Below the pieces are notes generated by a model. It saw only the letters and a list, made by a program, of their open reading frames with translations. It was not told the DNA's origin and made no database searches. Below, piece by piece: positions 1-64,000 of a stretch of DNA of 64,000 nucleotides (position 1 is its first letter; every line of letters starts with the position of its first letter). The stretch is from Burkholderiales bacterium. Lineage in GTDB: Bacteria > Pseudomonadota > Gammaproteobacteria > Burkholderiales > Ga0077523. The position numbers and the translations under genes were made by a program. Location of the stretch: contig JALHMS010000002.1 of the NCBI GenBank assembly GCA_022843925.1, positions 205,906 through 269,905 on the forward strand. The letters are read 5' to 3'.

Positions 1-450
1 CAGGGGGATGGCGAAGTGGCGGGCACCGCGATCGAGATGGGCGCGAAGGTCACCGTCCGCACCGAGATCCGCAAGGGCATGGCGTCGATGATCAAGAGCG
101 GGCCGCACTTCGAAGGTGGTTCCCAGCTGAAGAAGCTCGAGCCCGACGCGTTCTACGCGACCGTGGGCTACCCGCTGAAGCCCGCCGGTTCGATCCCGCC
201 GTACTCGAGCTACATCGACGGCAAGATCATGGGGCCGCTCACGAACCTGTCCGAGGACCTGTCGCTCGCGGCGCGCGCCTCGCTGATCGAGATGATCGAC
301 TGGCTCGTGAAGAGCAAGGGCTACACGCCCGAGCAGGCCTACGTGATCACGAGCGTGGCGTGCGATCTGCGCATCGGCAACGTCGTCGACGTTCCCAACT
401 ACGCCGTGTCGACGATCTGCCCGCTCGAAATCTTCAAGGGCAACAAGTGA
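1..450 (+). CDS. Acetamidase/formamidase, C-terminal part (5' end outside window)
   Basis: The reading frame is open from base 1, so the gene begins upstream and about 149 C-terminal codons are seen. The first residues read QGDGEVAGTAIE, the signature of the acetamidase/formamidase (FmdA/AmdA) family, zinc-dependent hydrolases that release ammonia from short amides. The stretch PPYSSYIDGK and the end VPNYAVSTICPLEIF are also typical of the family C-terminus. The GTG at 16 is internal and not a start. It overlaps the next gene by one base (TGATG at 448-452), so the two are probably cotranscribed. An amidase with its own ABC importer lies at 39-46 kb, so amide use recurs in this window. The family call is firm; the preferred amide is not readable. 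Confidence 0.88.
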   Translation, partial: QGDGEVAGTAIEMGAKVTVRTEIRKGMASMIKSGPHFEGGSQLKKLEPDAFYATVGYPLKPAGSIPPYSSYIDGKIMGPLTNLSEDLSLAARASLIEMIDWLVKSKGYTPEQAYVITSVACDLRIGNVVDVPNYAVSTICPLEIFKGNK

Positions 451-1019
451 TGGTGCCGCGCCGACGCGCCCTGGCTGCGCTCGGCGCGGTGGCGGCGAGC
501 ACCCTGCTCGCCGCCCACACGCCCTACAACCAGTGGAAGATCTTCCGGAAGCGGTTCCTGCTCGTGCACACCAGCCGGGAGGACAGCCTCTCCGACGAAC
601 TCGGGGAGCGCATCACGGCGGCGCTGAAGCAGAGCCTTCCTTCCAGTCGGGCGCAGGTGGTGCGTGCACCGACCGATGCGCGCATCGCGAGCCTGATGTC
701 CACCGCACAGGCCGACGTGGCGGTCGTCTCCCGAGCCCATGCGCTGGCCCTGTCGAAGGCGGCGCCCCCTTTCGAGGATTACTTCGCGACGCCGCTTCGG
801 GTCATCGTGGAGAACGCGACCCATCAACTGGTCGCTCGCGAGGATTTTCCGTTTCATCACGCCTGGCTGATCGCGCAGTCGATCGTCGAGGCAGGCGGCG
901 CCGACGGGCTGGTCGTGCCGACCCGTGACGTCGTCACCGCGCGGGCGCAGAACACCATCCCGACGCACGAGGGTGCAGCCGCCTTCGCCAGGGGAGAGCC
1001 GTTGCCGGCCGAGAGTTGA
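450..1019 (+). CDS. Small exported protein resembling a TAXI-type solute receptor
   Basis: This gene encodes 189 residues and starts at the ATG overlapping the upstream stop. The N-terminus has three arginines followed by an Ala/Leu hydrophobic stretch (about residues 7-22), an export signal or anchor. The middle (ADVAVVSRAHALAL around residue 92, then alternating hydrophobic strands and HAWLIAQSIVEAGG) resembles the ligand domain of TAXI/TRAP solute receptors. It is much shorter than the roughly 320 residues of those receptors and no TRAP permease is adjacent. Sitting directly behind an acetamidase, it may sense or bind the amide or its product. I do not recognise it as a named family, and the receptor resemblance is a weak inference. 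Confidence 0.6.
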   Translation: MVPRRRALAALGAVAASTLLAAHTPYNQWKIFRKRFLLVHTSREDSLSDELGERITAALKQSLPSSRAQVVRAPTDARIASLMSTAQADVAVVSRAHALALSKAAPPFEDYFATPLRVIVENATHQLVAREDFPFHHAWLIAQSIVEAGGADGLVVPTRDVVTARAQNTIPTHEGAAAFARGEPLPAES

Positions 1020-1765
1020 ACCGGGTGCTGCATCCTCGTAGGACGGCGGCGTGTGTCCTCCTCGCCCTGTGCGCGCTGCCATTGGCGCTGTGGACGCCCG
1101 CTGCCCGGGCGCACGATCTCATCACGGCCGAGGCGGTGGAGAGATACCTGTCGCGCGCAGACAACGACCTCGCGACAGTGCGGGGCAAGGCCCCGCCGCG
1201 GGTGCGGGCCGAGGCGCACTACGATCTCGGACGCATGCTGGACGAGATCCGGGAACTCCTGAACCGTGATGTCGCCATGCATGGTCGAGTGCAGGGGCTG
1301 GCGACGCATCTTCTGCTCAGGGAGCTGAAGGGGCGCGGTCTCGAGCCCGTGGCCAGCGCAGGATCCGGACGATTCCCCGTGCCCGCCTCGCATTACGTCG
1401 ATGCCTTGAAGCTCGACGCGGATGCGCGGGCCGGCGACGCGGCGTTCCGGCTGCTGACCGGACGCTTCTACGACAGCTTCGATGCCGATCCGACGCGCTC
1501 GCGTCTGCCTTGGGCGGAACTGGAGGAGCAGATCCGGCTGGCCGACCGCCTCGCATCGCGCAAGCCCCCGCATCCCGAGCAGGAGGAGATCGAGTTCGTG
1601 GCGGCCTTGCAGCACGTGCAGGCTGCGGGACTCGCCTCCGATCGGGCACGCGCCGCAGACCACCTGAAGCGCGCGCAGACCGCGGCAGCGGCGTTCGCGC
1701 GCCGCTATCCCGACAGCCTCCGCAATGCCGCGCTCGAGACCCTCACCGCCGCTGTGAAGCCCTGA
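1016..1765 (+). CDS. Secreted protein of unknown function
   Basis: This gene encodes 249 residues from a TTG start at 1016 that overlaps the previous stop by four bases (TTGA). The N-terminus is a clear Sec signal (basic HPRRT, hydrophobic core around residues 12-27, AARA cleavage motif near residue 33). The mature part is almost wholly helical, rich in Ala, Arg, Glu and Leu with short amphipathic repeats, and has no cysteine pairs or catalytic motif that I can identify. The TTG start is chosen because the signal peptide begins immediately after it and coupling to the previous gene is tight. No function is assigned. Confidence 0.65.
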   Translation: MNRVLHPRRTAACVLLALCALPLALWTPAARAHDLITAEAVERYLSRADNDLATVRGKAPPRVRAEAHYDLGRMLDEIRELLNRDVAMHGRVQGLATHLLLRELKGRGLEPVASAGSGRFPVPASHYVDALKLDADARAGDAAFRLLTGRFYDSFDADPTRSRLPWAELEEQIRLADRLASRKPPHPEQEEIEFVAALQHVQAAGLASDRARAADHLKRAQTAAAAFARRYPDSLRNAALETLTAAVKP

Positions 1766-1892
1766 TGTCGTGCCGACTCCGCAGGGCGGTTGCGGCCGGG
1801 TCGCGTGCTATCCTGCCCCGACGCTTTGCTCGTGCCTTCCGGGCACCAGGGCATCGCCGCACGAAGACGACAACAGCTGGAGGAGAAGTCGC

Positions 1893-2321
1893 GTGAAGCA
1901 TCTCGCATGGGCAGTGACATTCGCGGTTGCCGCTCTTGTTGCCGGGCCGGCCGTTGCGGTCGACGAAGCCTCGGTCGGCATCAAGGTGCACCGACAGAGC
2001 AACATCAACTACGTGACGGGCGGTGCGGGCGACGCCGCCGAGGACTTCGTGGCCGTCTCGGCCCGCTACCCGATCCACATCCGCTTCACCGTCGACGGCG
2101 CGCGGACCGACGTCATCGAGGACGTCCGCATCCGCGTCGTCGACACCATGGGCAACATCCTGGTCGACGCGCCCGCCGAGGGGCCTCTCTTCTACGTGAA
2201 TCCGCCGTCGGGCCGCTGGACGTTCGAGGTCGAGTGGCGGGGCAAGGTGATGCGGCAGACCAAGGACCTCACCGGCCGGCGCTATCTCGATCTGACGTTC
2301 GACCTCGAAACCTCGAAATGA
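1893..2321 (+). CDS. Small periplasmic protein, beta-rich, unknown function
   Basis: This gene encodes 142 residues. The GTG at 1893 is chosen because a GGAGGA ribosome site lies 8-14 bases upstream and the signal peptide starts right there (KHLAWAVTFAVAALVAGPAVA). The mature protein opens GIKVHRQSNINYVTGG and alternates strands with charged turns, and DVIEDVRIRVVDTMGN looks like one beta-sandwich repeat. It has no cysteines. It may be a carrier or chaperone-like domain or respond to a cell envelope ligand; none of this is shown. A TGCTATCCT element at 1806-1814 could be an extended -10 for it, but no good -35 is visible. Confidence 0.65.
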   Translation: MKHLAWAVTFAVAALVAGPAVAVDEASVGIKVHRQSNINYVTGGAGDAAEDFVAVSARYPIHIRFTVDGARTDVIEDVRIRVVDTMGNILVDAPAEGPLFYVNPPSGRWTFEVEWRGKVMRQTKDLTGRRYLDLTFDLETSK

Positions 2322-2340
2322 CCGGCGCAGTCCCTGCGAC

Positions 2341-2823
2341 ATGACCTGCGGAGTGCAACTCGGATCGCAGCATCGCCGGCGCGGCATTCGTCTGGTCGCC
2401 GGACTCGTCTGCGCCGCCGTCGCGTGGTCGGCGTCCGCGGACCCCGTGTTCCATGCGGTGAAACCGGACGAGATCGCGTGGAAGGAGATCCGCCGATCGC
2501 CCCGGCTCCTTCGCGCGATGATCCACGGGGAACAGGAGAACGCGGGCCCTTTCACCTTCCGAGTTCGCGCGGCAGCCGGTCATCGCCTGCCGCCGCACAC
2601 CCATCCGGACGAGCGTGTGATCACGGTGCTGGAGGGCACCTACTGGTCCGCGGTCGGCGACACGTGGGACGACTCGAAGCTGATCGCTTTTCCGGCCGGC
2701 AGCTTCTACGTGGTGCCCGCGGGCGTGCCGCACTACAGCGCCGTGCTCGAAGGCGAGACCACCTTTCAGGAGAGCGGGACCGGGCCCAGCCGCAACGACA
2801 TGATTCCGCAGCCCGCGAAGTAG
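2341..2823 (+). CDS. Exported cupin-domain protein
   Basis: This gene encodes 160 residues. A twin-basic N-terminus and hydrophobic core (residues about 15-33, ending SASA) indicate export. The rest is a single cupin barrel. Motif 1 is visible as LPPHTHPDERVITVLEG (two His and one Glu as likely metal ligands) and motif 2 as FPAGSFYVVPAGVPHYS with the final His. Such small cupins bind Fe, Mn or Zn and are often dioxygenases or isomerases, or simple binding proteins. The gene lies 19 bases after the preceding exported protein, so may share its transcript, and it converges on the M48 protease gene 10 bases away. The substrate is unknown. Confidence 0.75.
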   Translation: MTCGVQLGSQHRRRGIRLVAGLVCAAVAWSASADPVFHAVKPDEIAWKEIRRSPRLLRAMIHGEQENAGPFTFRVRAAAGHRLPPHTHPDERVITVLEGTYWSAVGDTWDDSKLIAFPAGSFYVVPAGVPHYSAVLEGETTFQESGTGPSRNDMIPQPAK

Positions 2824-2833
2824 GGCTGCCCGC

Positions 2834-3892
2834 TCAGTCCGCCGGCCGTCGCAGCGCGCGGATCCTCTCCTCCGTGGCCGGGTGTGAACGCAGGTAGCCA
2901 CCCGCGCCGTCATCCGTTTCCTTCCCATCCTTCGTTCCCGGCGAAACGTCCGGCTTCCTGCTGCCTTCGAGACGCTCCAGCATGATCGCGAGCAGGGTGG
3001 GCGACAGGCCGTTCGCCCGCAGCATCCGAGCACCGTACGCATCCGCCTCGGACTCCATCTCCCGCGAGTAGCGCGCATCGAGAAGGGCGGCCGGGATGGC
3101 CGCGGCGAGGCTCGACACATCACCGAGATACCAGGTCGTGACGAGACCGACCACCGTGCTCTGCAGCGCCTTGCGCACGCCGTGCCGGCGCTGGACGTGC
3201 CCCAGTTCGTGGCAGAGCACGGCCAGGATCTCGTCGTCGCTCGACGCGAGCGCCACCAGTTCGTCCGTCAGGATGATCGTCCCGGACGGCAGGGCGAGCG
3301 CGTTCGCGCCGATCGCGGGGCTGCTTCGGAACAGCAGTTCGTGGGGGACCTGGTCGCCGTCGGGCGTCGCCATCCGGACGAAGCGCCGGGCGAGCACCGT
3401 GCGTCGATCCTGCGGCAGATTCGACGGCTGGAGGAAGCGCCCTTCGAGCACTTCGAGGGTCTGTTCCGACAGCTTCGCCATCGCACCGGGCGGGACGTGC
3501 GCCGCGGCGATCTCGGCTGCCCACGGGAGGGCGTACGCGTAGGCGGCCGCCACGACGGCCACGCACGCGGCGAGCGCCGCGGCCACCCAACGCCAGCGCG
3601 CCTGGATGCGCACCACGAACGACTCGCGGAAGCCCGTCGCGCCGAGCAGGGCGTCCAGCGCCGCGTGGTCCCGCACTTCGCAGAATGCGCCATCGGGGAA
3701 GCTCACCAGGCGCGGCGCCGAGCCCATGCGCTCGGACACTCGCACCCGGCCGAGCGGATCGCGGCGCGCGATGTCCTCGCCCTCGACGACCGCGTGGCCG
3801 TCCTCGACGCGCAGCGCGACGCGTCGTCGACGGGTCGTCGTGCCGTCGAGGTAGTCGCAGTGGACCGGCGACGCCGTGGGGGTCTCGTTCAC
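2834..3892 (-). CDS. M48-family zinc metalloprotease, membrane-anchored
   Basis: This gene encodes 352 residues. The zinc-binding HELGH motif sits at about residue 228, with the third ligand probably in EMESEADAYG about 54 residues on; both match M48 (HtpX/Oma1-like) peptidases. A hydrophobic segment near residues 100-125 would anchor it in the membrane. The N-terminal 95 residues form a small domain of the kind found beside DUF898 proteins. The gene overlaps the end of the upstream DUF898 gene by four bases (ATGA), so the two are translationally coupled, and it probably acts with that membrane protein in protein quality control or processing. The substrate is unknown. Confidence 0.85.
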   Translation of the reverse strand: MNETPTASPVHCDYLDGTTTRRRRVALRVEDGHAVVEGEDIARRDPLGRVRVSERMGSAPRLVSFPDGAFCEVRDHAALDALLGATGFRESFVVRIQARWRWVAAALAACVAVVAAAYAYALPWAAEIAAAHVPPGAMAKLSEQTLEVLEGRFLQPSNLPQDRRTVLARRFVRMATPDGDQVPHELLFRSSPAIGANALALPSGTIILTDELVALASSDDEILAVLCHELGHVQRRHGVRKALQSTVVGLVTTWYLGDVSSLAAAIPAALLDARYSREMESEADAYGARMLRANGLSPTLLAIMLERLEGSRKPDVSPGTKDGKETDDGAGGYLRSHPATEERIRALRRPAD

Positions 3893-4989
3893 AGGGCGAT
3901 ATCGATGTCGAAGAACTCCGAGACCTCCTCGCCGAACGCCTCCACCTCGCGCGCCTGCTGCCCCAGGAAATGGTCCAGCGATTCGCCCGGTACGAACGTC
4001 ATCGCTTCGATGCGGTAACGCGCCATGCGGATCACGGCGAAGGGGCGGTAGAGGCCGAGCGTGACGATGGTGAGGAACATGTTCGCGACCATGATGTTGA
4101 GGGTCTTGCGGAAGCGCATGTCGCTCTCGAAGCGGTGCGGGCCCAGCGAGGTCCGGCTCCAGACGAGGTTCTGCATGCGGGTGACGAAGAAGGGCATCAC
4201 CGCCAGCAGACCCACGTAGAAGCCCACGATCGCGATCACCACGAGCAGGATGATGCCGCTGTCACGGGGCAGCAGGTCGGTGCTTGTCCATCCCGTCGCC
4301 CCGGCGACCAACGCGACGACGCCGACCAGCAACGGGACGGCCAGGACGAGTCCCGCCGTCATCGACCAGACGCGATAGAACTCACCCGTCGACGCGGCGA
4401 ACGCGAACCGGGTGCGGCCGAACGTCGAGTCGCTGTGCTGCCACCGCTTCATGGCGTGGTGCGCGGCCGGTGCGAGCAGGCCGAGGGTGATCGATGCGAG
4501 GACGGGCCACAGCAGGAACACGCGATAGGCGCCGCCGGCGGTTCCCTCGAACCGGAAGCGGAGGCCGCGCCAGCTCGTGTTGGTCAGCCGGAAGGCGAGC
4601 GAGCGGAGCAGGAACCATGGCATGACGAGACCGATCAGCACGCCCACGATCCCGGCAGCGGTCGGATTCACGAGCGTGAGACCCTGGTACAGCAGGATCA
4701 TCCCGACGGCGATCGCGCGGCCCTTCAGGATCGCGATCGGCTTGCCGTGGTAGTCGAAGCCGGATCCGGCGAGCAGGGTGTTCCGGTAGAGGTACTGCAT
4801 CCGGCGCACCTTCGCCCAGGGCGAGTAGATGCCGAGCGTGAGGTACGTGAGGGCCAGGTTGACGATCCAGATGCGGAAGTACTCCGATCCGCTGCCCGTG
4901 AACTTCAGGGGCTCCGGCGCGGGGCGTGACTGGATCGGCCGGGAAGTGGTCGGGAAGATCGCGGCGTCCAGCGGCGGGGTTTCGGCCAT
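3889..4989 (-). CDS. DUF898 (YjgN-family) integral membrane protein
   Basis: This gene encodes 366 residues. The ATG at 4989 is preferred over an upstream in-frame start because GGAGA precedes it at normal spacing and the N-terminal extension is low-complexity. The protein carries two similar halves, each with a segment of the type YFRIWIVNLALTYLTLGIYSPWAKVRRMQYLYRNT (first near residue 40, second near residue 280); this internal duplication and its repeated W/A-K-V-R-R motif define the family, with about six to eight membrane spans. The function of YjgN proteins is unknown. The stop overlaps the start of the M48 protease gene. Confidence 0.85.
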   Translation of the reverse strand: MAETPPLDAAIFPTTSRPIQSRPAPEPLKFTGSGSEYFRIWIVNLALTYLTLGIYSPWAKVRRMQYLYRNTLLAGSGFDYHGKPIAILKGRAIAVGMILLYQGLTLVNPTAAGIVGVLIGLVMPWFLLRSLAFRLTNTSWRGLRFRFEGTAGGAYRVFLLWPVLASITLGLLAPAAHHAMKRWQHSDSTFGRTRFAFAASTGEFYRVWSMTAGLVLAVPLLVGVVALVAGATGWTSTDLLPRDSGIILLVVIAIVGFYVGLLAVMPFFVTRMQNLVWSRTSLGPHRFESDMRFRKTLNIMVANMFLTIVTLGLYRPFAVIRMARYRIEAMTFVPGESLDHFLGQQAREVEAFGEEVSEFFDIDIAL

Positions 4990-5083
4990 GGGGGGTCTCC
5001 TTGTTGCCTGGAATCTACACGCGCCGGTCTGCCGGAGCACAGTGAATGCTTTACAGGCACCCGGACGACCCGGGCTGATCCGC

Positions 5084-5767
5084 TCAGGTCACCGTCCATG
5101 CCTCGATGAGATGGCCACCGCAGTGGCTGGTGGTGAGGTCGACGAGGCGATCGAGCGCGGCTGCGATCATCGCGGCCGGGGTCGCGGCATTGCCCTGGAC
5201 GATGTAGAAGGCCTGCGTCGTCGCCGGGGTCACCTTCGTCCGCTCGCACTGCCGGTGCTCCAGCCGGCACAGGATCTCGCCCCGATCGTCGATGTAGCCG
5301 TACTCGCCCGCCGGGATCGTCTCGGAAGCCGTCGCGCCGAGCGGGACGAAGCGCTCGCTGCCGTCGGTCATCCGCAGCGTGATGTCGCCCTCGATGGTCG
5401 AGAGGTCGTGGGCCCCCAGCGACAGCCGCGTCTCGAGCGACACGCCGTTGTACAGGTCCACCAACGGGTTGATCGACGGTACCAGTCCCTTCCGTTGGAA
5501 GAGTCCCACGAGGGCTTCGGCCGAAGCCGGGAAACGCCGGTTCGAACGGCCGATGCGTTCGTGGAGGGCGCGGAAACCGGCCAACGTCGGATCGCTCTCG
5601 ACGAAGCCGGCGGTGAGCTCGGCGCGCAGGCGTTGCACGAGTCCCTCGCGCCATCGCGCCAGGCCCGGCGGTTCGCGGTGGTTGTCGAGTCCATCGAGCA
5701 CGGCGAAGGCGCCGCGTACGCCGAGGTCGCGAACGGCGGAGCTGATGTGGAAGCGCGGGATGGGCAT
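5084..5767 (-). CDS. B3/B4 tRNA-binding-domain protein
   Basis: This gene encodes 227 residues. The fold resembles the B3/4 domain of phenylalanyl-tRNA synthetase beta chain: NPLVDLYNGVSLETRLSLGAHDLSTIEGDITLR around residue 105 is the typical stretch (N-P-L-V-D, then a G-A-x-D motif). Free-standing proteins of this type are thought to edit or hydrolyse aminoacyl-tRNA or related ligands, but their role is largely unproved. The start at 5767 is chosen because an upstream in-frame extension overlaps the divergent lipoprotein gene. It is a single gene divergent from the next, with about 110 bases between the two starts. Confidence 0.72.
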   Translation of the reverse strand: MPIPRFHISSAVRDLGVRGAFAVLDGLDNHREPPGLARWREGLVQRLRAELTAGFVESDPTLAGFRALHERIGRSNRRFPASAEALVGLFQRKGLVPSINPLVDLYNGVSLETRLSLGAHDLSTIEGDITLRMTDGSERFVPLGATASETIPAGEYGYIDDRGEILCRLEHRQCERTKVTPATTQAFYIVQGNAATPAAMIAAALDRLVDLTTSHCGGHLIEAWTVT

Positions 5768-5879
5768 CGGTCGGATCGGAGAGGACGGTTCCGCAGCGCG
5801 GTGGCGTGCATGGCGGGTGCGGCAGCCCGCGACCGCGATGCTATCCTCCGGCCGTCTTGAATCAAGGGAGATGTGCGCC

Positions 5880-6362
5880 ATGGTCGCTTGGAACCGACGC
5901 GCCTGGGGCATGGCCGTCGCGGCGCTCGCACTGTCGGGCTGTGCGGGTCTCACGGGGCAGGGCGAACCGGTCTCCGTGACCGTCGCGGATCTTCGGATGG
6001 GGACGGCGGGCGTGCTCGAACAGCAATACTTCGTCACGTTGCGAATCCAGAATCCGAACGACCGCGACCTCGCGATCCGCGGTGTGTCGTTCCAGCTCGA
6101 ACTCAACGACAAGGCGTTCGCGAAGGGTACGACGGGGAAGGCCGTCGCCGTCCCGAGGTTCTCCACCGCGACGGTCGAAGTGGAGACGCTCAGCACCCTG
6201 GGCAGCATCCTGCGCCAGGTCGGCGACGTGAGCAGCGGGACGATGCCGGAGCAGTTCCGCTATCGCATCAAGGGCCGTCTCTTCCAGGAAGGCGCCGGCG
6301 GGCCGCTGCCCTTCGACGAACGCGGCGAGCTGAAGCTCCCCGGCGGCGCCGGCGCGAAGTGA
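5880..6362 (+). CDS. LEA-type-2 family lipoprotein
   Basis: This gene encodes 160 residues. A lipoprotein signal ends in LSGC (Cys about residue 21), so the protein is probably acylated and anchored in the outer membrane. The mature part reads as one immunoglobulin-like LEA-14 (WHy) domain: VTVADLRMGTAGVLEQQYFVTLRIQNPNDRDLAIRG is the canonical first half, with the N-P-N motif. WHy domains are linked to stress protection. Two ATG codons lie in frame (5871 and 5880); 5880 is preferred as GGGAG sits nine bases before it. The stop overlaps the GTG start of ispD, an odd partner, so the pairing may be only translational. Confidence 0.82.
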   Translation: MVAWNRRAWGMAVAALALSGCAGLTGQGEPVSVTVADLRMGTAGVLEQQYFVTLRIQNPNDRDLAIRGVSFQLELNDKAFAKGTTGKAVAVPRFSTATVEVETLSTLGSILRQVGDVSSGTMPEQFRYRIKGRLFQEGAGGPLPFDERGELKLPGGAGAK

Positions 6363-7063
6363 GTGTGCGTCACATTGCACTGGTGCCCGCCGCCGGCAGC
6401 GGGAGCCGGTTCGGTGCCGCAGCGCCCAAGCAGTACGCCGATCTCCTCGGGCAACCCCTCCTGCGTCACGCCATCGCGCGGCTGGCCGGGCATCCTCGCA
6501 TCGATCGCGTCGTCGTCGTGCTGTCCGCGGACGACACGCGATTCGCGGACCTCGATCTGGCGGATCTCCGCCCCATCGTCGATGCGCGCGCCTGCGGTGG
6601 CGACACGCGGGCGGCCTCCGTGCTCGCGGGTCTTCGCAGCCTTGCGGGCGAAGTGGCGGCCGACGACTGGATCCTGGTGCACGACGCCGCGCGGCCGTGC
6701 CTGCCTGCCGCCGTGATCGACCGGCTCGTCGCGACACTCGAGGGCGATCCCGTCGGCGGCATCGCGGCGCTGCCGGTCGCCGACACGCTGAAGCGGGCGG
6801 ACGGCGACGCGCGCATCGATGCGACGGTGCCGCGTGACGGACTCTGGGCCGCGCAGACGCCGCAGATGTTCCGCTTCGGCGTGCTGCTCGAAGCCCTGGA
6901 ACATGCCGACCTCGGTCGGGTCACGGACGAAGCCGGCGCCGTCGAGGCGCGCGGGCTCGCGCCGCGGCTGGTCGAGGGGGACCCCGCCAATCTCAAGGTG
7001 ACCTACCCGCGCGATCTCGCGCTGGCCGCGCACCTTCTCTCCGCCATGGAGGACCTTCCGTGA
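6359..7063 (+). CDS. ispD: 2-C-methyl-D-erythritol 4-phosphate cytidylyltransferase (IspD)
   Basis: This gene encodes 234 residues. IspD transfers CMP to methylerythritol phosphate in the non-mevalonate isoprenoid pathway, in the cytoplasm. The nucleotide-binding signature [10 protein letters not shown] with PKQY follows at residues about 9-27, and VHDAARP, AAQTPQ and VTDEA(x)xVE are all present and in order. Length is normal (about 230). The GTG at 6359 overlaps the upstream stop; a second GTG at 6365 is possible. The gene is followed by ispF with a GTGA overlap, the usual ispD-ispF order without fusion. Confidence 0.96.
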
Positions 7064-7539
7064 ACTTCCGCATCGGCCAGGGCTTCGACGCCCACGCCCT
7101 CGTGGCCGGCCGGCCGCTCGTCCTGGGTGGGGTCGTCATTCCTTTCGATCGCGGCCTGTTCGGCCACTCCGATGCCGACGCCCTGCTGCACGCCCTCTGC
7201 GACGCGTTGCTCGGTGCGGCGGCGCTCGGCGACATCGGCCGCCATTTCCCCGACACGGATCCCGCGTATGCCGGCGCCGACAGTCGCGTGCTGCTCCGAG
7301 CCGTCGCCGGGAAGGTCCGGGCCGCAGGCTTCGAGATCGGGAACGTCGACGCCACGATCATCGCGCAGGCGCCGAAGATGGCGCCGCACATCCCCGCCAT
7401 GGCCGCCTGCATCGCGGCCGACCTCGGGGTCGGCATCGAACGCGTGAACGTGAAGGCGAAGACCACCGAGCGCCTCGGATTCACCGGCCGCGGGGAGGGG
7501 ATCGCGACGGAGGCCATCGCGCTCCTGACATCCGGTTGA
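7060..7539 (+). CDS. ispF: 2-C-methyl-D-erythritol 2,4-cyclodiphosphate synthase (IspF)
   Basis: This gene encodes 159 residues, the normal length. IspF makes the cyclodiphosphate from the CDP-ME-2-phosphate two steps after IspD. Metal ligands are visible in GFDAH (D9, H11) and [11 protein letters not shown] (His near 42), and [17 protein letters not shown] near the C-terminus is the conserved closing motif. It starts at a GTG overlapping the ispD stop by four bases. IspE is not in the window. Confidence 0.96.
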
Positions 7540-8159
7540 TGGTGCCGATGTCGGCGGAGAGCGGGACAGCGCTGGAACAGGTCGGACGCGCGGCGTCGCA
7601 CGGAGCTGCCGATCGCGAGCGCCTGTTCTTCGCCCTCTGGCCGGCGCCGCGGACGGCCATGGCGCTCCACGCCCTCGCCTGTCGGCAGGCGGTCGGTACC
7701 GGTGGCCGTGTGACCCGCAAGGATTCGATCCACCTCACGGTCGCCTTTCTCGGCGACGTGCCGGTCGGGCGCATCGAGGCGCTTCTCTCGCCGCCCCCCG
7801 GCCTTGCCGCACCCGCCTTCACGATGGCGATCGATCAGGTCGGCCACTGGGTCCGCAACGGCATCGTGTGGGCCGGACCGTCGGCAGTGCCGGCGGCCCT
7901 CTCGGCGTTGCACGCCCGTCTCTCGGACTGGGTGGCGTCGCAGGGCATCGCCCTCGATACGCGCCCCTTCCGTCCGCACGTCACGCTGCTGCGGAAGGCG
8001 CCGCGCGGGGAACTCGCCGAGTTCCGGGCGCCGATCGACTGGCAGGTCACGGAGTACGTGCTGGTGCGCTCGGGTCCCCGTGCCGAAGGTTCCCGCTACG
8101 AGACGATCGGCCGCTTTCCACTGGGACCGCTGAACCCCACGGACGCGGATCCGTCGTAG
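7539..8159 (+). CDS. thpR: RNA 2',3'-cyclic phosphodiesterase (2H family, ThpR/LigT)
   Basis: This gene encodes 206 residues. The two HxTx motifs that define 2H phosphoesterases are present: HLTVAF near residue 67 and HVTLLR near residue 149. RLFFALWP near residue 28 is the usual first strand. These enzymes open 2',3'-cyclic phosphates on RNA ends and can ligate tRNA halves in vitro. The start is the ATG overlapping the ispF stop (TGATG); a TTG one codon earlier is possible. The 25-residue extension before RLFFALWP is poorly conserved in composition and may be non-essential. Confidence 0.9.
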
Positions 8160-8233
8160 ACAGGCCCGACGAGCGTCGGGTCGAGCCAGTCCACAAACGG
8201 AGCCGCCCCGTGCGCGGCCAGGAGAGAGAGTCG

Positions 8234-8626
8234 ATGGAAAAGATCGTGAAGACCGACGAGCAATGGCGCGCCATGCTCACGCCGGAGCAGTTCCATGTGA
8301 CGCGTCGCCAGGGCACCGAGCGTCCGTTCTGCGGCGCCTTCCTCGACAACAAGCTGCATGGCACCTATCACTGCGTGTGCTGCGATCTGCCGCTCTTCCG
8401 GTCCGACACCAAGTTCGAGTCCGGCACCGGCTGGCCGAGCTTCTTCGACGCAGTGGATGAACGCAACGTCGAGATCCGCCGCGACACGAGCCACGGGATG
8501 ATCCGGGAAGAGGTGGTCTGCGCCCGCTGCGACGCCCATCTCGGCCACGTGTTCGAGGACGGCCCGGCGCCGACAGGCCTGCGGTACTGCATGAACTCGG
8601 TGTCGCTGGTCTTCCGGGAGGAATGA
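8234..8626 (+). CDS. msrB: Peptide-methionine (R)-S-oxide reductase (MsrB)
   Basis: This gene encodes 130 residues. MsrB repairs R-methionine sulfoxide in proteins. The zinc site is formed by Cys47/Cys50 and Cys96/Cys99, the catalytic cysteine is Cys119 in RYCMNS, and GTGWPSFF is the substrate-binding loop. A second resolving cysteine may be Cys33 in PFCGAF or Cys49. The ATG at 8234 follows GGAGAGAGAG. The gene is the last of a plus-strand run and converges on envZ 20 bases away. Confidence 0.95.
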
Positions 8627-8645
8627 CCCGGCGACGGGACACGGA

Positions 8646-9986
8646 CTACGCCGGAGCGCCCGTGACGCCGTCGCTGCGCAGCGGCAGCTCGACCCGGACC
8701 TCCAGTCCGCCACCTTGGCGCGGCAGCAGCTGCACGCGGCCGCCGTGCATCCGGGCGACCCGCTCCACGATCGCGAGCCCGAGCCCGGCGCCCAGGGCGT
8801 CGCTGCGGGCGTCCTCGAGCCGCGTGAACGGCTGCATCACGCGGTCCATCTCGGCCTCCGGGATCCCGGGTCCCCGGTCCAGCACCGACACCACGGCCAC
8901 CGCGCCTTCCTGCCGGGTCTCGATCTCCACCTGGCCCGCGCCGTAGCGCAGCGCGTTCTCGACGAGGTTGGTGATCATCCGCTGCACGGCGGTCGGACGG
9001 AGCGGGACCGGCGGCAGGGCGCCCGTGCGGACCACCACGTCGTCGCCGCGCCGCTCGTAGCGCTCGGCCAGGGCGCGCACCAGCGAGTCGAGGTCCGCGT
9101 CGGGATCGACCGCCTCGCTGCCGCCGTCCCGTGCGAACTCGAGAAACTGGTCGATGATGCGGTCCATGTCCTCGATGTCCTGCTCCATGCCTTCGCGCGA
9201 CGGATCGGGAATGCGTCCACGGGTCATCTCCAGCGCCAGGCGGAGGCGCGAGAGCGGCGTGCGCAAGTCGTGCGAGACGCCCGCCAGCAGCACGGCGCGA
9301 TTCGATTCCTGCTGCGCGAGCGCGGTGGTCATCCGGTTGAAGCCGCGCGAGAGGGTCCGGATCTCGCTCGGGCCCTTCTCGGGCAGCGTCGGCGGGGTCT
9401 TTCCGCCGGCGATGTCCGCGGCCGCATCGGCCAGCGCCTGGAGGGGCTGGTTCACGCGCACCATCAGCGCGAGGCCGCCGAAGAGGGCGAGGGCGAGGCT
9501 CGTGAGGCTCCAGCTCACCCAGGCGGCCGCGGGCGGGAGGGCGAGGGCCGTGGGCGCGAACACCACCCAGTACGCCTGGTTCTTCACGCGGATCTTCACC
9601 CAGAGCGAACGATCGGAATCCTCGATCATCGCGAGCGCCTGCGTGTGGTCGCCGGAGCTGCGCTTCAGTTGCGTGGCGACCGCGGCGAGCATCGGGGACT
9701 GCGGCACGGCCAGTTCGTCGACGTCCAGACTCGTCGCGGGGAACAGGCGGACGTTCTGCTGGGCCGGCAGCGTCTCGCTGAAGCGTGTGCGGGCGGTGGC
9801 CGGCATCGCGTCGAGCGCGGCACTCACGGTGTTGAGCACACCCACGATATGCGACGCGACCTGCTCCGATTGCGAGCGTGCGCTGCTCATGCGGTAGAAC
9901 TGGATCCAGGCGACCTGGCTCGCGATCAGGATGAGCGCGATCAGCAGGATCGAGCGCGCCAGCAGGGAGCGCGGCAGCAGCGTCAT
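8646..9986 (-). CDS. envZ: EnvZ-type sensor histidine kinase
   Basis: This gene encodes 446 residues. The N-terminus has two membrane spans (about residues 12-30 and 155-185) enclosing a periplasmic domain of about 120 residues, then a HAMP linker, the HisKA H-box VSHDLRTPLSRLRLALEM (His near residue 248), and an ATPase domain with N-box NLVENALRYG, DRGPGI and GLGLAIVERV. It starts at an ATG overlapping the stop of ompR (ATGA), so sensor and regulator are cotranslated. In betaproteobacteria this pair is also called RisS/RisA. The trigger is probably osmotic or envelope stress, by homology only. Confidence 0.93.
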   Translation of the reverse strand: MTLLPRSLLARSILLIALILIASQVAWIQFYRMSSARSQSEQVASHIVGVLNTVSAALDAMPATARTRFSETLPAQQNVRLFPATSLDVDELAVPQSPMLAAVATQLKRSSGDHTQALAMIEDSDRSLWVKIRVKNQAYWVVFAPTALALPPAAAWVSWSLTSLALALFGGLALMVRVNQPLQALADAAADIAGGKTPPTLPEKGPSEIRTLSRGFNRMTTALAQQESNRAVLLAGVSHDLRTPLSRLRLALEMTRGRIPDPSREGMEQDIEDMDRIIDQFLEFARDGGSEAVDPDADLDSLVRALAERYERRGDDVVVRTGALPPVPLRPTAVQRMITNLVENALRYGAGQVEIETRQEGAVAVVSVLDRGPGIPEAEMDRVMQPFTRLEDARSDALGAGLGLAIVERVARMHGGRVQLLPRQGGGLEVRVELPLRSDGVTGAPA

Positions 9987-10720
9987 CAGTCCAGCACGAA
10001 CACGTAACCGAAGCCCCACACGGTCTGCAGATGGCGCGGATGGGCGGGATCGTCCTCGATCAGCTTGCGCAGCCGGGACACCTGCACGTCGATCGTGCGG
10101 TCGGACATGCCGAGTTCGCGACCCCGGGCGAGTTCCATCAGGCGTTCGCGCGTGAGGGGAGTGCCCGCGTTCGTCGCCAGGGCCTTCAGCAGCGCGAACT
10201 CACCGGTGGTGAGATTCACGATCTCCTCACCGCGCGTGAGGCGGCGCGATGCGAGATTGAGCAGGAAGGGTCCGAAGGCCACGGGCTGATCGCTCTCGGC
10301 CGGCGCGCCGGGCGGTGCCGGCGTCGCCGTCGGAAGCGTCGCGCCGCCCCGCCGGAGCACCGCTCGGATCCGGGCCACCAGCTCCTGCGGATTGAAGGGC
10401 TTGGGAAGGTAGTCGTCGGCGCCGGCGTCGAGACCGGCGATGCGGTCGACGTCGTCCCCCTTCGCGGTGAGCATGATGACCGGTGTGCGATCACCTCCGG
10501 CACGCAGTCGACGGCACAGGCTCAATCCGCCTTCGCCGGGCAGCATCAGATCGAGCACCACGAGGTCCGCGCCCCGCCCGCCGAGGGCAAGCACCATGGC
10601 GGTGCCCTCGGCAACCGATTCGACCTGGAATCCCTGCGCCTCCAGATACTGGTGGAGCAGGTCTCGCAGGCGGCGGTCGTCATCGACGACGAGGATGCGG
10701 GGGCTCTGGGATTCGGCCAT
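9986..10720 (-). CDS. ompR: OmpR-type response regulator
   Basis: This gene encodes 244 residues. The receiver domain (about 8-122) has the acidic pair DDD at 16-18, phosphoacceptor D in VVLDLMLPG (near residue 56) and K in LPKPF (near 106). A Pro/Ala linker leads to a winged-helix DNA-binding domain ending [24 protein letters not shown], an OmpR/PhoB signature. It is first in the operon with envZ and divergent from the FMN oxidase-like gene, with about 100 bases between their starts. A CATAAT on the minus strand at 10751-10746 might be its -10. Confidence 0.94.
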
Positions 10721-10821
10721 GGGGGTCTCGGAACGGGGCGGCGCAATTATGCGTCAGAGGCGCAGGGGCGCGCCGTCCGTGACACGGGCCGCGGTAGCCG
10801 CCATCATGGAACCTGACTCCA

Positions 10822-11421
10822 GTGACAGCGACGTTCATGACCCAGCTTCTCGATGCCGATGCCCTCGACCTGACCCGCGTGCGAGACCACGTGTGGACGG
10901 GCCTCTCCCGCGCCGTGGGGGACCAGGCATCCCCGATGCGCACACCGGTGCTCGCGACCGTCGACATGAACGGGGCGCCCCAGGCGCGCACGGTGGTGCT
11001 CCGCGCCGTCGATGCCGAAGGCTGGCGGGTGTTCTGGTACACCGACATCCGCGCCCCCAAGGTCGCCCACCTGCGGGGCGACGCCCGGGCGAGCCTGGCC
11101 TTCCACGATCCGGTCGAGCGCATGCAGTGGCGCCTCTCCGGGCGCACGTGCATCCGCTCGGGCGATGCCAACGCCGCGGCGGCGTGGGCGGCGCTCTCCC
11201 AGGTGTCGCGCCGCAACTACCGGACGCAACTGCCGCCCGGGACGGCCATGCCGCTTCCCGGGGACGGGATCCCCGTCGACGCGGGCGAAGGCGAGACCGG
11301 ACGCGACCGATTCGCGGTGATCGAACTCGTCGTCGGCACGGTCGACTGGCTCTGGTTGCACCCGGGCGGACACCGGCGTGCACGCTTCACCCGCGATGCC
11401 GCCACATGGCTGACGCCCTGA
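10822..11421 (+). CDS. Pyridoxamine 5'-phosphate oxidase-like FMN-binding protein
   Basis: This gene encodes 199 residues from GTG 10822; an ATG at 10837 (MTQLL) is equally possible. The split-barrel FMN fold shows as [21 protein letters not shown] (residues about 41-61), then [15 protein letters not shown] and MQWRLSGRT, the order found in PdxH-like proteins. The C-terminal R-x-R substrate motif of true PdxH is only weakly present (HRRARF), so it may act on a different substrate or be a general flavin reductase. It overlaps the next gene, a macrodomain protein, by 16 bases, an uncommon partnership. Confidence 0.8.
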
Positions 11422-11942
11422 CCGATGCCATCGACCGGATCCGGGTCGTCCAGGGTGACATCACCCGCGAGGCCGTCGACGCGATCGTCAACGCCGCGAA
11501 CAGCAGCCTTCTGGGTGGCGGTGGTGTCGATGGCGCCATACACCGCGTCGCAGGGCCCGAACTGCTCGCCTACTGCCGCACCCTAGGCGGCTGTCCCACC
11601 GGACAGGCACGCATCACCCCCGGCTTCCATCTTCCCGCCCGCTGGGTGATCCACACCGTCGGGCCGGTCTGGCACGGAGGCCAACGCGGCGAGGACGATC
11701 TGCTGGCGAGCTGCTATCGCGAGAGCCTGCGTCAGGCGGTCGCCCACGACGTCCGCACGATCGCCTTTCCGCAGATCAGCACCGGCGTGTACCACTTTCC
11801 GCTCGAACGCGCCTGCGCCATCGCCGCGCGCGAAGTGGCAGCGGGTCTCGCCCGGAGCCCGTTGCTCGCGGAGGTGCGGCTGGTCTGTTTCACGGCGGAC
11901 GGCTTCGCTGCGGCTCGTCAGGCGGTGCGCGAACTCGCATGA
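11406..11942 (+). CDS. Macrodomain protein, likely ADP-ribose/O-acetyl-ADP-ribose hydrolase
   Basis: This gene encodes 178 residues, the length of a single MacroD-type domain. Signatures of the YmdB/MacroD group are complete: [18 protein letters not shown] near residue 18, [16 protein letters not shown] near 36, [15 protein letters not shown], and [14 protein letters not shown] near 118. Members remove ADP-ribose from proteins or hydrolyse O-acetyl-ADP-ribose. It overlaps both neighbours (16 bases with the FMN protein, ATGA with the propeller protein), so the three are one translated unit. No ADP-ribosyltransferase or sirtuin gene is visible beside it. Confidence 0.9.
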
Positions 11943-13153
11943 GCATCGGTTCGGCGGAACACCGCCGTCGCGCGATCCTTCGCGGCCTGATCGGTCTGCC
12001 GGCGAGTCTCGCGTCGGGACCCGCCGCAGGAGCCCCCCGGCGCGCGCCGGCGTTCACGGAGATTGCGGTGCCCGGTGTGCCGGACGCCAACGCCATCTGG
12101 GGTGCGACCGGGCGGGACATCCATGGCCGGTTGTGGTTCGGCGTCTCCGCCAAGCGTCCCGGTGGCAGTGCACATCTGCTCCGTCTCGACCCTGCGACCG
12201 GGCGCTGGACCGATGCCGGGGCCGTGAACGATCGGCTCGGTCGCGCCGGCGTGCGTCGGGATGGCGAAGGGCAGGTCAAGATCCACTCGCGCATCCTGCA
12301 GGCCGCCGACGGCAGGCTCTACTTCACGTCCATGGACGAGGACGGCGAACGCGAGGACGGCACGATGCTTCCCCGATGGGGGAGTCATCTCTGGCGCATC
12401 GATCCGGCGACGTTCGCCTGGGAGCACCTGCTTGCCGCGCCGGAAGGGCTCGTGGCGGCAGCGGCGGGTGGTCCTTTCGTGTTCGCGCTCGGGTACTTCG
12501 GTCACGTGCTCTACCGCTTCGACACGCGCTCCGGCGAGGTCCGGCGGGCGATCGTCGGCACCGAGGGAGGCCACGCGTGCCGCAACGTGCTCGCCGACCC
12601 GCGCGGCCATGCGTTCGTCCCGCGCCTAGGGCGCTCGGCCACCGGCGCAGGCGAAGCCCATCTCGTCGAGTTCGATGCGCGGTTCGACGTGCGCGCCGCG
12701 ACGCCGATGCCGCGCTATCCGACGGCGGCCGGACCGACTGCGAACCACGGCATCGTCGGCGTGGCATCGATGCCCGACGGACGCATCTTCTTCACGACCC
12801 ACGAGGGCTGGCTGCACGAGCTGGTGCCGAAGGCCGCGTCGCCGACGGCCGTGGTGGATCGCGGTCCGTTTCATCCGGAGGGCGCCGCCTATGCCCCGTC
12901 GCTCTTCGTGCGGGACAAGGGCCGCGCGCTCGTCGGCATCACCCAGCGGGGCGGTCGGTTCGAATGGGTGCGAAGGGCGCTGCCGTCGTGGCGATCCGAT
13001 GCGGCCCCGATCGATCTCGGGACCCGGAAGGGGGTGCTGCTCTACGGCTCCATGACCACCGACGACGCAGGGCGCTGCTACGTGGCGGGATGGCAGGCGG
13101 CGGGCGGGGGCGGGCACCGTCCGCTGCTCATGCGGGTGACGGACGGCGGCTGA
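11939..13153 (+). CDS. Exported protein with beta-propeller-like repeats
   Basis: This gene encodes 404 residues. The N-terminus [20 protein letters not shown] carries a twin-arginine-like pattern followed by a hydrophobic stretch, so export by Tat or Sec is likely. The body has repeated strand-turn units such as [44 protein letters not shown] and [21 protein letters not shown], spaced roughly 45-60 residues, which looks like a six- or seven-bladed propeller. No catalytic or PQQ residue set is recognised. It overlaps the macrodomain gene by four bases. The stop codon lies inside the loop of a 10-base-pair hairpin. Confidence 0.68.
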
Positions 13154-13163
13154 GCCGCCGTCC
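13141..13163 (+). terminator. Perfect hairpin containing a stop codon in its loop
   Basis: Ten bases GGACGGCGGC and their exact complement GCCGCCGTCC flank a three-base loop, TGA, which is the stop codon of the propeller gene. There is no U-run after it, so it is not a classical terminator, but it sits between convergent genes and would fold from either strand's transcript. Confidence 0.5.
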
Positions 13164-13183
13164 GATGCTTCGTCTCCGGCCGC

Positions 13184-14818
13184 TCACTGCCCCGTGTAGG
13201 TGATCTTCCAGATCACGCCGGACTTCGGCGTCACGTAGAAGGGCGAGGGCATCGTGAAGTCGGTGTACAGCTCACCGTAGTCGACCACGTACATCGACTT
13301 GCCGTCGCGGCTGAACACGACGTCGTTGGTGCGCTCCATCCCGCCACGGTTCGCCGGCTTCTGGTACGCGTTCGGACCCATGTCGATGTTCCGGGCGAAG
13401 TACGACCACTTCACGCCGGCCGGCTCCAGGAACTCGACCTTGACGATCGCGGGCCAGGTGGGGACGAGGCTCTCCGGACCGTTGTCGATGATCCCGTAGA
13501 TGGCGGCGAAGATCGTCTCCTTGCCTGCGCCGAAGGCTTCGGGTGCCCACGCGATGCCGTCCATCGGGTTGTTGGTGTCCCACTCCATCACCGGGTTGAT
13601 GTAGCCGTTCGGATTCGGATTCGCGGCGATGAGCGGGACGCCGCGCACACCGTCGACATGCACCGGGAAGTGATAGGGCGCCTGTTTGGGGATGAACGGT
13701 TCGTCGCCGATGTAGAGCTGCGGATACGGGCGCTCGATCTTCGAGCCGGTCCAGTGGACGAGGCTCGACCGCTTGTTGGTCACGAACCCGAAGCCGTCCT
13801 TGTCCGGAAAGCCCGCGTCCTGCCCCTTCTCGGTGACGAGCCAAAGGCGTTCCGGGCTGTTGGCGAGCCGGCGATGTCCGAGATCGTTGGCGCCGTTGTC
13901 CGATACTGCGAGCGTGTTCTCGAAGCGCGTGCCCTTCGGCCCGAACTCGACGCCCGACTGGTTGCGGAAGCCCATCGCGTACACCTCCATGCTGCTGTGG
14001 GCGTAGATGCCGTCCGTACCCTTCGCATCGATCTTCACGCGCATGATCGATCCGTGACAGGGCACCTGCGCCTTCACGATCTGCCCAGGCTTCGCAGGCA
14101 CACCCACGGGCATGTAGCCGCCGGTCATGCGACCGTCCGACGACTTGATGTTGAGCCCCGTGTGCACGATGTCGCGGCAGGGGGCGTCGTGGGGCGTGGG
14201 CGGCAGTCCGTCCGGATGCGCGAGCCAGTAGGGATCCTTCGGGATGTCGGTCCAGCCGTGGTTGTCCGGGTCGGCGAAGCCGGTGTTGCTGGGCAGGCCC
14301 AGTGCGAAGTACAGGTAGCCGTCCTTGCAGGTCATGCCGCCGTTGCGGTGGTCACCGATCATGAGGTCCTTCACGATCAGCTTCAGCTCGCCGTTCACGC
14401 CGTCGATCTCCCAGATCTTCTCGCCGTACTCCGGGATGTAGATCTTGCGGTTCTCGGCGCAGTAGGCGATCTCGTTCATCACGGTCTTGAAGGTGCCGCG
14501 ACCGATCTCCTTCAGCAGCTTGCCGTTCGGATCGAACACCTTGATGTGCGCGGGCTCGGTGCCATTCATGAACAGCGGGCCCGAGATCGCCACCCACACG
14601 TTGCCGTTGCCGTCCACCGTCGCGGACGACGGCGTGTCGAGTCCGGCGACGAACACCTCTGCCTTGTAACCCTTGGGCACGACGATCTTCGTTGGATCGG
14701 GCTTCACCGGGATGCGGGGCTCCCAGCTCCCGGCCCTTCCTGTTCCCTGCTGCTGTGCCATCGCGGCCGATGAGGCGAGGGCGACGATGGCGATTGCGAT
14801 CGCGTTTCGGACTCTCAT
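13184..14818 (-). CDS. Quinoprotein-like sugar (sorbosone) dehydrogenase, periplasmic
   Basis: This gene encodes 544 residues. A signal peptide (residues 1-21, ending AMA) directs it to the periplasm. The mature part opens VVPKGYKAEVFVAGLDTPSSATVDGNGNVWVA and includes HGSIMRVKID, YAMGFRNQSG and VDYGEL(Y), the pattern of the L-sorbosone/glucose dehydrogenase (GSDH) propeller family, which use PQQ with a cytochrome acceptor. AAGGAGGAGC precedes the ATG. It is downstream of a small cytochrome c in the same direction (134 bases between), which fits as its electron acceptor. No PQQ synthesis genes are present in the window. The substrate is unknown, and it may be a propeller binding protein only. 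Confidence 0.75.
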   Translation of the reverse strand: MRVRNAIAIAIVALASSAAMAQQQGTGRAGSWEPRIPVKPDPTKIVVPKGYKAEVFVAGLDTPSSATVDGNGNVWVAISGPLFMNGTEPAHIKVFDPNGKLLKEIGRGTFKTVMNEIAYCAENRKIYIPEYGEKIWEIDGVNGELKLIVKDLMIGDHRNGGMTCKDGYLYFALGLPSNTGFADPDNHGWTDIPKDPYWLAHPDGLPPTPHDAPCRDIVHTGLNIKSSDGRMTGGYMPVGVPAKPGQIVKAQVPCHGSIMRVKIDAKGTDGIYAHSSMEVYAMGFRNQSGVEFGPKGTRFENTLAVSDNGANDLGHRRLANSPERLWLVTEKGQDAGFPDKDGFGFVTNKRSSLVHWTGSKIERPYPQLYIGDEPFIPKQAPYHFPVHVDGVRGVPLIAANPNPNGYINPVMEWDTNNPMDGIAWAPEAFGAGKETIFAAIYGIIDNGPESLVPTWPAIVKVEFLEPAGVKWSYFARNIDMGPNAYQKPANRGGMERTNDVVFSRDGKSMYVVDYGELYTDFTMPSPFYVTPKSGVIWKITYTGQ

Positions 14819-14952
14819 TGCTTGCTCCTCCTTGAGTTGCGGTTCGAGGACCGCGGGACACTGCACTGCGACGACTCGGGGATGCGAGATCGGCCGACGG
14901 TCCGGCAACGGCGCGTGGCACGGCCGGCCGCGATCGCCGATCGATGCCTGGG

Positions 14953-15339
14953 TCAGTAGGTGGGGAGCGACCGGACGTGGGCGATGACGTCGGCGATCTG
15001 CTGATCGGAGAGCGTGCCGGCGAACGACGGCATGTAGGCGCTCTTCCCGACCGACTCGCCGCCATTCAGGATCACGTGGCGCAGGTACCGGTCGGGGAGC
15101 TGGTCGATGTAGCCCTTCTTCGTGAGGTTGTTCACGTGGGGCATGAAGACGAGGCCGTCGCCCTGGCCGTCGACACCGTGGCAGCCGCGGCAGTAGCGCT
15201 TGTACAGGCCGGCGCCGTTGGCTGCGTCCCCCGTGCCGTCGGGCGGATCCTCCGCATGCGACGTCGGGGCGATCGTCCCGACGAGGCCGGCGGCGATGAT
15301 CAGGAGGCGGATGCCCAGGCCGCGGATGGGTGGGGCCAT
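14953..15339 (-). CDS. Small c-type cytochrome, single haem
   Basis: This gene encodes 128 residues. Signal segment at residues about 9-28, then the haem site CRGCH (Cys near 53) following GAGLYKRYC, and a distal Met probably in AYMPSFAG near 102. The end, LSDQQIADVIAHVRSLP, is the standard last helix of class I cytochromes. The ATG at 15339 follows GGGAGA; longer in-frame starts lack a ribosome site. It is first of a two-gene unit with the dehydrogenase above and likely carries its electrons to an oxidase. Confidence 0.85.
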   Translation of the reverse strand: MAPPIRGLGIRLLIIAAGLVGTIAPTSHAEDPPDGTGDAANGAGLYKRYCRGCHGVDGQGDGLVFMPHVNNLTKKGYIDQLPDRYLRHVILNGGESVGKSAYMPSFAGTLSDQQIADVIAHVRSLPTY

Positions 15340-15559
15340 GTCTTGACTCTCCCTGACGTGAGCGCCGCGCCATCCGCCGACAACGCCGGGGTGCGAGGAC
15401 ATTGGTATGTCGGGGAGCCTACGCAGCAGCGGCGGCCGCGCCAACGGGCCGGGACAGCGTCAGGAACGGCGCTGGGGGAGATGGGGAAGAGTTCTGCGCC
15501 GTCGACGGGCGTTCGTCACGCGGATCGGGCGGAGACTCGTGAAAGCTTCGGACGAAGTG

Positions 15560-16681
15560 TCAGGAGACCAGGGCCGGCTGCTTCGCGTGCAGGAACCACT
15601 CGTCGATCACCATGTGCCGGGTGAACCACCGATTGCCGAGCATGCGGGTGGCGAGGAATCGCTTGAGTCCTTCGGGCAGTCGATCGGTGAAGGACGCCGT
15701 CTCTCGGGGGCCGAAGCGATCCACCATCGCGGTCTCGTAGGGGGTGAGCCGATCTGCGGAGAAGTCGCCTGCCGCGGCGATCAGGGTGTCTGCAGCGAGC
15801 AGCGCCGACTCGACCGCTGGCCGGATGCCTTCGCCGCTCTGCGGATACGCGAGCCCTGCAGCGTCCCCGACGAGCAGGGCGTGGTCACCCACGAGCGGAC
15901 GCGGTGCGTGGTTGTAGAGCAGATAGGCGTGACCGCCGAACTTCTCGGGCATGTCCTGGGGCACGCGCCGCCTCGACTTCAGCCAGCGGGCGAACGACTG
16001 CACGTGTTCGGCGAGACGATGATTGTCCTCGCGCCCGAGGCCCACGTTGAGGAAGCGCCCCTTGCGGAACACCCAGCCGTAGCCCTTCAGGTCGTCGCAG
16101 AAGTACAGCTCGGGCATCTCGCCCGTGGCCTCGCAGTCGGCGGCCTGGGCGTCCGTCATCGGGAACTCGATCTCCTGCGCCGCGACGACGGTCTCGGATT
16201 GCCCGAGCTGGGCTCCGAGATGCCGCGCGACCGGGCAGAAGTGGCCGCCGGCGCCGACCAGCACGCGGCCCGCCAGGGTGCCGTTCGCCACCCAGCCGGT
16301 GCCGTCGCGTTCGAGGTGCTTGAGCGGTGCGGGGTCGGCGATGCGTGCACCGGAACGCGCCAGGAGGAAGTGGTCGAACTCGCTGCGCCGGATGCCGTAG
16401 CTGACCGCCTGGTCGTACCGCGTCTCGACGACGCGATCTCCGATGATGCCCGTCCGGAACGCGGTGATCGGTTGCATCGTGCGGCCATCCCGACGGTACT
16501 CGGCCTCGTCGATCCGGAGTTCATCCAGCACGGCGGGCGTCACCCAGCCCGCGCAGATCTTGTCGCGGGGAAACGCCTTGCGGTCGAGTACAACGACATC
16601 GGCGCCGGCGCGTGCGAGTTTCCAGGCGCAAGTGGAGCCGGCGGGGCCGCCGCCGACGATGAGGACTTCGCAGCGATCCAT
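15560..16681 (-). CDS. FAD-dependent oxidoreductase, geranylgeranyl-reductase type
   Basis: This gene encodes 373 residues. The FAD Rossmann motif VGGGPAGSTCAWKLARAGADVVVLDR is at residues about 9-34, KICAGWVTPAVLDEL is the usual substrate-side motif of the geranylgeranyl reductase group, and LVGDAAGLAYPQSGEGI near residue 290 is the second FAD motif (G-D-A-A-G). These enzymes saturate carbon-carbon double bonds in isoprenoid or lipid chains. It is separated by only four bases from a Cfa-type methyltransferase gene upstream, so the two probably act on the same lipid. It may alternatively be a halogenase-like or tryptophan 2-monooxygenase-like flavin enzyme, but the motifs favour a reductase. 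Confidence 0.82.
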   Translation of the reverse strand: MDRCEVLIVGGGPAGSTCAWKLARAGADVVVLDRKAFPRDKICAGWVTPAVLDELRIDEAEYRRDGRTMQPITAFRTGIIGDRVVETRYDQAVSYGIRRSEFDHFLLARSGARIADPAPLKHLERDGTGWVANGTLAGRVLVGAGGHFCPVARHLGAQLGQSETVVAAQEIEFPMTDAQAADCEATGEMPELYFCDDLKGYGWVFRKGRFLNVGLGREDNHRLAEHVQSFARWLKSRRRVPQDMPEKFGGHAYLLYNHAPRPLVGDHALLVGDAAGLAYPQSGEGIRPAVESALLAADTLIAAAGDFSADRLTPYETAMVDRFGPRETASFTDRLPEGLKRFLATRMLGNRWFTRHMVIDEWFLHAKQPALVS

Positions 16682-16685
16682 GCCC

Positions 16686-17942
16686 TCAGCTCCGGTAGAG
16701 ATGGTGGCGGGTCATCGGCACCGCGTTGTCCGTCGCGTGGGCGAAGACCACCTGGAAGAGTTGCAGCGCCCCGGTCAGGAACGATGCCTCCGAGCCGCCG
16801 AGGTAGAGGCGCCACATCCGCACGAATCGTTCGTCGTACATCGACGCGATGCGACCGGTGTTCTGCTCGAAACGCTCGCGCCAGTGCTTCAGCGTCTGCG
16901 CGTAGTGGAGCCGGAGGTTCTCGACGTCGAGCACCGAGAGCCGACTGCCCTCGAAGATCCGCATCATCTCGGCAAGGGTCGCCGGATAGGCGCCGGGGAA
17001 GATGCGCTTCTCGATCCATGCATTCATCGGCGCCGGGCGGTTGCGTCCGATCGAGTGGATGAGGCCGCGCCCGCCCGGCGCGAGCACGCCGCGGATCACC
17101 TCGCCCAGCACGGGATAGTTCTCCACGCCCACGTGCTCCAGCATGCCGACCGACACGAAGCGGTCGCAGCGGCCGGTCATGTTCCGGTAGTCGTCGAGAA
17201 CGTACTCGATGCGATCGTCGAGGCCCTCGCGCTTCGCCGCCTCGCGCGCGAAGCGTACCTGCTCCTCGGAGATGTTGAACGCACGGACGGTGGCGCCGTA
17301 GTGCTTCGCGAAGTGCCGGGCGAGGCCGCCCCAGCCGCAGCCGGCCTCGTAGACGACGTCGCCCGGCTGCACCCCGAGCTTGCGCGCCACGTGATCGAGC
17401 TTGGCGATCTGCGCCTGTTCGATGGTCATGTCCGGCTGCGCGTAGTAGGCGCAGGTGTACTGCATCCGCTCGCGATCGAGCCAGAGGCGGTAGAACTCGT
17501 TGCCGAGATCGTAGTGTCGGTGGATGTTCTCGCGGGAGCCGGCGAGGGTGTTGGCGCGCGGGCGGTTGATCCAGCGCAGGAACTTCGCCTTGAGCGAGGT
17601 CTCGGGGAGGCTGTCCAGCCCGCGGAAGATATAGGCGAGACAGGCGACGAACTCGCCTTCCACGTCGACGCGGCCGGCGCTGTAGTCGTCCCCGGTGAAG
17701 AGCTCGGGATTCACCAGCATGCGGAAGAGCGCGCTGCGCTCGCGGATCACGATGCGGGCGACGGGCGGGTCCTGGTTCTGGCCGCGTATCTGCTCCCCGG
17801 TCCAGAGCGAGAACGCGATGGGCGGATCGCCGCAGACCGAGAGCAACCCCTCGAGGAGGCGACGCTCCAGTCCGCTGATCTCTGCCCTGCCGCCGTGCGC
17901 GGCGCTCTGGGCAATCTGAAAGTGGCCTTCCTTCTGGTCCAT
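16686..17942 (-). CDS. cfa: Cyclopropane-fatty-acyl-phospholipid synthase family methyltransferase
   Basis: This gene encodes 418 residues. SAM-binding motif YEAGCGWGGLARHFAKHYGA lies near residue 183, then VGMLEHVGVENYP and a C-terminal LHYAQTLKHWRERF, all as in Cfa enzymes, which add a methylene from SAM to a cis double bond of membrane lipid acyl chains. The N-terminal 100 residues match the extra domain of longer Cfa proteins. A GGAGAG ribosome site precedes the ATG 17942. The flavin reductase gene follows four bases later, which hints at conversion of the methylene product to a methyl branch. Confidence 0.9.
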   Translation of the reverse strand: MDQKEGHFQIAQSAAHGGRAEISGLERRLLEGLLSVCGDPPIAFSLWTGEQIRGQNQDPPVARIVIRERSALFRMLVNPELFTGDDYSAGRVDVEGEFVACLAYIFRGLDSLPETSLKAKFLRWINRPRANTLAGSRENIHRHYDLGNEFYRLWLDRERMQYTCAYYAQPDMTIEQAQIAKLDHVARKLGVQPGDVVYEAGCGWGGLARHFAKHYGATVRAFNISEEQVRFAREAAKREGLDDRIEYVLDDYRNMTGRCDRFVSVGMLEHVGVENYPVLGEVIRGVLAPGGRGLIHSIGRNRPAPMNAWIEKRIFPGAYPATLAEMMRIFEGSRLSVLDVENLRLHYAQTLKHWRERFEQNTGRIASMYDERFVRMWRLYLGGSEASFLTGALQLFQVVFAHATDNAVPMTRHHLYRS

Positions 17943-18051
17943 CGGCAACTCTCCATCCGAAACCACGGGTCGATTCTGACCGATCGGCACGGTGTCGCCA
18001 ATGCCGGCGCGGATCGGTCAAGCGATCCGCGCCGGAGTCTCACCAGTGTGG

Positions 18052-18984
18052 TCAGAAGGCGACGTTCGAACCGCCCTTCAGTTGAAGGATGCGGCGTGCG
18101 TCATCGGGCGTTGCAACTTCGAGGCCCAGTTCCTCGAGGATGCGCCGGATCTTCGCGACCTGCTCGGCATTCGTCTGTGCGAGCCGGCCCTTCCCGAGCC
18201 ACAGGCTGTCCTCGAGACCCACCCGCACGTTCCCGCCCAGCACCGCGGACATCGAGGCGATGTACATCTGGTTGCGCCCGGCACCGAGCACGGACCACTG
18301 GTACTGGTTGCCGAAGAGGCGATCGGCGGTGCGGCGCATGTGCATGACGTCTTCCGGATGCGGGCCGATGCCGCCACGCAGACCGAAGACGGACTGGATG
18401 AAGAGCGGCGGCTTCACGAGTCCGCGTTCCAGGAAGTGCGCGGCCGTGTACAGGTGGCCGATGTCGTAGCACTCGATCTCGAAGCGCGTGCCGTTGTCGC
18501 TGCACGACTCGAGGATGTGCGCGATGTCCTTGAAGGTGTTCTTGAAGATCCGGTCGTGGGAGCCGTCGAGGTAGGGCAGTTCCCAGTCGTGCTTCCACTC
18601 CTTGAACCGCGGGATCATCTCGTAGAGCCCGAAGTTCATGGAGCCCATGTTGAGCGAGGCCACCTCCGGCTTCAGTTGCAGCGCGGGCTGCAGGCGCTCC
18701 TCGACGAGCATCGTCGGTGCACCGCCGGTGGTCAGGTTGATGACGACGTTGGAGGCGGCCTTGATCTTCGGGAGGAACTGGCGGAAGAGGTCGGGATCCT
18801 GGCTCGGACGGCCGTCCTCGGGCATCCGCGCGTGCAGGTGGACGATGGCCGCGCCGGCCTCGGCGGCACCGATGGCGGCCTCGGCGATCTCGTCGGGCGT
18901 GATCGGGAGGTAGGGCGACATCGTCGGGGTGTGGATCGCGCCCGTCACGGCGCAGGTGATGATGACCTTGCGTTGGTCTGCCAT
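18052..18984 (-). CDS. Beta-keto acid cleavage enzyme (BKACE, DUF849)
   Basis: This gene encodes 310 residues, normal for the family. The order TCAVTGAIHTPTMSPYLPITPDEIAEAAI, then AAIVHLHARMPEDGRPSQDP (H-x-H zinc ligands), NLTTGG and the C-terminal GGNVRVGLEDSLWL mark 3-keto-5-aminohexanoate cleavage-type enzymes. These zinc enzymes condense a beta-keto acid with acetyl-CoA to give acetoacetate and an acyl-CoA. In the family, substrate choice is set by a few pocket residues that cannot be called here. A GAGGAG ribosome site precedes the ATG. Next to it (59 bases) is a hydroxyacyl dehydrogenase, a likely producer of its keto acid. Confidence 0.92.
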   Translation of the reverse strand: MADQRKVIITCAVTGAIHTPTMSPYLPITPDEIAEAAIGAAEAGAAIVHLHARMPEDGRPSQDPDLFRQFLPKIKAASNVVINLTTGGAPTMLVEERLQPALQLKPEVASLNMGSMNFGLYEMIPRFKEWKHDWELPYLDGSHDRIFKNTFKDIAHILESCSDNGTRFEIECYDIGHLYTAAHFLERGLVKPPLFIQSVFGLRGGIGPHPEDVMHMRRTADRLFGNQYQWSVLGAGRNQMYIASMSAVLGGNVRVGLEDSLWLGKGRLAQTNAEQVAKIRRILEELGLEVATPDDARRILQLKGGSNVAF

Positions 18985-19043
18985 GCTGATTGCTCCTCTG
19001 GTCGGCGGGGCCTCGTTCGGCCCCACCTTGGTGATCGTCGGGG

Positions 19044-19979
19044 TCAGTCCTGCCCGTCCATGGTGCGCTTGTGGGCCACGAGCGCCATCAGCCGCCGGTC
19101 GCGCCAGGCCTCGCGGACGGCGTGGTCCGCGTGCGGCATGCGTTCGCGGCGCTCGGCTTCCACCTTCGCGACGAGATCGCCTTCCCACGGGCGCGCTGTG
19201 AGGCCCTGCATCATTCCCGTGAGCTTCGGGCCGTAGCGCGCGGCATAGTCGGCGACGCCGCCCGGGGCGTTCAGGTCGATGGTCTCGAAGGGCCCCATGA
19301 AGGCCCAGCGGAGTCCGAGGCCGTCGCGGATGGTCTTGTCGAGGTCTTCCACCGACACGTAGCCCTCGTCGACCAGACGCCACGATTCGATGAGCAGGGC
19401 CGCCTGGAGCCGGTTGAGGATGAAGCCCTCGACCTCCTTGCGGACCAGGATCGGCACCTGACCGACACTCTCGTGGAGGACGCGGGCGCGCTCCACGACG
19501 TCGGGCGAAGTGAACGGGGCAGGCGAGAGTTCGACGATCGGCACCACGTGGGGCGGGTTCACCGGGTGGGCCACGAGGCACCGATGCCGCCCGGGCACGT
19601 GACCCGCGAACCGCGATGTCTGGATGGTCGACGTCGAGCTCGCGAGGATGCAGTCGGCCTTCGCCGCAGCATCCATCTTCGAGAACACGTCGCGCTTCAC
19701 GTCCTCGCGCTCCGAGGTGTTCTCCTGCACGTAGTCGGCGTCGGCGATGGCGTCCTCGAGCGAGGTCGCGGCGCGGATGCGCGGCATGACGGCGTCGGGC
19801 GACTCCTCGATGAGTCCGAAGTGGCGCGTCTCGGCGAGACCGTCGCGGATGAGTCCGATGGCCTGATCCACCGCGCCGGGCGCTGCGTCATACAGCGCCA
19901 CGGGATGCCCGGCACGCGCGAACACCATGGCCCACGCGCGTCCGATCAGACCCGCGCCGATGACTGCGATCTTTTCCAT
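19044..19979 (-). CDS. 3-hydroxyacyl-CoA/L-carnitine-type dehydrogenase
   Basis: This gene encodes 311 residues. NAD motif GAGLIGRAWAMVFARAGHPVALYD is at the N-terminus, the catalytic region reads SSTSTIQTSRFA and HPVNPPHVVPIVEL, and the C-terminal domain carries LRWAFMGPFET. HPVNPP in place of the HFFNPP of FadB-type enzymes places it with the lambda-crystallin/L-carnitine dehydrogenase group, which oxidise free hydroxy acids rather than CoA esters. In carnitine use, such a dehydrogenase makes 3-dehydrocarnitine for a BKACE protein, and BKACE follows here. No carnitine thioesterase gene is seen, so another hydroxy acid is possible. Confidence 0.85.
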   Translation of the reverse strand: MEKIAVIGAGLIGRAWAMVFARAGHPVALYDAAPGAVDQAIGLIRDGLAETRHFGLIEESPDAVMPRIRAATSLEDAIADADYVQENTSEREDVKRDVFSKMDAAAKADCILASSTSTIQTSRFAGHVPGRHRCLVAHPVNPPHVVPIVELSPAPFTSPDVVERARVLHESVGQVPILVRKEVEGFILNRLQAALLIESWRLVDEGYVSVEDLDKTIRDGLGLRWAFMGPFETIDLNAPGGVADYAARYGPKLTGMMQGLTARPWEGDLVAKVEAERRERMPHADHAVREAWRDRRLMALVAHKRTMDGQD

Positions 19980-20019
19980 GCTTGTTCCTCGATGATCGTT
20001 GGCGGGGGCGCCGGAGCCG

Positions 20020-20046
20020 GTCAGGCCCACCCCCGCTGGGCCTGAC
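20020..20046 (-). other. 10-base-pair hairpin between the two dehydrogenase genes
   Basis: GTCAGGCCCA and its exact complement TGGGCCTGAC flank a seven-base loop of mostly C. On the minus strand this lies between the SDR stop (20048) and the next ribosome site. No U-run follows it, so it may be an mRNA-stabilising or attenuating element that sets relative expression inside the operon. Confidence 0.45.
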
Positions 20047-20047
20047 C

Positions 20048-20830
20048 TCAGGCCAGCGTCTCGACGTTCCCGCACACCGGGATGGCCTGGCCGCTGATGT
20101 GGCGGCCCGCGTCGGAGGCGAGGAAGAGGGCGGCGTTGGCGATGTCCTGCGCGGTGACGAAGGTGCGCATGGAGACGTTCTGCACCATGCGGTGCTTCTG
20201 CTCTTCGATGCTGATGCCGAGCGCGTTGGCCTTCGCGGCGGCGACACGGTCGATGCGGTCACCGGCGACGATGCCCGGCTGGATGCAGTTCACGCGCACG
20301 TTGTCCGGTCCGGCCTCGATGGCGAGGCTCGCGGTGTAGCCGACCACGCCCCACTTGGCGGCCGCGTAGGGCGATCGCAGGGGGAAGCCGAGCCGGCCGG
20401 CGGTGGACGACAGATTGATGATGCTGCCCCCGCCGGCGGCCTTGATCATGGGCATGGCGAGGCGCGTGCAGTAGAAGAGGCCGTTCAGGTCGACCGCAAT
20501 GCAGCGGTTCCAGTCCTCGATGGAGATGTCCTCCACCTTGCCGGTGGGTCCGGCGATGCCGGCGTTGTTCACGAGAACATCGAGTCCGCCGAGGTGTTTC
20601 CGGACGTCCTCGAACAGGCACTCGACCTGTGCCGGATCGGACACGTCGGTGACCGACGCGGTGATCGCCGGGTACAACGTCGCGAACTCCGCAAGCGCGG
20701 CGGTATCGACGTCGCAGATGTGAACGCGGGCGCCCGCCTCCGCGAAGGTGCCGGCGATGGCGCGGCCGATGCCTGCCGCGCCTGCCGTGACCAGAACGCG
20801 CAGACCCGTCGCCGAGAAATCCGGTTTCAT
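20048..20830 (-). CDS. Short-chain dehydrogenase/reductase (SDR)
   Basis: This gene encodes 260 residues. Cofactor motif VLVTAGAAGIGRAIA at about residue 12 (T-A-G-A-A-G-I-G, a variant of TGxxxGIG), NNAGIAG near 88, catalytic Ser in INLSSTAG and Tyr/Lys in YAAAKWG near 154-158 are all present. The Asp in CDVDTAA after the second strand favours NAD+. It is the first gene of the dehydrogenase-BKACE unit, and its substrate may be the first alcohol in that pathway. The exact substrate is unreadable. Confidence 0.9.
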   Translation of the reverse strand: MKPDFSATGLRVLVTAGAAGIGRAIAGTFAEAGARVHICDVDTAALAEFATLYPAITASVTDVSDPAQVECLFEDVRKHLGGLDVLVNNAGIAGPTGKVEDISIEDWNRCIAVDLNGLFYCTRLAMPMIKAAGGGSIINLSSTAGRLGFPLRSPYAAAKWGVVGYTASLAIEAGPDNVRVNCIQPGIVAGDRIDRVAAAKANALGISIEEQKHRMVQNVSMRTFVTAQDIANAALFLASDAGRHISGQAIPVCGNVETLA

Positions 20831-20884
20831 GCTTCCTCCCCCACTTGTCGGTATGGGTCCCGGGGTCGGGACAAGCCGGGGATT

Positions 20885-21952
20885 CTAATCTCGCGTCGCC
20901 AGTGAGGGCGAGAGGTCGTGCACGCCGCAGGGCGGGTCGTTGCAGAGATGGACTTCCACGGTGACGTGGTGCAAGCCCGGGAGGTCGTCGATGAGAGCCT
21001 TGTAGTGGTCCGCCGATCGCGGGTGGTGGGTCACGATCGAGACGATGGCGGCGCGGGCATCGCCGCCGAGCCGCCAGAGACGGAGGTCGGCGACGCGGTT
21101 GTCGGCATCGGCCTCGACGCGTCGCATGATCTCGCTCTTCAGGTCGGTGCTGTCGTCGGCGTCGAGCAGGATGTGGCTGCTGGCCTTCATGAGACCCCAG
21201 GCCCACCAGGCGATCAGCAGCGATGCACCGATGGCGACGAGCGGGTCGAGCCAGCGGAGATCGAGCCAGAGTCCCGCCACCAACGCACCGATCGCGAGCA
21301 CCGACGTGAGAGCATCGGCAACCACATGGAAGTAGGCCGCCCGCAGGTTGTGGTCGTGGGCCTCGTGGTGGACGTGCTCGTGCCCCTTGCAGGCCTCGTT
21401 GTGTGCGTGCCCGTGATCATGCCCGTGCCCGTGGTCGTGTCCGTGATGGTGTCCGCCGAGGAGGACGGCGCTGGTGATGTTCACCGCGAACCCGATCACC
21501 GCCACGATGAGCGCGTCGCGGAAATTGACGGGTTCCGGAGACAGCAGGCGTTCGACCGATTCGAAGGCCACCAGCACCGCCACCACCGCAAGCAGCAGCG
21601 CGCTCGAGTAGCCGGCCAGGGCACCGACCTTGCCGGTGCCGAACGAGAAGCGCTCGCTGGTCGCGTGCTTCCGCGCGTACGCGTAGGCAAAGGCCGCGAT
21701 CCCGAGCGCCGCCGCATGCGACCCCATGTGCCACCCGTCGGCGACGAGGGCGAGCGATCCCGTGACGTAGCCGGCGGCGAGTTCCACCGCCATCGTCACG
21801 AGCGTGAGGTAGAGAACGATACGGGCGCGCTTCTCCGACCGTGCCTGGCCGGCCGTGACCGGGACCTTCGGCTGACGCCAGCGCTGGAGCGGTTGCGGTT
21901 GGCGGATGGCCTGGTACTGCATCGGGGAGTCGTGGTTCATGGGATCCGTCAT
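20885..21952 (-). CDS. Cation diffusion facilitator (Zn/Co/Ni/Cd exporter, DmeF-like)
   Basis: This gene encodes 355 residues. Six membrane spans, with metal-site motifs SLALVADGWHMGSHAAALG near residue 58 (a D and two H) and FHVVADALTSVLA near 209. Between spans IV and V lies a His-rich loop HHHGHDHGHGHDHGHAHNEACKGHEH, a metal-buffer segment. CNDPPCGVHDL near the end is a Cys-His motif. This is the DmeF type, which exports Co, Ni or Zn from the cytoplasm. The start at ATG 21952 is uncertain (ATG 21940 also in frame); neither has a strong ribosome site. The Fur-family regulator gene lies just upstream. Confidence 0.9.
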   Translation of the reverse strand: MTDPMNHDSPMQYQAIRQPQPLQRWRQPKVPVTAGQARSEKRARIVLYLTLVTMAVELAAGYVTGSLALVADGWHMGSHAAALGIAAFAYAYARKHATSERFSFGTGKVGALAGYSSALLLAVVAVLVAFESVERLLSPEPVNFRDALIVAVIGFAVNITSAVLLGGHHHGHDHGHGHDHGHAHNEACKGHEHVHHEAHDHNLRAAYFHVVADALTSVLAIGALVAGLWLDLRWLDPLVAIGASLLIAWWAWGLMKASSHILLDADDSTDLKSEIMRRVEADADNRVADLRLWRLGGDARAAIVSIVTHHPRSADHYKALIDDLPGLHHVTVEVHLCNDPPCGVHDLSPSLATRD

Positions 21953-22156
21953 CTTCGGACAGGCGTCAGCGCTGGTGTCTGGCGCCCGGGACCGCGGGGT
22001 CAACGAGGCGGTGCGGCGCTCCGGCATCGTGAAGGCATCGGGCACGCGGCAACGGATGGGTACACCCGATCGCGGCAACGCTGTTGCAGTATGGCACGGA
22101 AGAATACCGCAGCGCAGCAACGGCGCCGGCCGCGTGCGTGCCCGGCGCCGGATGCC

Positions 22157-22654
22157 TCAGCTTCGGACGACGGCGCGGCGCGGGCGACCGGTGACGACCT
22201 TGTGCTTGCGGGGATCGTGGGTCTTGTTCGTCGGCGAGCAGTCGGCGCAGAGCCCCTTGATCGTGAGATCGATCTCCTGCGGCGTGTAGCCGGCCGGGAG
22301 TTCCGGCGTGAAGCCGCGACCGAGATCGTCGAGGCAGATCACGCGGTTGCAGCAGTTGCATTTGAAGTGGGCGTGGTTGTGGGCACTGGCCGCACCGGCC
22401 ACGTTGAAGCGCCACACGCGGTCGTCGCCCGAGATCTTGTGGGCGAGATTCTGTTCCGTGAGCCAGTCGAGGACGCGATACACCGTCACCCGATCGATCC
22501 CCGAGGCCTGGGAGAGCCGGGCCTCGATCTCGCCGTGCGTCAGGGCGGCCTCGGCCTTCAGCAGCGTCGCGAGGATCTCGATCCGCGCGTTCGTCACCCG
22601 TTCGCCGGTCGTCCGGATCATGTCTTCTGCGGTGACGCGAAAGTTGACTGCCAT
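22157..22654 (-). CDS. Fur-family metal-responsive repressor (Zur/Fur type)
   Basis: This gene encodes 165 residues. An N-terminal winged-helix domain (RVTNARIEILATLL through IDRVTVYRVLDWLTEQNLA) is followed by a dimerisation domain with HNHAHFKCNCCNRVICLDD and CADC, so a structural four-cysteine zinc site is retained. These proteins repress metal uptake genes when metal-loaded. The gene lies between a permease and an exporter for divalent metals, all in the same direction, so it probably controls them. The ATG 22654 follows GAGGA. Whether the effector is Zn, Ni or Fe cannot be read; the Cys content favours Zn. Confidence 0.9.
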   Translation of the reverse strand: MAVNFRVTAEDMIRTTGERVTNARIEILATLLKAEAALTHGEIEARLSQASGIDRVTVYRVLDWLTEQNLAHKISGDDRVWRFNVAGAASAHNHAHFKCNCCNRVICLDDLGRGFTPELPAGYTPQEIDLTIKGLCADCSPTNKTHDPRKHKVVTGRPRRAVVRS

Positions 22655-22766
22655 GGCGATTCCTCGTTCAGTACCGGTGATTCTGTCACGGGGTGGCAGA
22701 GGGTGTCCAACGGACCAGATCACGGCAGGAAAGATGCAACCACATTGCGCCCATTTGCGTGCACGA

Positions 22767-22786
22767 AATGCGACGATCGCAGCATT
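22767..22786 (-). promoter_or_regulatory. Candidate Fur-family operator, 20-base dyad
   Basis: AATGCGACGATCGCAGCATT is an inverted repeat (AATGC-nn-CGATCG-nn-GCATT, mismatching only at the nn positions), and it overlaps a second partial dyad CATTT...AAATG just before it (about 22752-22770). Fur/Zur boxes share the GAAATG...CATTTC outer pattern. It lies 113 bases before the start of the Fur-family gene, so self-repression is likely. Confidence 0.5.
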
Positions 22787-22825
22787 CGGGGGCTTGCGGA
22801 AGGGGTCATCGAGCGTGCGGCGAGC

Positions 22826-23623
22826 TCAGGTGCCGGGGTGCGATCCGCGCGAGAGCCAGACATAGGCGGCACCCACGGCCGCGACCAGCGTGATGCCGGC
22901 GGCGAGCCACACGCCCTCGGGGAGTTCGATGGCCGGGCTGTACCAGCGGGCGATGCCATAGGCAGCCACCCCGTAGGACATCGCGACGATCGTCCATCCA
23001 AGGATGCGCCGGAACCTGGCGGCTTCGTCGCGCTTCGCGCGTCGCAGGACCCGCGAAAGCAGCCGGCTGTCGATCGTGTCGGTCACCGCCATGCCCGAGG
23101 TGAAGCTGAGTCCCATCGCGAGCGCAAGCACGGGGCCGTGGCTGGACGTCGCGACATAGCCCCAGGCCGCGGCCTGCGTCGCCGTGTCGAACACCAGTCC
23201 GAACAAGACCCCGACCAACACGATCGCGAGCGGATGGCTCGAGTGCTTCAACCGCTCCGGGAGCAGTGGGCTGCGAGCGCCGATCGGCTGGAATTCACCC
23301 GGGGCCAGCAGGGCGCGGAGGTTGAACGTGCCCACGAGCAGCAGCAGGGCGATGGGTACCCAGGTACCGAAGGTTTCCAGGGCTTCGGGGGCCAGGTGTC
23401 GGTCACTCAGCAGACTCACCGCGACAGCGATCACCGTGACGAGGCCGCCGTGTCCCAGCGAGAAGAGTGTGCCGATCCATGGGGCGAGACCCGGACGTCG
23501 CTGTTCGGCGCGCAGCGTGAGTCCGTCAATCACGGCGATGTGGTCCGGGTCGAAGCCGTGACGCAGCCCCAGGACGAACAGGAGTCCCAGGCCGGACCAC
23601 GAGAACAGCTCGGCATTCGGCAT
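22826..23623 (-). CDS. HoxN/NixA-type nickel-cobalt permease family protein
   Basis: This gene encodes 265 residues with about six to eight membrane spans. HGFDPDHIAVIDG near residue 22 is the HX4DH motif of NiCoT transporters, and LGVLFGLVFDTATQ-type sequence (FGLVFDTATQAAAWG near 141) is the second conserved region. FSLGHGGLVTVIA in span 2 is also typical. NiCoT proteins import Ni or Co at high affinity, usually with a 330-residue length; this one is shorter, as in some HupE/NicO-like variants. It is transcribed ahead of the Fur-family gene. Export or import direction is inferred only from family. Confidence 0.82.
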   Translation of the reverse strand: MPNAELFSWSGLGLLFVLGLRHGFDPDHIAVIDGLTLRAEQRRPGLAPWIGTLFSLGHGGLVTVIAVAVSLLSDRHLAPEALETFGTWVPIALLLLVGTFNLRALLAPGEFQPIGARSPLLPERLKHSSHPLAIVLVGVLFGLVFDTATQAAAWGYVATSSHGPVLALAMGLSFTSGMAVTDTIDSRLLSRVLRRAKRDEAARFRRILGWTIVAMSYGVAAYGIARWYSPAIELPEGVWLAAGITLVAAVGAAYVWLSRGSHPGT

Positions 23624-23698
23624 CGACGGCTCCGGTTCCAGGGATCGGGATGGGTGGCAGCATGCAATGCGCAGGCCCGACCGCACAACCAGAATGCA

Positions 23699-23728
23699 TC
23701 ACCCCGGCCGAACGGCCGGCCGGGGTGA
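23699..23728 (-). terminator. GC-rich hairpin downstream of binding-protein gene
   Basis: TCACCCCGGCCG and its exact complement CGGCCGGGGTGA make a 12-base-pair stem with loop AACGGC. It is the second hairpin after the 23780 stop on the minus strand and is followed by a partly T-rich stretch (TGATGCATTCTGGTTGT). Confidence 0.6.
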
Positions 23729-23747
23729 GCGCACGGAGAACGACGAC

Positions 23748-23769
23748 GTGGCCGATCCGGATCGGCCAC
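23748..23769 (-). terminator. 22-base perfect palindrome directly after binding-protein gene
   Basis: GTGGCCGATCCGGATCGGCCAC is self-complementary throughout and begins 10 bases after the stop of the gene at 23780. With the hairpin at 23699-23728 it forms a double terminator that would also isolate the metal locus. Confidence 0.6.
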
Positions 23770-23779
23770 TCTTCCTGTC

Positions 23780-25069
23780 TCAGCGCTTGAAACCGCCCCG
23801 GATCCAGTCGATGCTCTTCACGCCATCGGGCGGGCTGATCTGATCGGGTGTGTAGTACTTGACGTTCGTGAGGGTGGGCTTGCCGTCTACCATGCGGATC
23901 GTTCCGTAGGGCACGTGCTGGACCGCCTGATGGCCCTTGCCGAGCGACATGTCGACGATGCCGGCGACCGACTCGAACTTCAGATACTCGAACGCCGCGA
24001 TCGTTTCGTCCTCGGTCGGCGCGGCCTTCTTCGCCTTCATCGCCTTTTCGTACGCTGCCTTCGCGCCGAAGAAGGCCGTGGCCATGTGGTACGACGAGTA
24101 CACCGCGGTCATCTTGAACTGCTCACGATAGGATTTCGCGAACCACTGGTTCAGCTTCGTGGCCGGCGCGAAGGGACCGTTGGGGCCGCGCGCACCGATC
24201 ATCGTGCCGTCGGGCAACTGGTTCCCAAGACGTTCGAGGATCGTGTCGCCGCAGATGATGATGTTGGGCGACTTCTTCAGCAGCCCACGCGGTGCGGCCT
24301 GCAGGATGTACGCCTCGAGGTCGCCGCCCCAGAGGGAGTTCTGCATCATCTCGGCGCTGCCGGTGGCCAGCGCGGAGATCTCGGTGTTGTACTGCCCCGC
24401 ACCGAGCTTCGGCGTGACGTTCGTGACGATCTGGGCCTGCGGCTTCAGCTGCTTGAGCGACTCGGTGAAGTCCGACCAGGCGTCCTGGCCCCAGGCGTAG
24501 TTCGGGTTGATGCCGGAGTACTGCTTCAGATTCGGATACTGCTCGGCCACGTAACGGGCCGCCGCGACGTTCTCCTGGGTGGCCATCGTCGTCGTACGGA
24601 ACACGTACTTGTAGCTGTTCTCTTCGAAGATCCGGTTGGTCGAGCAGTCGAACAGGACGGTGAGCTTCTTCATCTCCTCGGCCACCGGCGCGACGGCGAG
24701 GCAGTCGCCACTGGAGATCACACCGATCACGATATCGACGTTCTGGCGGCTCACGAGGTTGCGGTACTCCGTCACCACCTTGGTCGGCCCACCGGCCTCG
24801 TCCACGTACACCAGTTCGACCGGGCGCCCGCCGAACCCCTTCTGTTCGTAACCCGGTACCACGCCGCCCTTGTTGAAGGCTTCCACGAGGAGGTCCGATG
24901 CGTTCTTGGCCGGAACGCCGAAGGGTCCCGCAGCAGGGCCCGAGAGGAACGTGATGACGCCGATGCGCAGGGGCTTGGTCTCCTGGGCGATGGCGCTGCC
25001 GGCGGCGAGCGCGCCGACCATGCCGGCCATCAGCGTGCCGACGGTGGCGGTGACAAGGGAGCGGATCAC
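23780..25069 (-). CDS. Branched-chain-amino-acid-type ABC transporter substrate-binding protein
   Basis: This gene encodes 429 residues with a signal peptide ending in AIA (residues 1-28). PLRIGVITFLSGPAAGPFGVPAKNASDLLVEAFNKGGVVPG is the standard start of LivK-type periplasmic binding proteins, and the two-lobe layout continues to the end. No permease or ATPase genes lie beside it, so it must use components encoded elsewhere or act as a sensor. It is a stand-alone transcription unit: a perfect TATAAT (minus strand) 76 bases upstream and double hairpins downstream. The ligand is unknown. Confidence 0.9.
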   Translation of the reverse strand: MIRSLVTATVGTLMAGMVGALAAGSAIAQETKPLRIGVITFLSGPAAGPFGVPAKNASDLLVEAFNKGGVVPGYEQKGFGGRPVELVYVDEAGGPTKVVTEYRNLVSRQNVDIVIGVISSGDCLAVAPVAEEMKKLTVLFDCSTNRIFEENSYKYVFRTTTMATQENVAAARYVAEQYPNLKQYSGINPNYAWGQDAWSDFTESLKQLKPQAQIVTNVTPKLGAGQYNTEISALATGSAEMMQNSLWGGDLEAYILQAAPRGLLKKSPNIIICGDTILERLGNQLPDGTMIGARGPNGPFAPATKLNQWFAKSYREQFKMTAVYSSYHMATAFFGAKAAYEKAMKAKKAAPTEDETIAAFEYLKFESVAGIVDMSLGKGHQAVQHVPYGTIRMVDGKPTLTNVKYYTPDQISPPDGVKSIDWIRGGFKR

Positions 25070-25144
25070 TGGGGAATCTCCTCGAACTGTTGACTTGTGG
25101 GTGCTGCCGATCCTTCAGGTATCTCGGCCCTGAGAGAATCGACG

Positions 25145-25150
25145 ATTATA
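25145..25150 (-). promoter_or_regulatory. Perfect -10 hexamer for the binding-protein gene
   Basis: Read on the minus strand the six bases are TATAAT, preceded by TTTG. The -35 position has no good match (GGCAGT at 17-base spacing), so activity may depend on a regulator. The neighbouring plus-strand TAAAAT at 25179-25184 could serve tsaB. Confidence 0.45.
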
Positions 25151-25292
25151 CAAACGACGATCGACCGACTGCCTTCGCTAAAATCGAAGCGGACTTGTGT
25201 CCTCGGGCGGCTCCTGCTCGCGCCCGCCCTGGCGTTCTCCGAGCCTCCAGTGTCATTCCGGGCTTCCCCGGACCCACCTTCTCCAGAAGCCC

Positions 25293-25964
25293 TTGAAGAT
25301 CCTTGCCCTCGACACTTCCTCCGAACACTGCTCGGCCGCGCTTCTCCTGGACGGCGACGTGCGGCAGCGCCTGGAGCTCGCCGGCCAGCGCCATTCCCAG
25401 CTCCTCCTGCCCATGGTCCGATCCCTCCTCGACGAGGCCGGACTCCCGCTCGGTGCCCTGGATGGCGTTGCCGTGGCAGTCGGCCCCGGATCCTTCACCG
25501 GCCTGCGGATCGCCGTCTCGGCCGCCCAGGGCCTCGCTTTCGGCGCCGGTCTTCCCGTCGCCGGCGTGGGCACCCTCGAGGCATTGGCCTGGGGGCTCGA
25601 TGCGCCGATCGCGGTGGCTTGCGTGGACGCACGCATGGGCGAGATCTACTTCGCCGCCTGCCGCCGTGAGCACGGTCTGCTCGTCACCTCCGTCGGACCT
25701 GTCGTCGCGCCTCCTTCCGCGTTGCCCGACCTGCCGGTCGGCGATGTCATCGGTGGCGGCAACGCCTTCGCACGCTACGCCGAAGGGCTCGACGGGCGAT
25801 GGCCTCGCGGGTTGACACGCATCGACGCCGGAGCGATCACCGAGGCCAGGCACGTGGCAGCGCTCGCGGCCGCCTGTCATCCCGGTGGCTTCACGGCCGG
25901 ACCCGAGACGCTGTTGCCGGTCTATGTGCGCGACAAGGTCGCGTTGCGGGTCGACGAGCGATGA
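25293..25964 (+). CDS. tsaB: tRNA threonylcarbamoyladenosine biosynthesis protein TsaB
   Basis: This gene encodes 223 residues. TsaB is the scaffold partner of TsaD in t6A formation on tRNA. ILALDTSSEHCSAALLLDG at the start, HSQLLLPMV, VAVGPGSFTGLRI near residue 67, and CVDARMGEIYFA near 110 are diagnostic. The TTG start at 25293 is chosen because the conserved ILALDTS begins two codons later and no ATG is nearby. It overlaps rimI by four bases, the usual betaproteobacterial order. Confidence 0.94.
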   Translation: MKILALDTSSEHCSAALLLDGDVRQRLELAGQRHSQLLLPMVRSLLDEAGLPLGALDGVAVAVGPGSFTGLRIAVSAAQGLAFGAGLPVAGVGTLEALAWGLDAPIAVACVDARMGEIYFAACRREHGLLVTSVGPVVAPPSALPDLPVGDVIGGGNAFARYAEGLDGRWPRGLTRIDAGAITEARHVAALAAACHPGGFTAGPETLLPVYVRDKVALRVDER

Positions 25965-26416
25965 CCGGTGCCGCCGAACTCCGCTATCGCCCGATGCGGG
26001 CGCCGGACCTCGCCGCGGTGGCGACCATCGAGGCGGAGGTCTACAGTCACCCCTGGACGCAGGGGAATTTCCGCGACTCGCTCACCGCCGGACACGCCTG
26101 CTGGGTGGTCGAGCGCGGGGAAGCGCTGTGCGCGTATGGCGTCCTGATGATGGGCGTCGACGAGGCCCACCTGCTCAATCTGAGCGTGGCACCGGCCCTG
26201 CAGCGACAGGGATTCGGCCGACTGCTCCTCGCGTTTCTCGAGGCGCGCGCCCGGGAGTTCCGGGCACGGATCATGTTCCTGGAGGTGCGCGTGTCGAATG
26301 CGCCCGCGCGTTCCCTCTATGCGGATGCCGGCTATCGGGAGGTGGCCGTGCGTCGCAACTACTATCCGGCCGCCGCCGGCCGCGAGGATGCCATCCTGAT
26401 GGGAAAGGACCTTTGA
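25961..26416 (+). CDS. rimI: Ribosomal protein alanine N-acetyltransferase (RimI)
   Basis: This gene encodes 151 residues. The GNAT acetyl-CoA loop is visible as LSVAPALQRQGFGRLLLAFLE (Q/R-x-x-G-x-G/A near residue 87) and the tail LEVRVSNAPARSLYADAGYREVAVRRNYY is typical of RimI, which acetylates the N-terminus of ribosomal protein S18. It overlaps both neighbours by four bases. By similarity alone it could acetylate other N-termini. Confidence 0.93.
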   Translation: MTGAAELRYRPMRAPDLAAVATIEAEVYSHPWTQGNFRDSLTAGHACWVVERGEALCAYGVLMMGVDEAHLLNLSVAPALQRQGFGRLLLAFLEARAREFRARIMFLEVRVSNAPARSLYADAGYREVAVRRNYYPAAAGREDAILMGKDL

Positions 26417-27126
26417 GAACGCGCAGCGAAGTGATGGACGTCCTCGGACTCGGTCCGCGCTGGGTGGCGCGCGAGGCGTCGTCCGTCGACCCCGCGGAGC
26501 GGCCTGCTGACGATCGCGCGACGCGGATCCTGCGCATGGACTGGACAGCGCTCGAAGCCGAAGTCGAGAGGTGCACCGCCTGTGCGCTCGCCCCGACCCG
26601 CACGCGGACGGTGTTCGGTGTCGGTGACCGTTCCGCGCGATGGCTTTTCGTCGGCGAGGGGCCGGGTGCCGAGGAGGACCAGCGCGGCGAGCCGTTCGTG
26701 GGGCAGGCGGGCCGTCTGCTGGACAACATGCTGGCGTCGATCGGCATCGCCCGTGGCAACGGCGTGTACATCGCCAACATCGTGAAGTGCCGGCCGCCGG
26801 GCAACCGCAATCCGGAAGCCGCCGAGGCGCAGGCCTGCAGCGCGTTCCTCCGCCGTCAGGTGGAACTCGTCGGGCCGACGCTGATCGTGGCCCTCGGCAA
26901 GATCGCCGCCACGAACCTGCTGGGACGCGACGTGCCGGTGGGTTCGCTGCGGGGACGCGTCCACGACTATCGTGGGGTGCCGCTCGTCGTGACGTACCAC
27001 CCGGCGTACCTCCTGCGGAACCTGCCCGACAAGGCGAAGGCCTGGGAGGATCTCTGCTTCGCGATGGACACCATGCAGGCGCTCACGGCATCGCGCACCG
27101 GTGCTGCGCCGGCCGGAGCGCCTTGA
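26413..27126 (+). CDS. Type 4 uracil-DNA glycosylase (4Fe-4S)
   Basis: This gene encodes 237 residues. Four cysteines for the iron-sulphur cluster are CTACAL (near 56-59), VKCRPPGNR (near 124) and QACS (near 140). FVGEGPGAEEDQRGEPFVGQAGRLLDNML is the active-site signature, with YHPAYLLR near 200. It removes uracil from DNA. The TTG at 26413 overlaps the rimI stop and keeps the expected N-terminus; an ATG at 26434 is an alternative start. It is often annotated as the N-terminal domain of phage SPO1 DNA polymerase. Confidence 0.92.
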   Translation: MRTRSEVMDVLGLGPRWVAREASSVDPAERPADDRATRILRMDWTALEAEVERCTACALAPTRTRTVFGVGDRSARWLFVGEGPGAEEDQRGEPFVGQAGRLLDNMLASIGIARGNGVYIANIVKCRPPGNRNPEAAEAQACSAFLRRQVELVGPTLIVALGKIAATNLLGRDVPVGSLRGRVHDYRGVPLVVTYHPAYLLRNLPDKAKAWEDLCFAMDTMQALTASRTGAAPAGAP

Positions 27127-27154
27127 TTTCCGGGGTTGCGCCCCCATACCCATC

Positions 27155-27173
27155 AGGCGCCGCGGAGGCGCCT
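27155..27173 (+). other. Hairpin before lemA
   Basis: AGGCGCC and GGCGCCT pair around a five-base loop in the 65-base gap between the glycosylase stop and lemA start. The following AACAGGAGTGAGC carries the lemA ribosome site, so the hairpin could end the upstream transcript or modulate lemA; no U-run is visible. Confidence 0.4.
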
Positions 27174-27191
27174 CAACAGGAGTGAGCATTC

Positions 27192-27803
27192 ATGTGGAAG
27201 CGACTGGGCTGGATCGCGATGGCGGCGTTCTCGCTGCTGCTGTCCGGCTGTGGCTACAACACCATGCAGGCGCAGGACGAGCAGGTGAAGGCGTCCTGGG
27301 CCGAAGTCCTCAACCAGTATCAGCGCCGGGCCGACCTCGTGCCGAACCTGGTGGCCGCCGTGAAGGGCTTCGCGCAGCAGGAGAAGGACATCCTCCTCGG
27401 CGTGACCGAGGCGCGCGCCCGTGTGGGCAGCGTCCAGGCCACGCCGGAACTCGTGAACGATTCGGCGGGCATGCAGAAGTTCATCCAGGCGCAGGGTGAG
27501 ATGACCTCGGCCCTGTCGCGGCTCCTGGTGGTCTCCGAGAACTATCCGCAGCTCAAGTCGGACGCGAACTTCCGCGATCTCCAGGCCCAGCTGGAGGGCA
27601 CCGAGAATCGCATCACGGTGGCCCGCAACCGGTACATCCAGTCGGTGCAGGCCTACAACGTGTCGATCCGACAGTTCCCGGGCAACCTGACCGCGATGGC
27701 GTTCGGCTACAAGGAGAAGGCCAGCTTCTCCGTCGAGAACGAGGCTGCGATCGCGAAGCCCCCGGTGGTCGACTTCTCCACCCAGCCCGCCCCCGCGAAG
27801 TGA
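27192..27803 (+). CDS. lemA: LemA family lipoprotein
   Basis: This gene encodes 203 residues. A lipobox LSGC near residue 20 gives a membrane-anchored lipoprotein. The mature part is one LemA helical domain: MQAQDEQVKASWAEVLNQYQRRADLVPNLVAAVKG, LLVVSENYPQLKSDANFRDLQAQLEGTENRI and YIQSVQAYN are characteristic. LemA proteins are typically next to TPM-domain proteins, as here; the pair overlaps by four bases with the next gene. Function is poorly known, possibly cell-envelope or photosystem-like repair. Confidence 0.93.
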   Translation: MWKRLGWIAMAAFSLLLSGCGYNTMQAQDEQVKASWAEVLNQYQRRADLVPNLVAAVKGFAQQEKDILLGVTEARARVGSVQATPELVNDSAGMQKFIQAQGEMTSALSRLLVVSENYPQLKSDANFRDLQAQLEGTENRITVARNRYIQSVQAYNVSIRQFPGNLTAMAFGYKEKASFSVENEAAIAKPPVVDFSTQPAPAK

Positions 27804-28684
27804 CGGGCATGCGCCGCGCGCTGACCGGCTGGCTCGCAGGCCTGTTCCTCGCCCTCGCGGGTGTGGGGCATGCCGAGGTCGCGATCCCGCCCGTGGCGCG
27901 GGTGACCGATCTCACCGCGACGCTGTCGCCGGAGGTCGTGGCGGCGCTCGATGCCAAGGCGGCAGATCTGGAACGTCGCAAGGGCAGCCAGGTGGCCGTG
28001 CTGCTGGTGCCGACCACGGCGCCCGAGACCGTCGAGCAGTACGCGCTGCGGGTGGCCGAGGCCTGGAAACTCGGTCGCAAGGGCGTGGACGACGGGGCAC
28101 TGCTGGTGGTCGCGAAGCAGGACCGAGCCCTGCGCATCGAAGTGGGGTACGGTCTCGAAGGTGCGCTGAACGATGCCATCGCCAAGCGCATCGTGAGCGA
28201 CGTCATCGTGCCCCGGTTCAAGGAGGACGACTTCGGGGGTGGCGTCACCGCCGGCCTCGACGCCATCGTCGGAATCATCGATGGGGAGCCCCTGCCCGCC
28301 GTCGGGCCGCGCCCCCGGGGCAGCGCCGAGCCCGGCATGCTGCAGAACCTCGAAGGCTATTTCGTGGTGGGCTTCATCCTGGTGGTCGTCGTCGGCGGAA
28401 TACTGCGGTCGCTGATCGGCCGGGTGCCGGCCGCATTGGCGGTGGGTGCCGGTGCCGGCGTTCTAGGATGGTTCATCGCCAGCGCGATCACGGTCGGCGC
28501 CATCGTGGCGGTCATCGCCTTCGTCTTCACGCTTGCCGGTGGCAGTTCCGCCATGCGCAGCATGCGGGGCGGCCGCGGTGGCTGGTCCGGCGGTTCCGGC
28601 GGATGGTCGGGTGGTGGAGGCGGCGGGGGATTCGGCGGCGGTGGCGGCGGATTCGGTGGTGGCGGTGCGTCGGGGCGGTGGTGA
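27800..28684 (+). CDS. TPM-domain membrane protein (YgcG family)
   Basis: This gene encodes 294 residues from a GTG start overlapping the lemA stop. It has an N-terminal signal peptide (to about residue 25), a TPM domain (residues about 30-160; VTDLTATLSPEVVAALDAKAADLERRKGSQVAVLLVPTTAPETVEQYA is its start), then two or three membrane segments (about 190-250) and a C-terminal tail that is nearly all glycine with some W, S and F (about 255-294). This layout is standard for YgcG-like proteins. Such tails are thought to embed in or stick to membranes. A second TPM protein follows. Confidence 0.9.
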   Translation: MTGMRRALTGWLAGLFLALAGVGHAEVAIPPVARVTDLTATLSPEVVAALDAKAADLERRKGSQVAVLLVPTTAPETVEQYALRVAEAWKLGRKGVDDGALLVVAKQDRALRIEVGYGLEGALNDAIAKRIVSDVIVPRFKEDDFGGGVTAGLDAIVGIIDGEPLPAVGPRPRGSAEPGMLQNLEGYFVVGFILVVVVGGILRSLIGRVPAALAVGAGAGVLGWFIASAITVGAIVAVIAFVFTLAGGSSAMRSMRGGRGGWSGGSGGWSGGGGGGGFGGGGGGFGGGGASGRW

Positions 28685-28685
28685 G

Positions 28686-29183
28686 ATGGATCTCTCCCGA
28701 CTCCTCAGGCATTGGCGTACCGGTGGCTCGACGGTCTCCCGCGCGTTTCCCGCGGCGACACTCGACCGGATCGAGGCCGCCATCGGCGAGGTGGAGCGCA
28801 CGCACGCCGGACAGATCCGCTTCGCGGTGGAGGCCGATCTGCCCACCGGCGATCTCCTGGCGGGCGTCATGGGGCAGGACCGTGCGCTGCAGGTGTTCTC
28901 CGATCTGCGGGTCTGGGACACCGAGCACAACAACGGCGTCCTCATCTATCTGCTGCTTGCTGATCGTGACGTGGAGATCGTCGCGGATCGCGGCATCCAC
29001 GCCCGTGCCGGTGCGGAAGCGTGGGAAACCGTCTGCAGGGCCATGGAGGCGTGCTTTCGCGATGGGCGCTTCGAAGAGGGCGCGGTCACCGGCATCCGGG
29101 CCGTCGGGGCGTTGATCGCCACCCATTTTCCGCCCACGGGCACGGGCCGCAACGAACTGCCCGACGCCCCGGTCCTGCTCTGA
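28686..29183 (+). CDS. Second TPM-domain protein
   Basis: This gene encodes 165 residues, a TPM domain without signal peptide or membrane tail. FPAATLDRIEAAIGEVERTHAGQIRFAVEADLP and GVLIYLLLADRDVEIVADRGI are the family pattern. It starts one base after the previous stop, so the three genes lemA, TPM, TPM form one operon. Because it lacks export signals, it probably faces the cytoplasm, unlike its neighbour. Function unknown. Confidence 0.85.
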   Translation: MDLSRLLRHWRTGGSTVSRAFPAATLDRIEAAIGEVERTHAGQIRFAVEADLPTGDLLAGVMGQDRALQVFSDLRVWDTEHNNGVLIYLLLADRDVEIVADRGIHARAGAEAWETVCRAMEACFRDGRFEEGAVTGIRAVGALIATHFPPTGTGRNELPDAPVLL

Positions 29184-29189
29184 TCGACC

Positions 29190-30437
29190 TCAGTCGGTCG
29201 GAGGCGGCTCGTTGTCCTGGTCGTGTCCGTGTCGACGGTACAGCGCGTACATCGCGGAGGCCACGATCAGACCGAAGACGACGATGATCGTGTAGATCGA
29301 CAGCCCGGCCGCGCTCATCCCCGCCGAAAGGCCGAGCATCCCGAAGATGCAGAGGTTCTCGTTGAAATTCTGCACGGCGATCGAGTGTCCGGCGCCCATC
29401 AGCTTGTGCCCGCGATGCTGGAGAAGCGCGTTCATCGGCACGACGAAGTAGCCGCCCAGCGCACCGATCACGATGAGCAACGCGACCGCGACACGCCAGT
29501 CCGTCACGAAGATCATCGACATCACGATCAGCCCCATCGCGATACCCACGGGTAGCACCTTCACCGCGCGCTCCAGCTTCACGTAGCGGGCCGCGGCCAC
29601 CGATCCGAAGGCGATGCCGATGCCCACCACGATCGTGAGCAGTGCCGCCTGCTGTTGCGAGAACCCCAGGGCGACCTTCGACCACTGCAGCACGATCAGC
29701 CGGAGCGTCGCGCCGGCACCCCAGAAGAGCGTGGTCACCGCCAGCGAGACCTGGCCCAGCGGATCGCGCCACAGCTGCATGAAGCTGCGCGAGAAGTCGC
29801 GGATCAGGAAGATCGGGTCCTTCCGCGCCATCTTGTGATCGACGGGAAGCTTGGGAATGCGGAGGTTGAACACTGCCGCGAGACCGTACAGCCCGAGGAT
29901 CACCAGGATCGCGATCTCGGGCGCGGTGTCGAGCGGCGGGATGCTGCGCAGCGCGGGCAAGGCCCCGTAGATCCACTCGGAGAACTGCGGGCCCACCATG
30001 ACGCCTCCGATGATCGCGCCGAGGATGATCGATGCGACGGTGAGACCCTCCATCCAACCGTTCGCCGCGACGAGGCGGTGCGGCGGCAGGACTTCGGTGA
30101 GGATCCCGTACTTCGCCGGCGAGTACGTCGCGGCGCCGATCCCGACGATGCCGTAGGCGAAGAGGGGGTGGAGTCCGACCAGCATCGCGGCACACCCCCC
30201 GATCTTCATCGTGTTGCTGATGAACATGACGCGTCCCTTCGGGAGCGCGTCCGCGAACGCGCCGACGTACGGCGCGAGGACGATGTACGAAAAGACGAAG
30301 AACTGCTGCAGGACGTACGTCTGCCAGTCGGCGGCTTCGAGACTGGAGAGCAGCGAGATCGCGGCGAACAGCAGCGCGTTGTCTGCCAGGGCCGAGAAGA
30401 ACTGCGCGGCGAGGATCGTGTAGAAGCCGCGATTCAT
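29190..30437 (-). CDS. lplT: Lysophospholipid transporter LplT (MFS)
   Basis: This gene encodes 415 residues with about 12 membrane spans. MNRGFYTILAAQFFSALADNALLFAAISLL is the start typical of LplT, and YSPAKYGILTEVLPPHRLVAANGWMEG near residue 103 is the central signature. LplT flips lysophospholipids back into the cytoplasmic leaflet for re-acylation. Start at 30437 is preferred over an in-frame one at 30539 because the family begins MNRGF. It is divergent from alr, with 270 bases between, the usual betaproteobacterial pairing. Confidence 0.93.
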   Translation of the reverse strand: MNRGFYTILAAQFFSALADNALLFAAISLLSSLEAADWQTYVLQQFFVFSYIVLAPYVGAFADALPKGRVMFISNTMKIGGCAAMLVGLHPLFAYGIVGIGAATYSPAKYGILTEVLPPHRLVAANGWMEGLTVASIILGAIIGGVMVGPQFSEWIYGALPALRSIPPLDTAPEIAILVILGLYGLAAVFNLRIPKLPVDHKMARKDPIFLIRDFSRSFMQLWRDPLGQVSLAVTTLFWGAGATLRLIVLQWSKVALGFSQQQAALLTIVVGIGIAFGSVAAARYVKLERAVKVLPVGIAMGLIVMSMIFVTDWRVAVALLIVIGALGGYFVVPMNALLQHRGHKLMGAGHSIAVQNFNENLCIFGMLGLSAGMSAAGLSIYTIIVVFGLIVASAMYALYRRHGHDQDNEPPPTD

Positions 30438-30707
30438 GCCGTCATGTCGTGGCCCTGGCGGGTTGCTTCCGTGCGAGAGAGGGGGCGACCCGGGGGATTC
30501 CTGGGCATGCGATGCCTGCGCGGATGTCGCAGATTTCATTGGGCGGAGTGGTCCGTCTGATGGCTCCGCTCCCTGGCGGGCGCAGATTTATACCATGATT
30601 CCCCCGCCATCCCGTAAGGGGATGAGCGGCTGCCCGCGACGGGATGCGAACGTACAATTCCGTTGTCCGTCGCCTCGTGCGATCCACCGATTCCAAAGCC
30701 GCTCCGC

Positions 30708-31793
30708 ATGTTTCGTCCCATCCTCGCCAGTATCGATGTCGATGCCCTCCGCCACAACCTCGGCATCGCACGCCGGCATGCGGGTGCGGCGCGCGTGCTC
30801 GCCGTCGCCAAGGCCGCGGGCTACGGACATCGTCTTCCCCATGTCCTTCCCGCCCTGTCCGAGGCCGACGGCATCGCCGTGCTCGACCTCGAGGACGCCA
30901 TCGCCATCCGTGCCTCCGGGTTCGACCGGCGGATCGTGCTGCTCGAGGGATGCTTCCAGGGGCGCGATCTCCACGAGGCGGCGCGCCATCGCTTGCACGT
31001 GGTGGTTCACGATGCCGAGCAGGTCCGCATGCTCGAAGTGGCGCCGCCGGCATCACGCGTCGGGGTCCTGTTGAAGTGCAACAGCGGCATGAATCGGCTC
31101 GGCTTTCGGGTGGGGCCGTTCCGGGAGGCCCTCGCGACGCTCCGGACACTGCCCGCGGTCGCCGACATCACGCTGATGACCCACTTCGCCGATGCCGACC
31201 GCGCCGACGGCATCGATGCCGCGTTCGCCGTGTTCGAAGCGGCCTGTGACGGTGCCGCGCTGCCGCGATCGGCGGCGAACTCGGCAGCCCTCGTCGCGCA
31301 TCCGCGCGCCCGCGGCGACTGGGTGCGGCCGGGGATCATGCTCTACGGCGCTTCGCCCTTCGACGACCGGTCCGCGGAGGCGTTGGAGCTGCGCCCCGTG
31401 ATGACACTCCGATCGCGGATCATCGGTCTCCAGACGCTCGCGGCGGGGGACCGCGTCGGCTATGGCGGGCAGTTCGTCGCCGAGCGTGCAATGCGCATCG
31501 GCGTCGTGGCTTGCGGCTATGGTGACGGCTATCCGCGGCACGCCCCCACCGGGACCCCGGTGCTGGTCGATGGCATGCGGACCCGCATCGTCGGCCGCGT
31601 GTCGATGGACATGATCACCATCGACCTGACGCCGGCGCCCGCGGCCCGGGTGGGAAGCGCGGTCACGCTCTGGGGAGAAGGTCTGCCGGTCGATGAGGTG
31701 GCGAAGTCGGCGGGGACGCTCGGATACGAACTGCTCTGCGCGCTGGCCCCGCGGGTCCCGACGGAGGTCGGCGCGCCCGTGCGTCCGTTCTGA
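30708..31793 (+). CDS. alr: Alanine racemase
   Basis: This gene encodes 361 residues. It makes D-alanine for peptidoglycan. The PLP lysine is in VLAVAKAAGYGHR (Lys near residue 35; most family members read KANAYGHG, so N and A are swapped here), the catalytic Tyr in RVGYGGQF near 253, and VGRVSMDMITIDLT near 300 is also conserved. Length is usual. A TACAAT at 30653-30658 may be the -10 region. It is divergent from lplT and followed by an unrelated GcvT-like gene. Confidence 0.94.
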   Translation: MFRPILASIDVDALRHNLGIARRHAGAARVLAVAKAAGYGHRLPHVLPALSEADGIAVLDLEDAIAIRASGFDRRIVLLEGCFQGRDLHEAARHRLHVVVHDAEQVRMLEVAPPASRVGVLLKCNSGMNRLGFRVGPFREALATLRTLPAVADITLMTHFADADRADGIDAAFAVFEAACDGAALPRSAANSAALVAHPRARGDWVRPGIMLYGASPFDDRSAEALELRPVMTLRSRIIGLQTLAAGDRVGYGGQFVAERAMRIGVVACGYGDGYPRHAPTGTPVLVDGMRTRIVGRVSMDMITIDLTPAPAARVGSAVTLWGEGLPVDEVAKSAGTLGYELLCALAPRVPTEVGAPVRPF

Positions 31794-31959
31794 AGCCTTC
31801 GCGCCGCGCCGGGTTCGAGCGGTCGCGGCGGGGTGGCGAGTCGATCCGATGTGGATGGTCCGGGCCTTGCTGCCCGATGGCGACCCCGATCGCGCGCGCG
31901 GCAGCGATGCGTGCCCCGATCGACCCACGCCTTTCATCGAACCCGGAGAACCCATCGCC

Positions 31960-33096
31960 ATGAGTCCCCTGTCGCGTACCTCTGCATTGCGGGCGCGTCA
32001 CATCGCGCTCGGCTCGAAGCTGGAAGACTGGAACGGCATGGGGACCGCGTGGACCTATGCGAAGGATGTCGACGAGGAGTACGCCGCGATCCGCACCAAG
32101 GCCGGGCTGATGGACGTGAGCGGCCTCAAGAAAGTGCACGTCACCGGGCCGGATGCCACCGCCGTGCTGAGCCACGCGACGACGCGCGATCTTTCGAAGG
32201 TCTACCCCGGAAAGTCGGTCTATGCGTGCATGTTGAACGACGCCGGCTATTTCACCGAAGACTGCCTCTGCTACTGCCTCGCCCCGAACGCCTGGCTCGT
32301 CGTGCACGGCAGCGGCACCGGACAGGAGGAGCTTGCGCGCTCGGCGGTCGGCAAGAACGTCGCGATCAAGTTCGACGACGATCTCCACAACATCTCGCTG
32401 CAGGGTCCGCTCGCCGTCGAGTTCCTCGCGCAGCACGTGCCGGGCATCCGCGATCTGAAGTACTTCCATCACCTGCCGACGACGCTCTTCGGCCGTCACG
32501 TGATGATCTCGCGCACCGGTTACACGGGCGAGCGGGGCTACGAGATCTTCGTGAGCGCGAAGGACGTCGTGCACCTCTGGGACACGATCCTGGAAGCGGG
32601 CGCGCCCATGGGCATCATCCCGTGCCGCTTCCTCGTGCTCGACATGCTGCGCGTCGAGTCGTACCTGCTGTTCTACCCGTACGACAACGCCCAGATGTAT
32701 CCGTACGATGCGCCGGATGCCGTGAACGGCGATTCGCTGTGGGAACTCGGGCTGACGTTCACCGTGAGCCCCGGCAAGACGGACTTCCGTGGTGCCGAGC
32801 GTCACTTCGCCCTGCAGGGCAGGGAGCGCATCAAGATCTTCGGCGTGCTTCTCGACACCGACCAGGCCGCGGAAGGTGGCGATGAATTGTGGTCGGGCGG
32901 TGAGAAGGTCGGCGTCATCACGTGCGCATTGTTCTCGTGTCTCAGCAAGCGCTCGATGGCCATCGCGAGGCTGAAGCCTTCGGCCGCCGTGCAGGGTACG
33001 CCGCTGGAGGTACGCGGCCGGAACGTCCGGTGCAAGGCCATCGCGCACACGCTCACGTTCGACGACCCGGAGAAGAAGAAGCGCACGGCGGTGTGA
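31960..33096 (+). CDS. GcvT-family aminomethyltransferase-like protein (possible demethylase)
   Basis: This gene encodes 378 residues, similar in length to GcvT and DmdA. The folate-binding motif RTGYTGERGYEIFV lies near residue 189, and DVSGLKKVHVTGPDA near 51 matches the family. C-terminal GGEKVGVITCALFSCLSKRSMAIARL corresponds to the T-protein end domain. Glycine cleavage H and P proteins are not nearby, so it probably moves a one-carbon group from a methylated substrate onto tetrahydrofolate, as in dimethylglycine, sarcosine or DMSP demethylation. ATG 31960 follows GGAGAA; longer in-frame starts are unsupported. Substrate unknown. Confidence 0.85.
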   Translation: MSPLSRTSALRARHIALGSKLEDWNGMGTAWTYAKDVDEEYAAIRTKAGLMDVSGLKKVHVTGPDATAVLSHATTRDLSKVYPGKSVYACMLNDAGYFTEDCLCYCLAPNAWLVVHGSGTGQEELARSAVGKNVAIKFDDDLHNISLQGPLAVEFLAQHVPGIRDLKYFHHLPTTLFGRHVMISRTGYTGERGYEIFVSAKDVVHLWDTILEAGAPMGIIPCRFLVLDMLRVESYLLFYPYDNAQMYPYDAPDAVNGDSLWELGLTFTVSPGKTDFRGAERHFALQGRERIKIFGVLLDTDQAAEGGDELWSGGEKVGVITCALFSCLSKRSMAIARLKPSAAVQGTPLEVRGRNVRCKAIAHTLTFDDPEKKKRTAV

Positions 33097-33291
33097 TGCG
33101 ATCGATACGGGGCGCGTGGAACTCGACCGCGCAGGTCGAAGCGCGCGGTGCCTGGAGTCACGCGCCCCCGGACCGGTGAAACGGGGCGGTGAGGGGAAGT
33201 CCACCGCGCTGGTTCGAATGCGCGGCGAAGGCAGTGCGCCGAGGCGATACCATCCGGGCCTCACTCACCAACTGCCGCGTCCCTCCCATCG

Positions 33292-34647
33292 ATGGCCAAG
33301 TCCAAGACGCTCTACGCCTGCACCGAATGCGGTGGGGAATCCCCCAAGTGGCAGGGGCAGTGCCCCCACTGCAGCGCCTGGAACACCCTCGTGGAATCCG
33401 TCGGCGAGAGCAAGGCACCCGCGCGGTACCAGGGGCTGGCCGAGGCGAGCCGGGTCACCAGCCTGGCCGATGTCGAAGCCGAGGAAGCCCCGCGTCGTTC
33501 GACGCAGATCGGCGAGCTGGATCGCGTGCTGGGTGGCGGGCTTGTCCGCGGCGCCGTCGTCCTGATCGGCGGGGACCCCGGCATCGGCAAGTCGACGCTG
33601 CTGCTCCAGGCGCTCACGGGCATGGCGAAGTCGTGCAGCGTGCTTTACGTGAGCGGCGAGGAATCCGCGCAGCAGGTGGCGCTCCGGGCGCGGCGGCTCG
33701 GTCTCGAAGGCAGCCCCGTCGACCTGCTGGCCGAGATCCAGCTCGAGCGGATCCTCGCAACGCTAGAGACCCGCAAGCCGGAGATCGCGGTGATCGACTC
33801 GATCCAGACCGTGTACTCCGAGGCGCTCACGTCGGCGCCGGGCAGTGTGGCGCAGGTCCGCGAGTGCGCGGCGCAATTCACCCGCTTCGCGAAGTCGCGC
33901 GGAACGGCGCTGGTGCTCGTGGGTCACGTCACCAAGGAAGGTGCGATCGCCGGTCCGCGGGTGCTGGAGCACATGGTCGACTGTGTCCTGTACTTCGAGG
34001 GCGACTCGCATTCGAGCTTCCGCCTCGTGCGCGCCATCAAGAACCGATTCGGTGCGGCGAACGAACTGGGTGTGTTCGCCATGACGGAGAAGGGGCTGCG
34101 CGGCGTCTCGAACCCGTCCGCGCTATTCCTCTCGCAGCACGGCGGCGCGGTGCCGGGGTCGTGCGTAATGGTCACGCAGGAGGGAACGCGCCCGCTTCTC
34201 GTGGAGATCCAGGCGCTCGTCGACGAGGCCCATGCGCCGAACGCCCGGCGGCTGTCGGTGGGTCTCGAGCAGAACCGCCTCGCGATGCTGCTCGCGGTGC
34301 TGCACCGGCATGCGGGTATCGCGTGCTTCGATCAGGACGTCTTCGTGAACGCCGTGGGTGGCGTGAAGATCGACGAGCCTGCTGCCGACCTGCCCGTGCT
34401 GCTGGCGATCGTGTCGTCGCTGCGCAATCGCGCGCTGCCGGAGAAGCTCGTGTGCTTCGGCGAAGTGGGTCTCGCGGGCGAAGTGCGCGCCGTGCAGCGC
34501 GGCCAGGAGCGCCTGCGCGAGGCTGCAAAGCTCGGCTTCACGCGGGCCGTGATCCCGAAGGCGAACCAGCCCAAGACGCCGATCGAAGGGTTGACGACGA
34601 TCCCGGTGGAACGCATCGACGAAGCGGTCCAGGCGGTGCGGGGATAG
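33292..34647 (+). CDS. radA: DNA repair protein RadA
   Basis: This gene encodes 451 residues. Zinc finger CTECGGESPKWQGQCPHC near residues 10-27, Walker A GGDPGIGKST at 93-102, Walker B around VIDSIQTVY, the RadA motif KNRFG near 246, and a Lon-like C-terminal domain are all present. RadA drives branch migration in recombination. The lplT-alr-radA order is typical of betaproteobacteria, though here an extra gene lies between alr and radA. The array of palindromic repeats follows 28 bases after its stop. Confidence 0.96.
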   Translation: MAKSKTLYACTECGGESPKWQGQCPHCSAWNTLVESVGESKAPARYQGLAEASRVTSLADVEAEEAPRRSTQIGELDRVLGGGLVRGAVVLIGGDPGIGKSTLLLQALTGMAKSCSVLYVSGEESAQQVALRARRLGLEGSPVDLLAEIQLERILATLETRKPEIAVIDSIQTVYSEALTSAPGSVAQVRECAAQFTRFAKSRGTALVLVGHVTKEGAIAGPRVLEHMVDCVLYFEGDSHSSFRLVRAIKNRFGAANELGVFAMTEKGLRGVSNPSALFLSQHGGAVPGSCVMVTQEGTRPLLVEIQALVDEAHAPNARRLSVGLEQNRLAMLLAVLHRHAGIACFDQDVFVNAVGGVKIDEPAADLPVLLAIVSSLRNRALPEKLVCFGEVGLAGEVRAVQRGQERLREAAKLGFTRAVIPKANQPKTPIEGLTTIPVERIDEAVQAVRG

Positions 34648-34674
34648 GGGGCGGAACTTGGGACGGAGGTTCTC

Positions 34675-35117
34675 GTGGGTCGGGCTCCGCCCGACGCGGC
34701 GCAGGTGCGGTCACCGGGGTGGATCCATCGCCCGGGCGTCGGACTGCAGTCCGACCCACGAAAAGCGCCGGGCACTCGCGCCTCGCTGTGGATAGAGGTC
34801 TGCGTGGGTCGGGCTCCGCCCGACGCGGCGTCAGCGTGGACACTGCGGCGCATCCATCGCCCGGGCGTCGGACTGCAGTCCGACCCACGAAAAGCGCCGG
34901 GCACTCGCGCCTCGCTGTGGATAGAGGTCTGCGTGGGTCGGGCTCCGCCCGACGCGGCGTCAGCGTGGGCACTGCGGCGCATCCATCGCCCGGGCGTCGG
35001 ACTGCAGTCCGACCCACGAAAAGCGCCGGGCACTCGCGCCTCGCTGTGGATAGAGGTCTGCGTGGGTCGGGCTCCGCCCGACGCGGCGCAGGCGTGGGCA
35101 CCCGGGTGGATCCATCG
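34675..35117. repeat. Tandem array of 129-base units each with two REP-type palindromes
   Basis: Units begin at 34675, 34804, 34933 and 35062 (spacing 129 bases; three complete, one partial of about 56 bases). Each has an 85-base block bounded by GTGGGTCGG and CCGACCCAC, holding two hairpins: GTCGGGC-TCC-GCCCGAC (34679-34695 in unit 1) and the perfect 18-base palindrome GTCGGACTGCAGTCCGAC (34738-34755), then a 44-base spacer with CTCGCTGTGGATAGAGGTC. Such paired, inverted REP sequences are called BIMEs. It fills the 493 bases between radA (34648) and the cyclase (35141). Because 129 is divisible by three, long repetitive ORFs appear but look non-coding. No REP-associated (Y1) transposase gene is nearby. 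Confidence 0.88.
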
Positions 35118-35140
35118 AAGCCCCCTGAATCCGCGCCGCC

Positions 35141-37006
35141 TCACGCCCCGGCGATCCTGCACAAGCCCTTGTCCGCCGCCCGTGCCGCCGTCGATGCGCG
35201 GCGCGCCGCGAGCAGCATTGCCTCCGCCGACGGGTAGTGGGTCGTGCTCACCGCGATCCCGGTGCTCGCGCTTACCGAGAGATCCCGTCCGTCGATCCGC
35301 ATGGGCTCCGCCAGCATCGCTCCGACGCGTTCGGCGATGCGTACGGCCGCTTCTCCCGCGCTCGCCGCCGTCTGGGCCGTATCGAGTGGATAGCCTTCGC
35401 GCAGATCGGTGAGCAACACGGCGAACTCGTCGCCGCCGGCGCGCGTCACCGTCGTGCCCGGGCCCTTGAGCACCTTGAAGCGGCGCGCCATCTGCGCGAG
35501 CGCGCGGTCGCCGAAGTCCCGGCCGAAGCGCGCGTTGATCTCCCCGAAGTTGTCGAGGTCCACCCACAGCACCGCGAACGGATAGCCCCACAGACGCGTC
35601 TGGTCGAGGACGAACCCCAGGCGGTCGTCGAAGATGGCCTTGCTCGCAAGCCCTGTGCGCGCGTCGAACCACAGGCGGCGCTTCGCCTCCTCCTCGGCGC
35701 CGCGTCGCGCGCTGACGTCCGTGATGAAGCCTTCGAGGGCGAGGAGGTCGCCGGTGGACGAAAAGACGCCCTTGCCCTGCTCCCACACCCACTTGACCTC
35801 GCCCGCGGCATCGACGATGCGGTACGAGAGCTGGAAGCCCTTGCTCTGGGCGAGCTGCGTCTCCACGAGGGCCCAGACGAACTCGCGGTCCTCCGGATGG
35901 ATGAGGTCCCCGAAAGCCACGCGGGTGTTGTCGACGATGTCGCGCGCCTCGTAGCCCGTCAGCTCGGAGCAGCCGTCGCTCACCCATTCCATGGTCCAGT
36001 CCCGGTCGTGCCGGCCGCGGTAGACCATGCCCGGTACGTTGTCGAGCAGGGTGTTGAGATGCCGCCGGCTCGAGCGCAACTGCTCCTCACGCTGCTTGCG
36101 GCGCGTCACCTCCGTGAGCGAGCCCACGACCACCGGCGCTTCGTCGCCCGCCAGACTGAAGGCGCGGGCCCGCAGTTCGACCCAATGGAGCGTGTCGTCG
36201 CCGGCGATGAGTCGGACCTCCATCAGCAGGTGATCGAGTGCGCCTCCCGCCACCGATTGCAGCCGCGCTTCCGCCTCCTTCTGCTCGTCCGGATGCAGAT
36301 GCGCGACCAGCGGCTGGCCGAGGGCCTTGGCGATCGGGTGCCCGGTGAGCCTTCGCCAGGCAGCGTTGACGAAGGTGAAGCGCGCACCCGCATCCAGCTG
36401 GAATATCACTTGCTCGATACGATCGACCAACTCGGGCGTGCTGTCGTCGACCTCGGCGCGGTGGACCGGCGAGGCAAGCGTCACCCCCAGTTGCACGAAG
36501 AAGGTGTCGGGGATGGGCGAGGTCGTGGAAACACGGACTTCCGACCGCAGGAGCGTCGCGTCCGCACGGGTGAGACGAAGGTGCGCGCCCACCGGCGTAC
36601 CGCCGTCCCGGGCCTCCTGAAGGAGCGCTGCGCAGCGATCGTGGTCGAGTGGATGCACCAGGTTGGTGAAGGGCATGCCCACAATCTGATCATCGCGGCC
36701 CGCGAGGCCGATGATCTCGAGGAAGGCGCGGTTCGCGAAAATCACCGTCCGGCCCGACAGGACCGCGGCCGGTGTGGGCAGATCCTCGGCGAGCTGCCGG
36801 CCCCAGGCGCGCTGCTGGCCCGTGTCGAGGTCCGAAGCCGGCGTCGGCGCATGGCCGCGGCGGCGGTAGCCGGCCAGCAGGAAGAGGGCCCAGCAGAACA
36901 GCACCACGAGCGGTAGACCCCAGGCCACGTCCCGGTCGTACCAGCTTCCGATGATGATGGCGCACACGAGCGTGAGGCCCCATGCCGAGAACAGGTACAG
37001 CTGCAT
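35141..37006 (-). CDS. PAS-GGDEF diguanylate cyclase, membrane-bound
   Basis: This gene encodes 621 residues. Two N-terminal spans (about 2-46) lead into three PAS/PAC blocks (about 75-180, 195-320 and 330-455). The GGDEF domain (about 465-610) has an intact AGGDEFAVLL site, so it should make c-di-GMP; the upstream RxxD inhibitory site is not evident and no EAL domain follows. The start at 37006 is the ATG before MQLYLFSAWGL; an upstream GTG extends into basic, low-quality sequence. Its start overlaps the divergent histidine kinase by 25 bases. Confidence 0.92.
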   Translation of the reverse strand: MQLYLFSAWGLTLVCAIIIGSWYDRDVAWGLPLVVLFCWALFLLAGYRRRGHAPTPASDLDTGQQRAWGRQLAEDLPTPAAVLSGRTVIFANRAFLEIIGLAGRDDQIVGMPFTNLVHPLDHDRCAALLQEARDGGTPVGAHLRLTRADATLLRSEVRVSTTSPIPDTFFVQLGVTLASPVHRAEVDDSTPELVDRIEQVIFQLDAGARFTFVNAAWRRLTGHPIAKALGQPLVAHLHPDEQKEAEARLQSVAGGALDHLLMEVRLIAGDDTLHWVELRARAFSLAGDEAPVVVGSLTEVTRRKQREEQLRSSRRHLNTLLDNVPGMVYRGRHDRDWTMEWVSDGCSELTGYEARDIVDNTRVAFGDLIHPEDREFVWALVETQLAQSKGFQLSYRIVDAAGEVKWVWEQGKGVFSSTGDLLALEGFITDVSARRGAEEEAKRRLWFDARTGLASKAIFDDRLGFVLDQTRLWGYPFAVLWVDLDNFGEINARFGRDFGDRALAQMARRFKVLKGPGTTVTRAGGDEFAVLLTDLREGYPLDTAQTAASAGEAAVRIAERVGAMLAEPMRIDGRDLSVSASTGIAVSTTHYPSAEAMLLAARRASTAARAADKGLCRIAGA

Positions 37007-38625
37007 CCTTGCCTCCGTTGCGGACCGGTCGCGTGCTCGCGTCCTATCCGCTGTTCTGGGCGCTCTCCGGCTTGTGCGCCATCGTCTGCGTCGCACCGGC
37101 GCTGATGCTCACCGGGTCGGTTCTGCTCGCGGACTTCACGCTGGACGGATTGCGCGATCTCGAAGCGGCCTGGCGCGTGTCGTCCGCGGTCCCGGTCGAC
37201 GCCGGCGATGCGACATCCCGCAACCCTGCGCAAGCCCTGCGCCAGATCGTCGAATCGCGACAGGCGCAGACGCTGCTTCTCCAGTGCCTCTGCATGGTGT
37301 TGACGATCGCCGTGGCCGCCGGCCTCGCATGCCGGGGGTGGTCGGTCCTGGTGCGGCGCGTCGACAGCGCCCTGTCGCTTCTGCCCCCGGGCACCCCTGT
37401 GGCATCGGGCGACGAGATCGATCGGCTCACCCAGGCCGTGATCCGGCTCGCGGCCCGCCGCGCCGGGACCGATGCCGAGGCCGACTGGCAGCGGGGCTTC
37501 AATGCCGAACTGGCAAGGCGCAATGCGGAGGACCTGCATTGCCTGAACCTCGTGGCCGAGCTGCTGGAGAGCGCCCCGCCTTCCGCGTTCACGATGGCGA
37601 AGGCGCTCGACGTGCTGGTGCACAAGCTCGGTGCCGGCGCCGCCGCGCTGCAGCTCGGCGTACATGCCCAGCGGGCGCTCCATTGCGAGGACGTCGTCGC
37701 GGCACCGCGGCTGCCGGTCTGTCTCGCCCACAGCCGGTTGCTCGCCGAGATCGGCGCGATGTCGATGCGGCAGGACATCGCCGCCGACGGCAGCGGGGTC
37801 CGCAGCCTCGTCGCCCCCATCCGGCGCGACGACGAGACCATCGCACTCCTTGTCGTCGAGGGGCCTGACGCCTTCGACTTCGACCCTGCGAGAGTCGTGC
37901 TGGTCCGCACGGTGGCGCGCCTGATCGCGCTGGCGCTGGTCGGCGTGAGCCGCGGGCACGAGGAAAGGCGGGTGGCGCTGCTGGAGGAACGGGCGGCGAT
38001 CGCGCGCGAGCTGCACGACTCCCTCGCGCAGTCGCTCGCATTCCTCAAGATCCAGGTGGCGCGTCTGCAGGTGGCGCTGCGCGAGGCGCCCGGGTCCGAG
38101 ACGACGGCGGCCGTGGCCTTCCAGGTGCGCGATGGCGTGTCGAGCGTCTACCGGCAGGTGAAGGAGCTGATCGCCGCGTTCCGAGTCCAGATGGGCAGCC
38201 GCGGCCTCGTCGAGGCCCTGCATCAGGCGGTCGCGGAGTTCGGTCAGAAAAGCGGCGGCATCGCCATCGCGCTCGACATCCGGATCGAGGGTTGTCGCCT
38301 CACGGTGAACGAGGAGTTCCATCTCCTGCAGGTGGTGCGCGAGGCGCTTTCGAACACGGTGCGCCACGCGCGGGCCACCCACGTGCAGGTGAGCGTCGCC
38401 ACCCTCCCCGGGGGCGCGGTCCTTGCAAGCGTGGACGACGATGGCAAGGGGTTCCTTCCGGTGACGGGCGAGATTCCGCACTACGGCCTCGCCATCATGC
38501 GCGAGCGCGCGCAGTCCCTGGGCGGGCATCTGCAGGTGGTGCCGTTGCCGGCCGGCGGCACGCGCGTCTGCCTGGAATTCGTGCCCGAATCGATGGCGCC
38601 GGAACGCGCCGCGCGAGGTCTCTGA
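36982..38625 (+). CDS. NarX/UhpB-type sensor histidine kinase
   Basis: This gene encodes 547 residues from ATG 36982; TTG codons at 37009 and 37018 are alternative starts that would avoid overlap with the divergent cyclase. Membrane segments lie near residues 25-55 and 95-120. A GAF-like region (about 190-315) is followed by the HisKA_3 H-box ERAAIARELHDSLAQSLAFLKIQ (His near 343) and HATPase with REALSNTVRHAR, DDDGKGF and HYGLAIMRERAQSLGG. The last residues are one base from the NarL-type regulator gene. The signal is unknown; nitrogen sources at 39-55 kb are possible. Confidence 0.92.
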   Translation: MPRTGTAASLPPLRTGRVLASYPLFWALSGLCAIVCVAPALMLTGSVLLADFTLDGLRDLEAAWRVSSAVPVDAGDATSRNPAQALRQIVESRQAQTLLLQCLCMVLTIAVAAGLACRGWSVLVRRVDSALSLLPPGTPVASGDEIDRLTQAVIRLAARRAGTDAEADWQRGFNAELARRNAEDLHCLNLVAELLESAPPSAFTMAKALDVLVHKLGAGAAALQLGVHAQRALHCEDVVAAPRLPVCLAHSRLLAEIGAMSMRQDIAADGSGVRSLVAPIRRDDETIALLVVEGPDAFDFDPARVVLVRTVARLIALALVGVSRGHEERRVALLEERAAIARELHDSLAQSLAFLKIQVARLQVALREAPGSETTAAVAFQVRDGVSSVYRQVKELIAAFRVQMGSRGLVEALHQAVAEFGQKSGGIAIALDIRIEGCRLTVNEEFHLLQVVREALSNTVRHARATHVQVSVATLPGGAVLASVDDDGKGFLPVTGEIPHYGLAIMRERAQSLGGHLQVVPLPAGGTRVCLEFVPESMAPERAARGL

Positions 38626-38626
38626 C

Positions 38627-39307
38627 GTGCCCTACACCGTGCTTCTCATCGACGACCACGCACTGTTTCGCAGCGGCGTCGCGCAGCTCATCGGTGCGGA
38701 TCCCGATCTGGAGCTCGTCGCCCAGGCCGGGTCCGGCGAGGAGGGGCTTGCGCTCGCGCGGCACGTGAATCCCGATCTCATCCTGATCGATCTCAACATG
38801 AAGGGCATGAGCGGGCTCGACACGCTGCGGGCGTTGAAGGCCGAGAAGTTCCGCTCCTGCTGCGTGATGCTCACGGTGTCCGACGAGGAGGCCAACGTCG
38901 TGGAGGCGCTGAAGCAGGGCGCCGACGGCTATCTGCTGAAGGACCTCGAACCGGAGGATCTCTGCGACCGGTTGAAGAGCGCGGTGCGCGGCAACGTCGT
39001 GCTCGCGGAAGCCGTGGCGAACGTCGTTGCGCGCTCGATGCGGCTGCCGGAATCGGCACCGCCGTCAGCGCATCCTTCGCCGTCCGTGGCCGCTGCCCAT
39101 CCGGCCGATCTCACCGATCGCGAACGCGAGATCGTGGGCCACATCGCCGCCGGACTCAGCAACAAGCAGATCGCCCGGGTGCTGGGCATCAGCGACGGCA
39201 CGGTGAAGGTGCACATCAAGAACCTGCTGCGGAAACTCGGCGCGCACAGCCGCCTCGAAGCGGCGCTCTGGGCCGTCGAACAACGGCCGCAGAAGCCCGC
39301 GCACTGA
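38627..39307 (+). CDS. NarL/FixJ-type response regulator
   Basis: This gene encodes 226 residues. The receiver has DDH at 9-11, phospho-Asp in LILIDLNMKG near 54 and Lys in YLLKDLEP near 104; a LuxR-type helix-turn-helix (LTDREREIVGHIAAGLSNKQIARVLGISDGTVKVHIKNLLRKLG) ends the protein. It starts at GTG 38627, two bases after the kinase stop, and so pairs with it. A linker of Ala/Pro/Ser separates the domains. Its targets are not readable, though a GGTACCCC motif at 50071 and 55103 is one candidate. Confidence 0.93.
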   Translation: MPYTVLLIDDHALFRSGVAQLIGADPDLELVAQAGSGEEGLALARHVNPDLILIDLNMKGMSGLDTLRALKAEKFRSCCVMLTVSDEEANVVEALKQGADGYLLKDLEPEDLCDRLKSAVRGNVVLAEAVANVVARSMRLPESAPPSAHPSPSVAAAHPADLTDREREIVGHIAAGLSNKQIARVLGISDGTVKVHIKNLLRKLGAHSRLEAALWAVEQRPQKPAH

Positions 39308-39336
39308 CTGCCCGGACTTCGGCGACACCGGCGCCC

Positions 39337-39351
39337 GGCGGAACCTCCGCC
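39337..39351. terminator. Short hairpin between convergent genes
   Basis: GGCGGA-ACC-TCCGCC folds a six-base-pair stem in the 58 bases between the response regulator stop and the amidase stop. No U-run is visible. It could end either transcript. Confidence 0.3.
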
Positions 39352-39365
39352 AGGCGGTGGCGGCT

Positions 39366-40889
39366 TCACGGCTGCTGCTTCGTCCAGTCCACGTTCTGCT
39401 CGTACGCGTGGGCAGCCTTGTAGATGGTCGCCTCGTCGAAGTTGCGGCCGATCAGCATCAACCCCACCGGCAGGCCGTCGCTCATGCCGCACGGAATGCT
39501 GATGGCGGGATGGCCCGTGACGTTGGTCGGCTGGGTGTTGGCCAGCATCTCGAACGCGCGCTGCACGTACTCGGCGCGCGAGGCGTCGGGGCCGGGGATC
39601 TTCGTGGCCTTGACAGGAAGCGTCGGCATCAGCAGCAGGTCGTACTTGTCGAGCGCCGCGTTGTAGCCCGCGGTGAGGCGGCGCGCGAGGTTCTGGGCCT
39701 TGGCGTAGTAGTGACCGCGGTATTTCTGCGTGAAGTAGTGTCCGGCCATCAGCACCAGCTTGAGGGTGTCCGACAGCTCGTCGGTGCGCGTCCGCCAGGC
39801 GGCATGCGCGTCGAGCAGGCTCGTGGTGTACATCCCCTTCCAGTTGAAGCCCATGCCGTTGCCCATCATCATCTGGGCCGTCCCGCCCTCGTGCCCGATG
39901 GGCGCCCAGATGGCCTGCCCGGCGGTGTGCATCGGCAGGGAGACCTCCTCGACGACGGCGCCGAGCTTCCCGAGCGCGGCGGCGGCCTTGCGGACCAGGG
40001 CGTCCACGTCGGGCTCGGAGTTGGCGAGCCCGAATCCCTCGCGCACGACGCCGATCCGGAGGCCCTGGATGCTCTGTCCGAGGGCCGTCGTGTAGGGCGT
40101 CACCTTGATGTCCCCCTGCCGCGGATCCAGTCCGTCCGCGCCGGCGAGCACCTCCAGCATCAGCGCGTTGTCGGCGACGGTGGCCGTCATCGGACCGGTG
40201 TGATCCAGCGTCGCCTCGATCGGCATCACGCCCGTGTAGGGCACGAGTCCCCAGGTGGCCTTCATGCCGACGATGCCGCAGTACGAGGCCGGAATGCGGA
40301 TCGAACCGCCCTGATCGCCGCCGATGGTCATGTCGACCTCGCCCGTGGCGACCACGGCAGCGCTGCCCGACGAGGATCCGCCGGCGGAGTAGCCGTGCTT
40401 GCGCGGGTTCTGCACCGCGCCGCCCGCACTCGTGTGGCTGCCGCCCGAGAAGCAGAAGTACTCGCAGCGGACCTTGCCGAGGATGGTGGCGCCGGCATCG
40501 AGCAGGCGCGTGACGATCGTCGCGTCCACATCCGGCGTGTAGCCTTCGAGCGTCGAGGCCCCGTTCATCATCGGCACGCCGGCGAGGCAGACGTTGTCCT
40601 TCAGGGCGACCGTCCGGCCGGCGAGCTTGCCGGTCGGCGCGCCCGGAATGCGGGTCTTCACGTACCAGGCGTTGCCGGGGTTGTCGTCACCCTGCGGAAA
40701 GTAGCCCGGCGTCCGCGGCCACTGGACCTGCGGCAGCTCGTTCGGCATCTCGGCCACGGCGTTGTAGGCCGCCACCGCACCGGTCATGAGTTCGAGGTAC
40801 GACGTCACGTCGGAATCGGAGAGGTGGATGCCCAGCTCGGATGCGACCTTCTGCAATTCCTGGGGCGTGGGCTTCTGGACTGCGGCCAT
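39366..40889 (-). CDS. Amidase (amidase signature family)
   Basis: This gene encodes 507 residues. Amidase-signature catalytic set is complete: Lys in VALKDN near residue 97, cis-Ser in GYSAGGSSSGSA near 174 and nucleophile Ser in GGDQGGSIRIP near 198. It lies 57 bases after a complete LivHMGF-type importer in the same direction, so it likely hydrolyses the amide this brings in. The C-terminal TQPTNVTGHPAISIPCGMSDGLPVGLMLIG is also standard. The substrate (short aliphatic amide, aryl amide, or allophanate-like) cannot be decided. Confidence 0.92.
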   Translation of the reverse strand: MAAVQKPTPQELQKVASELGIHLSDSDVTSYLELMTGAVAAYNAVAEMPNELPQVQWPRTPGYFPQGDDNPGNAWYVKTRIPGAPTGKLAGRTVALKDNVCLAGVPMMNGASTLEGYTPDVDATIVTRLLDAGATILGKVRCEYFCFSGGSHTSAGGAVQNPRKHGYSAGGSSSGSAAVVATGEVDMTIGGDQGGSIRIPASYCGIVGMKATWGLVPYTGVMPIEATLDHTGPMTATVADNALMLEVLAGADGLDPRQGDIKVTPYTTALGQSIQGLRIGVVREGFGLANSEPDVDALVRKAAAALGKLGAVVEEVSLPMHTAGQAIWAPIGHEGGTAQMMMGNGMGFNWKGMYTTSLLDAHAAWRTRTDELSDTLKLVLMAGHYFTQKYRGHYYAKAQNLARRLTAGYNAALDKYDLLLMPTLPVKATKIPGPDASRAEYVQRAFEMLANTQPTNVTGHPAISIPCGMSDGLPVGLMLIGRNFDEATIYKAAHAYEQNVDWTKQQP

Positions 40890-40946
40890 GGCAATGCTCC
40901 TGTTCAGGTGGCGGGAAGTTGTTTGCGGGCGCTGTCCCGCCAGGGA

Positions 40947-41645
40947 TCACGCGGCGTCGATGCCGACGAACTCGTCCGCGAGGGCTGCGACCCCCTCGGC
41001 CGCGACTTCGCGGATAAACGTGCCCTTCTGGATCACCAGCACGCGGTCGGAGAGCTTCCGGATGAATTCCAGCGACTGCTCGACGAGGATGACGGTCAGC
41101 CCGCGCGATGTCCGCAGTCTCAGCAGCGTCTCGCCGATCTCGTCGACGATCGAGGGCTGGATACCTTCGGTCGGTTCGTCCAACAGCACGAGCTTCGGCT
41201 CGGCGCAGAGGCAACGGGCCACGGCGAGGATCTGCTGTTCGCCGCCGCTCAGCACGCCGCCCGCGCGATCGAGGATCGGTTTGAGGCGGGGGAAGTCCTC
41301 GAGCACGCGGTCGATGCGCTGCTCGGCGTCGTTCAGTCCGATCGCGCCCATGCGCAGGTTCTCTCGCACGCTGAGGCCGCCGAAGATCTCGCGGCCCTGC
41401 GGCACGAAGCCGAGGCCCAGGCGGGCACGGCGATGGGGCAGGGCCGTGGTGATGTCCTCGCCGCCGAACGTGACGCTGCCGCCCGTGGCGCGCAGATGGC
41501 CGGCGAGCGTGCGCATGAGCGTGGTCTTGCCCATGCCGTTGTGACCGAACACGCCGATGAACTCGCCCTGCCGCACGGCGAGATCGATGCCCATCAGGAT
41601 GGGGATGCGGCCGTAGCCCGACCGCAATGCCTTGGCTTCGAGCAT
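40947..41645 (-). CDS. ABC transporter ATP-binding protein, LivF/UrtE type
   Basis: This gene encodes 232 residues. Walker A GHNGMGKTT near residue 34, signature LSGGEQQ near 134, Walker B LVLLDEPTEGI near 153. The shape and order (LivF last) match branched-chain-amino-acid and urea importers. It starts one base after LivG ends. In the 57-base gap before the amidase, GGCGGGA and TCCCGCC could pair around a large loop. Confidence 0.93.
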   Translation of the reverse strand: MLEAKALRSGYGRIPILMGIDLAVRQGEFIGVFGHNGMGKTTLMRTLAGHLRATGGSVTFGGEDITTALPHRRARLGLGFVPQGREIFGGLSVRENLRMGAIGLNDAEQRIDRVLEDFPRLKPILDRAGGVLSGGEQQILAVARCLCAEPKLVLLDEPTEGIQPSIVDEIGETLLRLRTSRGLTVILVEQSLEFIRKLSDRVLVIQKGTFIREVAAEGVAALADEFVGIDAA

Positions 41646-41646
41646 G

Positions 41647-42417
41647 TCAGACCACCTCCCGCTTGCCGAGATAGACATCGCGGACGCGGCGATCGCGCAG
41701 CACGGTCTCGACGTCGTCCTCCATGAGGACCTGTCCCTGGTGGAGCACGGTCACCTGTCGCGCGATCATCCGGATGAACTGCATGTCGTGCTCCACCACG
41801 ATCAGCGAGCACGTGCCGCGCAGCCGCATGACCAGCGCGGCGAGGCGCTCCACCTCGTCGTGGGTCATGCCCGCCGCGGGCTCGTCGAGCAGGATGAGGT
41901 CGGGCTGCGCACCGATCACCATCGACAACTCCACCATCTGCCGCTGCCCGTGCGCGAGCTGGCCCACGGTCCGGTCGGCGAGATGCGCGATGCCCATGGA
42001 CTCCATCACCTCGTCCACCGCGATCGGGACTTCCTTCAGCAGCCCGCCGGTATTGGCGATGCGCCGCTTCACCGCGAGCCAGATGTGCTCCCGCGCGGAG
42101 AGGCCGTCGTACAGACTCGGCACCTGCGTCTTGATGCCGATGCCGCGCCGCGCGATCTCCACGCTGGGCAGCCCGCCGATGGCCTTGTCCTTGAAGCGGA
42201 TCTCGCCGCCGCTCGGGTGGTACTGGCCGGTCAGGCACTTGAAGAAGGTGCTCTTGCCGGCGCCGTTCGGTCCGACGAGACAGCGAAGTTCCCCGGGGGC
42301 GATGCCGAAGTCGATGCCGCGCAGGACCTCGACGCCGCCGAAGCGCATCACCAGTCCGCGGGTCTCGATGATCGGCTCCACACGCGTGGTCCGGGTGGTG
42401 GCGGCCGGCGCGTTCAT
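41647..42417 (-). CDS. ABC transporter ATP-binding protein, LivG/UrtD type
   Basis: This gene encodes 256 residues. Walker A GPNGAGKST near residue 49, signature LAHGQRQ near 155 (a variant of LSxGQ), Walker B LILLDEPAAGM near 173. The variant signature A-H-G-Q-R-Q is common in UrtD/urea and amide importers. A short N-terminal extension of Thr and Ala precedes the core. It overlaps the LivM gene by four bases. Confidence 0.93.
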   Translation of the reverse strand: MNAPAATTRTTRVEPIIETRGLVMRFGGVEVLRGIDFGIAPGELRCLVGPNGAGKSTFFKCLTGQYHPSGGEIRFKDKAIGGLPSVEIARRGIGIKTQVPSLYDGLSAREHIWLAVKRRIANTGGLLKEVPIAVDEVMESMGIAHLADRTVGQLAHGQRQMVELSMVIGAQPDLILLDEPAAGMTHDEVERLAALVMRLRGTCSLIVVEHDMQFIRMIARQVTVLHQGQVLMEDDVETVLRDRRVRDVYLGKREVV

Positions 42418-43520
42418 GAGCCCCCCAGGGTGTTCGTGGCCGGTGCCGAACCGACCGGCGCGGAGACGGGCTCGGGACGCCTTGCAGCGGGTGTGGCCGT
42501 TGGCCGGATCGCGGGTTCGACGGGCACTGGCGCCTTCGGCCGCCGCAGCCGGTCGAAGCCGGACTGCATCAGCGGCAGCAGACCCTTGGGCACCAGCAGC
42601 ACGAAGAGCAGCAGGATCGAACCCAGCACGACGTTCGGATCGATCACCTCCAGCGTGCCGAGCTTGGCGACGATCATCTGCAATGCGATCGCGCCGATGA
42701 TCGGGCCGAGGAGGGTGCCGATGCCGCCCACGGTCACCCAGATGATCACCTGGGCGCTGTAGAAGAGGCTGAACATCGTCGGACTGACGAACACGCAGTT
42801 CGCGAAGAGGATGCCGGAGATGCCGGCCATCGCGCCGCCGATGGTGAAGATCCCCAGCTTGTAGCGCCGCACGTCGTAGCCCAGCAGCTCCGAGCGCCGC
42901 TCGTTCTCGCGGATCGACACCACCACCCGCCCGAACGAGGTACGCAGCAGCCAGCGCGATCCGAAGTACAGAAGGACGAGGAGCGACGCCGCGATGTACC
43001 AGATGTCCTCGGGCGCCAATGGAGACCCGACGTCCCACGGCAGGTTGAGCGGTGGCGTCGACGGGATCCCGTTGAAGCCGCCCAGCGCGGCCTTGCCGAT
43101 CTTGTAGGCGTCGCCCGCCGTCGCGTTGAACAGCTTGAAGAAGATGAGCGTCATCGTGAGCGTGATCACACCCAGGTAGACGTCGCCGATCCGGCCCCAG
43201 AACATGAAGTAGCCGAGCAGCGCGGCGAACAACGCCGGCACCACCATGGCGAGCACCACGGCCCACGTGGAATCGCCGAAGTTGATGGCGGCGACCGCGT
43301 ACGTGTATCCGCCGAGCCCGAAGAAGGCGGCCTGGCCGAAGCACAGGATGCCGCCGTAGCCCCAGATGAGGGCAAGGCTCAGCGCGAGGATCGCCATGCT
43401 CACGTAGATCGTCGCGTTGATGAGCGTGAACAGCTCCAGCACCGAGGGCAGCAGAAAGATCGCCGCGACCGAGACGCCGAATCCGACGAGGGATGCGGCC
43501 ATGCTTGCGCGCCGGGTCAT
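42414..43520 (-). CDS. ABC transporter permease, LivM/UrtC type
   Basis: This gene encodes 368 residues with about 10 membrane spans. ALSLALIWGYGGILCFGQAAFFGLGGYTYAV near residue 45 is the first LivM block and VVVSIRENERRSELLGYDVRRYKL near 215 the coupling (EAA-like) loop. The C-terminal 45 residues are Pro/Ala-rich and disordered. It overlaps both neighbours by four bases, the pattern of the whole operon. Confidence 0.93.
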   Translation of the reverse strand: MTRRASMAASLVGFGVSVAAIFLLPSVLELFTLINATIYVSMAILALSLALIWGYGGILCFGQAAFFGLGGYTYAVAAINFGDSTWAVVLAMVVPALFAALLGYFMFWGRIGDVYLGVITLTMTLIFFKLFNATAGDAYKIGKAALGGFNGIPSTPPLNLPWDVGSPLAPEDIWYIAASLLVLLYFGSRWLLRTSFGRVVVSIRENERRSELLGYDVRRYKLGIFTIGGAMAGISGILFANCVFVSPTMFSLFYSAQVIIWVTVGGIGTLLGPIIGAIALQMIVAKLGTLEVIDPNVVLGSILLLFVLLVPKGLLPLMQSGFDRLRRPKAPVPVEPAIRPTATPAARRPEPVSAPVGSAPATNTLGGS

Positions 43521-44383
43521 AGCGCCCTCCGGAAGAACTTGCCGGTGATGCCCTGGGGCAGGATCCGCAGAAGCACGATCGCTGCGAAGAGCAGCGTCAC
43601 CTCGCCGATCACGGGTGTGGCGACGAAGGTGGCGAGCGTGTTCAGGGAACCGAGCAGCGTACTGGCCGACAGCGTGCCGGTGATGATCGCCGCGCCCCCG
43701 CTGATGACCGTGATGAAGGCCTTCGCGACGTAGGCGACCCCCATCGTCGGCACGACGCCCGACAGCGGCGAGATCAGCGCGCCCGCGAGGCCGCTCAGTG
43801 CCGCCCCCGCGCCGAAGGTGACCGCGTAGACCTTGCTGGTGTCGATGCCCAGCGATGCTGCCATCGCCGGATTCTGCATGGTGGCCCGCGCGATGAGGCC
43901 GGCCTGCGTGAAGCGCAGCACGGCCATCAGCGCCAGCACCACCGCGGTGACGATCGCGACGATCACCAGTTCGTACAGGCTCGTCTGGTATTCACCGATC
44001 GTGACGCCACCCAGGGGCGCCGATACGCCCGCCGTGACGTTGCCGAAGATCATGGTGGCGGCGCCGATCAGCAGGAGGCTGAGACCCCACGTGGCGAGCA
44101 TCGTGTCGATCATCCGGCCGTAGAGGAACCGGATCACCGTGCGCTCCACGACGACGCCGATCAGACCCACCACGATCGGGGCGACCACCAGCATCGCGAC
44201 CCAGAGGTTCACCCCCCATCGCGTCGCGTAGATGACCGCGTAGGCGCCGAGCATGATGAACTCGCCGTGGGCGAGGTTGATGACGCGCATCATCCCGAAG
44301 ATGACCGCCAGCCCGATGCTGATGAGCACCAGGCTGGCGACCGCCGCTATCACCTGCAACAGGACTACGACCGCAAGATCCAC
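43517..44383 (-). CDS. ABC transporter permease, LivH/UrtB type
   Basis: This gene encodes 288 residues with about eight membrane spans. LISIGLAVIFGMMRVINLAHGEFIMLGAYA near residue 20 is the LivH signature, and LRFTQAGLIARATMQNPAMAASLGID near 163 the ATPase-coupling loop. MMRVINLAHGE in place of MMGVVNFAHG is more frequent in urea/amide systems. It lies 18 bases after the binding-protein gene, in the same operon. Confidence 0.93.
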   Translation of the reverse strand: MDLAVVVLLQVIAAVASLVLISIGLAVIFGMMRVINLAHGEFIMLGAYAVIYATRWGVNLWVAMLVVAPIVVGLIGVVVERTVIRFLYGRMIDTMLATWGLSLLLIGAATMIFGNVTAGVSAPLGGVTIGEYQTSLYELVIVAIVTAVVLALMAVLRFTQAGLIARATMQNPAMAASLGIDTSKVYAVTFGAGAALSGLAGALISPLSGVVPTMGVAYVAKAFITVISGGAAIITGTLSASTLLGSLNTLATFVATPVIGEVTLLFAAIVLLRILPQGITGKFFRRAL

Positions 44384-44401
44384 GGCGATTCTCCGGCAGA
44401 C

Positions 44402-45652
44402 TCAGACTTTCACGTCGATGATGTATTGCTGGTTGTCGTTCGGGTTCTTCTTGAGATCGCACACCGCCGCCGTGTCGGCCGGCTTCTGCTGCGAGAACGA
44501 CTGGAGAAGCTTGAACTTCTTGTTCTCCGCTTCGCCGATGTAGACGTCGAGGATGTCGTGGTGTGTCGCCGAGTCGATGGTCGATTTTCCCGCCGGCCCC
44601 TCGTAAGACATCCCGCCTTCCAGCGCCTCGATCACCTTCATCCGGTCGACCGTGCCTGCTTTCTTGACGCCCTGGGCCCAGAGCTGGAAGCCGTGCCAGG
44701 TCATCGCGGCCACTTCCGTCAGCGGTGCCGCCTTGTCACCGAAGCGCTTCTGGTAGCGCTTGATGAACTCCGTGTTCGCGGGCGAGGCGACCTCGTGGAA
44801 GTACGCATAGGAGGCGAGGATCCCGTTGCCTTCCTCGGGCGAGACGACCACGTGCTCGTTGCCGAGGCCGAACGTGGTGGACGCCATCGGGATCTGCTTC
44901 TTCATGCCGGAAGCGGCCCACTGGCGATAGAACGAGATATGCGAGCCGCCGACCAGGACCGACATGATGATGTCGGGCTTGGCCGCCTGGATCTTCTTGA
45001 TGGTCGGTCCGAAGTCCGTCACGTCGAGCGGGAAGAAGTCGATCGCGACGATGGAGCCGCCGTCGTCCTGGGTGTACTTCTTCACCCACTTGGACGTGAT
45101 CTGACCGTAGTTGTAGTCCGCGGCGAGCACGTAGATCTTCTTGCCGTTGAACTTCTTCATCGCGTAGGGGATGAGCTTCTCGACCGTCTGTGCCGGTGTC
45201 GAACCCGTGCAGAAGCAGTTGCGATCGCACACGCCACCCTCGTACAGGGTGTTGTAGAAGTAGAGCGTGTTGAAGCGCTTCAGCACCGGCCGGATGGCTT
45301 CGCGCGAGGCCGACGTGATGCCGGCGTGCACGACCGCGACCTTGTCCTTCGTCGCGGCCTGGGTGGCGTACTGCGTGTAGTACTGGATGTTCGACTGGGC
45401 GTCGTAGTTGATGAGCTTGATCTGCTTGCCGAGCAGACCGCCGGCGGCGTTGGCTTCCTCCACCGCCATCGTCAGCACGTCGATCATCGGCCGCCCGAGC
45501 AGATCGAGGCCGCCCGATGCGTCATGGATGCCCGCGATCTTGATCTCGTCGGCGGCGTAGAGATCCTTGATGAACCACGGCCCCGTGGCGGCGGTGGCGG
45601 CGCCGGCGACGGCGGCCTTCAGAACCTTCCTGCGTTCCAGCATCGAACTCAT
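44402..45652 (-). CDS. Periplasmic binding protein of the short-chain amide/urea importer class
   Basis: This gene encodes 416 residues with a Tat-like start (ERRKVLKAAVAGAA) and signal region to about residue 33. IKIAGIHDASGGLDLLGRPMIDVLTMAVEEANAAGGLLGKQI is the usual opening of the FmdD/UrtA group, and CDRNCFCTGSTPAQT near residue 140 is a motif seen in short-chain amide-binding relatives. With downstream LivH, LivM, LivG, LivF and the amidase, it forms a complete amide uptake and cleavage unit. Ligand is inferred from this context, not shown. Confidence 0.91.
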   Translation of the reverse strand: MSSMLERRKVLKAAVAGAATAATGPWFIKDLYAADEIKIAGIHDASGGLDLLGRPMIDVLTMAVEEANAAGGLLGKQIKLINYDAQSNIQYYTQYATQAATKDKVAVVHAGITSASREAIRPVLKRFNTLYFYNTLYEGGVCDRNCFCTGSTPAQTVEKLIPYAMKKFNGKKIYVLAADYNYGQITSKWVKKYTQDDGGSIVAIDFFPLDVTDFGPTIKKIQAAKPDIIMSVLVGGSHISFYRQWAASGMKKQIPMASTTFGLGNEHVVVSPEEGNGILASYAYFHEVASPANTEFIKRYQKRFGDKAAPLTEVAAMTWHGFQLWAQGVKKAGTVDRMKVIEALEGGMSYEGPAGKSTIDSATHHDILDVYIGEAENKKFKLLQSFSQQKPADTAAVCDLKKNPNDNQQYIIDVKV

Positions 45653-45807
45653 GAACAGACTCCCAGATGAGGTGGCATTCCGTCGGCCGCGCCGTGCGAG
45701 GAGCGGCCCTGCTTGCGAGAGATACGATCCCCTTCCGTGGTGGACGCCCGGGGTCCGGACGCCTGCGTCGCCGTGTCGATGCTGGCGATCTCGTTGTTCA
45801 TGAAGGT

Positions 45808-47823
45808 TCAGGCCACCTGCAGCGTCGGCGCATCCCGCAGGCTGCCCGCCACCTCGGTCCAGTACGGGACGGTCCGGCGCATCAACATCGCGCGGAACTG
45901 CTCCGTGGTCTTCTTCAGGAGTTCGCCGCTGCCCCAGTCGACGATCACGCCGTACTGGCGGATGAGGTCGAGCATGTCGAGCGTCCCGGCTCGATAGCGA
46001 TTCGCGACGGATTCGGCGTCCTCCGAAAGCCAGCCCAGGCGGGCGGAGCGGATGCGGGCGCGTTCCGCGTTGGTGGCATTGCCATCCACTTCGTAGAGCG
46101 CGAGGTCGGGGTCGACGGCGCGGATGACGACGCCGTAGTCCTTGCGTGCCCTGGCGATGGAGACGTAGCCGTCGGTGACGTCCTCGCAGACGGCGTCGGG
46201 GTCGCGTTCGAGCGGATCACCGAGACCGCCGCCACCGGCCGAAGGCCGCGTGATCGTGTCCCCGGCCATGATCGGAACGCTGGAGAAGAGGGATCCGAGA
46301 TAGCGCTGGTTCTCCTTGCCGGGGTTCAGCCATACGCCGTGGGGGATGGAGGGCAGACCGCCCCACAGACCCCACGTGACGGAGCGCTCCCGGTCGCAGC
46401 AGTACGAGACCACCGAGCGCTCCGCGAGCGTGAGCGTGCCGCCCTTCTCGACGCCCATCCCGCCGCGGAACTTGCCGGGGCCGCCGGAATCGATGCGCAA
46501 CTCGTGCTCGGTCGTGACGACGGGGGACAGCCGTTCCTGCCCCTCGAACGGCTGGGTGCCCAGCTGCACGCCGAACACCGGGCCGCTCGCCGCCCAGCCG
46601 TCGCGGCCGTTGCGGGCGCCCCAGCCACCGACCATCCAGTCGTACCACATGAAGTACGGTCGCTCCTCGTACCGCGCGTCGCGGCCTCCGATGAGCAGGT
46701 ACTCGAGATTGAACGTGCACGCCATCGCGCGCTCGGGAAGGATCTCGGCCCACAGCTCGAAGATCGAATTCATGATCTTCTCGAACGGGCCCGAGCAGAA
46801 CCCGGCCACCGGCGTCGGCCAGCTCGCGTTCACGACGGAGCCTTTCGGACCGAGGTCCACGGTGACCACGCGGTAGAAGCCCGAGTTGAGCGGGATGTCC
46901 GGGAACTGCATCTTGGTCCCGGCCACGATGGCCGCGAACGATCCGCCGAAGCAGGAGTTGAGGAACGTGGAGATCGACTTCGGATGGGATTTCGACAGGT
47001 CGTAGTGCACCTGATCCCCCTTGATCGTCATCTTGATACGGATCGGCACGAGCCCCTCGCCGGCCGCCGGGTCCACGTCGATGTAGTCCTCGGTCTCCCA
47101 GACGCCGTCGGGCAGCTTGGAAATGCGCTGGCGCGTGAGGGTCTCGACGTAGTCCTGCACTTCGCGGAAGGCCGTCTTGATCGTGTCGATGCCGTACTTC
47201 TCGACGAGACGCTGGATCTCCAGCTCCGCGATGTGCGTCGCCTGCGACTGCGCCTGCATGTCGCCGATGATGTCGGCCGGTGCGCGCGTGTTCGATGCGA
47301 TCAGGCGTCCCACGTCCTCGAGATACCGGCCCTGGCTCCACACCCGCGTCGGCGTGATGCGCAGGCCTTCCGCCATGTGATCGAGCGCGCTGACGTTGAA
47401 GGACCCCGGCACCGCACCACCGACGTCGGCCCAGTGGCCGTTCGCCTGTGCAAAGCCCAGGAGTTCGTCCTTGTAGAAGATCGGCCGGACGATCCGCGTG
47501 TCGTTGAAGTGCGTGCCGCCCTGGTACACGTCGTTCACGACGAAGACGTCGCCGGGATGGATGTCGCCGGGGAAGTTGTTGATGACCGCCTGGGCCGTGT
47601 AGTGCAACGTGCCGACGTGCGCGGCGATGTCGCCGCTGCCCTGCATCACGGTGTTGCCCTGCGGATCGCAGAGGGCGGACGAGAAATCGCGCGAATAGAT
47701 CACGAACGAGTAGCACGTCCGGAAGATCTGCTCGGCCATCTGGTCGACGATGTTGATGAACGCGTTCTTCAGCACTTCGAACGTGACCGGGTCCAGCGTC
47801 TGCGTGGTCTTGGCCGGTGTCAT
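45808..47823 (-). CDS. Hydantoinase B/oxoprolinase-type subunit (HyuB)
   Basis: This gene encodes 671 residues. LDPVTFEVLKNAFINIVDQMAEQIFRTCYSFVIYSRDFSSALCD is the family opening and PGDIHPGDVFVVNDVYQGGTHFNDTRIV near residue 90 contains the conserved N-D-x-Y-x-G-G-x-H. Paired with HyuA, such enzymes open N-methylhydantoin, hydantoin or 5-oxoproline rings with ATP. It starts after GGAGGAGAC, 41 bases downstream of hyuA. The C-terminal 110 residues extend beyond the core domain. Exact substrate unknown. Confidence 0.93.
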   Translation of the reverse strand: MTPAKTTQTLDPVTFEVLKNAFINIVDQMAEQIFRTCYSFVIYSRDFSSALCDPQGNTVMQGSGDIAAHVGTLHYTAQAVINNFPGDIHPGDVFVVNDVYQGGTHFNDTRIVRPIFYKDELLGFAQANGHWADVGGAVPGSFNVSALDHMAEGLRITPTRVWSQGRYLEDVGRLIASNTRAPADIIGDMQAQSQATHIAELEIQRLVEKYGIDTIKTAFREVQDYVETLTRQRISKLPDGVWETEDYIDVDPAAGEGLVPIRIKMTIKGDQVHYDLSKSHPKSISTFLNSCFGGSFAAIVAGTKMQFPDIPLNSGFYRVVTVDLGPKGSVVNASWPTPVAGFCSGPFEKIMNSIFELWAEILPERAMACTFNLEYLLIGGRDARYEERPYFMWYDWMVGGWGARNGRDGWAASGPVFGVQLGTQPFEGQERLSPVVTTEHELRIDSGGPGKFRGGMGVEKGGTLTLAERSVVSYCCDRERSVTWGLWGGLPSIPHGVWLNPGKENQRYLGSLFSSVPIMAGDTITRPSAGGGGLGDPLERDPDAVCEDVTDGYVSIARARKDYGVVIRAVDPDLALYEVDGNATNAERARIRSARLGWLSEDAESVANRYRAGTLDMLDLIRQYGVIVDWGSGELLKKTTEQFRAMLMRRTVPYWTEVAGSLRDAPTLQVA

Positions 47824-47864
47824 GGCGGGTCTCCTCCAGGTGTCTCGTGGATGGGCGGGCGCGA

Positions 47865-49952
47865 TCAGCCGGCCAGGGGAATCTTCATGATGATCGTGAG
47901 CCAGGCGTCGACCTCGGCCGTCACGCCGGGCGGGACGATCGTGGTCGAGTCGAGCTGATCGATCACGGCGGGCCCCGTGATGACCGTGCCGGCAGGGAGT
48001 TCGTCGCGGTTGTAGAGCGGCGTCAGGATCGGGTCGGGAGACTCGTCGAACACGACCTCCCGATGACCGACCGGGACGGGCGTCGTCTTCTTCAGCTCGA
48101 ACTTCGCGAACTCGGCTTTCGGGGTCAGGCCCGTGGCCGAGACGGTGAGCCGGTAGACCTCCACCGGGGCATCGGTCTGCGAGTAGTTGTGCTCGCGCCC
48201 GTGCTCCTCGTGGAAGATCGCGATGGCCTCGTCGAGGGAGGCGATCGGTGCGCTGACCGGCACGGCGAGCGACCGCCACTGGCCGAGGTACCGCATGTCG
48301 ATGAATCGCTGGAAGAGCATGCGGTCTTCCGGCACACCTTCGTTCTCCAGTCGTTCGCGACCTTCCGCCTCGAGCGACTGGAAGGTCTTCTCCACGATCG
48401 CCGGGTCCACCTCCGCGGCGTTGCCGAGGAACATGGTGGTGACGTCGTGCTTGATGTCCACCAGCAGGCAGCCGAGCGCGGACGTCACACCGGGGTTCGG
48501 CGGGATGAGCACGGTCGGGATCGAGAGATCCTTCGCGAGTGCAGCGCCGTGGAGCGGGCCGGCGCCGCCGAAGGCGACGAGGGCGAAGTCACGGGGGTCG
48601 TACCCGCGGCGGATCGAGATGAGTCGCACGGCGTCCGCCATGTTGGCGTTCGCCACCTTGATGACGGCCGAGGCGGCTTCGGTGAGCGACAGGCCCAGCG
48701 GCTCGGCGACCCCCTTGCGGATGGCTTCCTCGGCGAGCGCGCGATCGAGCTTCACGGAGCCGCCGGCGAGCTTGCCGCCGAGGCGTCCGAGCACGACGTT
48801 CGCATCGCAGTTGGTCGGGTTCTTCCCGCCGCGGTCGTAGCAGGCCGGGCCGGGGTTCGAGCCCGCCGACTGCGGGCCGTTGCGAAGCGAGCCGGCATCG
48901 TCCATCCAGGCGAGGGAGCCGCCGCCCGCGCCGATCGTCAGCACCTCGATGCTCGGGAAGCAGATCGGGTAGCCGTACTCGACGTGCCAGTCCTTCGTGA
49001 TGCGCAGATTGCCGCGGTCGCAGAGCGACACGTCGGTGCTCGTGCCGCCCATGTCGAGGCCGATGGAGTTCTCGTAGCCGGCGAGTTGGGCCACGTGGCG
49101 GCTGGCGATCGCGCCCGCGGCGATGCCGGACGCGGCGAGGCGAGCGGCGAATTTCTCCGCCGTCTTCGCCGTCATCACGCCGCCGCCCGAGTGGAGCAGG
49201 AGGACGTCCTCGTCGTAGCCGCCGGCGCGCATGCGCTCGGCGAGTCCCTTGCCGTAGGAGCCGACCACCGGTGCGAGCACCGCGTTGGCGACCGTGGTCG
49301 AGAACCGCTCGTGCTCGAAGATCTCGGGCAGGATCTCACTCGACAGCGAGACGGCGACGCCGGGCAGTTCCTCCATGAGGATGTCGCGCATCCGTTCTTC
49401 GTTGGCCGGATTCGCGAACGCGTTCACGAAGCACACGGCGACGGTGGCGACCTTGCGCTTGCGGATCACGGCGGCCAGGGCGCGGGCTTCGGCCTCGTCG
49501 ATGCCCGCGAGGATCTTGCCGGCGTAGTCGACGCGCTCGTTGATGGTCAGGCGGTCCCGGCGACGGATGTAGGGCCCGGCCATCTCGGCATAGGTGTCCC
49601 ACAGGTCGTTGCGCGTGCCGCGGCGGATCTCGATCACGTCGCGGAAGCCCTGGGTGGTCACCATCACGGCGGGGGGGAACTTGCGCGTGATCAGAGCGTT
49701 CGTGGCGAGCGTCGTGCCGTGAGAGAACAGCACCATGTCCTTCAACGCCACGCCACCGGCGGCGATGCCCTGCAGCACGCCTTCGATGGGGTCGGGCGTC
49801 GTGGCGACCTTGGCCACGTGCATGCGGCCGGTGCGGTCGTCGAGGATGCAGATGTCGGTGAAGGTGCCGCCGACATCGCATGCAACCCGATACGCGGGGG
49901 CGGGGCCATCCGGGGTCTTCTGTGTCTTCTCTTCCAACGCGGTGACGGTCAT
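47865..49952 (-). CDS. Hydantoinase A/oxoprolinase-type ATP-dependent subunit (HyuA)
   Basis: This gene encodes 695 residues. ACDVGGTFTDICILDD near residue 24 is the phosphate-binding loop of the ASKHA ATPase fold, FSHGTTLATNALI near 73 follows, and LDMGGTSTDVSLCD near 300 is the second. This subunit activates the ring carbonyl of hydantoins or oxoproline with ATP. With HyuB it forms the catalytic complex. GAGGAGA precedes ATG 49952. The next 200 bases upstream contain the GGTACCCC motif and a divergent gene. Confidence 0.93.
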   Translation of the reverse strand: MTVTALEEKTQKTPDGPAPAYRVACDVGGTFTDICILDDRTGRMHVAKVATTPDPIEGVLQGIAAGGVALKDMVLFSHGTTLATNALITRKFPPAVMVTTQGFRDVIEIRRGTRNDLWDTYAEMAGPYIRRRDRLTINERVDYAGKILAGIDEAEARALAAVIRKRKVATVAVCFVNAFANPANEERMRDILMEELPGVAVSLSSEILPEIFEHERFSTTVANAVLAPVVGSYGKGLAERMRAGGYDEDVLLLHSGGGVMTAKTAEKFAARLAASGIAAGAIASRHVAQLAGYENSIGLDMGGTSTDVSLCDRGNLRITKDWHVEYGYPICFPSIEVLTIGAGGGSLAWMDDAGSLRNGPQSAGSNPGPACYDRGGKNPTNCDANVVLGRLGGKLAGGSVKLDRALAEEAIRKGVAEPLGLSLTEAASAVIKVANANMADAVRLISIRRGYDPRDFALVAFGGAGPLHGAALAKDLSIPTVLIPPNPGVTSALGCLLVDIKHDVTTMFLGNAAEVDPAIVEKTFQSLEAEGRERLENEGVPEDRMLFQRFIDMRYLGQWRSLAVPVSAPIASLDEAIAIFHEEHGREHNYSQTDAPVEVYRLTVSATGLTPKAEFAKFELKKTTPVPVGHREVVFDESPDPILTPLYNRDELPAGTVITGPAVIDQLDSTTIVPPGVTAEVDAWLTIIMKIPLAG

Positions 49953-50173
49953 CGCCGAATCTCCTCTGGTTCCCAGACCGGCTGCGGTGAAGTCCGCGAC
50001 GTCCGGTGCAACGGATTGGCATGCGACCATTGGAGCCCAGCGCGCGGTGGCGCCTCAATACCACCGAGGAGGTACCCCCAATGAGTGCCCCGATGGGCGT
50101 ACCCAGGCGCGACAATGCGGAGCGACGCACCGGCGCGGGCACCCGGGCCGGTTCACTCGAACGAGGAGCGACG

Positions 50174-50569
50174 ATGGAAAAGGATGTGCTGGCGGCAGCG
50201 ACCCGGCTGTGCGATGCGTTCGCGCAGGGGCGCATCGACGACTACTTCGCCTGCTTTGCGCCCGGGGCGAGCTTCATCTTCCATTCGATGCCGGGGCGCA
50301 TCGATTCGCTGGCGGACTACCGCGCGCACTGGGCCGGCTGGGAGCGCGATCTCGGCCTCGAGGTGCTCGGGTGCGATTCGTTCGACCGCACCGTCGCGTT
50401 GCACGGAGACACCGCGGTGTTCACCCATTCGGTGACCGTCCGGGTGCGCACGCGGACAGCGGGCGACGAGACGCGGCACGAGCGGGAGACCATCGTGTTC
50501 GCCCGCGGCGCCGACGGCCGTTGGCTGGCCGTCCACGAGCACCTGTCGAAGGACCCTTCGGTGACGTGA
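50174..50569 (+). CDS. NTF2-like (SnoaL/DUF4440) small protein
   Basis: This gene encodes 131 residues from ATG 50174 with GAGGAG upstream. An alternative start at ATG 50081 has an even better site (GAGGAGGT, eight bases before) and would add 31 residues. ATRLCDAFAQGRIDDYFACFAPGASFIFHS near residue 9 and GRWLAVHEHLS at the end are the NTF2 cone fold common to SnoaL-type isomerases and ketosteroid isomerases. It lies between the divergent hyuA and the convergent demethylase genes. Function unknown, perhaps a lid or isomerase for a pathway intermediate. Confidence 0.8.
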   Translation: MEKDVLAAATRLCDAFAQGRIDDYFACFAPGASFIFHSMPGRIDSLADYRAHWAGWERDLGLEVLGCDSFDRTVALHGDTAVFTHSVTVRVRTRTAGDETRHERETIVFARGADGRWLAVHEHLSKDPSVT

Positions 50570-50595
50570 GCCGCAGGCGGCGCGACCCGCGCGGC

Positions 50596-51639
50596 TCAGT
50601 CCGGCGCAGTCCCGACGGAAGTGGGCGCGCCGTCGTCGCGCTGTGCCAGCCACGCGATGGCCGTGTCGCGGAAGCGCGAGAGGCCCTTGTACTCCACGAG
50701 TTCCGGCGGCAGCGTCTGCAGCACGCGGTGCAGGCGGCGCGACCACTTCGGGATCGTCGCGAGTTCCTCCAGGCTGATGAGATAGCAGCGGATCCCGAAC
50801 AGGATCGCGTTGCTGCGCGGGAGCCGGAACAGCGACTGCAGCTCGACCCGGAGATGCACGCGGCTGCCGACGTTCTCCGGAGTGATGGTCGTACGGTCGG
50901 GGCCCCACTGCGGATACTGCTCCGGTGAGGTGTCCATCCGCGGGTTGATGGTCATCGTCCAGTTGAGACGCCGCACCGGCCGGCCGAGCTGGAGGTTGAG
51001 CAGGAACTTGAGCGCGCGGTCGAACACGCCCTGCTCGTGCGCGAGCGGCACGGGCCCGTGCCATTCGTGGAACTTCATCCCGAGATCGAATTCGAGCGAC
51101 CAGTCGGCCTGGCACGTGACCATGCCGGCGTCCATGAAGAGATTGTCCTCGCGCTGGTCCTGCAGCGTGAGATCCCCCTGCATCTGGCGGCCGATGTACT
51201 CGAGCGGTTCGCAAGGCAGCGTCCCGGCGTCGCCGAACACGAAGTGCTGTTCGATGCCGAGGGCCCGGTTGGTCCAGTGCCAGGCGTAGCCGTCGCGAAC
51301 GAGCGAGAAGTGTTCGGGGTAGTCGGTCGAGAGGTTCTCCATCAACAGTTCGAGCGTGTCCCATTGCGCCGCCATCATGTGCGGCAGGGCCTGGCAGCGC
51401 TTCGGGTCGTGCGCGAGGACGAGCGCGCGTTCGCGGCATTCCGCGATGTAGTGCTCGTCGATGTCGAACAGGTTGTCGTAAGCGGCAGTGGGTCCGCCGC
51501 GCACGTGCGGTTCGATGTTCACGGCGTATCGATAGACGTCCTCGCCGAACGGAAACGGGAAGCGGCGGATGGCGGCCGGGGAGTTCCGGAACGTGAAATC
51601 GTCGCGGTACGTTTCGTCGGGCTTGAAGGCGATGGTCAT
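50596..51639 (-). CDS. Haem-dependent oxidative N-demethylase catalytic subunit (HODM/DmmD-like)
   Basis: This gene encodes 347 residues. The protein matches the former DUF3445 family: YAVNIEPHVR near residue 37, QWDTLELLMENLSTDYPEHF near 92, NIEPH/HVRVELQSLFRLPRSNAILFGIRCYLISL near 276 are typical. This subunit carries the haem and PAS-like fold that oxidises dimethylamine to methylamine plus formaldehyde. It is 40 bases downstream of the reductase gene and last in the unit. The haem ligand cannot be assigned by eye. Family members may act on other N-methyl compounds. Confidence 0.88.
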   Translation of the reverse strand: MTIAFKPDETYRDDFTFRNSPAAIRRFPFPFGEDVYRYAVNIEPHVRGGPTAAYDNLFDIDEHYIAECRERALVLAHDPKRCQALPHMMAAQWDTLELLMENLSTDYPEHFSLVRDGYAWHWTNRALGIEQHFVFGDAGTLPCEPLEYIGRQMQGDLTLQDQREDNLFMDAGMVTCQADWSLEFDLGMKFHEWHGPVPLAHEQGVFDRALKFLLNLQLGRPVRRLNWTMTINPRMDTSPEQYPQWGPDRTTITPENVGSRVHLRVELQSLFRLPRSNAILFGIRCYLISLEELATIPKWSRRLHRVLQTLPPELVEYKGLSRFRDTAIAWLAQRDDGAPTSVGTAPD

Positions 51640-51679
51640 GGGGAACGTTCCGGAGCGGCGGGGCGGGAGGGAAGCGACA

Positions 51680-52642
51680 TCAGCGGTCGAGGACCAGCGT
51701 GCGGCAGTCGGCGCGGGAGACGCACGGCATGATCCGGTCGCCCGCCGCCTTCTGGTCCGCCGACAGATAGACGTCGTGGTGGAGCAGGGTGCCGTCGAGT
51801 GCCAGCACCGTCGTCTCGCACTGGCCACAGGCACCGCCCCGACAAAGGAAGGGCGCATCGACGCCGGCGGCCTCGATGGCTTCCAGCAAGCTCATCTCCG
51901 GCGGCACGGTGATGCGCTTGCCGGAGCGCGACAAAGTCACCTCGAACGGCTTGCCGGCGGGCGGGGCGGTGAAGCGTTCCCAGTGGATGTGGCTCTCGGG
52001 CCATCCGGCGGCGCGGGCCGTGGCGATGACGTTCTCGATCATGCCGCCGGGCCCGCAGACGTACAGGTGGGTGCCGAGCGGTTGCTCCGCGAGGATCGCT
52101 TCGACATCCATCGTCGGGCCGGGCGTGTCGAGATGGATCGCCACGGCGTCCGGCGCGATCGCCCGCAGCTCGAGAGCGAGGGTCGCGTGCTCGATGGAGC
52201 GTGCCCCGCAGTGCACCTCGAACGGGACGCCGCCATGGACGAGTTCGCGCACGTGCGCCGATACCGGGGTGATCCCGACGCCGCCGCAGAGAAGCAGATG
52301 GCGTCGCGCCAACTTGTCGAGCGGAAACAGGTTCACCGGCGGCGTGATGGCGAGCTTCGAACCGGGCGCGACCGCCTCGTGCATGAAGCGCGAACCACCC
52401 CGCGAGGTCTCGGAAAGGCGGACCGCGATGTCGTACGTCGAGAGATCGGCGCTCGTCCCCATCAGCGAATACGGATTGCGCAGCGTCCGCGCTGCCCCGG
52501 GCATCACCACGACGACGTGGGCGCCGGCGGAGAAGGCGGGCAGCGGCAAGCCGTCCTCGCGGGCGAGGGTGAACCGCCGGATGAGCGGGGTGACGGGCCG
52601 CACTTCGCGCACGACGACCGGGATGGTGGCGGCCGGCGTCAC
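51680..52642 (-). CDS. Flavin and 2Fe-2S reductase of the N-demethylase (PDR/VanB type)
   Basis: This gene encodes 320 residues. FMN/FAD-binding RNPYSLMG near residue 54, NAD-binding LLLCGGVGITPVSAHV near 117 and YVCGPGGMIENV near 196, then a C-terminal plant-type ferredoxin domain with CRGGACGQC near 270 and a fourth Cys near 308. This order (reductase first, ferredoxin last) is that of phthalate dioxygenase reductase and VanB. It passes NAD(P)H electrons to the haem N-demethylase. The GTG start at 52642 overlaps the dmmA stop (GTGA), after AGGAGGT. Confidence 0.92.
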   Translation of the reverse strand: MTPAATIPVVVREVRPVTPLIRRFTLAREDGLPLPAFSAGAHVVVVMPGAARTLRNPYSLMGTSADLSTYDIAVRLSETSRGGSRFMHEAVAPGSKLAITPPVNLFPLDKLARRHLLLCGGVGITPVSAHVRELVHGGVPFEVHCGARSIEHATLALELRAIAPDAVAIHLDTPGPTMDVEAILAEQPLGTHLYVCGPGGMIENVIATARAAGWPESHIHWERFTAPPAGKPFEVTLSRSGKRITVPPEMSLLEAIEAAGVDAPFLCRGGACGQCETTVLALDGTLLHHDVYLSADQKAAGDRIMPCVSRADCRTLVLDR

Positions 52643-53235
52643 GGGAACACCTCCTGAAGCGCGGGCGTCGCGCCTGGCTGCTCCGCGTCTGCCTGCACGC
52701 CCATGAAGGCGGCGAGCCGGCGGGAGTAGTGATCGCGCACGAACAGCGTCCTGCCGCAGCCGGCACAGGCGACGAGGTTCGTGGTCACGTGTTCGTTCAC
52801 CTGCCGGCAGTGGGTGCAGTGCACGCGTCGGGCGGTACTGCCCGCGTGCTCCGTCCGACATTCGTCGTCCAGCAGCCCGTGTTCGGCGGCGATCTTCACG
52901 ACCGCCCCGAGAAAGCTTTCGGAGCCGGCTGCGTAGAGCCGCGTGCCCATCCGGCATCCGTCGAGCAGTGCATCGAGCCGGCGCAGCAGCGACGGACCGT
53001 CCGGCACGATCTCCGCGACGCCGCAGGCCGACAGGGCCGCGAGGCCGGCGGGGCCCGACGCGGGTTCCGGTGCGACCAGCACATGCCGCGGGTGCTCCGG
53101 GAAACCGGGGGCGGCGAGCAGGCGCATCACGGGAGCGGTGCCGGGCCCTTCGCCGACCACGACATGGTGGCGACCGGTCGGGTCGGGGACGAGCGAACCG
53201 TAGATGGGGCGGCTCTTGATGGCGCTTGTCGTCAT
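52639..53235 (-). CDS. dmmA: Dimethylamine monooxygenase subunit DmmA family protein
   Basis: This gene encodes 198 residues. The N-terminal two-thirds is an oxidoreductase NAD-binding-like fold (LLAAPGFPEHPRHVLVAPEP, GTRLYAAGSESFLGAVVKIA), and the C-terminal part has a zinc ribbon CTHCRQV(x)n CAGCGRTLFVRDHYSRRLAAF, a hallmark of DmmA. It is the small accessory subunit found with the haem N-demethylase and PDR reductase. The order dmmA, reductase, catalytic subunit with overlap and short gaps supports one operon. A transporter gene precedes it by six bases. Confidence 0.87.
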   Translation of the reverse strand: MTTSAIKSRPIYGSLVPDPTGRHHVVVGEGPGTAPVMRLLAAPGFPEHPRHVLVAPEPASGPAGLAALSACGVAEIVPDGPSLLRRLDALLDGCRMGTRLYAAGSESFLGAVVKIAAEHGLLDDECRTEHAGSTARRVHCTHCRQVNEHVTTNLVACAGCGRTLFVRDHYSRRLAAFMGVQADAEQPGATPALQEVFP

Positions 53236-53241
53236 GGCGAG

Positions 53242-54924
53242 TCAGGAAGCGAGGATGTGGATGCCGGTCGCCAGGGCAGCGCCCGCGGCAAGCACGAGGT
53301 ACGGTAGGACGCCCGCCCGGCGCGTGGCGTGGCCGTCGTCCAGGTACATGTCCTCGGCGAGCTGCTGGGGGAAGCGGCCGCGGTCCTGCACGTAGTGGCG
53401 GAAGAGGAACACCGGAACGATGAGTGCCGCGAACGCGAGGCCGGACAGGAGCGTGCCCGCGCCCCAGACGTTGGCCCCGAGGGCCATGACGGCCACGTTG
53501 ACGAACGAGAGCACGAAGCCGGCTGCCATCAACCACCCCGGGGTGCGGAACGGGCGGTCCCAGTCGGGGCGGTCGAGGCGGTGGATCCAGCCTGCGTTGA
53601 GGTTGAGGAAATTGAAGAGGATGTACCCCACGTTCGACACCGCGAGCACGAAGACGTAGTCGGACATCAGCAGCAACAGCAGGTTGAAGACGAGGTCGGT
53701 CCACATGGCGCGCGTGGGTGCGCCGTGCGGATTCACGTACGAGAGATAGCGAGGCAGCCATCCGTCGACCGAGGCCTGGTACAGCGTGCGCGACGAGCCT
53801 GCCATCGCCGTCATGATCGACAGCACGAGCGCGAGGATCATCATCACGACGATCACGTTCCCGACCAGGGCGCCGCCGCCGATCATCCGGGCCATCACCT
53901 GCGCCACGCCCATCCCGCTGTAGATCTCCGGCGCGAGCATCCCGTCGTACACCGCAGCCTGCGTGATGGTGCCCGCCGCGTCCCGCACTTCCGGGACCAC
54001 AAGGTCGCCGAGTCCGAGGAAGCCCTGGAACGCGAGCGGGACGAGCGAGAAGACCACCACGCAGAGCAGCCCCGAATAGAAGATCGCCTTGAAGGTGTCG
54101 CGCGCCGGATCGCGGAACTCGCGGGTGTAGCAGACCGCCGTCTCGAACGCGTAGGTGGACCACGCGGCGATGAAGAGGCCGCCGGCCAGGAGCGTGAGGC
54201 CGGCCCTATCCCACGGGCCGTCCACGACGTGCCCCGCAGCATCCCGGGCGATGGGCGCGAGCGGGAAGAAATGGGCGAGCGGAACATCGCCCGAGAGCAG
54301 TGGCACGAGCCCGACGAGCAGCAGCGGCAGCAGTGCCGCAACCCCCAACACCAGTTGCGCCCTGGCGGCGCCCGAGATCCCGCGGTGCTGGACGCCGAAG
54401 GTGACGAGCATCAGCGCCGCGCCGATGAGGAAGGTCGCATTGATGCGCAGGGAGAGGCCGGTCTTCAGCCAGTCGAGATCGAGCAGCGTGATCTGCCACA
54501 GGTTGATGGCAGCGTCCGGTGCGAAGAACATCCCGAGCAGATAGCCCGCGCCGAGTCCCGAACCGATCGCCAGCACCGGCGACCAGGCGAACCAGTTGCA
54601 CCACACCGACAGCGGCGCGATGATCTTCCCGTAGCGCACCCACGCGATGGCGCCATAGACCGAGGCGCCGCCCGACTTGTGGGGGAACATGCCAGCGATC
54701 TCGGCGTAGGTGAACGACTGCACGAATCCGAAGAGGATCGACACCGTCCAGACGACCCACGAGGGTTTGCCCACGGTGGCGGCGATGGCGCCGATGGAGA
54801 ACAGCACGAGCGCAGGCACCCCGCTCGCCACCCAGAAGGCGCCGGTCCAATCGATCTTCCGCTGCAGCGATCCGGCGACCGATGCGGCCGGTCCGGCGAC
54901 ACCCGCTGCGCCGAAAGCGACCAT
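53242..54924 (-). CDS. APC-superfamily amino acid/amine permease
   Basis: This gene encodes 560 residues with about 12-14 membrane spans. LQRKIDWTGAFWVASGVPALVLFSIGAIAA near residue 20 and SILFGFVQSFTYAEIAGMFPHKSGGASVYGAIAW near 64 match APC permeases. It immediately precedes dmmA, so its cargo is probably a methylated amine or amino acid feeding the demethylase. The ATG at 54924 follows GGGGGA; a longer in-frame start exists but is unsupported. Downstream-facing promoter region (54925-55216) is shared with the divergent acyl-CoA ligase. Confidence 0.9.
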   Translation of the reverse strand: MVAFGAAGVAGPAASVAGSLQRKIDWTGAFWVASGVPALVLFSIGAIAATVGKPSWVVWTVSILFGFVQSFTYAEIAGMFPHKSGGASVYGAIAWVRYGKIIAPLSVWCNWFAWSPVLAIGSGLGAGYLLGMFFAPDAAINLWQITLLDLDWLKTGLSLRINATFLIGAALMLVTFGVQHRGISGAARAQLVLGVAALLPLLLVGLVPLLSGDVPLAHFFPLAPIARDAAGHVVDGPWDRAGLTLLAGGLFIAAWSTYAFETAVCYTREFRDPARDTFKAIFYSGLLCVVVFSLVPLAFQGFLGLGDLVVPEVRDAAGTITQAAVYDGMLAPEIYSGMGVAQVMARMIGGGALVGNVIVVMMILALVLSIMTAMAGSSRTLYQASVDGWLPRYLSYVNPHGAPTRAMWTDLVFNLLLLLMSDYVFVLAVSNVGYILFNFLNLNAGWIHRLDRPDWDRPFRTPGWLMAAGFVLSFVNVAVMALGANVWGAGTLLSGLAFAALIVPVFLFRHYVQDRGRFPQQLAEDMYLDDGHATRRAGVLPYLVLAAGAALATGIHILAS

Positions 54925-55100
54925 CAGGCAGCGATCCCCCGCGCGATCGATATCGGTCCGACGGATCGCGCCCGGCGACCGATTGCGCTGCGACCCTCGA
55001 TGCGCTTGGAGACCCTGTTCACGCTTCACCCCCGACGCGGCACACGCTCCGCACGCGGTGAGGATCGCCGAGCGCCCGAGCGACGGGCAATGCCTCCTAG

Positions 55101-55120
55101 GGGGTACCCCGCCCGGGGTA
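55101..55120. promoter_or_regulatory. Overlapping palindromes in divergent promoter region (GGGGTACCCC / TACCCCG-CC-CGGGGTA)
   Basis: GGGGTACCCC at 55101-55110 and TACCCCGCCCGGGGTA at 55105-55120 are both perfect inverted repeats. They lie between the APC permease and acyl-CoA ligase, about 100 bases before the ligase start. A related GGTACCCC occurs at 50071-50078 before the NTF2 gene. The symmetry fits a LuxR/NarL-type or similar dimeric regulator. Confidence 0.4.
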
Positions 55121-55216
55121 TGGGCTGCTGCAGGATCCGTTGTCCGACAGCCGCGTGTCGAGGGCGCCGCCACCGTGAACTATCATCCGGCGCGGCGAAC
55201 CGCCCCGAGGAGTCCC

Positions 55217-56845
55217 ATGCAGCAGCCCAGTCCGTACGACCAGCATCTCGACCGCAACCCCGCGAACTACGTCCCGCTCACGCCCGTGTCTTTCCTCTTC
55301 CGGACGGCGGACGTGTACCCGGACCGGATCGCCGTCATCCACGGCGACTGGCGCCTCACGTGGCGGGAGGTGGCGGAGCGCAGCACCCGCCTCGCGTCTG
55401 CGCTGACGAAGCGCGGCATCGGCCGCGGCGACACGGTGGCCGTGATGGCCTCGAACACGCCGCAGATGATCGAGGCGCACTTCGGCGTGCCCATGACGGG
55501 CGCGGTGCTGAACACGCTCAACACGCGGCTCGACGCCGCCGCCATCGCGTTCATGCTCGAGCACGGCGAGGCGAAGATCCTGCTGACCGACCGGGAGTTC
55601 TCTTCGACGATCCGCGAGGCGCTCGCGAAGCTCCCGGCGCCGATTCCCGTGATCGACATCGACGACGCGCTGGCGCCGGGTGGTGACCTGCTGGGGGAGA
55701 TGGACTACGAAGCGTTCCTCGCCACGGGCGTTGCCGACTACACGTGGTCCCCGCCCGCCGACGAGTGGGATGCCATTGCGATGTCGTACACGTCGGGGAC
55801 GACCGGGAATCCGAAGGGTGTCGTGACGCATCATCGCGGCGCCTATCTGAACGCCGTGTGCAACGCGACCACGTGGGCGATGCCGCACTTCCCGGTGTAC
55901 CTGTGGACGCTGCCGATGTTCCACTGCAACGGCTGGTGCTTCCCGTGGACCATCGCGCTCATGGCCGGGACGCACGTGTGCCTCCGGCGGGTCGATGCGA
56001 AGGCGATCCTCGATGCGATCCGCGACCATCGCGTCACCCACTACTGCGGTGCGCCCATCGTGCACAACATGCTGATCGACGCGCCCGACGCGTGGAAAGC
56101 CGGCATCGGTCACAAGGTCTCCGGGCTCGTCGCCGCGGCGTCGCCGCCTGCATCGATGATCGAAGGCATGGAGCGCATGGGCTTCGACGTGACGCACGTG
56201 TACGGGCTCACCGAGGTGTACGGGCCGGCATCGGTCTGCGCGAAGCACCCGGAGTGGGACAGCCTGTCGCTGGAGGCGCGCGTCGAGAAGAACGGCCGCC
56301 AGGGCGTGCGCTACGCGCTGCAGGAGGGGATGGGCGTGTTCGACCCGGACACCATGCAGCCCGTGCCGCGGGACGGAGAAACCATGGGCGAGATCTTCTT
56401 CCGCGGCAACATCACCATGAAGGGTTATCTGAAGAACCCGACGGCCACGGACGAGGCGTTCCGCGGCGGCTGGTACCACACGGGCGACCTCGCGGTGGTC
56501 TTCCCCGATGGTTACGTCAAGATCCGCGACCGCTCGAAGGACATCATCATCTCCGGCGGCGAGAACATCTCGTCGATCGAGGTCGAGGACATCCTGTATC
56601 GCCATCCGGCGGTGATGGAGGCTGCGGTCGTCGCGAAGGCCGATCCGCGGTGGGGCGAGACCCCGTGCGCCTTCGTGACCCTGCGGTCCGGTGCCGTCGT
56701 CACGGCCGACGAGATCATCGAGTTCTGCCGCGAGCGTCTCGCCCGCTTCAAGGTCCCCCGCAGCGTGGTCTTCGGGCCGCTCCCCAAGACCTCCACCGGC
56801 AAGATCCAGAAGAACGTGCTCCGCCAAAGCCTGCGCGAGGGCTGA
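55217..56845 (+). CDS. Acyl-CoA synthetase (AMP-forming; medium-chain or DmdB-like)
   Basis: This gene encodes 542 residues. AMP-binding P-loop SYTSGTTGNPKGVVTHHR near residue 194, VYGLTEVYG near 332, HTGDLAV near 421 and the acyl-lysine loop KTSTGKIQKN near the end are complete. Length and N-terminus (NPANYVPLTPVSFLFRTADVYPDR) match the medium-chain/methylmercaptopropionate-CoA ligase (DmdB, AlkK) subfamily. GAGGAG precedes the ATG. It is upstream of the electron transfer flavoprotein genes and probably activates the acid oxidised by the dehydrogenase after them. Confidence 0.93.
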   Translation: MQQPSPYDQHLDRNPANYVPLTPVSFLFRTADVYPDRIAVIHGDWRLTWREVAERSTRLASALTKRGIGRGDTVAVMASNTPQMIEAHFGVPMTGAVLNTLNTRLDAAAIAFMLEHGEAKILLTDREFSSTIREALAKLPAPIPVIDIDDALAPGGDLLGEMDYEAFLATGVADYTWSPPADEWDAIAMSYTSGTTGNPKGVVTHHRGAYLNAVCNATTWAMPHFPVYLWTLPMFHCNGWCFPWTIALMAGTHVCLRRVDAKAILDAIRDHRVTHYCGAPIVHNMLIDAPDAWKAGIGHKVSGLVAAASPPASMIEGMERMGFDVTHVYGLTEVYGPASVCAKHPEWDSLSLEARVEKNGRQGVRYALQEGMGVFDPDTMQPVPRDGETMGEIFFRGNITMKGYLKNPTATDEAFRGGWYHTGDLAVVFPDGYVKIRDRSKDIIISGGENISSIEVEDILYRHPAVMEAAVVAKADPRWGETPCAFVTLRSGAVVTADEIIEFCRERLARFKVPRSVVFGPLPKTSTGKIQKNVLRQSLREG

Positions 56846-56978
56846 ACGGGCTGTGCGTCACTTGTGCAGGCGCGGCAGGGCAGTTTGTCCAGGCGCTGTC
56901 TGTCCAGGGGGTGGGCGCCGTGCTGCGCTGCGTTAGAATCCCCGGCTTCCCATTAAGAACTATCAGCCGGAGCTCTCG

Positions 56979-57728
56979 ATGAAGATTCTCGTGCCCGTCA
57001 AGCGGGTGGTCGACTACAACGTGAAGGTCCGCGTCAAGGCGGATGGCACGGGTGTCGAGACGGCCAACGTCAAGATGTCGATGAACCCCTTCGACGAGAT
57101 CGCCGTCGAGGAGGCCGTGCGGCTGAAGGAGGCCGGCGTGGCCACGGAGATCGTCGTGGTCTCCGTCGGCGTCGCCCAGTGCCAGGAGACGCTGCGCACC
57201 GCGCTGGCGATCGGCGCCGACCGCGCGATCCTGGTCGAGACGGCCGAGGAGACCCAGTCCCTCGGCGTCGCCAAGGCACTCAAGGCCCTGGTCGACAAGG
57301 AGCAGCCCGGCCTCGTCATCCTCGGCAAGCAGGCCATCGACGACGACGCGAATCAGACCGGCCAGATGCTCGCCGCGCTGCTCGGATGGTCCCAGGCCAC
57401 CTTCGCCTCGAAGGTGAAGATCGACGGTGCCACCGCCCAGGTGACCCGTGAGATCGACGGCGGCCTCGAGACGATCTCCATCAAGATGCCCGCGGTGATC
57501 ACGACCGACCTCCGGCTGAACGAGCCCCGCTACGTGACGCTCCCCAACATCATGAAGGCCAAGAAGAAGACCCTCGACACGGTGACCCCGGAGTCCATCG
57601 GCGTCGACCTGAAGCCCCGCTTGAAGACCCTGAAGGTCAGCGAGCCCGCCAAGCGCGGTGCTGGCAAGCAGGTGGGGAGCGTGCAGGAACTGGTGGAAAA
57701 GCTGCGCAACGAAGCGAAGGTGATCTGA
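56979..57728 (+). CDS. etfB: Electron transfer flavoprotein beta subunit
   Basis: This gene encodes 249 residues. [42 protein letters not shown] and [41 protein letters not shown] are the standard EtfB pattern (AMP site). With EtfA it passes electrons from acyl-CoA dehydrogenases to the quinone pool. TTAGAAT at 56933-56939 could be a -10, but no -35 is clear. It lies two bases from etfA. Confidence 0.96.
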
Positions 57729-57730
57729 TC

Positions 57731-58660
57731 ATGGCCATTCTCGTCATTGCGGAACACGACAATTCCCAACTGAAGGCAGCGACGCTCAATACCGTGGCCG
57801 CCGCCGCGAAGATCGGCGGCGACATCCACGTGCTCGTGGCCGGTGCCGGCTGCGGCAGCGTGGCCACCGCCGCCGCAGCGGTCGCCGGCGTCTCCAAGGT
57901 GCGGGTCGCCGACGCAGCAGCCTACGCGAGCGGTCTCGCCGAGAGCCTCTCGACGCTGATCCTCTCGATCGCCAAGGAGTACACCCACGTCCTGGCGCCC
58001 GCCACGGCCTTCGGCAAGAACGTCCTGCCGCGCGTCGCGGCGCTGCTCGACGTCGCGCAGATCTCCGAGATCGTCTCGGTCGAGTCGCCCGACACCTTCG
58101 TCCGACCCATCTATGCGGGCAATGCGCTCGCCACCGTGCAGTCGGCCGACCCGATCAAGGTCATCACCGTCCGTGCGACCGGCTTCGATGCCGTGGCGGC
58201 GACCGGCGGTTCGGCCGCCGTCGAGCCCGTGGCAGCGCAGGCCGACGCGGGTCTTTCCTCCCTCGTCGGGCAGGAACTCACCAAGTCGGCGCGTCCCGAA
58301 CTCACTGCGGCGCGGGTCATCGTCTCCGGTGGCCGTGGCATGGGCAGCGGCGAGAACTTCGTGATCCTCGAGGCGCTGGCCGACAAGCTGAGCGCAGCCG
58401 TCGGAGCCTCCCGCGCCGCCGTCGATGCGGGCTTCGTGCCGAACGACTACCAGGTGGGCCAGACCGGCAAGATCGTCGCGCCCGAGCTGTACATCGCGGT
58501 CGGCATCTCCGGCGCGATCCAGCACCTGGCCGGCATGAAGGACAGCAAGGTGATCGTCGCCATCAACAAGGATGCCGAGGCGCCCATCACGCAGGTGGCG
58601 GACTACTGGCTCGTGGCGGATCTCTTCGAGGCCGTCCCGGAACTCACCGCCGCGCTGTAG
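57731..58660 (+). CDS. etfA: Electron transfer flavoprotein alpha subunit
   Basis: This gene encodes 309 residues. FAD-binding motif [14 protein letters not shown] (here [10 protein letters not shown] near residue 197), then [26 protein letters not shown] and [13 protein letters not shown] at the end, confirm EtfA. It lies between etfB and the acyl-CoA dehydrogenase; the latter is its likely electron donor. Confidence 0.96.
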
Positions 58661-58678
58661 CGTCATCACCCGAAGGAA

Positions 58679-58700
58679 GGTGGCGCCGGCCGGCGCCACC
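58679..58700 (+). other. 22-base palindrome between etfA and the dehydrogenase
   Basis: GGTGGCGCCGGCCGGCGCCACC is self-complementary. It sits 18 bases after the etfA stop and just before GGAGGAAT of the next gene, and may end or attenuate part of the transcription or protect the upstream mRNA. No U-run. Confidence 0.5.
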
Positions 58701-58726
58701 GGTTCGACCCCCGGAGGAATTCCAAG

Positions 58727-60523
58727 ATGTCCACGTACGCCGCCCCCATCCGCGACATGCAGTTCGTGCTGAACGAACTGGTCGATCTCTCCGCCATCCG
58801 GGCCCTGCCCGGTCACGAGGAAGTCACGCCCGACCTGGTCGATGCCGTGCTGGAGGAGGCCGGCAAGTTCGCCGCCGGTGTGCTGGACCCGCTCAACAAG
58901 GCCGGGGACCGCATCGGCGCGAAGCTCGAGAACCACGTCGTCACGTCCGTGCCGGGGTTCAAGGATGCCTACCGGCAGTTCGTGGATGCCGGTTGGGCTT
59001 CGGTGGGCGGTGAGCCCGAGTTCGGCGGACAAGGTCTGCCGCACGTGCTCTCCCAGCAGCTCTCCGAGATGTGGAACGCCGCGAACATGGCGTTCTGTCT
59101 CTGCCCGATGCTGACCACCGGCGCGATGACGGCCATCCGGCGCCACGGGTCCGACGAGCAGCGCGCGACCTACGTGCCGAAGCTCGTGTCCGGCGAGTGG
59201 ACCGGCACGATGAACCTCACCGAGCCGCAGGCCGGCTCCGACCTTTCGGCCGTCCGCACGAAGGCGACCCCCGAGGGCGACCACTACCGGATCAAGGGCA
59301 CCAAGATCTACATCACGTGGGGCGAGCACGACATGACGTCGAACGTCGTGCACCTGGTGCTGGCCCGCACGCCCGACGCACCCGAGGGCGTGAAGGGCAT
59401 CTCGCTCTTCATCGTGCCGAAGTTCCTCGTGAACGCCGACGGTTCGCTGGGCGCCCGCAACGACGTGAAGTGCGTGTCGATCGAGCACAAGCTCGGCATC
59501 CACGGCAGCCCCACCTGCGTGATGGCCTACGGCGACGACGACGGCGCGATCGGCTACCTCGTCGGCGAGGAGAACCGCGGCCTCGAGTACATGTTCACGA
59601 TGATGAACTTCGCCCGGCTCGAAGTGGGCGTCGAAGGCATCGCCATCGCCGAGCGCGCGTACCAGCACGCCCTCGAGTACGCGAAGCAGCGGGTTCAGGG
59701 TCGCGAGATCGGCGTGAAGGCGGGCGATCGCGTGTCGATCATCCACCACCCCGACGTGCGCCGGATGCTGATGACCATGAAGGCGCGCGTCGAAGCCATG
59801 CGTGCCCTGGCGGCCGCGGCGGCCGAAGCGCTGGACCACGCGCTGTCGAGCGCCGACCCCGAAGCGAAGCGCCGCGGCCAGGCGGTGTTCGATCTGCTGA
59901 CGCCGGTGGTGAAGGGCTGGTGCACGGAGCACTCGACGTCGATCGCCTCGATCGGCGTGCAGATCCATGGCGGCATGGGCTTCGTCGAGGAGACCGGCGC
60001 CGCCCAGTACATGCGCGATGCCCGGATCACGTCGATCTACGAAGGCACGACCGGCATCCAGGCCAACGACCTCGTGGGCCGCAAGCTCGCGTTCGAGAAG
60101 GGCGTGACCGCCAAGGGCCTCATCGCCGCGATGCGCGCGTTCGATGCCGAACTCGCGGCCGTGCCCGATCATCCGGGACTCGCCGTCATGCGCAAGGCGC
60201 TGTCCGACGGCGTGGACGCCCTCGATGCCGCCACCGACTGGCTGCTCGCGACGTTCCCCACGAACGCCAAGGCCGCGGTGGCCGGCGCGGTGCCCTATCT
60301 CGAACTCTGGGGCACGGTGGCCGGCGGCTGGCAGATGGTGCGCGCGGCCCTGATCGCGAAGCGGCACCTCGACGCAGGCACCACCGATCACGACTTCTAT
60401 CGCGCGAAGCTCGCGACGGCGCGCTTCTACGCGGACCACATCCTGCCGCTCGCGCCTGCGCATGCGCACACCGTGATGCACGGGTCCATCAGCACCCTGG
60501 CGCTGAACGAAGCGCTGTTCTGA
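58727..60523 (+). CDS. Acyl-CoA dehydrogenase with C-terminal extension (DmdC-type)
   Basis: This gene encodes 598 residues. GGAGGAAT precedes the ATG. GEWTGTMNLTEPQAGSDLSAVRT near residue 161 is the FAD-binding signature and IQIHGGMGFVEETGAAQYMRDARITSIYEGTTGIQANDLVGRKL (about 410-450) holds the catalytic-region Glu in YEGTTGIQ. The C-terminal 140 residues are the acetyl-CoA dehydrogenase-like C-domain also found in 3-methylmercaptopropionyl-CoA dehydrogenase (DmdC). Chain-length preference is unclear. It follows etfBA and so forms a complete first step of beta-oxidation. Confidence 0.93.
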   Translation: MSTYAAPIRDMQFVLNELVDLSAIRALPGHEEVTPDLVDAVLEEAGKFAAGVLDPLNKAGDRIGAKLENHVVTSVPGFKDAYRQFVDAGWASVGGEPEFGGQGLPHVLSQQLSEMWNAANMAFCLCPMLTTGAMTAIRRHGSDEQRATYVPKLVSGEWTGTMNLTEPQAGSDLSAVRTKATPEGDHYRIKGTKIYITWGEHDMTSNVVHLVLARTPDAPEGVKGISLFIVPKFLVNADGSLGARNDVKCVSIEHKLGIHGSPTCVMAYGDDDGAIGYLVGEENRGLEYMFTMMNFARLEVGVEGIAIAERAYQHALEYAKQRVQGREIGVKAGDRVSIIHHPDVRRMLMTMKARVEAMRALAAAAAEALDHALSSADPEAKRRGQAVFDLLTPVVKGWCTEHSTSIASIGVQIHGGMGFVEETGAAQYMRDARITSIYEGTTGIQANDLVGRKLAFEKGVTAKGLIAAMRAFDAELAAVPDHPGLAVMRKALSDGVDALDAATDWLLATFPTNAKAAVAGAVPYLELWGTVAGGWQMVRAALIAKRHLDAGTTDHDFYRAKLATARFYADHILPLAPAHAHTVMHGSISTLALNEALF

Positions 60524-60544
60524 TCCCGAGGGTCGGCCGGGATC
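60522..60544 (+). terminator. Hairpin overlapping the dehydrogenase stop codon
   Basis: GATCCCG and CGGGATC pair around a nine-base loop. The stop codon TGA is at 60521-60523, so the stem begins within it. A 209-base gap then leads to the FadE gene; it may separate the transcription of the two dehydrogenases. Confidence 0.4.
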
Positions 60545-60732
60545 GCGGTGACGACCCGTCCGCGATCCGGCGCTTCCCAAGCGGTGCCGGGTGGCCGGTA
60601 TTCGTTGACCCTGCGCGAATGCGGTAGGCATGATCCGGACATCACGCGGCCGCGGTCCCATGATCCGGAGAGGCGATCCCTGACCGGATCGCCGTCGGCC
60701 CCGATCCGCCGCAGGTCCTGGGAGGTCTCGAC

Positions 60733-63213
60733 ATGGGTGCATTCCTCGCGTTCATCACCGTGGTGGGTGCCTGGGCATTGGCCGCACGCCGAGCGTCAGG
60801 GCCGACTTGGGCGGGTGCCGCGCTCGCCCTGAACGGCCTTGCCCTCGGGTTCGGCGTCGCGGGTCCGCGTGCCGCCTTGTCGGCAGCCGTCGCCGTGGCG
60901 GCGATCTCCCTCGTCATGCTCCTGCCGCCGCTGCGGCGCACCCTGGTCAGCAACCGGCTCCTCGTGTGGTTCCGGAAGGTCCTGCCGCCCGTGTCTGCGA
61001 CGGAGCAGGAAGCGCTCGACGCCGGAACGGTCTGGTGGGACGGCGATCTCTTCGGCGGGCGGCCCGACTGGCAGCGCCTGCTGGCATTCCCGAAGCCGAC
61101 GCTGTCGTCCGACGAGCAGGCATTCCTCGACGGACCGGTGAACGAGCTGTGCGGGATGCTCGACGACTGGGAGGTCACGCATGAGCGCAACGATCTTCCA
61201 CCCGAGGCGTGGCAGTTCATCAAGGACCGCGGATTCATGGGGATGATCATCCCCCGCGAGTACGGCGGCCTCGGTTTCTCGGCGCTGGCCCACAGCGAGG
61301 TGGTGGCCCGTCTCGCGACGCGCAGCCCGACGGCGACCGTGACGGTCATGGTTCCGAACTCCCTCGGCCCCGCGGAGCTTCTGCTGCACTATGGGACGGA
61401 CGAGCAGAAGCGCCATTACCTCCCGCGGCTCGCGAAGGGACTCGAGATCCCGTGCTTCGCGCTCACCGGGCCCGAGGCGGGTTCGGACGCGGGTTCGATC
61501 CCCGACCTCGGCATCGTCTGCCGTGGCGTCCACGAAGGCCGCGAGGTGCTCGGCATGCGCGTGACGTGGGAAAAGCGCTACATCACGCTGGGCCCCGTGG
61601 CGACGCTGCTCGGACTCGCGTTCCGATTGCGCGACCCCGACCGGCTGCTGGGCGGCGAGACCGATGTCGGCATCACGCTGGCCCTCATCCCGACGAGCCA
61701 TCCGGGCGTCGAGATCGGGCGCCGGCACTTCCCCCTCAACGGATCGTTCATGAACGGCCCGAACTCCGGGCGTGATGTCTTCATCCCCATGGACTGGGTG
61801 ATCGGCGGCCCGGCGCGGGTGGGGCAGGGCTGGCGGATGCTCATGGAGTGCCTCGCGGCGGGCCGATCGATCTCGCTGCCGTCGTCGTGCGCCGGCATGG
61901 CGAAGCTGGCGGCGCGGACGACCGGGGCCTACGGGCGCATCCGGACGCAGTTCCGTACGCCGATCGCGCGGTTCGAGGGCGTCGACGAAGCCCTCGCGAG
62001 GATCGTCGGCCATACCTACCTGATCGAGGCGGCGAGGGTGACGACTGCCGGCGCGGTGGACCTCGGCGAGAAGCCCTCCGTGATCTCCGCGATCGTGAAG
62101 TATCACCTCACCGAACGCGGCCGCGCCGTCATCAACGACGCGATGGACATCCACGGCGGCAAGGGCATCTGCCTCGGGCCGAACAACTATCTCGGGCGCG
62201 CCTATCAGCAGGTGCCGATCGGCATCACGGTCGAGGGCGCCAACATCCTCACGCGCAGCATGATCGTCTTCGGGCAGGGCGCGATCCGCTGCCATCCGTT
62301 CGTGCTGCGCGAGATCGCGGCGACCCGTGAATCCGATCCCGCCCGCGCGTCGCGAATGTTCGACGCCGCGCTGTGGGGCCATGTCCGTTTCCTGCTGGGC
62401 AACTTCGCGTCGGCGCTCTGGCACGGAATCACGGGCAGCCGATTCGCAGCGGCACCCGCCGGGAATCCGATGGCCCGCCACTATCGCGAACTGGCCCGGC
62501 TGTCGGCCGTGTTCGCGTTTGCCGCGGACATCGCGATGCTCGTGATCGGCGGCGCCCTGAAGCGTCGAGAGAAACTGTCGGCCCGCCTCGGCGATGTGCT
62601 GTCCCAGCTCTACCTCGCGTCGTGCGTGCTGAAGCGGTACGCCGATGATGGTCATCCGGAGGCCGACGCCCCGATCGTCCGCTGGTGCCTGGAGGACGCC
62701 GTGCACCGCGCCGAGGAGGCCTTGCAGGGGCTCGCGCAGAACTTCCCGGGGCGGCTCCCGCGGGCCTTGATCCGGCTGGCGGCGTTTCCGCTCGGGCGCC
62801 GCGGCGCCCCGCCGGACGACCGGCTCGGCAGCGTGGTGGCAAGGCTCGCCACCGAGATCTCCCCGACACGCGACCGGCTCACGCGGGGCATGTTCCTGCC
62901 CATCCGTGCGGATGATCCCGTCGGGCGGCTCGAGGTGGCGCTCGCGACGATGCCGATGGCCGAGGCGCTCGACGTGAAGCTGCGTGCGGCCACCCGCGAG
63001 GGGCGCCTCCCCGCCGACGGACCGGATCGCCTCGATGAGGCCGTCCGGCTGGGCATCGTGACCGCCGACGAAGGGGCGGCGCTCGCGCAGCATCGGCGCG
63101 TCGTTCGGGACTGCATCATGGTCGACGACTTCCCGCACGACGTGGGGCGGGCAGCCACGACGCTCCCCGCCGCTGAACTGCCGTCGATACCGCGGGTGCA
63201 GCGCATCGCCTGA
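60733..63213 (+). CDS. fadE: Long acyl-CoA dehydrogenase, FadE type
   Basis: This gene encodes 826 residues, normal for FadE of proteobacteria. Two or three N-terminal hydrophobic segments (residues about 3-70) suggest membrane association. LPPEAWQFIKDRGFMGMIIPREYGGLGFSALAHSEV near residue 154 opens the dehydrogenase core, FALTGPEAGSDAGSIPD near 240 is the flavin motif and DIHGGKGICLGPNNYLGRAYQ near 470 another. The C-terminal domain of DUF1974 type (about 560-800) completes it. It starts fatty acid beta-oxidation. AATG-type ribosome site is weak. Confidence 0.94.
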   Translation: MGAFLAFITVVGAWALAARRASGPTWAGAALALNGLALGFGVAGPRAALSAAVAVAAISLVMLLPPLRRTLVSNRLLVWFRKVLPPVSATEQEALDAGTVWWDGDLFGGRPDWQRLLAFPKPTLSSDEQAFLDGPVNELCGMLDDWEVTHERNDLPPEAWQFIKDRGFMGMIIPREYGGLGFSALAHSEVVARLATRSPTATVTVMVPNSLGPAELLLHYGTDEQKRHYLPRLAKGLEIPCFALTGPEAGSDAGSIPDLGIVCRGVHEGREVLGMRVTWEKRYITLGPVATLLGLAFRLRDPDRLLGGETDVGITLALIPTSHPGVEIGRRHFPLNGSFMNGPNSGRDVFIPMDWVIGGPARVGQGWRMLMECLAAGRSISLPSSCAGMAKLAARTTGAYGRIRTQFRTPIARFEGVDEALARIVGHTYLIEAARVTTAGAVDLGEKPSVISAIVKYHLTERGRAVINDAMDIHGGKGICLGPNNYLGRAYQQVPIGITVEGANILTRSMIVFGQGAIRCHPFVLREIAATRESDPARASRMFDAALWGHVRFLLGNFASALWHGITGSRFAAAPAGNPMARHYRELARLSAVFAFAADIAMLVIGGALKRREKLSARLGDVLSQLYLASCVLKRYADDGHPEADAPIVRWCLEDAVHRAEEALQGLAQNFPGRLPRALIRLAAFPLGRRGAPPDDRLGSVVARLATEISPTRDRLTRGMFLPIRADDPVGRLEVALATMPMAEALDVKLRAATREGRLPADGPDRLDEAVRLGIVTADEGAALAQHRRVVRDCIMVDDFPHDVGRAATTLPAAELPSIPRVQRIA

Positions 63214-63375
63214 CGCCGGGCGGCACGTGGTTCTTCCGGGGAGGCAAGATTCCCGGCCGTCGAGGGCGCAGCAGAATGGCATTTGCATGGTTAAATCGCG
63301 GTGCCTGGGCCGGGGGTTTTCCCCGGCTGCGGGCTCCGCCACCCCGCCGCGCTCCGGCAGGGAAACGCACATGGA

Positions 63376-63804
63376 ATGCCAATGACCACACCGGAAGACC
63401 CGATTGCCGTCACCCTCCCTACGGACCGCGAGGTCGTGCTCCGGGTCGTCCCGATGCCTTCGGACGTCAATTCCACGGGCGACATCTTCGGTGGCTGGAT
63501 CATGGCGCAGGTCGACATCGCTGGGAGCATTCCGGCGTTCCGGCTCGCCCAGGGGCGGGTGGCCACCGTGGCGGTGAATTCGTTCGTGTTCAAGCAGCCC
63601 GTGCTGGTTGGCGATCTCGTCAGCTTCTACGCCGAGGTGGCGCGGGTGGGGCGCACGTCCGTGACGGTCAACGTGGAGGTGTTCGCGGAGCGCGGCATTC
63701 CGCAGCGGGCAGTGAAGGTCACCGAGGCCACCCTGACTTACGTGGCCATGGATGAAATGCGTCGTCCCCGGCCGGTCCGAAGCCCCTCGGTCGAGGGCGC
63801 ATGA
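63376..63804 (+). CDS. Acyl-CoA thioesterase, hot-dog fold (YciA type)
   Basis: This gene encodes 142 residues from ATG 63376 (ATG 63382 is equally possible). PMPSDVNSTGDIFGGWIMAQVDIAGSIPA near residue 25 contains the conserved N-S-x-G-D-I-F-G-G-W-x-M-x-Q-x-D of YciA-like thioesterases, with Asp as the active residue. It hydrolyses acyl-CoA, balancing CoA during fatty acid use. The longer reading frame from 63301 is rejected since its first 25 codons are GC-rich noise. Its position after fadE suits the lipid cluster. Confidence 0.88.
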   Translation: MPMTTPEDPIAVTLPTDREVVLRVVPMPSDVNSTGDIFGGWIMAQVDIAGSIPAFRLAQGRVATVAVNSFVFKQPVLVGDLVSFYAEVARVGRTSVTVNVEVFAERGIPQRAVKVTEATLTYVAMDEMRRPRPVRSPSVEGA

Positions 63805-63873
63805 GATCGGGTCGCGTTGCGCGACAGGCGACGCCCATGAAGTGATGTCTTTCGCACAGGAACGGAGGCGATC

Positions 63874-64000
63874 ATGAAACAGGCAGCTCACCTGGCGCTT
63901 CGCGGTACCGCGGGCGCAATTTCTCTTCTGATCTCGGCAGGCGCAGCACAGGCAGCAGGATTCGCACTGCCCTATCAGGGCGCATCGTCCATCGGCAACT
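63874..64000 (+). CDS. FadL/OmpP1-type outer membrane fatty acid porin, N-terminal part (3' end outside window)
   Basis: Only 42 codons are seen. Signal peptide residues 1-27 (basic start, hydrophobic core ISLLISAGAAQA) end at AQAA, and the mature protein begins GFALPYQGASSIGN, the usual FadL N-terminus that plugs the barrel. ACGGAGGCG precedes the ATG. The position just after thioesterase and FadE supports fatty acid or hydrocarbon uptake. Confidence 0.82.
   Translation, partial: MKQAAHLALRGTAGAISLLISAGAAQAAGFALPYQGASSIGN

Follow-up and report, generated by a model that had tools for sequence, protein, structure and literature searches.

A 3.5-unit tandem array of GTGG-tagged REPIN/BIME elements in a convergent radA-GGDEF gap, with different copy number in the sister genome

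The repeats between radA and a GGDEF-type gene very probably form a tandem array of 3.5 units of an abundant GTGG-tagged REPIN/BIME family, a non-autonomous hairpin-pair element. The array belongs to a known type, the BIME-2-like tandem REPIN array, and by itself it is an ordinary tandem BIME. REPIN hairpin pairs are a common type of bacterial genomic parasite, and the case bears on an open question, the origin of ordered REPIN arrays. The genome is useful in this respect, since most of its sampled hairpins stand in arrays, the linkers move together with the units, and gain and loss of units can be counted site by site against a sister genome. The window, that is, the whole 64-kb stretch of DNA that was analysed (G000:C2:205906-269905, within a 5.57-Mb draft genome), holds one array of this family only.

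TRF reported a single array at 34666-35117 (period 129, 3.5 copies, 94% matches, score 770), and hairpin A (GTGGGTCGGGCTCCGCCCGAC) started at 34675, 34804, 34933 and 35062, in exact steps of 129 bases. Both results agree with the first-pass annotation, which had described a 129-base array of three complete units and part of a fourth. Each of the three complete units is composed of an 85-base inverted pair of hairpins, A and B, and a 44-base linker; the proposed division of the period into 3 x 43 is therefore without support. The units stand head to tail with alternating REP orientation, as in BIME-2. The features are the following.

33292..34647, plus strand: radA, 3' end towards the array
34675..34759, plus strand: REPIN/BIME unit 1, 85 bp (hairpin A 34675-34695, spacer, hairpin B 34738-34759)
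34760..34803, plus strand: 44-bp linker 1, private to the radA-GGDEF locus, the same sequence in all three copies
34804..34888, plus strand: REPIN/BIME unit 2, on which the hairpins were folded
34889..34932, plus strand: 44-bp linker 2
34933..35017, plus strand: REPIN/BIME unit 3
35018..35061, plus strand: 44-bp linker 3
35062..35117, plus strand: partial unit 4, hairpin A and 35 spacer bases, without hairpin B
35141..37096, minus strand: GGDEF-type (diguanylate cyclase) gene, 3' end towards the array

We take the first of these genes to be radA, the name given in the first-pass annotation, and the last is presumably a GGDEF-type diguanylate cyclase. The two genes converge on a gap of 493 bp, which is mostly occupied by the array, and the array is free of N joints. 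The two hairpins proposed for each unit were borne out by folding, as A and B both folded better than shuffled sequences (z of -3.5 and -3.1). The z was -2.2 for the whole 85-base pair and an unremarkable -1.15 for the full 129-base unit. When the GGDEF gene was compared with viral contigs, four pattern stretches were returned with no relative among them.

The assignment to a family rests on the rest of the genome. Absence of the repeat block elsewhere had been named in advance as an argument against a REP family; the pattern GTGGGTCGRGCN{1,6}GCYCGAC matched 779 hairpins exactly (399 + 380) genome-wide and had no match in either of two reversed controls. A tag of the REP kind, GTGG, stands outside the GTCGRGC..GCYCGAC stem. 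Within this stem, the variable pair (the base after GTGGGTCG and the base before CGAC) was A-T in 270, G-C in 225 and another combination in 7 of the 502 hairpins counted at 52 loci, with the window left out. The stem is thus maintained via changes on both sides, since the pair is almost always A-T or G-C (495/502). Inverted pairs were regular in size as well, 195 of 206 +/- pairs spanning 85-87 bp among the pairs listed, which were those of the 15 commonest length classes. Moreover, the hairpins are high in copy number, mainly intergenic and close to gene 3' ends, with dnaE2 as the exception, and dozens of similar arrays of the family are present. On contigs C1-C3, which served as the unbiased sample, clusters of three or more held 85 of the 94 exact hairpins, so that the statement that REP pairs usually disperse singly is untrue here. 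The 53 own-genome loci (window included) contained 73 clusters with 524 REPs, and 322 of their 392 same-strand spacings were 129-131; these cluster statistics are biased, because the loci were chosen for matching repeats or for holding a Y1 transposase. At eight loci (L071, L080, L084, L085, L088, L089, L090 and L093), TRF scored higher at a two- or three-unit period. These higher-order periods of ~260 or ~390 bases are satellite-like, and several such arrays have N joints.

The units of the window array were then compared with one another. Units 2 and 3 differed at 1 of 129 positions, linker included, while units 1 and 2 showed 10 differences, every one in unit positions 28-48, that is, within 21 spacer bases (34702-34722 of the window and the equivalents). 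As had been claimed, the outer units carry GGGTGGATCCATCG (34717 and 35104) and the inner units GGCGCATCCATCG (34847 and 34976). Furthermore, GGGTGGATCC is common to units 1 and 4, and GGCGCATCCATCG is common to units 2 and 3 and the first sister unit; exact GGGTGGATCCATCG was not present outside the window among the loci scanned. It looks as if the outer-unit version of the spacer had been exchanged between the first and last units, across the inner ones. The simplest order of events would be an A-B-linker-A ancestor, growth, a putative spacer exchange of the outer units, and finally an inner-unit duplication, which is placed last because units 2 and 3 are near-identical.

The nearest relative was G006, the MAG Betaproteobacteria bacterium Ga0077532 (protein identity 95%), and no literature was found under Ga0077532. 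Its radA-GGDEF flanks were 93-94% identical to those of the window, and its gap held A-B-linker-A only, 1.5 units compared to 3.5 here, ending in a half unit at the same point as the window array. TRF returned no tandem array in the G006 gap. The 1.5 units at this site indicate that the copy number has altered since the split of the two genomes, a change that fits an expansion here or a contraction in the sister alike. Recent slippage or recombination, as the first-pass annotation had suggested, is compatible with these data, which do not separate the two. The family unit was matched in 2 of 60 genomes, G000 (the genome of the window) and G006, with at most 14 candidates scored per genome, and 'no match' holds at that sensitivity. 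At the radA locus of eight other genomes of the genus, no array of such kind was reported by TRF; one of the eight loci had two short runs with periods of 18 and 21. No GGDEF neighbour lay within ~1.5 kb of radA in these eight genomes, a comparison that rests on TRF and tblastn results, and a clear RadA was missing in 2 of 12 genus genomes. Hence identical copy number in distant relatives, which had been expected to argue against recent amplification, did not occur. Because the relatives offered no empty radA-GGDEF site, the insertion of the REPIN itself is something we only infer.

Length differences between the two genomes (G006 minus G000) were also determined at other sites. Where both flanks could be placed and neither genome had an N, the differences were -257 bp at the radA site, -126 at C4:194745, +125 at C48:1184, +28 at C2:56999 and +40 at C15:46030. 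Three of these five N-free sites were near whole units and two were non-unit, and we count the latter against the explanation preferred here. The values at C1:325650 (-128), C13:97315 (-556) and C15:6712 (-22) are uncertain owing to N joints in G000. At C18, where one flank was placed, the array lengths were equal (732 and 735 bp) and 91 bases separated the left edge from the end of the contig. Two further sites, C3:336046 and one on C8, were left out (ambiguous placement or different structure). One flank comparison covered eight arrays and the left flank of a ninth; both flanks were unambiguous in G006 for 3 of the 8 (C1:325650, C2:56999 and C4:194745); for the others, no flank or a single flank was placed, or the second was doubtful.

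The linkers bear on how the arrays spread. Across 35 other arrays the mean identity was 73% for linkers and 78% for REPIN spacers. In the forward direction the window linker resembled the family linker at the level of shuffles (49% vs 47%), and homology was rejected. Its reverse complement scored 1.3, above all 40 shuffles (maximum -0.1), and that of the orthologous sister linker scored -4.3 against a shuffle maximum of -0.8 (mean -7.1, sd 3.2). Inverted-orientation homology was not accepted, because the orthologous linker failed this comparison. The private linker points to local amplification after one insertion: the window array may have grown in place from a single element, capturing local DNA. 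Elsewhere, the linker ran past the terminal hairpin at 7 of 46 tag-outward array ends and was absent at 39 of 46, a continuation being called at 15 bases or more and a score over 8, while 30 of 39 half-REPIN ends ran on into REPIN. Accordingly, most arrays would appear to have spread in segments that are bounded by hairpins and enclose the linker. A wider proposal, in which the arrays of this lineage would spread as REP-to-REP segments of several units with a captured linker and the amplification or binding machinery would hold the unit at ~130 bases, is speculative and has a low probability. Its ~130-base part draws on the tendency of two unrelated REPIN families and of arrays with unrelated linkers towards ~126-136, and on in-gene spacings that are multiples of three.

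Y1-transposase matches were found three times in the genome, all on contigs other than that of the window, which fits the remark that no RAYT is encoded in the window; one of them is flanked by the GTGG family. This C33 RAYT (L097 3676-4128, minus strand) matched NF047646, REP-associated tyrosine transposase, with 117 bits (cut-off 80), and it lies between the GTGG-family arrays C33:34612-35151 and C33:35759-36018. Another RAYT, on C27 (122 bits), stands amid repeats of a second family (GTAGGAGSGG..CATGG..). Each of the two stands beside its own REP family and may act on it. In the sister G006, which is 89% complete and still has the family, the best match to the C33 RAYT was 42% identical and the gene itself was not found. 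The second REPIN family, unrelated to the first, forms tandem arrays too, at L107 (G000:C27:56000-61730), L092, L100 and L104.

Given the C33 RAYT, with arrays of the family to either side, we propose that a REPIN may have entered the convergent gap by RAYT-mediated single-strand transfer, and this RAYT may catalyse the mobility of the family. A first duplication would then have yielded A-B-linker-A, the state of the sister species and the putative ancestral one. Growth here would have added complete 129-base units, either by replication slippage or by unequal recombination, with the inner unit duplicated last. Within-array divergence in 33 arrays was 2.3% for hairpin A, 3.8% for hairpin B, 11.0% for the spacer and 8.9% for the linker. 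This pattern may arise if concerted retention or repair acts on the hairpins and leaves spacer and linker to drift.

Comparisons with published systems refer to the available parts of the cited papers. As in E. coli BIME-2, two inverted REP types alternate head to tail in intergenic gaps, and the same arrays occur on both sides of a RAYT gene (PMC2817692, PMC6379681); the hairpin and tag sequence (GTGG here, GTAG there), the ~130-base unit and the host are different. Pseudomonas fluorescens SBW25 is described as having near-identical REPINs in tandem with flanking sequence and clusters beside RAYT genes, which resembles the present case (PMC3116915). However, single REPINs predominate in SBW25, where 16 ordered tandem clusters are described (PMC3116915), whereas 85/94 hairpins were clustered here (C1-C3), and the linkers here, that of the window excepted, are mostly common to several loci. 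The BIMEs of Stenotrophomonas likewise combine modules of two inverted REPs head to tail with complementary stem mutations, and the window array shares with them private inter-REP segments (PMC2817692). Those segments are reported to be non-homologous and of variable length (PMC2817692), in contrast to the linkers here, mostly 43-46 bp and mostly homologous. The GTGG variant also recalls the GTAG-tagged REP families, including the mostly GTGG-tagged GTAG-20 of O. terrae, a likeness at the level of the published descriptions (PMC3733652). Tandem reiteration with flanking DNA, a preference for convergent and unidirectional gaps and a REP-tagged dnaE2 are shared with these families as described, while the in-frame dnaE2 inserts are much larger here (PMC3733652).

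Most probably the array has a near-neutral effect on the cell. At convergent 3' ends an array can persist and leave the genes unbroken. Modest effects on mRNA 3' ends are possible, and so is gyrase binding, by analogy with E. coli BIME-2. A stronger functional reading, in which the array is a bidirectional transcription boundary whose hairpins end or stabilise the radA and GGDEF transcripts and whose copy number is selected, seems to us unlikely. The location in a 493-bp convergent gap and the stable folding of the hairpins favour it, as does the report that REPs facilitate Rho-dependent termination (PMC2817692). The contexts of arrays with at least four REPs also favour it, as they do the main reading: 34 of 46 were classified, 15 as convergent, 16 as tandem and 3 as divergent, compared with 37 convergent among 203 adjacent gene pairs at the same loci, array-bearing pairs included. 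These contexts depend on a home-made gene caller, 12 of 46 arrays were unclassified, and some arrays overlap spurious long frames. However, such a bias is the general REP pattern, REPs being described as lying mainly between unidirectional and convergent genes (PMC3733652), and radA is kept without such an array in eight relatives and with 1.5 units in the sister. Moreover, no site with a GC-rich hairpin and T-run was predicted in 34500-35300, and the transcription-terminating role suggested as possible in the first-pass annotation found no intrinsic terminator to rest on. No promoter was predicted in the array. Rfam returned nothing above the gathering score in 34400-35400, with one sub-threshold match of 21.3 bits against 100.

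Somewhat less likely again is a landing array for gyrase or a nucleoid protein like E. coli BIME-2, the footprint of the protein setting the ~130-base period. Gyrase sites at E. coli BIME-2 (PMC6379681, PMC2817692) would support it, as would the constant period of 129-131 at the fetched loci (322/392, above) and the same-strand spacings of the second, unrelated family, 25 of 40 of which were 126-136 in the fetched loci (21/29 outside dnaE2). Against it, the linkers are homologous across arrays, with the mean identity of 73%, and descent can therefore explain much of the constancy of the period. It is very improbable that a single element was falsely multiplied in assembly. Two observations would speak for this: repeat arrays contain or adjoin N joints at 12 of 53 own-genome loci (11 with 10 N, one with 100 N), and the distance from a contig end to a family hairpin is no more than 200 bases in at least 12 cases. 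Against it, the window array is without N, its units bear distinguishing bases, and 1.5 units were assembled independently in the sister. The loci with N joints were L063, L070, L071, L078, L083-L086, L093, L101, L107 and L172. These joints and contig ends indicate that the arrays break the assembly, and long arrays may be under-counted. The tandem REPIN array of an abundant family remains our preferred reading of the radA site, and the first-pass interpretation was for the most part borne out.

Members of both families also occur in frame within dnaE2 (L201 1627-6828, G000:C37:18626-23827), a 1733-aa open frame that matched PRK05672 (error-prone DNA polymerase, model length 1047) with 1437 bits against a cut-off of 939. 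Measured from the FAELHC motif, the protein has 1726 aa in G000, 1441 in G006 and 1060 in G003, whose 6-kb dnaE2 locus held no REP of either family, and G000 exceeds this REP-free relative by 666 aa. The extra length lies in three REP-holding regions, the middle one with family 1 and the other two with family 2. Within sites, all REP spacings were divisible by three (17/17 in G000 and 4/4 in G006), counts that are not independent because of common ancestry; among the between-site spacings listed (two per genome), one in each genome was a non-multiple. Outside dnaE2, the families use spacings of 130, 131 or 136 besides 129 and 135. DnaE2 is already listed among REP-tagged proteins, with larger REP-encoded regions of 43-82 aa (PMC3733652), and the decorated gene is therefore of a known kind. 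The size of the inserts and their frame-preserving tandem growth go beyond what the available part of that paper describes. It was the only work found on in-frame REP insertions in an error-prone polymerase or dnaE2, others being judged by title. The in-frame arrays provide a natural selection test of tolerated unit sizes, and they make testable the preference of REPs for DNA-repair genes that was suggested earlier. At the second dnaE2 site, G000 was 193 aa longer than G006, about three 62-aa units. The dN/dS between G000 and G006, by home-made counting, was 0.048 over 1017 codons of the core and 0.63 over 383 codons of the alignable inserts, whose boundaries were set by motifs and include native loop residues. 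The dnaE2 core is under purifying selection.
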